A stretch of 32,909 nt of DNA. Origin: Kiritimatiellia bacterium (GTDB lineage Bacteria; Verrucomicrobiota; Kiritimatiellia; RFP12; UBA1067). Where the stretch lies: NCBI GenBank assembly GCA_017463935.1, contig JAFUEM010000013.1, forward strand, positions 1 through 32,909, in the 5' to 3' direction. The stretch's first letter is position 1. Each line of letters opens with the position of its first letter. A program made the translations under genes and the position numbers. Positions 1-32,909 of the stretch are shown here, one piece after another. The notes under the pieces are model-generated. The model was given only the letters and a program-made list of their open reading frames with translations. It had not been told where the DNA came from and searched no databases.

Positions 1-897
1 GGCTGCGCCGAACCGCTGGGGATCAGCCCCGCGCTGCTCGCGGGCGCGGTCGTCGCGGGCGCGATGTTCGGCGACAACCTGTCGATGATCTCGGACACGA
101 CGATCGCGGCGACGCGGACGCAGGGCGTCGCCATGCGCGACAAGTTCTGGGCGAATGCGGCCTACGCGATCCCGGCGGCGCTCGTCGCGCTCGGCCTGTA
201 CCTCGTCGCGGGTTGGGTGGCGGCGGCCCCGTCGGTCGGGGCGGCGGCGACCGCTGCGGCGAGCGTCGCGCCGAAGGATGTCGTGGCCGTTTTGCCGTAC
301 GTGCTCATTCTCGTGCTGGCGCTCGCCGGCTTCAACGTGGTGGCGCTTCTCTTCCTCGGCACGGGCCTCGCGATGGTGCTCGGCCTCCTCTTGGGTGCGT
401 TCGACGGTGCGGGCGCGGTCGCGTTGGCGGGGCAGGGCGTGATGGGGATGGGCGAGACGATGGTCGTCGCGCTCCTCGCGGGCGGGCTCTTCCGCACGAT
501 CGAGGCGGCGGGCGGCCTTGCGAAGCTGACCGGCTGGATTGCGCGGGCGGTGCGCGGCCCGAAGACGTGCGAGGCGGGGATGTTCGCGCTGACGGGCCTC
601 ATCAACCTCCTGACGGCGAACAACACGGTCGCCATCGTCATCGCCGGCCCGCTTGCGCGCGCGTGCGGCGAGCGTTTCGGCGCGGACCGGGTGCGGCTTG
701 CCGGCATCATCGACACGGCGGGATCGGTCGTGCAGGGGATGATTCCCTACGGCGCGCAGATTCTGATCGCGCTCGGGCTGGCGCGCGGCGCGGGGATGGC
801 GTTCGGCGCCGGTGCGCTGATCGCCCGTCTCTACTATCCGCCGATCCTCGCCGTCGCGGTCCTCGCGGGCATCGCCTGCGCCCGCCGGCGCAAATAA
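1..897 (+). CDS. Na+/H+ antiporter, NhaC family (5' truncated by window edge)
   Basis: The reading frame is open from base 1 and stops with TAA at 895-897, giving about 298 residues of the C-terminal part of the protein. The first Met, at base 64, is internal. The early motif GDNLSMISDTTIAATRTQG is the conserved helix-breaking segment of NhaC-type antiporters, which exchange external protons for cytosolic sodium across the inner membrane. At least six hydrophobic, Ala/Gly/Val-rich segments follow, with a second conserved polar stretch (LTANNTVAIVIAGPLAR) and a basic tail (ARRRK). Family members are usually 430-520 residues, so 130-200 residues lie upstream of the window. High GC and long uniform helices suggest a core gene next to the accessory region. 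The family call is firm; ion specificity cannot be read from the sequence. Confidence 0.88.
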   Translation, partial: GCAEPLGISPALLAGAVVAGAMFGDNLSMISDTTIAATRTQGVAMRDKFWANAAYAIPAALVALGLYLVAGWVAAAPSVGAAATAAASVAPKDVVAVLPYVLILVLALAGFNVVALLFLGTGLAMVLGLLLGAFDGAGAVALAGQGVMGMGETMVVALLAGGLFRTIEAAGGLAKLTGWIARAVRGPKTCEAGMFALTGLINLLTANNTVAIVIAGPLARACGERFGADRVRLAGIIDTAGSVVQGMIPYGAQILIALGLARGAGMAFGAGALIARLYYPPILAVAVLAGIACARRRK

Positions 898-961
898 GCG
901 CGGCGCATCGCCTTTCCGCTCAAAGGCAGATCCTCGGCTGGACATCCCGGACAAAGTCGGG

Positions 962-1180
962 ATAGGGCTTGGGAAGGGAAGCGAGAGGACGGCGAAGAGG
1001 ATACTGGCGCTCCTTGTCGACGGGCCCATGCGGCCGTCTGCGCTAAGGGAGACGGTCGGCATCAGGAGCCCAATCCACTTTTCCAGGTGCTACCTGAGGC
1101 CGCTGATGGAGAAGGGCATGATAGAAAGAACCGATCCGGACAGTCCGAAATCGCCCAGACAGAAGTACAAGCTGGCATGA
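962..1180 (+). pseudogene. Remnant of a C-terminal winged-helix domain (Fic or AlbA_2/RecG-like protein)
   Basis: This frame reads as about 72 residues with no start codon or ribosome site that would make it a gene. It ends at TGA 1178-1180. The readable part (AKRILALLVDGPMRP, then SPIHFSRCYLRPLMEKG, then RTDPDSPKSPRQKYKLA) matches the pattern of the winged helix that closes many Fic proteins and AlbA_2-type putative DNA-binding ATPases: an L-x-x-L helix, a 'S-x-x-x-F-x-x-x-Y-L-x-P-L' recognition helix and a 'D-x-P-x-S-x-x-Q-x-Y' wing. The rest of the parent gene is absent. The last 38 codons recur at 9929-10042. It is best read as a decayed fragment. Which of the two parent families it came from is uncertain. 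Confidence 0.6.
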
Positions 1181-1220
1181 GCTACTATATCAATGCTACT
1201 ATGTCAATAAGCCCTTTGAC
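1067..1220 (+). repeat. Dispersed repeat, copy A (about 154 bp, partner at 9929-10080)
   Basis: Bases 1067-1220 and 9929-10080 are direct copies that differ by about five substitutions and a 2-base gap near the right end. The copy begins inside the winged-helix remnant (codon AGC for Ser) and continues about 40 bases past its stop. The shared frame is open in both copies. Copy A carries Cys where copy B has Tyr in the recognition helix, and Lys where copy B has Glu in the wing. No terminal inverted repeats or transposase accompany it, so this is a duplicated fragment and not a recognisable insertion sequence. Confidence 0.85.
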
Positions 1221-1242
1221 CCCCTTTTGACCCCCTTTTGAC
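1212..1242. repeat. Tandem 11-bp repeat (CCCCTTTTGAC units)
   Basis: Two exact units of CCCCTTTTGAC (1221-1231 and 1232-1242) follow a shortened unit CCCTTTGAC (1212-1220). The reverse complement, GTCAAAAGGGG, is the left half of the REP-like palindromes found at 18381, 20634 and 23652, so this looks like an array of half-sites of that family. It abuts the right end of repeat copy A. Confidence 0.75.
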
Positions 1243-1280
1243 CCGCGTGCTCTGTCAGGAGAACGCATGGTGGCGAAACG

Positions 1281-2495
1281 CTAGCGGGGCCTGGCGGGTG
1301 GGCGATGGTCGCTGAGGCGATATTCGCTCATAGACATGCCGTAGCGCTTCTTGAAGAGGCTTTTTGCATTGCTGACCGTGTTGAAACCGCAGGACGCGAT
1401 GATTTTCCCTACTGGCATGTCGGTGAATTGCAGAAGGCGCTTCATTTCGTCGAATCGGCAGTCGAGGATTGCCTCAAGGATCGACTTACCGGTTGCCTGA
1501 CGGTACCGCAGGTCCGCCAGGCGCCTGGATACGCCAAGGTCGGCGGCGACATCGGCGGCTGATATCCCATTCGTCGCATTCTCCCTGATGAAAGACTCGG
1601 CGCGATTAATGATCTGCGCTATTGGAGATATTGGCTTGGTTGACTGGCGCTCTATGATCTTGTGGTTTGATGGGCTCATGATCTGCACCGGACTCTTCGC
1701 CTTTGCGGGGGCCTGCATCAGCTTCTTCAGTTCTTTTGCCGCAAGTTCGCCGATTCTGGCGTGGTTCGGCGTAATGCTGGTTATCATCGGCCTCGAGGTT
1801 TCGCAGTACACCCTGTCGTTGTCGACGCCTATAACGGCCAGGGAGTCAGGAATTTTGATGTCTGCCATTTCGGCTGCCTCGACTATCCGTGTTGCCCAGA
1901 TGTCGTGCGGTGCCATTACGGCTGCGGGTTTTGGAAGAGATTTCAACCATTCCGCCAGGGCGACGATGTCTTCCAGGGAACCACGTTCAATGCCGGCTGC
2001 GGTTCGGTAGATGCGAACGTCGTCCGTCTTGCCTCTGAAGAAGGAGCGGAACCCTTTTTCGCGAAAGGTATATGTGTAATTGGCGTCCGTCTTGTTCTTG
2101 CTGACGAAACCGTATGAGCGGAATCGTCCCAGCGAAAACAGGTATTCGGCGGCGGAACGGCCTATTTCGGTGTCGTTGATGTTGATGAACGCCACGGCGT
2201 CCCTGCGCCGTGGGATGGCGGACGGCATGCAGCAGACGCAGACGAGCGGCGTACGTGACTCCTGCAGGCATTCGGCAGTGGCGGGATGGTCGAGACCGCA
2301 CGCGATGATGCCGTCGAAGCCATCGGTTTCTGCGCGTCGGATGTCATCTAAGGCTTTGTCGCCGGTACAGTCGACGACACGCAAGCGCCAGTTGCAGTGG
2401 GCCCGCGCATAACGGTCTATTCCGTACAGTATTTCGCGCCCCGACCCGTAGGCGATGTACAGGGCAACGAGGATTCTCCGTGGTTCGGCTTTCAT
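1281..2495 (-). CDS. XylR-like transcriptional regulator (LacI-type sensor fused to AraC DNA-binding domain)
   Basis: This 404-residue cytosolic protein starts at ATG 2493-2495 and stops with TAG. Residues about 7-275 form a LacI/periplasmic-binding-like sensor. It opens with RRILVALYIAYGSGREILYG and contains FDGIIACG, AVMAPHDIWATRI and IPDSLAVIGVDND, where the Asp residues are typical sugar-contact positions. Residues about 295-390 are an AraC double helix-turn-helix: 'ISAADVAADLGVSRRLADLRYR' is the first HTH, and 'VGKIIASCGFNTVSNAKSLFKKRYG' is the second with the family's usual spacing. Sensor-plus-AraC hybrids of this type (XylR family) sense monosaccharides and activate nearby catabolic operons. 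It is divergent from the LamG/EEP/GH20-like/GH78 operon at 2659-9959, its probable target. The inducer is not readable, though rhamnose is reasonable given GH78. Confidence 0.9.
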   Translation of the reverse strand: MKAEPRRILVALYIAYGSGREILYGIDRYARAHCNWRLRVVDCTGDKALDDIRRAETDGFDGIIACGLDHPATAECLQESRTPLVCVCCMPSAIPRRRDAVAFININDTEIGRSAAEYLFSLGRFRSYGFVSKNKTDANYTYTFREKGFRSFFRGKTDDVRIYRTAAGIERGSLEDIVALAEWLKSLPKPAAVMAPHDIWATRIVEAAEMADIKIPDSLAVIGVDNDRVYCETSRPMITSITPNHARIGELAAKELKKLMQAPAKAKSPVQIMSPSNHKIIERQSTKPISPIAQIINRAESFIRENATNGISAADVAADLGVSRRLADLRYRQATGKSILEAILDCRFDEMKRLLQFTDMPVGKIIASCGFNTVSNAKSLFKKRYGMSMSEYRLSDHRPPARPR

Positions 2496-2502
2496 GCGCG
2501 CG

Positions 2503-2532
2503 ATTATACCATTTGCGTTCGTTGCATGTCAA
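2503..2532 (-). promoter_or_regulatory. Sigma70-like promoter of the XylR-like regulator
   Basis: On the minus strand a perfect TTGACA (2527-2532) and a perfect TATAAT (2503-2508, extended as TGGTATAAT) are 18 bases apart. The -10 box ends 7 bases before the ATG, so transcription would begin at or next to the start codon and the message would be leaderless or nearly so. The -35 box touches the left arm of the inverted repeat at 2532-2570. Confidence 0.8.
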
Positions 2533-2570
2533 ATACAGTATGATAAGGTTGCCAGAAACAGGACTGTATT
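2532..2570. promoter_or_regulatory. Inverted-repeat candidate operator AATACAGT-N23-ACTGTATT
   Basis: A perfect 8-bp inverted repeat (2532-2539 and 2563-2570) sits between two divergent promoters. Its left arm overlaps the regulator's -35 box by one base, and its right arm ends 4 bases before the -35 box of the LamG operon. The position suits an operator that controls both directions. Which protein binds it is inferred only from location. Confidence 0.55.
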
Positions 2571-2574
2571 ATTC

Positions 2575-2604
2575 TTGACTTAAACTGATGGATTGGAGTA
2601 TAAT
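2575..2604 (+). promoter_or_regulatory. Sigma70-like promoter of the 2659-9959 operon
   Basis: TTGACT (2575-2580) and TATAAT (2599-2604) are separated by 18 bases. Transcription would start near 2611, giving a leader of about 48 bases before ATG 2659, with AAAGGA (2643-2648) as ribosome site. The inverted repeat at 2532-2570 lies directly upstream. Confidence 0.8.
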
Positions 2605-2658
2605 GGCCGCGTAACGATATCAACTCAGGCCTAACGGCATGGAAAGGACGTCAAAAAA

Positions 2659-4971
2659 ATGAAGAAATTACTGATAGTCGCTGTAGCCGCTGCCTTGTTC
2701 GCAGATGGCAGTACCGCCTTTGCGGAGGATGCCTACATCGAGAACACAAACGGCAACCAGTATTTCAACACTGGCCACTTTGTCGGACCAAACACGAAAA
2801 TCGTCCTTGATTTCAAATTGAACGAAACAACGCTCGGCATCACCCCCTTCGGTGCGAAAGGCGACAATGGGACTGCCAATCGCCCATGGTTCAGGTGCTA
2901 TCTAGGCGAGAAGACCTCGGGTGGAGGTGCCTGGTTTTCGATTAACCAGGCCAAGGCCGATTACAATGCGTCGGGGTACAACGTGCATCCGGCGGATTTG
3001 AGCCGCTACACGATGATCATGGATTTGCCCGGCAAGATATTCCGATTGCTGGACGAAGACGGCACAGAAGTCGCGACGCAGACGTTTGAGTCGGTTTCCT
3101 CGGGGACCCAGATTTACCCTCTTGGCCTTTTTGCGACGTGCGCCCACAATTCCGGCGCGTATGCGACTGCGACGGCGACATGGGAGAGACCGGCGAAGAT
3201 GCGCGTCTATGGGCTTGAGATCTATGAGTCCGGGACGCTCGTCAAGAAATTCGTCCCATGGGTCAAGGGCGGCGTCGCGGGACTGAAGGACACCGTCAGC
3301 GGCGTGTTCCATTCCGGCGAAAACGCCCGCGCCTGCGTCGCTGGCGGCGACATTACGGTCGAGAAGGACGATCCCTGGGTGGGCTTCCCGGACAACGACG
3401 TCATGACTGCGGCAGCTGTCAAAGGCAAGACGATGTATTTCGACACTGGGTATGCCTTTAATCCGGAATCAAGAATAGAATTAGACTATGCGCTTCTGAC
3501 GCCGGATTGGACATCTTCAAGCAAATGGGCGGGGGAGACGTATCTTTTTTATGTGGCGGGAGCCAGCGGCGCCGTCTATCTTCTGCCGTACGGTTCTAGT
3601 GCGAACGGGCGTCATTACATGAAGGTCGGTAGCAAAGAGGGCGGCATAACGGAAGTCGGCGTCGATTACGGCTACAATGTCCGGCGCAAAATCGTCGCCA
3701 CGGCCAGCAACATGAAGATGATAACGGCGGGATACACGAATTGGAATGTTTCGGCTGACAGCGGCCAAGAGGTTGCGACGACGTTGAATTCGCCGACCCT
3801 TACGCTCGGCTACAGAAGTGGCAAGCCGCCGCTTCCGGCGAAAATCTACGGACTGAAGATCTACGAGTCGAATAATCTTGTACACGATTTCGTACCGAGT
3901 ATTTCCAATAGCGTTCCGATTCTTCGCGACACGCTGGCAACACCAACCCTAGGGCTTCTCCCAACGGTGTACAACAGCCCCGGCACGAACATCGTGTGCG
4001 AGGCCGGCGGCAATATTCAGGGCGATGAGGACGCGAAAGATGCGTATCTCGACTTTGACGGCGTAAAGGGCCACGGAATCGACATCGGATACGTGCTGAC
4101 GAAGGACAGCCGAATCGAGATGGACTTCGCCGTCTGGAACAACAACTACGCGATCTCCGGCAGTGGTTCGGCGATTTTTTTCGAGCAGCGCGGCTACAAG
4201 GACGCGGAGTCGGAGCGCAACGGCATTTGGTTTCACCTCTACCAGCCGGACGCCGGCCGCTACGGCTGGTGCTTCGCGGACTATGCCAAGGCGAAGAATG
4301 AGTGGACGAGCGTCTACATCACGAACGAGCGCACGAAATTCGTGTGCGACGCGCCGGCGAACACGATAACGGCCTACAGGGGCGGTGTGCAGGTGTACCA
4401 GAGCACGAACATGTCACGCGGCGGGGTGGAGGCGATCACCGCCACGACTTGCACCTCGACACTGCGCATCGGCAGCAACTGGGACGGAAAGACCAATCAG
4501 ACGGGCATGCGGCTCTACAACGTGAAGATCTACAATTCCGGCGTTCTGGACAGGAACTTCGTGCCGTGTCTGACGAACGGTATTGCGGGGCTGTACGAGA
4601 CATGCCAGAACAGGTTCTTCCCGCTCACGGGTGGAACGGTGCGCGGCAAGGGGCTCAAGGGCGCGGAGAGCGACATCCTGATCGCGCCACAGCCCGCAAG
4701 GTTGACGCGGAAGGAAACGAGCAACACGGCGACGCTCACCTGTCTTGCCATCGGTGCGCAGAGCTATGAGTGGTATGAGGATGGTGTTCTGATTTCCGGC
4801 GAGACGTCCGATTCGTTGACGCTGGAATGGAGCAAGGCAAAGGCGAATAACTATGCCCACACCTATTCCGTTAAGCCTGTCTATACGGTCTTCAACGAGA
4901 GGGTTGCCGGCGAGGCCGTTTCGGCAACGGTGGAATATACGCCGCTTGGCATGGTTATCATCATCAAGTAA
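2659..4971 (+). CDS. Secreted triple LamG-like protein with Ig-like C-terminal domain and short C-terminal tail
   Basis: The protein has 770 residues. A Sec signal peptide (MKKLLIVAVAAALFADGSTAFA) is followed by three repeated concanavalin/LamG-like domains, starting near residues 24, 250 and 460. Each opens with a 'Y-(F/I)-(N/D)-(T/I)-G' strand (QYFNTGHF, MYFDTGYA, GIDIGYVL), continues 'R-I-E-(L/M)-D', and closes with 'YGLKIYESG-x-LV-x-x-FVP-x-x-x-x-x-x-GL-x-D'. Residues about 680-760 read as an Ig-like module (TATLTCLAIG, then YEWYEDGVLISGE). The chain ends TPLGMVIIIK, a tail shared with the proteins at 10506 and 27337. LamG folds bind glycans or surface proteins, and no enzymatic residues are evident. 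As first gene of the operon, ahead of EEP, GH20-like and GH78 genes, it probably binds substrate outside the cell or coats the surface. The exact ligand is unknown. Confidence 0.82.
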   Translation: MKKLLIVAVAAALFADGSTAFAEDAYIENTNGNQYFNTGHFVGPNTKIVLDFKLNETTLGITPFGAKGDNGTANRPWFRCYLGEKTSGGGAWFSINQAKADYNASGYNVHPADLSRYTMIMDLPGKIFRLLDEDGTEVATQTFESVSSGTQIYPLGLFATCAHNSGAYATATATWERPAKMRVYGLEIYESGTLVKKFVPWVKGGVAGLKDTVSGVFHSGENARACVAGGDITVEKDDPWVGFPDNDVMTAAAVKGKTMYFDTGYAFNPESRIELDYALLTPDWTSSSKWAGETYLFYVAGASGAVYLLPYGSSANGRHYMKVGSKEGGITEVGVDYGYNVRRKIVATASNMKMITAGYTNWNVSADSGQEVATTLNSPTLTLGYRSGKPPLPAKIYGLKIYESNNLVHDFVPSISNSVPILRDTLATPTLGLLPTVYNSPGTNIVCEAGGNIQGDEDAKDAYLDFDGVKGHGIDIGYVLTKDSRIEMDFAVWNNNYAISGSGSAIFFEQRGYKDAESERNGIWFHLYQPDAGRYGWCFADYAKAKNEWTSVYITNERTKFVCDAPANTITAYRGGVQVYQSTNMSRGGVEAITATTCTSTLRIGSNWDGKTNQTGMRLYNVKIYNSGVLDRNFVPCLTNGIAGLYETCQNRFFPLTGGTVRGKGLKGAESDILIAPQPARLTRKETSNTATLTCLAIGAQSYEWYEDGVLISGETSDSLTLEWSKAKANNYAHTYSVKPVYTVFNERVAGEAVSATVEYTPLGMVIIIK

Positions 4972-4989
4972 TTCATCGTGAGGGAGAAA

Positions 4990-5964
4990 ATGGCACGGCG
5001 TAGTTTCAGGGCGGGAACGCTCACACTGATTATCGGCGTTCTCGCGGGTGCGGCCTGCGGTTCGACGCGGCTTCTCTACTGGAACATCCAGGACGGGATG
5101 TGGGACGGGCAGACGGACAACTTCAATCGCTTCGTCGCGTGGGTGCAGAAGCAGTCGCCCGACATCTGCGTCTTCGCCGAGGTCAGGACCAAGCGACAGA
5201 CGGGCAAGATGGACCATGTGAAAGACGAATCGCAGCGGATTCTTCCCGCAGGCTGGCCGAAGCTCGCCGCGCGCTACGGGCATGACCACGTCTGGATCAG
5301 CTCAGACAATCCGAAGTGCTACATGCAGGGCATCACGTCGCGCTTCCCCATCGAGAGCGTCGCCAAGGATCTCGTTCCGACGGGATCGGGCTGGGCGCGG
5401 ATCCGGGTGGGCACGAACGTCCTGAACATCGTGACGGTCCACCTCAACTGGGCGCCGTGGGGGCATGGCTGCAAGACGGATGCGGAGCGCAAGGCCAGCG
5501 CGGCGAAATTCGGCGGCGACCTCGCACGCCGCGACGAAATCGAGACCGTTCTCAAAGGGTCGTTCTTCACGGTGCCCGACGCATCGAACCAGTACTGGGT
5601 CGTTGCGGGAGACTACAATGCTCGCTCGCCGGTCGATGCGCGGATGTACGACATCCCGCTGGACTCCCCTCGCTACGCAGTCCATCGGTGGTTGGCCGAA
5701 AGCACGCCCCTTGTCGACCTCATGCACGAATGGCTGCCGAACGACTTCCATGTAACAGGCGGGGCAAAGTCGCGAATAGACTATGTCTATCTGACGCGGG
5801 GGTTGTACGATCATGTCGAAGAGGCTCGTGTCGTCGTCGACCGCTACACACGCCCGACATACTCGGGGGTAAGCGACATATGGCGTCCGTCCGACCATCG
5901 CCCGATCCTTGTAGATTTCGATTTCCGATGGGCGAGGCAATTGCAAAACTCGGCAGGGCGGTGA
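4990..5964 (+). CDS. Exported endonuclease/exonuclease/phosphatase (EEP) family phosphohydrolase
   Basis: From ATG 4990 the protein has 324 residues. A GTG at 4978 in the same frame would add four, but GGGAG lies just before the ATG. The N-terminus MARRSFRAGTLTLIIGVLAG has a twin Arg before a hydrophobic stretch, so Tat or Sec export is likely. The EEP catalytic set is present in order: Asn in YWNIQDG (about residue 32), the metal-binding Glu in FAEVRT (64), HLN (about 150), Asp and Asn in GDYNAR (208 and 210), and the closing SDHRP (Asp302, His303). The family, which includes DNase I and sphingomyelinase, cleaves phosphodiesters or phosphomonoesters with divalent metal. It begins 18 bases after the LamG stop and precedes the GH20-like gene by 13 bases, so it is operonic. 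A secreted phosphodiesterase acting on a phosphorylated glycan or lipid headgroup fits, but the substrate is unknown. Confidence 0.82.
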   Translation: MARRSFRAGTLTLIIGVLAGAACGSTRLLYWNIQDGMWDGQTDNFNRFVAWVQKQSPDICVFAEVRTKRQTGKMDHVKDESQRILPAGWPKLAARYGHDHVWISSDNPKCYMQGITSRFPIESVAKDLVPTGSGWARIRVGTNVLNIVTVHLNWAPWGHGCKTDAERKASAAKFGGDLARRDEIETVLKGSFFTVPDASNQYWVVAGDYNARSPVDARMYDIPLDSPRYAVHRWLAESTPLVDLMHEWLPNDFHVTGGAKSRIDYVYLTRGLYDHVEEARVVVDRYTRPTYSGVSDIWRPSDHRPILVDFDFRWARQLQNSAGR

Positions 5965-5977
5965 GGAGTGCGGCAAG

Positions 5978-7024
5978 ATGAATGACATGACGAGAAGAAG
6001 TTTTCTGGGCGCGGTTGCCGCAACGGCCGCTTGCCCGACTGTATGGGGCGACGAGCCGAGACGTCTGGGTTTCACATGGTGCTATATGCTCAAGCTCGGC
6101 ACGAACATGTGGTGCGACTGCGTGCCGCCGCGCTGGGGCAACCTCAAACCCGACGAAATGCATTACAAAGCGCCGTCAGAGGAACTCAGGTGCGACGATT
6201 CGCTGTGGAGGGAATTGACCGAAAAGGCACGCGCGGCGGGTTTCAACATGCTGCTGATGGATCTTGGCGAAGGCGTCCAGTTTCCAAGCCATCCCGAGCT
6301 CGCGGTGAAGGGGTCTTGGTCGCCGGAGAAGTTGCAGAAGGAGCTTGCCCGCCTTCGGGCCATGGGATTGGAACCCGTGCCGAAGCTCAACTTCTCGACG
6401 GCGCACGACATCTGGCTCAAGGACTACAGCCGCATGGTCTCGACGTCGAAATACTACCAGGTCTGCGCCGACCTGATACGTGACGTGGCCGAGCTCTTCG
6501 GCTACCCTCGCCTCTTCCACATCGGTTATGACGAGGAGACCTTCGGACACCAGGATCGATATCAGTATGTCGTCGTGCGACAAGGCGATCTTTGGTGGCA
6601 CGACTTGCTTTGGATGGTCGAACAGATCGAGAAGGCCGGGATACGCTCATGGATATGGAGCGATTACATCTGGAAACACACCGACGAATTCTTGAAGCGA
6701 ATGCCCAAGAGCGTACTTCAGTCCAACTGGTACTATGGCAAGACGTTCGATTCGGAAAAACGAAACACAGTAAAGGCGTATCTCGACCTTGAGCGCGGCG
6801 GATTCGACCAGATGCCGACTGGGTCCAACTACAGTTGCGTCGAAAACTTCGCAGGAACTGTGGATTTCTGCCGCAAGAACATCTCTCCAGATCGGCTGAA
6901 GGGCTTCATCATGGCACCATGGCGGCATACGATTGAGCACTGGCGGGGCGATCTTGTCTCGGCGATAGACATTGCCAGACCCGTTATCGCAAATCCAAGC
7001 AACAAACAGGGGATTGATGAATAG
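5978..7024 (+). CDS. Tat-exported GH20-like TIM-barrel protein
   Basis: The 348-residue protein starts at ATG 5978 behind a GAGGAG element. MTRRSFLGAVAATAACPTVWG is a clear Tat signal. The body looks like a TIM barrel: WRELTEKARAAGFNMLLMDLG, LARLRAMGLEPVPKLNFST (strand 3-like), LFHIGYDEETFG with the acidic pair Asp185-Glu186, IRSWIWSDYIW, and GFIMAPW near the end. The His-x-Gly-x-Asp-Glu arrangement is the catalytic signature of clan GH-K (GH20 beta-hexosaminidases), where Glu is the acid and Asp orients the substrate acetamide. This protein is shorter than most GH20 enzymes and lacks their N-terminal domain, so I call it GH20-like. It overlaps the next gene by 8 bases (ATG 7017, TAG 7022-7024), so the two are probably translationally coupled. 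Confidence 0.7.
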   Translation: MNDMTRRSFLGAVAATAACPTVWGDEPRRLGFTWCYMLKLGTNMWCDCVPPRWGNLKPDEMHYKAPSEELRCDDSLWRELTEKARAAGFNMLLMDLGEGVQFPSHPELAVKGSWSPEKLQKELARLRAMGLEPVPKLNFSTAHDIWLKDYSRMVSTSKYYQVCADLIRDVAELFGYPRLFHIGYDEETFGHQDRYQYVVVRQGDLWWHDLLWMVEQIEKAGIRSWIWSDYIWKHTDEFLKRMPKSVLQSNWYYGKTFDSEKRNTVKAYLDLERGGFDQMPTGSNYSCVENFAGTVDFCRKNISPDRLKGFIMAPWRHTIEHWRGDLVSAIDIARPVIANPSNKQGIDE

Positions 7025-9959
7025 ATTTCTTCTGGCAGCGGCGGCTGCGCTGTGCGCGGCGGTTTCCGTTGCGCAAACGACCATAGGGAACCTTCGCGTA
7101 TGCCGCCTTGTGGAGCCTTCCGACATCGTGAAGCCCGTCTTTTCGTGGCAGATGCGGACCGAGCGGCAGGGAGTGGCGCAGAAGGCGTATGCAATCGACC
7201 TGCGCACCGCTTCCGGTGAAGAGGTGTGGCGGTCTGGCAGGATCGACGAGGCGGCGTCGCATGCCGCGCCCTATACGGGACCTGCCTTGAAGAGCGCGAC
7301 GCGTCATGTTTGGTCGGTCGTCGTGACGGACGAGCGCGGACGTGACGTCTTCTCGGAACCGGCTACGTTCACGACGGGGCTGATTGCGCTGGACGACTGG
7401 AACGGCAGCGAATGGATCGCCGTGCCGAACGCTGCGGCGGACGTCTCCGAGGAAGTTCGCAGCCGACGGCGCGCCATGCCGGGCGCTTCGTGCTTCGCGA
7501 AGCGGCTCAGTAACGCCAAGCGCGTCAAGGAGGCGTGGTGGACGGTTACGGGGCAGGGCGTGTTCCAGGCATACGTGAACGGCAGTCCGCTACCCGGGTT
7601 CCTCAAGCCCGGCTTCGACCATGTCCTCAAGACGCGGCACTCCTTTACCTTCGACGTGACAGGGCTGGTGAACAGGGAGCAGGGGGAAGACAACGTGTTT
7701 TCGTCCATCGTCACGGCTGGCTGGTGGCGCGACAAGGTGACAGACTACCGCGGCAGGGAATCGGCCTTCCGTGCGCAGCTCATCCTGCGTTATGAGGACG
7801 GCACGGAGGCGCGGTTCGGCACGGACGAAAGCTGGCGCGGCGGCGTGACGGGTCCGGTCAAGTCGGCGGGCATTTTCGACGGAGAGGAATACGATGCGCG
7901 TGAAAAGACCCCTTGGATGACGACCGGAGATGATGCGGCATTCGCGCCGGTGAAGACATGCGACGAGTTCAAGGGCGAAATCGTGCCGATGGAAGGCCCT
8001 GTGGTGGCATTGCGCGAGGATCTGCGGCTTGAGCCGTGTGCGCTGTACGTCTGGAAGGGCGTGACTGGCGAATCAGACGAAGCCTACGGCAAGGTGAACA
8101 TACTGCGCCGGTACGCGGCGGCGAAAGACGTCGAGCTGAAGACGGGCGAGACGCTCGTCGTCGACTTCGGGCAGAATGCCGCCGCCGTGCCTGAGTTCCG
8201 CTTTGCGGCGCGCGAGGGAACGCGGCTTGTAGCGAAGGCGGGCGAGATGCTTTGCGACGGAGGAGGGCGCTTGGATCGCGGGAACGACGGGCCGGAAGGA
8301 AGCGTCTATCGCGGCAATCTGCGGGTCCTGCGGGACTGGGGCGCAAAGGTCGAATACGTGTTCTCGGGCGACGGGGACGAGTTCTACCGTCCCGCGTTCA
8401 CCTACCTCGGCTACCGCTACCTGTCGGTGACGGCGACGGACGACGTGCGTTTCCGCGAGATTGCGTCCGTGCCGGTTTCGTCGGTGGCGAAGCGTGATGA
8501 AGTCGGGCGGATTGAGACAGGCGTCGCCGACGTGAACCGTCTGATCTCGAACGTTCTCTGGGGGCAATACTCGAACTATCTTTCGGTCCCCACGGACTGC
8601 CCCCAGCGCGACGAGCGGCTGGGCTGGACGGCGGACATTCAGGTGTTCTGCGCGGCGGCGTCCCGCAACGCCGATGTGTACGGATTTCTGCGCAAGTGGA
8701 TGCGCGACATGCGCGATTCGCAGCATGACGGCGGCTCGTTCGCAGGAGTGGCGCCGCCTGGGCTCTTCGGCGACGATGCGGAGCGCTTTGGCTGGAGTGA
8801 TGCAGGGGTTATCGTGCCGTACACCATGTGGAAGCGCTACGGAGACATCGCTATCGTGGAGGAGAACTTCGCCGCCGTCGAGCGGTACATGGCGCTCACG
8901 GCGAAGAACAGGTTCGATTCGCCTGCCGCCAACGAGTACCAGTGGGGCGACTGGGTGTCGTTCGAGGCGCTTGAGTCGCACGACGGCGGCGCATTCGAGA
9001 AGGGACCGGACGGCAAGAGGCGCCCAATGGCGGATGCGCTCGTCTATTGGCATTTCCTCGGCGGATGCTACTGGCTCATGGATGCGCAGATGTGCGCGGA
9101 GATGGCCGAGGCGCTCGGCAAGGCGGAGGCCGCGGCGAGATATCGGGCGATGGCAGACGAGGCGCGCGTCTACGTGCGGCGGCGTTTTCTGGAGCCAGAC
9201 GGAATGCTGCCAAGATGCCTGCGCGGAATGCAGACGCCTGCGCTTTTTGCGCTGAAGTCCGGCGTTTTGGAGAAGCCGGAGGCGGTCAAGGCGACGAAGG
9301 ATGCGCTTCTGAAGAACATCCGGGAGCATGGCGACTGCCTGCAGACTGGATTCCTCGGCACGCCGCTTATCTTGGACGTGCTTACGTACGAAGTGGGGCG
9401 TCCAGACGTCGCCTACACTCTTCTTCTCCAGCGGAAGAATCCGTCTTGGCTGCACTCGGTGGAACAGGGCGCAACGACCATATGGGAGCGCTGGAACGGC
9501 TATTCAAAGGCGGAGGGGTTCCTGCGCCTGAGCATGAAGAGCTACAACCACTACGCATACGGCGCAGTATTGGAATGGATGTACGGAACGATGGCCGGCA
9601 TCCAGCCCGATCCTAAATCGCCGGGCTGGCGTCATTTCGTCCTCGCGCCGAAGCCGGACAGGCGGATGGGGCATGTCAGCGCTCGGTACGATTCGCCATA
9701 TGGTCGAATCGAGAGCGCATGGACGTATGCGCCGGACGGTACGCTGACGTGGCGTTTCACGGTGCCGCCGAACGCCTCAGCCACGGTCCATCTTCCCGAC
9801 GGCGGTACGAAGGAGTACGGTGCGGGAACCTATACGGTCAATGGCGAATGTTCCGCCGTTGAAGAGCTGATGCCGCGGCCGGTGCGCTGCATCCAGGGGA
9901 ATGAAGGGGCAGAGCATATTGATACAGTAGCCCAATCCACTTTTCCAGGTACTACCTGA
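7017..9959 (+). CDS. Secreted alpha-L-rhamnosidase (GH78)
   Basis: The protein has 980 residues from ATG 7017, preceded by AGGGGA. An upstream in-frame Met at 6972 lies inside the previous gene and would hide the signal peptide MNRFLLAAAAALCAAVSVAQ. An N-terminal beta-domain (about 25-125, WQMRTERQGVAQKAYAI) and a sugar-binding sandwich (about 125-340) precede the (alpha/alpha)6 barrel with the GH78 signature DCPQRDERLGWTAD near residue 527, which holds the acidic catalytic residues. A C-terminal beta-sandwich ends around GTYTV. GH78 enzymes hydrolyse terminal alpha-L-rhamnose from plant and bacterial glycans by inversion. The last 35-40 residues are not typical of the family, and the final 10 or so codons run out of frame through repeat copy B (9929-10080). 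The original 3' end therefore appears replaced or extended by repeat insertion. Confidence 0.93.
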   Translation: MNRFLLAAAAALCAAVSVAQTTIGNLRVCRLVEPSDIVKPVFSWQMRTERQGVAQKAYAIDLRTASGEEVWRSGRIDEAASHAAPYTGPALKSATRHVWSVVVTDERGRDVFSEPATFTTGLIALDDWNGSEWIAVPNAAADVSEEVRSRRRAMPGASCFAKRLSNAKRVKEAWWTVTGQGVFQAYVNGSPLPGFLKPGFDHVLKTRHSFTFDVTGLVNREQGEDNVFSSIVTAGWWRDKVTDYRGRESAFRAQLILRYEDGTEARFGTDESWRGGVTGPVKSAGIFDGEEYDAREKTPWMTTGDDAAFAPVKTCDEFKGEIVPMEGPVVALREDLRLEPCALYVWKGVTGESDEAYGKVNILRRYAAAKDVELKTGETLVVDFGQNAAAVPEFRFAAREGTRLVAKAGEMLCDGGGRLDRGNDGPEGSVYRGNLRVLRDWGAKVEYVFSGDGDEFYRPAFTYLGYRYLSVTATDDVRFREIASVPVSSVAKRDEVGRIETGVADVNRLISNVLWGQYSNYLSVPTDCPQRDERLGWTADIQVFCAAASRNADVYGFLRKWMRDMRDSQHDGGSFAGVAPPGLFGDDAERFGWSDAGVIVPYTMWKRYGDIAIVEENFAAVERYMALTAKNRFDSPAANEYQWGDWVSFEALESHDGGAFEKGPDGKRRPMADALVYWHFLGGCYWLMDAQMCAEMAEALGKAEAAARYRAMADEARVYVRRRFLEPDGMLPRCLRGMQTPALFALKSGVLEKPEAVKATKDALLKNIREHGDCLQTGFLGTPLILDVLTYEVGRPDVAYTLLLQRKNPSWLHSVEQGATTIWERWNGYSKAEGFLRLSMKSYNHYAYGAVLEWMYGTMAGIQPDPKSPGWRHFVLAPKPDRRMGHVSARYDSPYGRIESAWTYAPDGTLTWRFTVPPNASATVHLPDGGTKEYGAGTYTVNGECSAVEELMPRPVRCIQGNEGAEHIDTVAQSTFPGTT

Positions 9960-10080
9960 GGCCGCTGATGGAGAAGGGCATGATAGAAAGAACCGATCCG
10001 GACAGTCCGAAATCGCCCAGACAGGAGTACAAGCTGGCATGAGCTACTCTATCAATAATACTATGTCAATAGGCTTTGAC
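9929..10080 (+). repeat. Dispersed repeat, copy B, carrying a winged-helix remnant
   Basis: This 152-bp stretch is a near-identical direct copy of 1067-1220. Frame 9929-10042 still encodes the last 37 residues of the winged helix (SPIHFSRYYLRPLMEKG, then RTDPDSPKSPRQEYKLA) and the same TGA. Copy B retains the Tyr of the 'F-x-x-x-Y-L-x-P-L' pattern, while copy A retains the Lys of the 'Q-K-Y' wing. Each has therefore decayed at a different site from a more intact ancestor. The left junction falls inside the 3' end of the rhamnosidase frame. Confidence 0.85.
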
Positions 10081-10139
10081 TCTGGAGTTTACCCATTTTT
10101 TGGCAAAGTGTTTGCCAGTTTCTCGAAATCTGCGAAGAA

Positions 10140-10212
10140 GGGAGGGCCGGGCTCTGTCCCGGCCATGGCCGACACGGAGGTCGGCCCTCCCAGCAAGCGG
10201 CGAGACGCCGCT
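10140..10212. repeat. Nested palindromic element
   Basis: GGGAGGGCCG (10140-10149) pairs perfectly with CGGCCCTCCC (10182-10191). Inside are a GGG-CTCTGT-CCC hairpin and the palindrome GGCCATGGCC (10161-10170). A second hairpin, AGCGGCG-AGA-CGCCGCT, follows to 10212. This could fold as a branched cruciform. The compact multi-arm form resembles a REP/MITE-like intergenic element, and the inner GGGCTCTGTCCC resembles the GGGGTCTGTCCCC palindrome 150 bases downstream. Confidence 0.6.
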
Positions 10213-10300
10213 TCCCCCAGTCAGGGCCGGCCGCCGTCTCGGTCTCCCTGCGCATCGCCAGAGGTTTTGGTGCGCACCAGAATCATTTTAGACCAGCACC

Positions 10301-10330
10301 AGAAAGTTGGGGTCTGTCCCCAAGAAAGTT
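10301..10330. repeat. 14-bp palindrome flanked by 8-bp direct repeats
   Basis: The core GGGGTCTGTCCCCA (10309-10322) is palindromic around TCTGT. It is flanked exactly by AGAAAGTT on both sides (10301-10308 and 10323-10330). The arrangement looks like a short palindrome inserted with duplication of its target. The core belongs to the same GGGTC-N-GACCC type as the REP-like sites elsewhere in the window. Confidence 0.65.
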
Positions 10331-10400
10331 CGGATTGGATCGAAAGATCGGATGCGCCGATCCTGTAAGAAATCGCGACTTTTTGTGTAATCATTTCGCG

Positions 10401-10429
10401 TTGAAGGCGCGTGCCGCAGATGGTATAAT
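10401..10429 (+). promoter_or_regulatory. Sigma70-like promoter of the second LamG operon
   Basis: TTGAAG (10401-10406), 17 bases, then TATAAT (10424-10429), extended as TGGTATAAT. Transcription would start near 10436, leaving a leader of about 70 bases with a strong AAGGAG ribosome site (10493-10498) 7 bases before ATG 10506. Confidence 0.82.
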
Positions 10430-10505
10430 CTTCGGCAGAGTTGGCAAGCATTATCAACACGGGTGACTCGCGTCAGGGCCGCCCCCCAAAAAAAGGAGTC
10501 GTAAG

Positions 10506-12572
10506 ATGAAACACGTTCCATGTGTCTGCAAAGTTTGGTCTCTCTGCCTCATGGGGGAGCTCCTCTCGGTCGTGGCGTCGGCTGCGACCGCGACGCTTCC
10601 CGGCGCACCGGACGCGTATCTTGACTATGTCGAGGCGACTGGTACGCAGTACATCGACACAGGCGTCAACGCCGAGACCGGCCTCAAGGCAAGGATCGAC
10701 ATGGAATGGGGGGCGACCGTGAAACCGCTTGCCGACGGCGGCGACGACTGGTCGATGCTCGACGCCCGCAAGACAAGCGGCGACACTCGGTTCTACCTTT
10801 GCCACCTCGCCAAAAACACAGCCGAAACAAGTTTCATCTTCGGCTATGGCTACAATTCCTGGCACCGAACCGCGACCGAAGCCGTGCGCGGGAGCCGATT
10901 TGAAGTTCTGGCGGACTTTTCAAATCCGGGAGCGCTTTCCATCCGCAGGAACGGCGCAGAAATGCTCGGCGATGGCCAGCAGACCGGCCACGCGAACGAA
11001 ACGATCGACTTGGGACTCGACCTCTATCTCTTCGCCTGCAACTACAACGGGACGGCGAGCTACTTCGCGCGGGGCAAGCTCTACGAGTGCAAGATCTTCA
11101 GGAAGAACGCCGCGACCGGAGCCTTCGACATGGAGCGCCACTATCTGCCCGCGAAGAAGAATGGGCACGTCGGCCTCTACGATGCGGCAAACAACCGGTT
11201 CTACTACTCCGATGATCCGTCCGGCACGGAATTCGTTCCCGGTCCGGAACTGCCAAGACCGGCTGCGTTTGTCGAATGGATTGAGGCGGACGGCACGACA
11301 TCAAGTTCCGTCGCCCAGCAGTATGTAGATACGGGGGTATGGGGGAAGCTGGGCCTCAAGAGCGTGGTCGATGCGACACTTCTTGAAAGTTCCGGCGACC
11401 ACGCAATCCTCGCAGCGCGCGCGAAAAGCACCGGCAACGGCCGCTTATATATGGCGTATCACTACAATGGATATTTTTGCTATGGCGACGGCAAGCTGCG
11501 CGAGCCGAAGCTAGCCAAGGCGAAGCCGGCTTCCGGCACTCGCTACTTGATCGAGAGCGATTTGTCCGCATCAAGCCAGTCTGTCAAAGTAAACGGCACG
11601 GAACTTTACAACGACACGTTTACCGACACCACGCAATTCGCAACAGATTCAACGCTTGCGTTGTTCGCAAACAACCATAAAGACGCATACGTTAAAAACC
11701 CGACGCACAGCCGTCTATATTCTGCCAAGATTTGGGATGGAGACGAACTTTTGCGCGATTTCGTGCCATGTGTAGCCAGCGACGGCGAGGCTGGGTTGTA
11801 CGATATTGTCACGGAGCGCATTTTCAAATCTGCAACGAAAGCGTTTGACAAAGCGACTCAAGTCGGTGTGGTCACCAACGTCCTTGTAGAGGCGGCCGCA
11901 CCGACGAAGCGCATAGACTACGTCGAATCCGACGGCGCGGCCGATTACGTGAACCTCGGCGTCGTCGCGAAGGACGGGCTGGAAATGGACGCCGTGATGG
12001 AGTGGCTGACCGTGCCGGACGACGACGTGTTCGTCGGGGCGCGCCCGTCTTCCGGCAACACACGGTTCTTCCTCTACAACGCCTGGCCCGCACACAGCAT
12101 CGGCTACGTCAAGGATTTGCCGCGCATTGCCGATGGCGGGGAGAACACGTTCTTCACGCCCGTCGCGAACGTCAAATACAAGGTGTCGTCGCGTCTCGAC
12201 GATAAAGACCAGTTTCTCGCCATCGCCACCGACGCGAACGGCGCCTGGGCGGCTCTTGGACGCACGGACAGGACGTATGCCGGACCGCTGGACACCGGAA
12301 TTCCGCTCTACCTTTTCGCGCGAAACTACATCGGGAAGGCCGACAGTTTCGCCCATGCCCGCGTCTATTCGCTGAAACTGCGCACGAAGCAGCCGAGCGG
12401 CGCCTACGCGCCCGCTCTCGACCTCGTGCCGGTTCGCGATCCACTCACCGGCGGCGCGGCGCTCTGGGACAAGGTCGGCAAGCGATACTACCGCAGTGGC
12501 GGCAGCTTCCGCCTCGCGGGCGGCGGCGCCGAGCGTCCGCTCACGCCGGGTTTTTTGATCATTCTGAGGTGA
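10506..12572 (+). CDS. Secreted triple LamG-like protein with short C-terminal tail
   Basis: The protein has 688 residues. The N-terminal hydrophobic stretch (SLCLMGELLSVVASAATA) acts as a signal peptide. Three LamG-like repeats start near residues 30, 252 and 467. Each opens with the same pattern: YLDYVEATGTQYIDTGV, FVEWIEADG followed by QQYVDTGV, and IDYVESDGAADYVNLGV. The repeats share 'LYLFA-x-N-x-x-G-x-x-x-x-x-A-x-(L/V)-Y-x-x-K' strands and close with 'DLVPV-x-D' or 'DFVPC' motifs. The protein ends TPGFLIILR, matching in form the tails of the proteins at 2659 and 27337. No catalytic motif is visible. It is the promoter-proximal gene of an operon with two Tat-exported phosphoesterases, so substrate capture or surface attachment is the likely role. 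It is a paralogue of the 2659 protein in domain order but diverged in sequence and lacks its Ig-like module. Confidence 0.82.
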   Translation: MKHVPCVCKVWSLCLMGELLSVVASAATATLPGAPDAYLDYVEATGTQYIDTGVNAETGLKARIDMEWGATVKPLADGGDDWSMLDARKTSGDTRFYLCHLAKNTAETSFIFGYGYNSWHRTATEAVRGSRFEVLADFSNPGALSIRRNGAEMLGDGQQTGHANETIDLGLDLYLFACNYNGTASYFARGKLYECKIFRKNAATGAFDMERHYLPAKKNGHVGLYDAANNRFYYSDDPSGTEFVPGPELPRPAAFVEWIEADGTTSSSVAQQYVDTGVWGKLGLKSVVDATLLESSGDHAILAARAKSTGNGRLYMAYHYNGYFCYGDGKLREPKLAKAKPASGTRYLIESDLSASSQSVKVNGTELYNDTFTDTTQFATDSTLALFANNHKDAYVKNPTHSRLYSAKIWDGDELLRDFVPCVASDGEAGLYDIVTERIFKSATKAFDKATQVGVVTNVLVEAAAPTKRIDYVESDGAADYVNLGVVAKDGLEMDAVMEWLTVPDDDVFVGARPSSGNTRFFLYNAWPAHSIGYVKDLPRIADGGENTFFTPVANVKYKVSSRLDDKDQFLAIATDANGAWAALGRTDRTYAGPLDTGIPLYLFARNYIGKADSFAHARVYSLKLRTKQPSGAYAPALDLVPVRDPLTGGAALWDKVGKRYYRSGGSFRLAGGGAERPLTPGFLIILR

Positions 12573-12579
12573 GAAAAAC

Positions 12580-13533
12580 ATGAAAGCGGACATGACAAGA
12601 AGGATGTTTCTGACGGGGCTGGCGACCGCCGCTGTCGGTACGATGGCGAGGCGGGCGGCCGCTTTGCCCGCCGCCGCCGGAAGGAAGAAGAGGGTGCTCG
12701 ACCCCGCTCTTGCGGTTCTCCTCTCGGATCTTCACGTGAACGGTCTGAAGAGCGAAGTGCCGACCCATCTCTACGAAGAGAAATTCCTTGCAAAGACCGT
12801 CGCGGCGATTCTCGCGCTCGACCCTCTGCCTGCGAACGTCGTATGCTTCGGCGACATCGCCTATCACTGGGGGCAGCGCGAAGACTACGTTCTGGCGCAC
12901 GGGCTCCTGCAGCCGCTCGTGGATGCCGGCATCCGGCTCACGCTCGGCATGGGCAACCACGACCGACGGGGCAACTTCCTCTCCGTGTGGCCGGAGTATG
13001 CAAAGACGTCGCCGGTCGCCGGCCGCATCGTCTCGAAGATAGAACTGCCGCACGTCGACTTGCTGATGCTCGATACTCTGAACGCCCTGGAAGTCGAAAA
13101 GTTCAAAAAATCCAAGCCCGGAGAGCTGGACGCCGCCCAGCGCGAATGGCTCGCCGAGACGCTCAAGGCCTCGACGAAGCCGGTGCTCACGTGCGCCCAC
13201 CACAAGCCGGACGAGGACAAGGTGGGCCTCGGCGCTCTGCTGCTCAAGTCCGAGGCTTGCCGCGGCCACATCCACGGCCACTGGCACAAGTGGGCGAGGG
13301 ACATCATCCACTCCGGCTGGGAGCCGCAGCAGGTCAAGCCATACGTCGGCCTGCCCTCGACCGGCCACTGGGGCGATATTGGATACGCCATCCTGCGCAC
13401 GTTCCCCGACCGCGTGGAGATCGTGAATCGCCAATGGGATTTCTTCTTCACCGGCGGCCCCGGCGACGGCCAGCCGATGCGCGGCGACATCGTCAGGGAA
13501 CTTGACGGGCAGAAGGCGACGCTGCGGCTGTAG
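12580..13533 (+). CDS. Tat-exported calcineurin-like phosphoesterase (first of a pair)
   Basis: The 317-residue protein starts at ATG 12580, 7 bases after the LamG stop. Its ribosome site GAGGTGAG overlaps that stop codon. MTRRMFLTGLATAAVG is a Tat signal. The full metallophosphoesterase motif set is present: D-x-H in LLSDLHV (Asp50, His52), GD in CFGDIAY (Asp92), GNHD (Asn126-His127), CAHHK (about 205) and GHWH in HIHGHWHK (about 232). Such enzymes use a two-metal centre to hydrolyse phosphomonoesters or phosphodiesters, and some, such as GpdQ, act on glycerophosphodiesters. Export by Tat suits an enzyme that folds with metals in the cytosol. The substrate is unknown. Placement upstream of a glycerol-3-phosphate dehydrogenase/organophosphate transporter pair suggests a glycerophosphate compound. 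Confidence 0.87.
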   Translation: MKADMTRRMFLTGLATAAVGTMARRAAALPAAAGRKKRVLDPALAVLLSDLHVNGLKSEVPTHLYEEKFLAKTVAAILALDPLPANVVCFGDIAYHWGQREDYVLAHGLLQPLVDAGIRLTLGMGNHDRRGNFLSVWPEYAKTSPVAGRIVSKIELPHVDLLMLDTLNALEVEKFKKSKPGELDAAQREWLAETLKASTKPVLTCAHHKPDEDKVGLGALLLKSEACRGHIHGHWHKWARDIIHSGWEPQQVKPYVGLPSTGHWGDIGYAILRTFPDRVEIVNRQWDFFFTGGPGDGQPMRGDIVRELDGQKATLRL

Positions 13534-13556
13534 GACGATTGAAGGAGGATTCGACA

Positions 13557-14702
13557 ATGAGCACGACACTCACGAGAAGAGGATTTATTGCGGGGCTGAC
13601 GGCGGTGGCGGCGACGCGGGCGCGGTGTTTCGGCGGGGCGCCCGGCGGTGCGCGCTATTCGGTTGCCGTCCTGGGCGATACGCACTACGACGCAGAGCCG
13701 GAGAGCGTCTACCACTCGCACTACGACGAGTCCAACAAGTGGGCGAAAATCCAGCACGCCGAGTTCAGGCGCAACGGCGAGATGTGGCGCGAGCGGTGTC
13801 GGCGGCTCGTCGAGGCGAGCGCCACCGTGGCCAGCCGCCTCGATACGCGGTTCATCCTCCAGATGGGCGACCTCGTGCAGGGCGACTGCGACGACGTGCC
13901 GACGCATGTCAAGATGCTGGAGGATGCGATCGGCGTCATGCGCGAGCCGTTTGCGCGCCGGAACGCCGCGCGTCCGTTCTTGACCGTCATCGGCAACCAC
14001 GATTTCCGCGGCAAGGGTGCGCGGGACGCGTATCTCGATTTCTCAAGGCGCTTCATGGGCGCGGAGATGCTCCGTCTGACGGGTGAGGAATGCGCGGCGG
14101 AGTATCCCGTATTTTCATTCCGTCTCGGCGGCGACCTGTGGGTGTTCTGCGATTTCGAGCGGAGCGACCTCCAGCCGGTGATCGATGCGGTGGAAGGCGC
14201 CACGGCCCGCCACGTATTCCTCGTCACCCACGGCCCGTTCACCGCGGCAGATTCGAATTCCTTCCGCTGGCGGCTCGGCGGCAGCAGGAAATGCGATGCT
14301 CTGCGGCCGCGGCTCTACGAGGCGCTCTCCCGCCGCCATGCGGTGGTGCTCTCCGGCCATACGCACACGACGACGTTCTTCCGTCACGAAAACGCCTTTG
14401 GCGGCTTCTGCGAATTTACGGCAAACTCCGTGTGGGAAAAGCCGGAGCTCGCGACCGGAGATGCCGTCTATTCGACCGTGGAGGAATACGGAGCGCGGCG
14501 CCTCGCGCGGCTCTCAGGCGAAAAACGCGAGGACTTCAAGGCCTCGCTGGCGTTCTTCCGCCCCGGGCTCAGGGAATATTTCTTCAGCGACGCCGCCGGA
14601 CATTGCAGGCTCGACGTCGCGGACGGCTCTGTGCGGATGTCGTTCTACCCGGGCGACGCGCTTTCCCCCGCCTGGTCGGTCGAAATGTGCGGCAAGGGAT
14701 GA
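13557..14702 (+). CDS. Tat-exported calcineurin-like phosphoesterase (second of a pair)
   Basis: The protein has 381 residues from ATG 13557, behind AAGGAGG at 13541-13547; the in-frame TTG at 13539 would precede that site and is rejected. LTRRGFIAGLTAVAATRARC is a Tat signal. Motifs: GDTHYD (Asp41, His43), MGDLVQGD (about 104), GNHDF (about 146), THGPF (about 225) and GHTHTTTFF (about 265). It differs from its upstream neighbour in the spacing of these motifs and in a longer C-terminal part, so it is not a simple tandem duplicate. It sits 23 bases after that gene and 54 bases before the dehydrogenase gene. The enzyme class is secure; the substrate is not. Confidence 0.86.
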   Translation: MSTTLTRRGFIAGLTAVAATRARCFGGAPGGARYSVAVLGDTHYDAEPESVYHSHYDESNKWAKIQHAEFRRNGEMWRERCRRLVEASATVASRLDTRFILQMGDLVQGDCDDVPTHVKMLEDAIGVMREPFARRNAARPFLTVIGNHDFRGKGARDAYLDFSRRFMGAEMLRLTGEECAAEYPVFSFRLGGDLWVFCDFERSDLQPVIDAVEGATARHVFLVTHGPFTAADSNSFRWRLGGSRKCDALRPRLYEALSRRHAVVLSGHTHTTTFFRHENAFGGFCEFTANSVWEKPELATGDAVYSTVEEYGARRLARLSGEKREDFKASLAFFRPGLREYFFSDAAGHCRLDVADGSVRMSFYPGDALSPAWSVEMCGKG

Positions 14703-14756
14703 TGAATGTGATTTGGCGGACTTTGCGTTAAAGTTAAAAAAAGATAGGATGGCACC

Positions 14757-15824
14757 ATGGCAACGATTGCAATCATCGGTTCGGGCATGATGGGAAGCGC
14801 GCTCGCCTTCCCCGCCCGCGAAAACGGAAACGAGGTGCGGCTCGTCGGCACACCCCTCGACCGCGAAATCATCGACGAATGCCGCAGGTCGAACCGGCAT
14901 CCGAAGTTCGCGAAGCATTTTCCGAAGGGCATCCCGCCATTCCCGGAAGGATGCGCGTTCTACCAGATCGAGGAGATGGCGAAGGCGATCGACGGGGCGG
15001 ACTTTGTCATCGGCGGCGTATCGAGCTTCGGCGTGGACTGGTTCGGCGAAGAGGTTCTTCCAAAGCTGCCGCCGGACATGCCGGTCCTTTCCGTCACCAA
15101 GGGCTTGGTGGATACGCCCGACGGACGCCTTCTCACGTATCCCGCCGTGTGGGAGGAGCGCCTTGCCAAGAAGGGCATTCGCCGCTCGATCTGCGCAATC
15201 GGCGGCCCCTGCACCAGCTACGAACTCGTCGCGCACGACCAGACCGAGGTCGCCTTCTGCGGCAAGGACAGGGCCGTTCTGCGCCGGCTCAAGAAGGCGA
15301 TGGCGACGGACTACTACCACATCTCGCTTTCCACCGACGTCACGGGCATCGAAAGCGCGGTCGCGCTCAAGAACGGCTACGCGCTCGGCATCGCGCTCAC
15401 GATCGGCCTCAACCAGAAGGCGTTCGGGCTCGATTCGCCGCTCCACTTCAATTCGCAGGCCGCCGTGTTCGGCCAGGCGTCCAAGGAAATGAAGCGTCTG
15501 CTGGACCTCCAGGGCGCCGGCACGCTCGACAGCTTCTGCGTCGGCACGGGCGACCTTTACGTTACCGTCTATGGCGGCCGCACGCGCCTCGTGGGCATCC
15601 TCCTCGGGCGCGGGCTCGACATCGACGCGGCCAAGGCGGAGCTCAAGGGCGTGACGCTCGAATCGCTCGTCGTCGCCGAGCGCGTGGCGCGCGCCGTCAA
15701 GACGCTCTGCGCGGCCGGCAGGGCCGACGCCGCCGACTTCCCGCTTCTGATGCACATCGACGAAATCCTGACCTTGAAAAAGCCCGTGGACATCCCGTGG
15801 GAGGCGTTCACGTTCGAGACATGA
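14757..15824 (+). CDS. Glycerol-3-phosphate dehydrogenase-like NAD(P)-dependent oxidoreductase
   Basis: The 355-residue cytosolic protein starts at ATG 14757 after AGGATGG. IIGSGMMGSAL (residues 6-16) is the Rossmann dinucleotide-binding loop of the GpsA family. FVIGGVSSFGVDWF and LSVTKGLV match the family's second and third cofactor/substrate segments. The catalytic Lys is in VALKNGYAL (about 205), and GTGDLYVTVYGGRTRLVG corresponds to the GpsA 'G-x-G-D-L' substrate-binding region. The enzyme interconverts glycerol 3-phosphate and dihydroxyacetone phosphate. Sequence around these motifs is divergent from housekeeping GpsA, and its ATGA overlap with an OPA transporter gene suggests a catabolic paralogue that oxidises an imported polyol phosphate. 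An alternative is a related 2-hydroxyacid or opine-type dehydrogenase. Confidence 0.78.
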   Translation: MATIAIIGSGMMGSALAFPARENGNEVRLVGTPLDREIIDECRRSNRHPKFAKHFPKGIPPFPEGCAFYQIEEMAKAIDGADFVIGGVSSFGVDWFGEEVLPKLPPDMPVLSVTKGLVDTPDGRLLTYPAVWEERLAKKGIRRSICAIGGPCTSYELVAHDQTEVAFCGKDRAVLRRLKKAMATDYYHISLSTDVTGIESAVALKNGYALGIALTIGLNQKAFGLDSPLHFNSQAAVFGQASKEMKRLLDLQGAGTLDSFCVGTGDLYVTVYGGRTRLVGILLGRGLDIDAAKAELKGVTLESLVVAERVARAVKTLCAAGRADAADFPLLMHIDEILTLKKPVDIPWEAFTFET

Positions 15825-17158
15825 CCCCGTCGCTCAAATGGTGGCAGCGGGAGACGCTGGCCGTCACGACCGGCGGCTATGCGCTCTACTACCTGATCCG
15901 CAAGAATCTCTCCATCGCGATGCCGCTCCTGGGCGAGATCGGCGTCAGCAAGGTTCAGCTCGGCGCGTTCCTCACGGCCGGCGGGATCGTCTACGGCATC
16001 GGGCGCTTCCTGAACGGCATTGTCGCCGACCGCAATTCCGCGCGCAAGGTGATGGCGGCGGGGCTGTTCATCTGCGCGGGCGCGAACATCCTGTTCGGTT
16101 GCAGCGATTTCATCGCGTCCGCCCTGGGCGGCGCCGGATCCACCCTCGCCCTCGTCTGGACGATGGGCGTTCTCTGGATGCTCAACCAGTATTTCCAGGG
16201 CATGGGCGTGGGGCCCTGCATCAAGACCCTGCCCAAGTGGTTCGCGCCGGACGAACTTTCCACGAGGCAGTCGCTCTGGAATCTTTCGCATTCGATCGGC
16301 GCGGGCGCGGTCTTCGCGCTGTGCGGCTGGCTGCTCATCCCGTGGTTCCGTTCGTGGCGGCTGTGCTTCATCGTTCCGGCGGCGATCGCGGCGGCCGGCG
16401 GCGTGGCGACGCTGTTCCTCTTCAAGGATTCGCCGGAGGACATCGGGCTGAGAGTCGGCCCGCCCAACCCGTCTCGCGCCCCCTGCCTCATGTCAAGGAC
16501 GGACGTGAGTCATCAGACGCGAGACGCGAGCGGCGACGGCTACCGCGCCTATGTCGCACGCCATGTCTTCAGGAACCCGCGCATCTGGATCATCGCGATC
16601 GCCGACTTCTTTGTCTACACCGTGCGCTTCGCGGCGCTCGACTGGGGAATCGTGCTTCTCATGGAGACGAAGGGCCTCTCGCTCGCCTCCGCGACGACGC
16701 TTTGCTTCGTCTTCGAGATTGTCGGCGGCAACGCCGGCATGGTCGTGGCGGGATGGGCGACGGACCGTTTCTTCGACAGCCGCGCGCACAGGACGAGCGT
16801 CGTCTGCATGGGCGGAGCCGCCGTTGCGATCGCCGCGTTCTGGTGCGTGCCGGCGTCCGCGCCGCTCGTCGTGAAGCTCGTGCCGTTCCTCTTCGTCGGC
16901 TTCTTCATCTACGGGCCGCAGGCGCTGCTCGGCGTCGCGACGACCCAGCAGGCCACACCGCGCGCGGCCGGCGTCGCGGGCGGCTTCGTCGGGCTGTTCT
17001 CGTATGCGTCGACGGTGCTTTCCGGCATCGGCTTCGGCTTCGTCGCGCAGCGCTGGGGATGGAGCGCGGCGTATGGTGTCGTCCTGGGCGCGGCGATCGC
17101 CGGCGGGGCGGTTCTCTCGCTCATGTGGCGCGCGACGAACACGGTCGCAAGGGGTTAG
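15821..17158 (+). CDS. OPA-family organophosphate:phosphate antiporter (GlpT/UhpT-like MFS)
   Basis: The protein has 445 residues and starts at ATG 15821, which shares ATGA with the TGA of the dehydrogenase, so translation is coupled. Twelve hydrophobic segments are visible. The N-terminus YALYYLIRKNLSIAMP is the OPA family's first helix with its conserved Arg-Lys-Asn, and 'GIGRFLNGIVADRNSARKVM' is the loop 2-3 signature ('K/R-x-x-x-G-x-x-x-D'). WMLNQYFQGMGVGPC and TRQSLWNLSHSIGAG match the family's helices 4-5. A hydrophilic central loop (about 215-245) separates the two six-helix halves. Members exchange inorganic phosphate for glycerol 3-phosphate, hexose phosphates or related compounds across the inner membrane. 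Pairing with a glycerol-3-phosphate dehydrogenase argues for glycerol 3-phosphate, but other sugar phosphates are possible. Confidence 0.85.
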   Translation: MTPSLKWWQRETLAVTTGGYALYYLIRKNLSIAMPLLGEIGVSKVQLGAFLTAGGIVYGIGRFLNGIVADRNSARKVMAAGLFICAGANILFGCSDFIASALGGAGSTLALVWTMGVLWMLNQYFQGMGVGPCIKTLPKWFAPDELSTRQSLWNLSHSIGAGAVFALCGWLLIPWFRSWRLCFIVPAAIAAAGGVATLFLFKDSPEDIGLRVGPPNPSRAPCLMSRTDVSHQTRDASGDGYRAYVARHVFRNPRIWIIAIADFFVYTVRFAALDWGIVLLMETKGLSLASATTLCFVFEIVGGNAGMVVAGWATDRFFDSRAHRTSVVCMGGAAVAIAAFWCVPASAPLVVKLVPFLFVGFFIYGPQALLGVATTQQATPRAAGVAGGFVGLFSYASTVLSGIGFGFVAQRWGWSAAYGVVLGAAIAGGAVLSLMWRATNTVARG

Positions 17159-17162
17159 CCGG

Positions 17163-17192
17163 TTGACGAAGAACAGGATGTTTTGGTAGACT
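17163..17192 (+). promoter_or_regulatory. Candidate promoter of the second XylR-like regulator
   Basis: TTGACG (17163-17168), 18 bases, TAGACT (17187-17192). The -10 box ends 9 bases before ATG 17202, so the transcript would have almost no leader. No Shine-Dalgarno sequence is visible in that gap. Confidence 0.55.
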
Positions 17193-17201
17193 AGCAAAAG
17201 C

Positions 17202-18365
17202 ATGGATTTCAAAGCCGCCCACACCCGCCACGTCCTCGTCTGGATCACGCCCGCCTACCAGCCGCGACTCGCCGGCATCGCGCGCTATGCAAAGGAGAAC
17301 GGCTGGCATCTGACCATTCTCGACCGCATCGCCCGCCGCCCCGTCGGATGGAGCGGAGACGGCGCGCTTGTGACGATGCGCGACAACCCCGAACAGATCG
17401 CGTTCGTCAAATCGCTGATCCGGCGCAAGATGCCGGTTGTCGACCTCACCTACAACCATCCTGAAATCGGCGTGCCGCGCGTCAGCGGCGACCACGAGGC
17501 GATCGGCCGCATCGCCCGGGCGTATTTCGAGGCCAGGAACTACCGCAACTTCGCCTGGTTCTCGACGACCTGGCAGAACGTCCACAAGCTGCGCTGCGAC
17601 GGCTTCGCCGGGCAGGACGGGAGCGGCCCGTCCGTGCGTCCGGTCGCCCGCTGGGTGCTTTCGGAAGAGGCGCCGCCGGACCGGCTGGATGATTTCGGCT
17701 GGTTCGACAAATGGCTCGGCGCGAAACTCAAGGCCGCGCCGAAACCGCTTGCGCTCCTTGCCTACGACGATGCCGACGCCGCGCGCGCGCTCGAAGCGAG
17801 CGTTGCGGCCAAGGTCTCCGTGCCGGAGGAAGTCGCGATTCTCGGCATCGGCGGCGACCGCCTCATCTGTGAATCGCAAATCGTCCCGCTTTCGTCGGTC
17901 GAACACGACCAAGGGCGCACCGGCTACGAGGGGGCGCGGCTTCTGGATGCTCTCTTGCGCGGCGAAAAGGCGCCGGCAAGGCCCATCCTCATCCCGCCGC
18001 GCCGCATCACCGAGCGCGCCTCGACCGACTTCACGGCCGCCGCCAGCCCCTACGTGCAGAAGGCGCTCGCCTTCATCCGCGCGAATCTCGGCAAACCCTT
18101 CGGGCTGGCGCAGATCGTCGAGGCGGTCGGCGTGTCGCGCTCGACGCTCGTGCGGATTTTTGCGCGGGAGCTCGGCAGGTCGCCAGGCGAAGAAATCATC
18201 CGCGAACGGGTGGAACTGGCCAAGAAACTCATGGCGACGGGTTCCCTCTCGATGGCGGAAGTCGCGTTCAAGGCGGGCTTTTGCAATCCGCCCTATTTCT
18301 CGAACATCTTCAAGCGCCTCGTCGGCGAAACGCCGCTGGAATGGACGCGCCGGACCACGGCGTGA
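17202..18365 (+). CDS. XylR-like transcriptional regulator (LacI-type sensor plus AraC domain)
   Basis: The protein has 387 residues. Residues about 10-265 form a LacI/PBP-like sensor: RHVLVWITPAYQPRLAGIARY, FAWFSTTWQNVHKLRCDGF, LALLAYDDADAARALE and VPEEVAILGIGGDRLICE, where Asp contacts typical of sugar binding recur. Residues about 280-385 form the AraC pair of helix-turn-helices: FGLAQIVEAVGVSRSTLVRI, then MAEVAFKAGFCNPPYFSNIF and the closing GETPLEWTRR. This is the same architecture as the regulator at 1281-2495, but the two differ strongly in sequence. It lies 43 bases after the transporter gene on the same strand and upstream of the GH97/GH36 genes, so it could control either neighbour. 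The inducer is unknown. Confidence 0.88.
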   Translation: MDFKAAHTRHVLVWITPAYQPRLAGIARYAKENGWHLTILDRIARRPVGWSGDGALVTMRDNPEQIAFVKSLIRRKMPVVDLTYNHPEIGVPRVSGDHEAIGRIARAYFEARNYRNFAWFSTTWQNVHKLRCDGFAGQDGSGPSVRPVARWVLSEEAPPDRLDDFGWFDKWLGAKLKAAPKPLALLAYDDADAARALEASVAAKVSVPEEVAILGIGGDRLICESQIVPLSSVEHDQGRTGYEGARLLDALLRGEKAPARPILIPPRRITERASTDFTAAASPYVQKALAFIRANLGKPFGLAQIVEAVGVSRSTLVRIFARELGRSPGEEIIRERVELAKKLMATGSLSMAEVAFKAGFCNPPYFSNIFKRLVGETPLEWTRRTTA

Positions 18366-18380
18366 CGGTGAAATGATTTT

Positions 18381-18402
18381 TTGTCAAAAGGGTCAGCTGA
18401 CC
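18381..18402. repeat. REP-like palindromic motif (GTCAAAAGGGTCAGCTGACC)
   Basis: TTGTCAAAAG is followed by a perfect 12-bp palindrome GGTCAGCTGACC (18391-18402), 15 bases after the regulator's stop codon. The left half is shared with 20634, 23652 and, inverted, with 1212-1242 and 24944-24956. It may work as a small hairpin at the 3' end of the regulator message; no T-run follows. Confidence 0.65.
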
Positions 18403-18512
18403 GCTGCACTCCGCCAAACTCGGCTTCAGGCCATTGCAACATGTCTTGCCGGTGGATGCCGTTCCTCAAGGTCGCGTATCATCTCTTCCTGCCCGCAAGG
18501 CGGCCGTGTTTT

Positions 18513-18521
18513 TGGTATAAT
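18513..18521 (+). promoter_or_regulatory. Extended -10 promoter upstream of the GH97 gene
   Basis: TTGGTATAAT ends at 18521, with a perfect TATAAT (18516-18521) preceded by TGG. No good -35 box is present at 17-18 bases, so it would rely on the extended -10. The leader to ATG 18613 is about 85 bases. It includes a run of GCGAG-type motifs (18545-18592) and a ribosome site AAAGGA (18601-18606). Confidence 0.6.
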
Positions 18522-18612
18522 AACCCAATACTTTAGCGGCAAAGCGAGTGAGCGAGGGCGAAGCCCAATCGGCACGAGCGGCGACGCGAGTTAGATTAAA
18601 AAAGGAAAAACT

Positions 18613-20631
18613 ATGAAGATGTCTATTCTTGCCGCGACTGCGGCGGCTTGGGTGTTGACGGGTTGCTCAAGTGCGCCCAAGTCTAAGTATTTGGGAATTA
18701 TGTATTCTGCAACTTCCCCTGACGGGAAGAACGAGATTCGCCTCTATTCCAATCCTCTCGCCTACGAGGTGTTGCGTGATGGGGTTCTCGTTGTCCACAG
18801 GACCGAGATAGGGCTCAAGATGAACGGCAAGTGCGTCAAGGAAGGCGGAGCGAAGCCTGTCGACGTAACTGCGAAGAAGACCGGCGGCTCCGCCGATTTC
18901 CCAGTGTACAAGAAGGGGAAGGTGTGCCTTGCCGCCAGCGAGACTTTCGTCGACTTCGGCGACTGGGGCGTGAGGCTCGCCGCGCGCAACGACGGCGTTG
19001 CCTATCGCTTCGAGACGAAGAAGGCGGGCATAGTCAACTGCGAGAAGGCCGATCTGACTGTCCCCAAGGGCGCTCGCTGCTGGTTCAATCGCACCGGTCG
19101 CGGCTCGCTCGGCTGCGAGGAGACGGTTCCCGAGTTTGCAGATGCGTCAGCTCTCAAGACAGACGACAAAAAGGCGATCTATCTCCCGTTCGTCTACTCC
19201 ACCGGGGTCAAGGGCAAGACCGTCGCGGTCGTCGACGCTGGTCTCCACGACTATCCGATCTGGAACTTTGGCGACGTCGAGCAGACCGAGAGCGGCACGA
19301 AGCTCAAGTCGCTCTTCGCCAAGTATCCGAAGACGACCGAGCGCGTCGGCGGCTGGGGCAAGGAAACCGGGCTTAAGAAGGGCGGCCGCTGGGTTAAGGT
19401 CAAGGAGACGGAGGCTTTTCTCGCCAAGGCCGATGCTCCGCGCGCGTTCCCCTGGCGCGCCTTCGCTCTTGCCGACTCGCCTTCCAAGCTTTGCGAGGCA
19501 GACATCTTCTATGCGCTCGCGACGCCTGCCGCGAAGGGCGCCGACTTCTCCTGGGTGAAGCCCGGCAAGGTTGCGTGGGACTGGTGGAACGCCTTCGACA
19601 ACAAGGGCGATCCCCAGGGCTGCACGACCGAGACCTATGTCCGCTTCATCGACTTTGCCGCGAAGACCGGTGTTGAATACGTAATCTTCGACGAGGGCTG
19701 GAGTGCGAAGCTCAACATCTGGGAGTATAGCCCGAAAGTCGACGTTCCCTACCTTATTGACTACGCGAACAAGAAGGGCGTCGGAATCATCCTCTGGATG
19801 GCGTGGGCTCAGGTCTATGGCGAGGAGGAGAAGGTCGCAGAGCACTTTTCGAAGCTCGGCGCGAAGGGCTTCAAGGTCGACTTTATGGACCGCGCCGATG
19901 CCGAGGTCGCGAGCTTCCTCGAAAAGTTCGCGGTGGCTTGCGCGAAGCACAAGATGCTCGTCGACTACCATGGTGCGTACCGCCCCGTCGGCCTCCAGCG
20001 CACCTACCCGAACGTCCTCAACTTCGAGGGAATCCACGGGCTTGAGAACATGAAGTGGGGCAACAAGGAGAAGGACATGTGCTACAACGACGTCGCCTGC
20101 TTCTTCCTCCGCATGACGGCGGGTCCGATGGACTACACGCCCGCCGCGATGGACAACTACAAGATCGGCGACTACAGGGGCGACGGCACGAACCCCGGCT
20201 CGGTCGGCACGCGCTGCCACCAGATGGCGCTGATGGCGCTCTACGAGGCGCCGCTCCAGATGCTCAGCGACTCGCCCACGAAGTACGAGAAGAACATGGA
20301 GTGCTTCGCGTTCATGGCCAAGACGCCCGTAGTTTGGGATGATACCATTGGCTTGGGTGGTTGCCCTGAGTCGTTCGCAGCGGCTGCAAGGAAGGCCAAG
20401 GACGGCTCGTGGTACGTGGCCGGAATAACGAACAAGGAGGCGCGCGACTTTGCGTTCAAGACCTGCTTCCTTGGGTCGGGCGCGTGGAAGGCCGAGATCT
20501 TCCGCGACGCGGACGATGCCAACGAGAGCCCGGCGAAGTACGTCCACGAGGCGAAGACTGTCAAGGCGGGCGACGAGCTCTCCTTCCACATGGCCTCCGG
20601 CGGCGGTTTCATCGTCAAATTCTCGAAGTAA
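18613..20631 (+). CDS. GH97 family alpha-glycosidase, lipoprotein
   Basis: The protein has 672 residues. It starts with a lipoprotein signal (ATAAAWVLTGC, Cys at about residue 19), so it is probably anchored to a membrane in the periplasm. The N-terminal super-sandwich (about 30-300) opens YSATSPDGKNEIRLYSN, the characteristic first strand of GH97. The TIM barrel follows: KVAWDWWNAFD, YVIFDEGWSAKLNIWEY, GIILWMAWA, GFKVDFMDRADAEVASF (Asp423 and Asp426 in this strand), MLVDYHGAYRP and LNFEGIHGLE (Glu472). GH97 contains inverting alpha-glucosidases of the SusB type, which use Glu residues, and retaining alpha-galactosidases with an Asp nucleophile on the 'KVDF' strand. This protein fits the retaining form, which agrees with the alpha-galactosidase encoded directly downstream. 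Substrate is inferred, the family is firm. Confidence 0.88.
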   Translation: MKMSILAATAAAWVLTGCSSAPKSKYLGIMYSATSPDGKNEIRLYSNPLAYEVLRDGVLVVHRTEIGLKMNGKCVKEGGAKPVDVTAKKTGGSADFPVYKKGKVCLAASETFVDFGDWGVRLAARNDGVAYRFETKKAGIVNCEKADLTVPKGARCWFNRTGRGSLGCEETVPEFADASALKTDDKKAIYLPFVYSTGVKGKTVAVVDAGLHDYPIWNFGDVEQTESGTKLKSLFAKYPKTTERVGGWGKETGLKKGGRWVKVKETEAFLAKADAPRAFPWRAFALADSPSKLCEADIFYALATPAAKGADFSWVKPGKVAWDWWNAFDNKGDPQGCTTETYVRFIDFAAKTGVEYVIFDEGWSAKLNIWEYSPKVDVPYLIDYANKKGVGIILWMAWAQVYGEEEKVAEHFSKLGAKGFKVDFMDRADAEVASFLEKFAVACAKHKMLVDYHGAYRPVGLQRTYPNVLNFEGIHGLENMKWGNKEKDMCYNDVACFFLRMTAGPMDYTPAAMDNYKIGDYRGDGTNPGSVGTRCHQMALMALYEAPLQMLSDSPTKYEKNMECFAFMAKTPVVWDDTIGLGGCPESFAAAARKAKDGSWYVAGITNKEARDFAFKTCFLGSGAWKAEIFRDADDANESPAKYVHEAKTVKAGDELSFHMASGGGFIVKFSK

Positions 20632-20633
20632 CA

Positions 20634-20665
20634 TTGGCAAAAAGGATCAGACCTTTCTGTATAAT
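20634..20665. repeat. REP-like motif between GH97 and GH36 genes
   Basis: TTGGCAAAAAGGATCAGACC followed by TTTCTGTATAAT fills the gap between the GH97 stop and the next ATG, and overlaps that ATG by two bases. It can form an AAAGG-ATCAGA-CCTTT stem. The motif is about 87% identical to 23652-23681, which also lies just before a gene start. The TATAAT at its right end is 20 bases from TTGGCA, too far for a normal promoter. Confidence 0.7.
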
Positions 20666-22475
20666 GAAATTGAAATCCATGCTGGCTGCGGCGATGGCTG
20701 TGGTGGCGCTTGAGGCTGCGGCGCTGGAGCCGCGCATTGAATGTGCGGAGCGCGGGGGCTGGACCATCGCCGGCGAACTCGCCGCTGTTGACGAGGGAGT
20801 TTGCGAGTATCGTGTGAAGATGCGCTCCGCCGAAAGCGCTCGGCCGCCGAGATTCTCCGTATCGTTTGCGCTGCCGCAGGGCGGGGCGCATAACGTGTGG
20901 ACGGCGTTCATGCGCAGAGGCGGCGCTTCGGGCATACGCGTCGACTGGGAAAAACTCTACGACTCGAACCTCGCCGTTTCGACGCCGCTCGTCTGTGCGA
21001 AAGACTGTGCCGACCGCAACAGCCTCACGGTCGCGGCGGGCGAGGTTCTGCGCGATGTGTCGTTCGGCATCCGCCTGCGCGAGGAAGGGTGCGAGGCGAA
21101 GGTGGATTTCGAGTTCTTCCGAGTTCCTGAAGCGCCCCGCGCCGAATATGCCGTGACGCTGCGCATAGACCGGCGTGACGTCTTCTGGGGCGACGCCGTC
21201 CGCGACGCCGTCGCGTGGATGCGCCGCGAGAACGCGCTTGCCGAACCGTCTGCGCCCGATGCTGCGTTTGCGCCGCTCTATTCCACATGGTATCAGTTCC
21301 ATCAGGACGTGACGGCCGAAAAGATCGAGGCAGAGGCGAAGATCGCAGCATCGCTCGGCATGAAGACGATCATTGTCGATGACGGGTGGCAGACGGACGA
21401 TACCTCGCGCGGTTATGCATACTGCGGCGACTGGCAGGTCTCGAAGCGGCGTTTCCCCTATATGGCGGCGCATGTAAAGCGCGTACAGGCACTTGGTCTC
21501 AGGTACATGCTGTGGTATTCGGTGCCGTTCGTCGGCGAGAAGTCGGCGAACTACGGGCGGTTCAAAGGAAAGTATCTCTATTACAACAAGAACGCCCGCG
21601 CCAGCGTGCTTGATCCGCGTTTCCCGGAGGTGCGCGATTTCCTCGCGGGAATCTACGAAAAGGCGCAGCGCGAATGGGGGCTGGACGGCTTCAAACTCGA
21701 CTTCATCGACAGCTTTTCGGTTCGCGGGGAGGACCCCGCCGTCGCCGACGGATACGCCGGACGCGACATTCGCACGGTTCCGGAGGCTGTAAAGGCGCTC
21801 CTCGACGAAATCGTCCGCAGGCTCAAGGCCAACGATCCCGATGTCCTCATAGAGTTCCGGCAGAACTACATCGGTCCTGCGGTGGCGCAGTATGCGACGA
21901 TGCTGCGCGCCGGCGACTGCCCGGGCGACAGGCAGGCCAACCGAGTGCGTGTCGCCGACCTGCGCCTTACATCCGGCGGTGCGGCGGTGCACGGCGATAT
22001 GCTGGAATGGAATGTAGCGACACCTGTCGAAGAGGCAGCGTGCACAGTTCTTTCCTCCATGTTCGGCACGGTCCAGTATTCGATGATGCTCTCAGATCTG
22101 CCGCCGGACCATCTGGAGATGATCGGCCACTGGGTGCGCTTTGCCGAACACCACCGCGATGCGCTTCAGCGCGGCGCTTTCCGGGGAGTTGCGCCCGAGT
22201 CGGGCTATCCGGTTCTCTGCGGCGAGAGCGACGCCGAGCGGATATTCGGCGTGTATGTGGCCGATCATGTTGTTCGTGTCGGCGGGGCTGGAAAGCCTGT
22301 CTGGATATTGAACGGCAGCGGTGAGGGTTCGGTCGTCGTCGAAGTGGATGAAGATGTTGCGGCGCAGGTGTTCGACACGTTCGGCAGAAGCGCCGGAGGC
22401 TCGGTGGATGTCGCGAAGGGGATTCGCCGCCTTGCCGTGCCGAAGGGCGGCTTTGCAAGGCTTGCGAGGCAGTAA
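20664..22475 (+). CDS. Secreted alpha-galactosidase, GH36/clan GH-D type
   Basis: The protein has 603 residues from ATG 20664. An upstream in-frame ORF start at 20409 lies inside the GH97 gene and is rejected because KLKSMLAAAMAVVALEAAAL is a signal peptide. A beta-domain (about 25-205) precedes the TIM barrel: STWYQFHQDVTAEKIEAEAK, TIIVDDGWQTDD, YMLWYSVPF, then the nucleophile Asp346 in GFKLDFIDSF and the acid/base segment RAGDCPGD with Asp418 and Asp422. These match GH36 and related retaining alpha-galactosidases ('K-x-D' and 'R-x-x-D-x-x-x-D'). It is shorter than classical GH36 (about 720) but has all catalytic parts. It follows GH97 with a 32-base gap and precedes a phosphoesterase by 19 bases. 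No ribosome site is clear, so it may be translated by reinitiation. Confidence 0.87.
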   Translation: MKLKSMLAAAMAVVALEAAALEPRIECAERGGWTIAGELAAVDEGVCEYRVKMRSAESARPPRFSVSFALPQGGAHNVWTAFMRRGGASGIRVDWEKLYDSNLAVSTPLVCAKDCADRNSLTVAAGEVLRDVSFGIRLREEGCEAKVDFEFFRVPEAPRAEYAVTLRIDRRDVFWGDAVRDAVAWMRRENALAEPSAPDAAFAPLYSTWYQFHQDVTAEKIEAEAKIAASLGMKTIIVDDGWQTDDTSRGYAYCGDWQVSKRRFPYMAAHVKRVQALGLRYMLWYSVPFVGEKSANYGRFKGKYLYYNKNARASVLDPRFPEVRDFLAGIYEKAQREWGLDGFKLDFIDSFSVRGEDPAVADGYAGRDIRTVPEAVKALLDEIVRRLKANDPDVLIEFRQNYIGPAVAQYATMLRAGDCPGDRQANRVRVADLRLTSGGAAVHGDMLEWNVATPVEEAACTVLSSMFGTVQYSMMLSDLPPDHLEMIGHWVRFAEHHRDALQRGAFRGVAPESGYPVLCGESDAERIFGVYVADHVVRVGGAGKPVWILNGSGEGSVVVEVDEDVAAQVFDTFGRSAGGSVDVAKGIRRLAVPKGGFARLARQ

Positions 22476-22494
22476 GCAGTAAAAGGAGGATGGG

Positions 22495-23445
22495 GTGGAG
22501 AATGTGACCAGAAGGGGTTTCATAGCAGCGCTTGCGGCCGGGGCGCTGGCTCCGGCCGGCGCGTTTGCGGATGACGGCGCGGCGCTTTCGTCGAAAATGA
22601 AGGTGAAGAGATATTCCGTGCCTGTCGGCGCGAGCGCGCCGTTTACCGCGCTCCACATTTCCGACACGCATATTTCGCTGGCGGACATCGTGGACGGCAG
22701 GCCGCATCCGCGAAACGCGGAGGCTCGGGCGAAGTGCTTCCCGCATGCGAACGACGCGTTCAAGGCGGCGCTTGCATACGCGCGCGAACATGACGAGACG
22801 GTGATACACACAGGCGATCTTATCGACTATGTGAACGAAAGAAACCTCGATATCGCCAGGGCGTGGACGCGGGTGTCGCGCGGAGGAATCATCGCCGCCG
22901 GCAACCATGAATACTGCCAGACGGTCGGCGACGGCAGGACCGAGGACGAGGCGTACAAGGCGGAATCGCGGGCGCGCGTGCAGGCGGCGTATCCCGGCAA
23001 TCTGCTTTTTGAGTCGCGGATTGTGAACGGCGTCAACTTCGTTTCGTTCGATAACATCTACTATTACGTGCCCGCAGGGGTGCCGGAGATGTTCGAGGTA
23101 GAGGCGGCGAGGGGGCTGCCGATGGTGCTTTGCTGCCATGTGCCGTTCTACACTCCCGAGATATACGAGGCGGTGACTCGCGGCGACGTGACGCGTGCGC
23201 CGTATCTTTGCGGCACGCCGGACGAGATCGTCGATCAGGTGAAAGACAAGTACCGCCGCCGCCAGCAGCGCGCTGACGCCCGGACGCATGAGTTCGTGGC
23301 GCGGTTGCGGGGCGAGAAACTTGTAAAGGCTGTGCTTTGCGGTCATCTCCACTGGCCGCACGTCTCAGACTTCGCGCCAGGCGTTCCGCAATACTGCGTT
23401 GGTGCAAACTTCAAATACGAGGCGTTCGAGCTTGCATTCTGCTGA
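22495..23445 (+). CDS. Tat-exported calcineurin-like phosphoesterase (third in window)
   Basis: The 316-residue protein starts at GTG 22495, five bases after a strong GGAGG (22485-22489); no better ATG exists. VTRRGFIAALAAGALAPAGA is a Tat signal. Motifs: HISDTHI (Asp57, His59), HTGDLIDY (Asp108), AGNHEY (Asn137-His138), CCHVPF (about 216) and CGHLHWPHV (about 283). Gly-Asn-His-Glu in place of GNHD is common in this superfamily. It belongs to the GH97/GH36 operon and is the fourth exported phosphohydrolase in the window. The substrate is unknown. Its sequence differs clearly from the pair at 12580-14702, so it was recruited separately. Confidence 0.86.
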   Translation: MENVTRRGFIAALAAGALAPAGAFADDGAALSSKMKVKRYSVPVGASAPFTALHISDTHISLADIVDGRPHPRNAEARAKCFPHANDAFKAALAYAREHDETVIHTGDLIDYVNERNLDIARAWTRVSRGGIIAAGNHEYCQTVGDGRTEDEAYKAESRARVQAAYPGNLLFESRIVNGVNFVSFDNIYYYVPAGVPEMFEVEAARGLPMVLCCHVPFYTPEIYEAVTRGDVTRAPYLCGTPDEIVDQVKDKYRRRQQRADARTHEFVARLRGEKLVKAVLCGHLHWPHVSDFAPGVPQYCVGANFKYEAFELAFC

Positions 23446-23471
23446 CATGCGGAGCTTGATCTTTGCCGGAC

Positions 23472-23501
23472 GTGACGGCGACGCGTGGATTATGGTATAA
23501 T
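23472..23501 (+). promoter_or_regulatory. Promoter ahead of the truncated glycosyltransferase leader
   Basis: GTGACG (23472-23477), 18 bases, perfect TATAAT (23496-23501), extended as ATGGTATAAT. The -10 box ends 8 bases before ATG 23510, so the message would begin at or next to the start codon. It is the only evident promoter for the symporter gene at 23692. Confidence 0.7.
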
Positions 23502-23509
23502 CTGCGGCG

Positions 23510-23695
23510 ATGGTCATGAGAATCGTACAACTGGTGCCTGCGATGGAGCAGGGCGGCGTAGAGCGGGGCGTTGTCGAGATGAACCGTGCGCTTGTGCGCG
23601 CCGGATGCGAGAACACCGTCGTATCGGCGGGAGGACGTCTTGTCGAACGCATTGTCAAAAGGGTCAGCCCCTTCTGTATAAGGGGGGTGGAATGA
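23510..23695 (+). pseudogene. Truncated GT4-type glycosyltransferase N-terminus
   Basis: The ORF encodes 61 residues. The first 48 (MRIVQLVPAMEQGGVERGVV, then EMNRALVRAGCENTVVSAGG, then RLVERI) are a textbook first beta-alpha-beta unit of GT4-family glycosyltransferases, where the 'Q-G-G-V-E-R' loop binds the nucleotide sugar. The remaining 13 residues are read out of the REP-like motif at 23652-23683 and unrelated bases, so the roughly 320 residues of a complete enzyme are missing. The stop (TGA 23693-23695) overlaps the ATG of the symporter gene. It cannot be an active transferase. It now sits where a leader peptide would be. Confidence 0.75.
23652..23683. repeat. REP-like motif at the glycosyltransferase breakpoint
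   Basis: TTGTCAAAAGGGTCAGCCCC, then TTCTGTATAAGG. The motif closely matches 20634-20665 and shares its left half with 18381-18390. It begins exactly where homology to glycosyltransferases ends and lies 9 bases before the symporter start, with AGGGGGG downstream of it supplying a ribosome site. Confidence 0.72.
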
Positions 23696-24876
23696 AAATG
23701 CGGCGAACGACAAAAGGTCTGGGTCTTTTCGGCCGCATCCTGATCGCGATCGCACTTGGCGCGGCGTTTGGGTTCGTTCTGCCCGACGTCGGCGTGCGGA
23801 TCCTCAAGACGTTCAACGTCTTCTTTGCGCAGATTCTGAAGTTCATAGTCCCGCTCCTGATCCTCGGCCTTGTAACGCCAGCGATAGCGGACGTCGGGAA
23901 GGGCGCGGGCAAGATGCTGCTGGCGGTGATGGCCGTGTCGTACTGCTCGACGGTGACGGCGGGGTTCTTCGCCTATGGCGCGGGCTCTTTCCTGCTGCCG
24001 CACTACGTGCAGCCGGGCGCGTTCGAGGCCGTCGGCAACGGCAAGGAGTTCCTGCCGTTTTTCGAGCTGAAGATCCCGCCAGTGTGCGACGTTCTGACGG
24101 CGCTGGCGCTCGCCTTCATGGTCGGCGTCGGCATTGTCTTCACCGGATCGACGTCGCTTAAGCGCGGCGTCGGGGAGTTTGGCGCAATCGTGAAGCTGAC
24201 GATCATGCGCGTCATCATCCCGGGGCTGCCCGTCTACATTCTGACGATGATCAGCGAAATGACGGCGTCTGGCAAGCTCGCGGCGACCGCCGGCGTGATG
24301 TTCAAGGTCATCGGGACGGGTTGGGGACTGACGATCGTATTCCTAGCCCTCCTCTATCTGGTTGCCGGCGCGATTGCCGGACGCAATCCTTTCGTCTGCC
24401 TGTGGCGGATGCTGCCCGCGTATCTGACTGGGCTGTCCATCGCATCGTCCTCCGCCGTCATCCCCGTCACGCTAGACTGCTGCGAGAAGAACGGCATCTC
24501 GAAGAACGTCCGCGACTTTGTCGTGCCGCTCTGCGCGAACGTCCACATGGTTGGCAGCGCCATCAAGCTTCTGACGAGCGCCTACGCGATTTCGATTCTC
24601 TACGGCTTCGACATGCCTCTGGCGGGCGTTGCGAACTTCGTGTTCATGATGGCGATCGCCGCCGTCGCCGCGCCCGGCGTGATGGGCGGCGTCTTGATGG
24701 CGAGCGTCGGTCTTGTCGAGTCGATCCTCGGCTTTACGCCGGAGCAGACGGCGCTTCTGATGACGTTCTACCTTGCGCTCGACGGCTACGGCCCGGCCGC
24801 GAACGTGACGGGAGACGGCGCGGTCGCCTTGGCGCTCGACCGCTTCTTCGGTACGAGCGACGCCCGCACGCTTTAA
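23692..24876 (+). CDS. Dicarboxylate/amino acid:cation symporter (DAACS family)
   Basis: The protein has 394 residues from ATG 23692, behind AGGGGGGTGG. An earlier in-frame start at 23485 lies over the glycosyltransferase remnant and is rejected. The inner-membrane protein has eight or more hydrophobic segments. Family motifs: FAQILKFIVPLLILGLVTPA (helix 2), SIASSSAVIPVTLDCCEKNG (the serine-rich hairpin), VVPLCANVHMVGSAI (the helix 7 position of NMDGT, here altered to N-V-H-M-V-G-S-A), and LDGYGPAANVTGDGAVALALDR (helix 8 with substrate-binding Asp/Asn). The family takes up glutamate, aspartate, C4-dicarboxylates or Ser/Thr with Na+ or H+. The altered NMDGT motif makes substrate choice uncertain. 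It closes the GH97/GH36/phosphoesterase operon. Confidence 0.82.
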   Translation: MKMRRTTKGLGLFGRILIAIALGAAFGFVLPDVGVRILKTFNVFFAQILKFIVPLLILGLVTPAIADVGKGAGKMLLAVMAVSYCSTVTAGFFAYGAGSFLLPHYVQPGAFEAVGNGKEFLPFFELKIPPVCDVLTALALAFMVGVGIVFTGSTSLKRGVGEFGAIVKLTIMRVIIPGLPVYILTMISEMTASGKLAATAGVMFKVIGTGWGLTIVFLALLYLVAGAIAGRNPFVCLWRMLPAYLTGLSIASSSAVIPVTLDCCEKNGISKNVRDFVVPLCANVHMVGSAIKLLTSAYAISILYGFDMPLAGVANFVFMMAIAAVAAPGVMGGVLMASVGLVESILGFTPEQTALLMTFYLALDGYGPAANVTGDGAVALALDRFFGTSDARTL

Positions 24877-24943
24877 TGTCGCGCGAGGCTCCCGCAGCTG
24901 ATGTCGCAATTCTGTTTGGTTGGCTGTAAATTGTGAGGAGAAA

Positions 24944-24956
24944 CCCCTTTTGACAA
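24944..24956. repeat. REP-like half-site (CCCCTTTTGACAA)
   Basis: Inverted copy of the TTGTCAAAAGGGG half-site, located in the 113-base gap between the symporter (plus) and the AraC gene (minus), which converge here. The gap has no further gene and no clear terminator hairpin. Confidence 0.55.
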
Positions 24957-24989
24957 GAGACAGGCACTGGTTTTCCTCGCGCAGATTCA

Positions 24990-25904
24990 TCATGGCTTGC
25001 TGTCTATCAGAACTACTTGTCGAGTGCCAGACTTCTGCCGCCAGTGACTTGGGGATGTCCCGACAATGCGCGAGAAGGTGTCGGTGAAGTGTTGGTGGGA
25101 ATTGAAACCAAGCCGCATCGCTATCTCGGATATGGCCAGCTCGGATTCGAGTAAAATCTCCTTCGCCCGCTGTATGCGGCATTCAATCTGGAACTTCACG
25201 GGAGGAAGACCTGTCCTTTTGCGCAAAAGATTTATGAAGTGCGTCTTTGAGAGGCTCGCCTTTTCGGCAAGTTCGGCGACTGTGAAGTTTTTCTCAGGGC
25301 TTTGACGGATCATGTCGGCAATTCTGGTTATGCGATCTGCGCGATTGTCGATTCTGCACTTTCCTTCGGACTGCTGAATTATTGTCGTCAGAATCGAAAG
25401 CAGCAGTTGCCTCATCATGAGAGACGTCCAGGCGGATTTCGGCAGATGCGACAAACGGTAGAGCCGGGAAAAAGATTTCGCGACAAGGGCTTCGCATTTG
25501 CCCGACGGCACCACCGGCGGCAGCTCGGTCAGTCGGCGCCATAAAACAGCCGACTCGCCTCGGGGCAGCCCAAGCAACGATTTGGCTTTAGCACGCGACA
25601 GCATAAGGTAGTGCAAGACCAAACCAGAGGGGCTCGACATCAGGTGATGAGGAGAATTCGGCTGGTTTATGAAGAAGTCGCCAGGCATAAGCGGGTAGTC
25701 CTCGCCATATGCGTTAAGCGCCAGAGACTTCCGTTCGCAAAAGCCAATCTCGAGAATTCCGGGGTGGATGTGCTCTTCGGTAGGGGCACGCATTTTCTGA
25801 AACCGCGAGTATCCAATAAGAATCAATCCATCCAGACCGTGTCGCGATGGATTTATGGCCTTTGCCTCTGGTGTGGCCGCGTACTCTGCCAAGATTCGCT
25901 TCAT
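24990..25904 (-). CDS. AraC-family transcriptional regulator with cupin-like N-terminus
   Basis: The protein has 304 residues from ATG 25904; a GTG four codons upstream is also possible. The N-terminal half looks like the AraC ligand/cupin fold: HIHPGILEIGFCER and YPLMPGDFFINQPNSPHHLM are its usual strand motifs. Residues about 205-300 form the double helix-turn-helix: FTVAELAEKASLSKTHFINL and ISEIAMRLGFNSHQHFTDTF, ending in the family pattern G-T-S-P-S-H-W-R. It is a cytosolic DNA-binding activator or repressor that probably responds to a sugar. It is the last gene of a minus-strand block that starts with the sialidase operon and has its own promoter. Base composition is lower in GC than the 10-20 kb genes. 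Confidence 0.85.
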   Translation of the reverse strand: MKRILAEYAATPEAKAINPSRHGLDGLILIGYSRFQKMRAPTEEHIHPGILEIGFCERKSLALNAYGEDYPLMPGDFFINQPNSPHHLMSSPSGLVLHYLMLSRAKAKSLLGLPRGESAVLWRRLTELPPVVPSGKCEALVAKSFSRLYRLSHLPKSAWTSLMMRQLLLSILTTIIQQSEGKCRIDNRADRITRIADMIRQSPEKNFTVAELAEKASLSKTHFINLLRKRTGLPPVKFQIECRIQRAKEILLESELAISEIAMRLGFNSHQHFTDTFSRIVGTSPSHWRQKSGTRQVVLIDSKP

Positions 25905-25943
25905 AGAGAGATGCACTGCCGTTCAGCAGGTGATTCTGCGGGT

Positions 25944-25972
25944 AGTATATCAAATCGTGTTTTATGGCGCAA
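25944..25972 (-). promoter_or_regulatory. Sigma70-like promoter of the AraC regulator
   Basis: On the minus strand TTGCGC (25967-25972), 17 bases, TATACT (25944-25949). The leader to ATG 25904 would be about 33 bases. The rest of the 25973-26119 gap shows no gene and no clear hairpin. Confidence 0.65.
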
Positions 25973-26119
25973 CGAGCAGAATTGAACAGGTCCCCCGATG
26001 GTTTCTATGGAGGGTAGGGTGGTCGACACTTGCTCTAGGGGCCTTTTGTTTTGCCTATATCACTTTGCGCCAATCGTTCCGGCATGGGTATACTTTACTG
26101 GCTAAGTTAAAAGTAGTGC

Positions 26120-27313
26120 CTAGTTGGCTTCGGCTTTCCACTTCGTAGCCATTATGCAGGGTTTCCCGCCAGTTGGTGGTTGCTGATAGTAAACTGTCAG
26201 TATCGATCCATCATCCAATTCTACTGAGGCTGGATAGCCCAAATCATTATTCGTCGCACCAGAGAGTTTGATTTCGGCACCCCATGTGTGCCCACCATCG
26301 GATGAGATGGAGGCATACTCGCCGAATCCACCTCGATCTTTTTTGCGTCGACCATACACTGCCAAGAGTCGACCATCTTTCAGCGTAAGCAGATGAGGCG
26401 GCAAACCTGAAAGGGAGGTTGCGGTAATCGGCTCCCATGTTTTTCCGCCATCTTTCGAGCGTGTCTGGCGCATCAGCACATCTTTTGCATAGTCGGCGCG
26501 TATTAGCGCATAGAGTTCGCCGTTGGGCAACTCTGCAACATGGGGCTCGTGGAACCAAAATTTCCGCTTATCGTTTTCGCCGGCCGCGTCAGCTATACCG
26601 TCGCAAAGAGTAGTCCAAGAAAGTCCGCCGTCGACGGAACGCTCGACTGTAATTGTCGTGTGCTCCCAGTATTTCGGCGTGAACATCTGTTTTTCATTGT
26701 CGTCGAACCTCCGACCAAACTGAAGCAGAGTGCCATCGGAGAGGACGATTGGGCCGTGCGGTGTCTGTGAGCGGAGAGAGACTAGTTTTACTGGTTTTGT
26801 CCAGGTTTCGCCGCAGTCGGCAGACCATATCCCGTAGTTGCCGAAGTTCGCGCGTTTCTCAGCATCGCTCAAGGATCGGTCGAAATCCTGCCACTTTGCC
26901 TTATCGCATCCAGGCGGGGCATCTGTTGCGGAATCAATGTCGAAATATGTTCTGTAGGCGACGGAGTTGAACCATGTCACAAAGAGGCGTCCGTCTGGCA
27001 GTGCGACAATGCCAGCATCGCGATCGTCGAGTTTGGTCTTGCCGATTGTGAGTGGTGCGCTCCACGTCTCGCCGCCGTCCTTCGACTTGACCATTTGCAC
27101 CTTTCCCCAAGGGCAGATGTGCGCTTCGCGGTCGCCGGAAAACACTGCGATAATGGAGCCGTCTGCCGCCATCGCGACAGACGGCCATGAGCATTGCCGA
27201 CCGCTCTCCAGTGCAATCACTCGCGTCCACATAATTTCTGCTCCGTCTGCCGCCAATGCACCACACACAGCAACGACAGCGACAAGAGTCGCAAAAAGGC
27301 AATAGTCTCTCAT
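26120..27313 (-). CDS. Secreted sialidase-type BNR/Asp-box glycosidase (GH33-like)
   Basis: The protein has 397 residues from ATG 27313, with AGGTG as ribosome site; an in-frame GTG at 27322 would add three residues. CLFATLVAVVAVCGALAADG is a signal peptide. Five Asp boxes mark a six-bladed beta-propeller: SKDGGETW, SADCGETW, SVDGGLSW, SKDGGKTW and SSDGGHTW. FSGDREAHICPWG and DRDAGIVALPDGRLFVTW carry candidate active-site Arg and Asp, WFHEPHVAELPNG a Glu, and PASVELDDGSILTVYYQ the last blade. Sialidases cleave terminal sialic acid, but this propeller family also has exported members with other specificities. The NAL-family gene in the same operon supports sialic acid or a related keto-sugar acid. 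It is the last gene of the 31113-26120 operon. Confidence 0.8.
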   Translation of the reverse strand: MRDYCLFATLVAVVAVCGALAADGAEIMWTRVIALESGRQCSWPSVAMAADGSIIAVFSGDREAHICPWGKVQMVKSKDGGETWSAPLTIGKTKLDDRDAGIVALPDGRLFVTWFNSVAYRTYFDIDSATDAPPGCDKAKWQDFDRSLSDAEKRANFGNYGIWSADCGETWTKPVKLVSLRSQTPHGPIVLSDGTLLQFGRRFDDNEKQMFTPKYWEHTTITVERSVDGGLSWTTLCDGIADAAGENDKRKFWFHEPHVAELPNGELYALIRADYAKDVLMRQTRSKDGGKTWEPITATSLSGLPPHLLTLKDGRLLAVYGRRKKDRGGFGEYASISSDGGHTWGAEIKLSGATNNDLGYPASVELDDGSILTVYYQQPPTGGKPCIMATKWKAEAN

Positions 27314-27336
27314 ATTGGGCACCTGCCGGTATCGTG

Positions 27337-29019
27337 TTATTTGATGGTTATAATCAGCCCGCTGCGCTTGTTGAGCGTAGAGTCAAGCAGTTCCTTGCAC
27401 GACAATGCCCTGCGAGAAAGGCGGAATTCGTCAATCCAGCTTCCGTCGAAACCGTTGCTTCTCCAGCCATATGCGCTATTGACCTGCAAAGCGGCAGGGG
27501 TGTCGCTGACGGTAAGGGCATAGTCGAAGTCGATATTTGCCAAAGTGCCGACAACCTTGTGGTCGACATATGCCTTCGCTGTTAGAGCGCTGCGGTCGTA
27601 TGAAACTGCGATGTGATGCCACTGATTGTCGCAAAAGCCGGGATACGAGCCTATCATCTCCGCTGCCGAGCTTCCTTTGCGAAGTATCATGAAGTCAAGG
27701 CTGTCGGAACCGCTTTTCTTCCATGCATACAGCAGACTGCCGCTCGCCAACGTCCTTCCAAGGTTCATCAGGAATTTATTGCCAGATGGCGCAGATGGCA
27801 CTTTGGCAAAAAACTCAATCGTGAACGAACCGTTGAACACGGTATGCTCGTTGTTCACTATGTCATCCACAAGAAGAGACGCGGAATATCCGGCTGTACT
27901 GCCAGGCGTCAAATAAAGTGATGCAGTGTTCGTGACAGACATGTACGACCATGAACTTTCCGCAAACGTTGCACCGTAGAGTATTGCGCAAGGAAGCGCA
28001 GAGGCATCAACCGTAGGGGCTTTGCCAGCCGATGTGCTCCAAGTGAACTTTGCCGTGACGCCATATCCGCTGGCGTTTACATCCGTCAGACCGCTTTCTG
28101 CGGCAAATCCGCTGAGATCGGAAAGAGAAACATAGTCAAATGGAACGTAGCAGGCTGTATCAGCTGTGTCCACCGCAGGAACATAAGCCGCTTTGTGCAA
28201 GAATCCCGTTGTAGTCAATACGGAATCTGATATGCGAACTTCATCGATGAATCCCACATATTTGCGGTCGCCACGGCTGGGCATGCAGCCAATCGACAGC
28301 GGTTTTTCCGTGTCGTAAACAAGACCGCCCGTAATGGGGCGCGTTGCGACTCGCGCATAATCGAAGTATAGCGTCGCTGTTGTTGTAGAGCCATCGTAAG
28401 TCATAGCGACATGGTGCCATTTGCCATCGTTGGCGCCAGCGTTATGGGCTAATGTGTAGGAGCCAGTATTGTAAAACTGACCGCTTACTGCGCCTTCCTT
28501 AGTCAACATGATTGCCCATGCCAGCCACTTTTCGTTCGGCATCACGACAAGAGCCTGATCGCCATCGGACTGGTTGTTTCCGACGGATGACTTGAAGAAC
28601 AGTTCAACTGTGAACGATGAAAGCTCAAGTGCGGCATCATGCGCAACCGTCACTGCGCTTGCCGTGGAATAGTTGACCTTCGTCGAGGCGTGGTTGGCGG
28701 CATAGTTGGCGTTGTGAAAAAAGAATGCTTGTTCGTTTGCGTACTTCGCGGATGCGACAGAAACACCGACTCCGTTCGGAAAAGCGTTCGTCGAAAACGG
28801 GACGAAGCCAACCTCTGAATCAGAAAACGCACCATTTGTGTCCACCTGCTGGCATTTGCCGACAAGATGTCCTGGCTTGGCGGTGTTTTCAATGACCACC
28901 GAGGAACCGACCCTTCTGCCAATGCTCCCCTCGTTAAAGCGATACCACGCAATGGTTTCGCCTTTTGCAAGCGGTACAAGCAGCATTGCTGCCGTGCAGA
29001 CTGTCATTAGTGTTTTCAT
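27337..29019 (-). CDS. Secreted double LamG protein with short C-terminal tail
   Basis: The protein has 560 residues from ATG 29019, preceded by AAGGAGG. MKTLMTVCTAAMLLVPLAKG is a signal peptide. Two LamG (Laminin_G_3-type) domains are seen at about 25-270 and 290-550. The first has SSFTVELFFKSSVG, GKWHHVAMTYDG and KYVGFIDEVRIS; the second FTIEFFAKVPSAPSG, NQWHHIAVSYDRS and GSWIDEFRLSRRAL. This is the classical 'W-H-H-(V/I)-A-(M/V)-(T/S)-Y-D' and 'D-E-(V/F)-R' pattern. Its LamG type differs from the two plus-strand proteins, yet its end KRSGLIITIK follows the same tail pattern. It lies between a GH43-like gene and the sialidase gene. The likely role is binding or surface attachment, without visible catalytic residues. 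Confidence 0.85.
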   Translation of the reverse strand: MKTLMTVCTAAMLLVPLAKGETIAWYRFNEGSIGRRVGSSVVIENTAKPGHLVGKCQQVDTNGAFSDSEVGFVPFSTNAFPNGVGVSVASAKYANEQAFFFHNANYAANHASTKVNYSTASAVTVAHDAALELSSFTVELFFKSSVGNNQSDGDQALVVMPNEKWLAWAIMLTKEGAVSGQFYNTGSYTLAHNAGANDGKWHHVAMTYDGSTTTATLYFDYARVATRPITGGLVYDTEKPLSIGCMPSRGDRKYVGFIDEVRISDSVLTTTGFLHKAAYVPAVDTADTACYVPFDYVSLSDLSGFAAESGLTDVNASGYGVTAKFTWSTSAGKAPTVDASALPCAILYGATFAESSWSYMSVTNTASLYLTPGSTAGYSASLLVDDIVNNEHTVFNGSFTIEFFAKVPSAPSGNKFLMNLGRTLASGSLLYAWKKSGSDSLDFMILRKGSSAAEMIGSYPGFCDNQWHHIAVSYDRSALTAKAYVDHKVVGTLANIDFDYALTVSDTPAALQVNSAYGWRSNGFDGSWIDEFRLSRRALSCKELLDSTLNKRSGLIITIK

Positions 29020-29055
29020 TTTCTTTGCCTCCTTGTTTTACCGTTGTGTGCAAAG

Positions 29056-30081
29056 TCAGTGCTCTTGCGAGGAACTTCTTATGTGCAGGGTTTCGCCAGT
29101 ATCCTCAACTTCAAATAGCATCATGCGTTCGTCGGGGGAGTCGTTTGGACGGTGCAACGCAAGCATCAAGCGTCCGTCAAACGCACTGAAGATCATTCCG
29201 TGGCCGCCGTTCTCGCCGAAGAGAAGCGTATCTTTCGACCAAGGACCGGACAGTTTGCCGTTCTCCGACTTGCGAATAAACATGCAGTAATCGCTTTTGC
29301 CGTTACGCGTCAATGTGTTGGACCAAATCATGTAGAGTGCGTCATTTTTTTGTGAACGGTGGAAATACGGGCCATCGGTAATCACGCCAGCACCCGCCAT
29401 CGCCTCGGTTGCACAGAACATGGTTGTTGGTTCGGCGGTGAATGATGCAAGATCCGACGCGAGCGGTGCGCAACACATGCGCCCGTCTTTCGTCTGACAC
29501 CATTCGTGACAGAAAACCATATACGGATGCCCATCTTCAACATAAAGCGTGCCATCGAGAGTCATCCACTCCTGCGGCGGGACGGGTCCATTCTTTACCG
29601 GGGCAAACGGACCAGTCGGCTTCTCCGATTTGAACACCCATGTTCCGCGCGGCTCTATGAACTTTTCTCGTCCCTCCGCGAGGGTTGCGACCGGATAGCT
29701 GCCTTTCTCCAGCGTGATTGTGACTAGAAGGTAGTATGTGCCATTGTGCTTGTGCACCTCCGGAGCCCAAATCTTTGTAACGGGCAGATCGTCGGAAACA
29801 CGCATCACCTGCTGCTTTTCCGTCCAATTCTCCAAGTCCGTGCTTCTGCGCACGAATACACATTTGCCACCGCTCCACGGCTTCGATTCGTAAAGATAGT
29901 AAACTCCTTCATCAGGCAGGACAAACGGGTCGCGAATTTGAAACTCTGTTCTCGGCACGTTGGCATGGGGAATCGTTTTCTCCGCAAACATGGCCGTTGC
30001 CCCGTTCGCGCCTGTTGCCGCCATGGTGGGCAGGAGCGCCGCGAGAAGGAGTGACGATTTTGCCGCGAGAATCTTTTTCAT
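29056..30081 (-). CDS. Secreted GH43-like five-bladed beta-propeller glycosidase
   Basis: The protein has 341 residues from ATG 30081 behind AAAGGAAA. The signal peptide includes SSLLLAALLPTMAATGANG. The propeller starts FQIRDPFVLPDEGVYYLYES, where Asp51 matches the catalytic base of GH43. It continues WAPEVHKHNGTYYLLVT, TLDGTLYVEDGHPYMVFCHE (Asp and the candidate acid Glu), GPYFHRS and GENGGHGMIFSAFDGRLML with the usual metal/histidine position near the active site. GH43 and related families (GH32/62/68) remove arabinose, xylose or galactose. Many exported members in this phylum are annotated only as arabinosidase-like. It lies 36 bases before the LamG gene and 21 bases after the lyase gene, all in one transcript. 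Substrate is not determined. Confidence 0.78.
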   Translation of the reverse strand: MKKILAAKSSLLLAALLPTMAATGANGATAMFAEKTIPHANVPRTEFQIRDPFVLPDEGVYYLYESKPWSGGKCVFVRRSTDLENWTEKQQVMRVSDDLPVTKIWAPEVHKHNGTYYLLVTITLEKGSYPVATLAEGREKFIEPRGTWVFKSEKPTGPFAPVKNGPVPPQEWMTLDGTLYVEDGHPYMVFCHEWCQTKDGRMCCAPLASDLASFTAEPTTMFCATEAMAGAGVITDGPYFHRSQKNDALYMIWSNTLTRNGKSDYCMFIRKSENGKLSGPWSKDTLLFGENGGHGMIFSAFDGRLMLALHRPNDSPDERMMLFEVEDTGETLHIRSSSQEH

Positions 30082-30102
30082 GACGGTTTCCTTTTTGCGG
30101 CG

Positions 30103-31113
30103 TCATCCGATTTGCGCGAGGGTTGTCTCCAGTTCGCGAAGAAACGCGGCGCCTTCGTCCGGCGGAACCGGGCGGCCGAACGGAGAACGCGCGAGGCCGC
30201 AATCGAAGCCGTGCAGCTTCATCGCCAACTTCCGGAACGAGAAGTTGCTGCTTCGGCCGAGCAGGCCCACTATCCTGTTGACGCCGTCCTGCACCGGAGA
30301 GGCTTCGACGAAACGCCCGGACTTCGCAAGGCCGCAGATTCTTGCGAACTTCTCGGGAATCACATTGTAGGTTGTGCCTATGCCGCCGGAGAACAGTCCA
30401 TTCATGGAAAGCCCGCCAAGAAGATGCGGATCGTCTCCAACGAAAAACACAGCCTCTTTGTCCAGCATGCGCTTGAGTTCCTGCACGGACCAGAAATTGT
30501 GTCCCGTGTATTTGAGCCCCTTGAGGTTAGGGATGTCGAAGAATTTTCTTTCCCGCGCAGGATCGAGCTCCCGGTACCAGCAGTATATCATGAGCGGCAG
30601 CGATGTTGCGCTGGCGATTCGGCTGTAATGGCAGTAAGAGGCTTCGAAGTTCTGCCCGAAGACGAGAGGCCCAAGCGACGCGATCCAGTCGGCGCCGGCC
30701 TTTTCGGCATGTTTTGCGAGAGTCGCGGAGTCTTCGGTATACGTGCAGCCAACATGTACAATTACCTTTGCGCGTCCTGCGACTGCGCTTATCACGGACT
30801 CTGCAAGATACTTGCGCTCGTCGACCGACAGCAGCACATGCTCGCCAGTTCCGCCGCCGACGTAAAACCCCGAAATGCCTTTGCCGATCAGAAATTCGAC
30901 CATCCGCCCGACAATATCTCCATTGATGGAACCATCCTTGCCGTATGGAGTGAATATCGGCGCTATCGCACCCTCAAGACCCTTGAACTCTCGTCCCGAA
31001 AGGACGGGAAACGTGTTCGTACGCTCGGAGGCTGCTGCTGCGGACTGGGATGTCATCCCGCCAACCGCGGCAGCCGCCGCGCCGCTAATGAATTCTCGCC
31101 GGTTCATCGTCAT
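30103..31113 (-). CDS. Tat-exported dihydrodipicolinate synthase / N-acetylneuraminate lyase family protein
   Basis: The protein has 336 residues from ATG 31113. MNRREFISGAAAAAVGGMTS is a Tat signal, unusual because this aldolase family is normally cytosolic. The barrel follows: LEGAIAPIFTPYGKDGSI, FYVGGGTGEHVLLSVDER (GGGTGE is the keto-acid carboxylate site, residues 86-91), KVIVHVGCTYT, SLPLMIYCWY (Tyr177) and NLKGLKYTG with the Schiff-base Lys201, then VFFVGDDPHLLGGLSMNGLFSGGIG. Tyr and Lys suit the class I aldolase chemistry of NAL and DHDPS. With a sialidase in the operon, lyase activity on sialic acid is the simplest idea. NAL would normally act after uptake, so a different exported role is possible. 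It is the first gene of the operon. Confidence 0.83.
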   Translation of the reverse strand: MTMNRREFISGAAAAAVGGMTSQSAAAASERTNTFPVLSGREFKGLEGAIAPIFTPYGKDGSINGDIVGRMVEFLIGKGISGFYVGGGTGEHVLLSVDERKYLAESVISAVAGRAKVIVHVGCTYTEDSATLAKHAEKAGADWIASLGPLVFGQNFEASYCHYSRIASATSLPLMIYCWYRELDPARERKFFDIPNLKGLKYTGHNFWSVQELKRMLDKEAVFFVGDDPHLLGGLSMNGLFSGGIGTTYNVIPEKFARICGLAKSGRFVEASPVQDGVNRIVGLLGRSSNFSFRKLAMKLHGFDCGLARSPFGRPVPPDEGAAFLRELETTLAQIG

Positions 31114-31177
31114 AAAGCATCTTCCCGTTTCATCGCTGATGTGAATAGTTTAGCAAACATGCCGATTCATTTCTTCC

Positions 31178-31206
31178 ATAATATTGCGATTGTAATATAT
31201 CTGCAA
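31178..31206 (-). promoter_or_regulatory. Promoter of the lyase-GH43-LamG-sialidase operon
   Basis: On the minus strand TTGCAG (31201-31206), 17 bases, TATTAT (31178-31183). The leader to ATG 31113 is about 58 bases and has no strong ribosome site (GGGAAG only). Confidence 0.65.
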
Positions 31207-31245
31207 AGGCGACGAAACCCTCTTTTGTGCCTCGCGCGGGGGTGC

Positions 31246-31285
31246 GAGGGTCAGACCCTTGTGATACGGTCGAAGTGATACGGTC
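31246..31285. repeat. REP-like palindrome GAGGGTCAGACCCTT with 11-bp direct repeat
   Basis: AGGGTCAGACCCT (31247-31259) is palindromic around the central A. It is followed by two exact copies of GTGATACGGTC (31261-31271 and 31275-31285) spaced 14 bases start to start. The palindrome is the most canonical member of the family seen at 10309, 20634 and 23652. Confidence 0.65.
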
Positions 31286-31403
31286 AAAATGATTTTGATA
31301 GACGGCTAGCCATGATGAAGCTGTGCGAGAGTATGTCTGGAAGATGCCGCCGAATCTGTCGGTCGGCACGTCAGCCATTTGTGCGACATAATTCTGCGGG
31401 CCC

Positions 31404-31444
31404 GAACACACATGTCCGTGATCGTGAACACGCATGTTCGTGAT
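31404..31444. repeat. Two 19-bp direct repeats, 22-bp period
   Basis: GAACACACATGTCCGTGAT (31404-31422) and GAACACGCATGTTCGTGAT (31426-31444) differ at two positions and are spaced one every 22 bases, about two helical turns. The second unit contains the palindrome CACGCATGTTCGTG-type half-sites (CACG and CGTG). This could be a pair of operator sites for a dimeric regulator; no nearby promoter has been shown. Confidence 0.55.
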
Positions 31445-31472
31445 TACGGGCGCGGTTTCCCTGTTTTTAATT

Positions 31473-31719
31473 AACTCCGAGCAGCTGGGCTTTCGTTACC
31501 ACTTCGCGCAATTCGTGCTGCGTCGCGCGTGAAATTGTTTTGTAGCTGATGAGAAATGTCTATTTGTGGCTGGAGGAGGTTTCCTTCCGACCACCTCGTG
31601 TCTGAAGGCGGGTCGTCTTACCTGCCGAAGGCAGATTAAAAGGATGTTTCTCAACACATCCTGCGCGTTTGAAACCACGAAGTAGCGAAGCGGTAGTGGG
31701 AGCCCAAACGCTCGGAGTT
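31473..31719. repeat. 247-bp hairpin-rich element with imperfect terminal inverted repeats
   Basis: AACTCCGAGC at 31473 pairs exactly with GCTCGGAGTT at 31710-31719. The match continues imperfectly for about 43 bases on each side (the next shared blocks are TGGGCT, TACC and CTTCGC). Inside are three clear stems: GTGGCTGGAGG with CTTCCGACCAC (31566-31594, one mismatch), CTGCC-GAA-GGCAG (31622-31634), and AGGATGT with ACATCCT (31641-31662). The whole can fold as one closed multi-branch structure. It holds no convincing gene. It could be a structured non-coding RNA or a non-autonomous mobile element (MITE-like); sequence alone does not decide. I do not recognise it as RNase P, tmRNA, SRP or 6S RNA. 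Confidence 0.5.
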
Positions 31720-31762
31720 GATAAATGTCAATGTTGGCCGGGGTCTCACCGCAATTTTTTTT

Positions 31763-31938
31763 CTAGAGGGGCTAGACCGCTCGCTTTGCTCGCTACGCTA
31801 GACCGCCCGCTTACGCGGGCTAATCTAGACTTCTAGGGGACTGCGAGGGTCGGACCCCGCTTCGCTCACTGAGCTGGAACGCGCGGCAAAGCCGCGCTAT
31901 TCTAGAAGTCGAGAGTTCTAGATGTCTAGATGTCCTAG
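31763..31938. repeat. CTAG-rich intergenic segment with short hairpins
   Basis: The tetramer CTAG, usually scarce in bacterial DNA, occurs nine times in 176 bases (starting at 31763, 31772, 31798, 31825, 31833, 31902, 31918, 31926 and 31935). Hairpins are GCCCGC-TTAC-GCGGGC (31805-31820), GGGTC-GGACCC (31847-31857) and a perfect GCGCGGC-AAA-GCCGCGC (31881-31897). TCTAGATG is repeated in tandem at 31917-31932. Between 31720 and 31762 only a T8 run is notable. No gene is seen. Confidence 0.7.
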
Positions 31939-32028
31939 AATTCGAGGAGGCAAGATGAGCGGCGCAACGGCCTCGGCTTTTTGATGAACGGCGTGGGCAT
32001 CTGCTAGGCGGACGGCCGCAATTTGTGA

Positions 32029-32034
32029 TATACT
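32029..32034 (+). promoter_or_regulatory. Candidate -10 box of the DHH phosphoesterase gene
   Basis: TATACT lies 9 bases before ATG 32044, so the transcript would have a leader of only two or three bases. No good -35 box is present, and no ribosome site precedes the ATG, so the call is tentative. A strong AGGAGG at 31945-31950 upstream serves only a nine-codon frame (31955-31984). Confidence 0.4.
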
Positions 32035-32043
32035 ATCGACCGA

Positions 32044-32909
32044 ATGGCTGAGGACAAAGAACAGTACGAGGCGGCGAAGCGGCTGATCGCGGGCGCGAGA
32101 CGAATTCTCATCTCGGGGCACCTTTCGCCGGACGGCGATGCGCTCGGGAGCATGATCGCGCTCGCGCGCCTCCTGACGAACGCGGGATACGAGGCGTTCG
32201 CCACCGCCGACCTGAATGCGCTCGGCAAGCTCGCGTTCCTCGACGGCGTCGACCGCCTCATCCCCGTGCGCAAACTCAAGCGCCGGAAGTTCGACCTCTT
32301 CATCGCGCTCGACTGCAGCGCCTTCAACCGCATGCCGCCGGAAGTGAAGCCGGTCGCCGAGAAGCTGCCGGCCGTCTGCTTCGACCACCACCTGACGAAC
32401 GACGGCACCTTCGGCGCGGCGCAGATCGTCGATCCCGCCGCGTCCAGCACGTCGGAGATCGTCTGGCGCTTCGCGAAGTGGATGGAATGGCCGCTCGACC
32501 GCACCGTCGCCGAGGCGCTGTGGGTCGGCATGGTCACGGACACGGGCCGCTTCGCCTACGACGCGACGAGCCCGCGCACGATGCGCGCGGCGGGCGACCT
32601 CCTCAAGCACGGCGTGCGCACGGCGCTCATCAACGACATCATCTACGGCACGTTCCCGCGCAAGGCGATCGAGCTCAAGCGCCTCGCCTGGCGCTCGCTG
32701 CACGTCTGGAAGAACCGCAAGGTCGCCGAGGTGTCGCTGACGCGCGACGACTTCCGCGCGGTGCGCGGCACGAAGGCGGACGCGGAGGATCTGATCGAGA
32801 TTCCGCGCGCCGTGGCGAAGAACGAGATCGCGCTCTTCTTCTACCAGATCCCCGACCGCACGAAGGAGACGCGCTGCTCGATCCGCACGCGCGGCGACTG
32901 GGACGCGAC
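32044..32909 (+). CDS. DHH-family phosphoesterase, NrnA-like (3' truncated by window edge)
   Basis: The reading frame runs without a stop from ATG 32044 to the window end, 288 codons. Motifs of the DHH domain: SGHLSPDGDALGS (His26, Asp30 and Asp32 for the two metals), FIALDCS (Asp90), the name-giving FDHH (Asp114-His115-His116), DPAASSTSEIV and VTDTGRFAYDATS. The start of the DHHA1 domain follows (KVAEVSLTRDDF, then AVAKNEIALFFYQ). NrnA-type enzymes in the cytosol degrade nanoRNA oligonucleotides and dephosphorylate pAp. Typical length is 310-330 residues, so only about 30 residues are missing. High GC and uniform codon use suggest a core gene that bounds the accessory region on the right. 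Confidence 0.9.
   Translation, partial: MAEDKEQYEAAKRLIAGARRILISGHLSPDGDALGSMIALARLLTNAGYEAFATADLNALGKLAFLDGVDRLIPVRKLKRRKFDLFIALDCSAFNRMPPEVKPVAEKLPAVCFDHHLTNDGTFGAAQIVDPAASSTSEIVWRFAKWMEWPLDRTVAEALWVGMVTDTGRFAYDATSPRTMRAAGDLLKHGVRTALINDIIYGTFPRKAIELKRLAWRSLHVWKNRKVAEVSLTRDDFRAVRGTKADAEDLIEIPRAVAKNEIALFFYQIPDRTKETRCSIRTRGDWDA

Follow-up and report, generated by a model that had tools for sequence, protein, structure and literature searches.

An exact seven-residue C-terminal ending shared by unrelated surface-type proteins of one Kiritimatiellae lineage

Hosts of the type IX secretion system (T9SS) are diderm, and a hydrophobic strand with Lys as its last residue closes T9SS C-terminal domains. 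According to the NCBIfam naming, the sorting signal that follows choice-of-anchor domains varies from one bacterium to another; likewise, as their family names indicate, proteins with choice-of-anchor Q domains, T5SS/PEP-CTERM repeats or passenger-associated repeats (PATR) end elsewhere in other sorting signals or in barrels. Tripartite sorting signals are built of a motif, a helix and a basic cluster (PMC3237569), and the beta-signal recognised by BAM follows the consensus zeta-x-G-x-x-[aromatic/hydrophobic]-x-[aromatic/hydrophobic] (PMC10945584).

We analysed a stretch of 32,909 nucleotides from a Kiritimatiellia bacterium (hereafter the window), in which the first-pass annotation had pointed to three proteins ending in a Gly, an aliphatic run and a terminal basic residue. 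This ending is indeed present at the C-termini of three open reading frames. Across related genomes, the exact C-terminal peptide is shuffled among unrelated surface-type proteins of one lineage, most of them with Sec-type signal peptides. We consider it probable that this tail serves as a sorting tag of minimal length at the C-terminus, presumably recognised as a beta-strand at the outer membrane.

Three window proteins and their endings

Translation of the open reading frames gives TPLGMVIIIK, TPGFLIILR and KRSGLIITIK as the C-termini of proteins 1, 2 and 3 (Table 1). The first-pass annotation had these tails right in substance, although TPLGMVIIIK spans 4939-4968 and not 4942-4968, and the hydrophobic run, given there as five to six residues, is exactly five in all three (MVIII, FLIIL and LIITI, with one Thr in the third). 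Among the proteins read in the window, no further one carries the G-h5-[KR] ending, and the earlier remark that no other exported protein here has it stands. Within proteins, the motif occurs 6 times per 326,583 residues, and from this rate the chance that 3 of 23 C-termini would carry it is about 1e-11.

Table 1 Features of the window discussed in the text
Feature	Position	Strand	Basis
Exported protein 1, 770 aa: signal peptide, LamG-like domains, Ig-like domain, tail	2659..4971	+	translated ORF, AF2 model, relatives
Tail 1, GMVIIIK, stop codon directly after	4948..4968	+	translation; also genome-wide pattern match G000:C264:4948-4971
Exported protein 2, 688 aa: LamG-like units, tail	10506..12572	+	translated ORF; relatives in G000:C92 and other genomes
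Tail 2, GFLIILR, stop codon directly after	12549..12569	+	translation
Exported protein 3, 560 aa: two Laminin_G_3 domains, tail	27337..29019	-	translated ORF; PF13385 3.9e-34
Tail 3, GLIITIK, stop codon directly after	27340..27360	-	translation
Regulator: sugar-binding-like region and AraC-type HTH, divergent from the first tail gene (context only)	1281..2495	-	sequence reading

All three had been called LamG proteins, which holds for protein 3, the only one matched by the Pfam LamG model (PF13385, 3.9e-34), and less firmly for the other two, which gave no significant Pfam match. Protein 1 may be LamG-like, as suggested by a weak laminin-G/ConA-like fold match obtained from a model with a mean pLDDT of 69, and protein 2 appears LamG-like only by its sequence similarity to protein 1. 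In the AF2 model of protein 1, the tail follows the Ig-like domain as a strand of its own, in a region of low confidence.

Relatives of protein 1 are found in eight named records, rumen and gut Kiritimatiellae/Verrucomicrobia assemblies (UBA3750, UBA4286, RUG572, RGIG2398 and others), most of them with the same C-terminal architecture. The gene order of tail protein, endonuclease/exonuclease/phosphatase-like protein and glycosidase-like protein (window 2659-7024; L246/L247/L248) is conserved with UBA3750 and UBA4286, and that of its first two genes also with RUG12478. In RUG572, the counterpart of the first tail gene carries a frameshift within the Ig-like domain (L252:5080-5250), so that the tail is out of frame and the reading frame runs into the next gene, reflecting either an assembly error or decay.

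Register, lineage and carriers of the tail

The informative positions in 75 tail genes and another 28 C-termini are -7 to -1, with 2.2-3.6 bits each; no position upstream exceeds 0.84 bit, Pro, Arg or Lys being mildly favoured at -9/-8. Because the strict motif was used to fetch many of these stretches, the logo depends on it in part. The register is strictly kept: G-h5-[KR] closes 72 genes and runs of three, four, six or seven hydrophobic residues after the Gly close none, the residue preceding the five-residue run being Gly in 72 cases and Pro in 2. When the last residue was left open in the DNA pattern, Arg or Lys ended 71 of the 74 true-stop matches in five tail-rich genomes. Each tail position is encoded by varying codons, and the stop may be any of the three. 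Conservation thus acts at the protein level, and a DNA- or RNA-level signal was rejected.

More independent sets are provided by the genome that contains the window (G000), by a second genome of the same family (G061) and by the relatives of protein 1. G061, rated 100% complete, contains 28 LamG matches and no strict tail, and nine of its exported LamG proteins end in looser versions that keep the register: GTTLILR, GMALSFR, GIVVNFR, GSVFIVR, GTVLLFR, GTAILFR, GTVIVVK, GTMLTFK and GLNINFK. In relatives of protein 1 (GTRVIIK, GTIVTIR, GVTIVIR, GTMVVVR, GMILLIQ), the interior of the tail changes, and the Gly, the hydrophobic residues at -4 and -2 and the polar end are kept. The general rule is G-x-x-h-x-h-[RK], with Gly at -7, hydrophobic residues at -4 and -2 and Arg or Lys, rarely Gln or His, at -1, which is an alternating, strand-like pattern. 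All 29 compiled tails, listed by hand from those with Gly at -7, have this Gly and both hydrophobic positions, and 17 have Pro at -9. Some same-register tails in G328, G354, G373 and L253 end in Gln instead of Arg or Lys.

The genomes searched are draft assemblies, and counts of the DNA pattern G-h5-[KR]-stop were set against those of a reversed-pattern control. The window's own genome (2.79 Mb, 85% complete) gave 11 matches vs none for the control, and the 77 genomes of its family gave 390 vs 19, with the highest counts per genome at 36-38 (G039, G373). Matches numbered 36 vs 8 in a second family (f4), 2 vs 2 in a third (f3), and 42 vs 55, i.e. background, in 66 genomes from other orders of the class. 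Enriched in its own family and at background in the other orders sampled, the tail is thus a trait of the lineage. Among the loci fetched first, 15 proteins had the ending, 13 of them from the window's own genome or its closest copies.

The general form of the tail also goes with predicted signal peptides. It ends 10 of 59 signal-peptide-positive genes vs 1 of 87 negative ones in G000, and 9 of 55 vs 0 of 72 in G061, in sets fetched for LamG and not for tails, except for five neutral contigs of G000. Together with the family-wide count, these figures bear out the prediction of the first-pass annotation that the ending would be commoner at C-termini of exported proteins than expected by chance. 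By simple, crude rules for calling signal peptides and gene starts, a signal-peptide-like N-terminus is present in 58 of 69 complete tail genes vs 186 of 523 other genes; the median length is 1036 aa for tail genes vs 375 aa for the others.

The 150 residues that precede the tail fall into 25 unrelated clusters. A shared pre-tail domain was rejected on this ground, and the earlier statement that the tail is conserved while the adjoining domains differ is confirmed, the tail not being the final strand of any one domain common to all. Carrier domains include Laminin_G_3, PATR, choice-of-anchor Q, beta-helix, LRR and PKD; the T5SS/PEP-CTERM repeat, PATR and choice-of-anchor Q domains lie upstream of tails, and the seven residues here occupy the place of the sorting signal that follows choice-of-anchor domains. 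The proposal that the tail is specific to adhesin-like proteins holds for most of these carriers and fails for two that match a polysaccharide lyase model. What generally marks a C-terminal sorting signal, one module recurring within a genome on several exported proteins that are unrelated to each other, is found here, and the first-pass reading of the tail as a sorting or secretion signal is supported. Some LamG proteins lack the tail. Giant open frames that contain LamG, some 3,500 to 9,800 residues long, are found repeatedly in the order (L053:3487-19548; L228:1918-14199; G047, G056, G071, G076, G084, G087), and the two that were read to their end close with ...GFFKVKLEEVVVP and ...GFFKVVLTQ, without the tail.

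An extended hydrophobic strand with a fixed end, borne by surface-type proteins, might also be an assembly strand that completes a domain of a neighbouring subunit or partner in donor-strand style, building surface fibres or complexes with no role in transport. We regard this as improbable: the sequences before the tail are unrelated, so that no common groove is evident, and strand donation needs no exact distance to the C-terminus.

Candidate readers of the tail

If the tail is a sorting tag, carriers would enter the periplasm by Sec, and the tail would not be folded into the last domain but would stay free as an extended beta-strand. A putative outer-membrane receptor, Omp85-type or another translocon or anchor, would then bind the strand and its terminal basic residue, and the carrier would consequently be exported or held at the cell surface. 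BAM itself could fill this role, or else a partner dedicated to the tail. We give about an even chance to the existence, in gut Kiritimatiellae, of a dedicated and undescribed outer-membrane export or anchoring system that reads the seven-residue strand G-x-x-h-x-h-[RK]-COOH.

Across genomes, tail genes are neighboured by AraC/LacI-type regulators, glycosidases, sulfatases and phosphoesterases, with HTH_18 and Peripla_BP_3 among the commonest families, and these neighbourhoods resemble, by their predicted gene content, those of polysaccharide-utilisation loci, which LamG and other glycan-binding bodies displayed at the surface would serve. Only regulators and catabolic enzymes recur next to tail genes. 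The first-pass annotation had suggested that a gene would co-occur with tail-bearing proteins; no such partner was found among the exosortase, SprA and Omp85 families and the tail-gene neighbours. An exosortase is present in 35 of 36 genomes, tail-rich and tail-free alike, and was rejected as the partner for this reason. The copy number of BamA-type Omp85 proteins does not follow the tail either. In five tail-bearing genomes, a second Omp85 match proved to be an ordinary ShlB/FhaC two-partner transporter, in one case adjoining a TPS-domain protein; since such transporters were not seen in several tail-rich genomes, the extra Omp85 was dropped as a candidate. One tail-rich relative has a two-partner secretion locus in which a ShlB/FhaC transporter is followed by a TPS-domain protein of 1421 aa (L240:6835-13011), and in three other genomes (L238, L239, L242) similar transporters lie near a gene for a T2SSE/CpaF-like ATPase.

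In open papers we found no description of how glycan-binding proteins are placed at the surface of Kiritimatiellae, which proves no absence. With a tag recognisable from sequence, the surface proteome of Kiritimatiellae could be listed and the machine that reads the tag sought by phylogenetic profiling, the route that led to exosortase and rhombosortase.

Comparison with known C-terminal signals

Like PEP-CTERM, GlyGly-CTERM, MYXO-CTERM and LPXTG signals, the tail is a lineage-specific, short C-terminal module with a basic end, found on unrelated exported proteins and many times per genome. By contrast, it totals seven residues and has neither a transmembrane helix nor a separate signature motif. 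With Pro common at -9/-8, followed by Gly, the hydrophobic run and the basic end, and with an exosortase resident in nearly all of the genomes, one could see in it a stripped-down PEP-CTERM-type signal processed by that exosortase. However, none of 74 tail proteins reaches a mean Kyte-Doolittle hydropathy of 1.6 over 19 residues within its last 70, and none matches the PEP-CTERM model (PF07589/TIGR02595), which finds 1-13 places per genome in the own-family genomes searched. Moreover, exosortase and true PEP-CTERM proteins are also found in tail-free genomes. The absence of a helix and of model matches, and an exosortase present irrespective of the tail, led us to reject the tail as PEP-CTERM, as the first-pass annotation had done, and we hold even a stripped-down form to be very unlikely. 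In the tail-free sister family f3 (G071, G076, G084, G087), PEP-CTERM places number 16-34 per genome vs 1-13 in the tail-bearing family, as if PEP-CTERM and the tail traded places between lineages.

The hydrophobic last strand, the basic terminal residue and the diderm host are reminiscent of T9SS C-terminal domains, and the tail could be imagined as a shortened type IX secretion signal. It lacks, as had been noticed earlier, the beta-sandwich domain of about 70-80 residues, and no T9SS C-terminal domain (TIGR04183/PF18962 type) is matched in 74 tail proteins. SprA was not detected in 36 genomes, in a search in which the control genomes likewise gave no match. We find this reading scarcely credible. 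The comparison with T9SS drawn in the first-pass annotation is weaker than one that it did not draw, with the BAM beta-signal.

Passenger-type repeats (PATR, TIGR02601) link some tail proteins to type V autotransporters and two-partner systems. The tail proteins differ from these in having no C-terminal barrel, and in some genomes the TPS loci are separate; no TPS domain was found when the N-terminal portions of 58 of the tail proteins were searched. The tail as part of an autotransporter barrel was rejected, no beta-barrel family being matched in the C-terminal regions of 74 tail proteins.

Both the tail and the BAM beta-signal are C-terminal and strand-like, with a Gly and two hydrophobic positions at the same spacing. 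The tails follow the beta-signal consensus, with a weak polar (zeta) position that is Pro, at -9, in 17 of 29. They depart from it by an Arg or Lys end in place of the aromatic residue, one basic residue being added, and by the lack of a barrel before the tail, their carriers being unrelated in sequence. This likeness raises the alternative of a beta-signal mimic for ordinary BAM, in which the lone strand docks on BamA/BamD and a barrel-less protein uses BAM or stays attached to it. The fit of G-x-x-h-x-h-[RK] to the published signal (PMC10945584), the invariably hydrophobic -4 and -2 positions and the fact that every tail genome needs BamA anyway all speak for such a mimic. Nevertheless, local outer-membrane proteins end in Phe and not in Arg or Lys (BamA of the window's genome, ...FTVGYDF; TpsB of relatives, ...VQFQF), and the 74 tail proteins have no barrel domain. 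BamA is also present in tail-free genomes, so that a mimic leaves the restriction of the tail to one lineage unexplained. We therefore judge the mimic to be a rather unlikely alternative to a sorting tag in its own right. Such a tag, if true, would rank with the shortest known C-terminal sorting tags, and seven residues that require no transmembrane helix and no folded signal domain would suit surface display as a minimal signal. Of the known signals, the one that the tail most closely resembles is the BAM beta-signal, extended by one basic residue.
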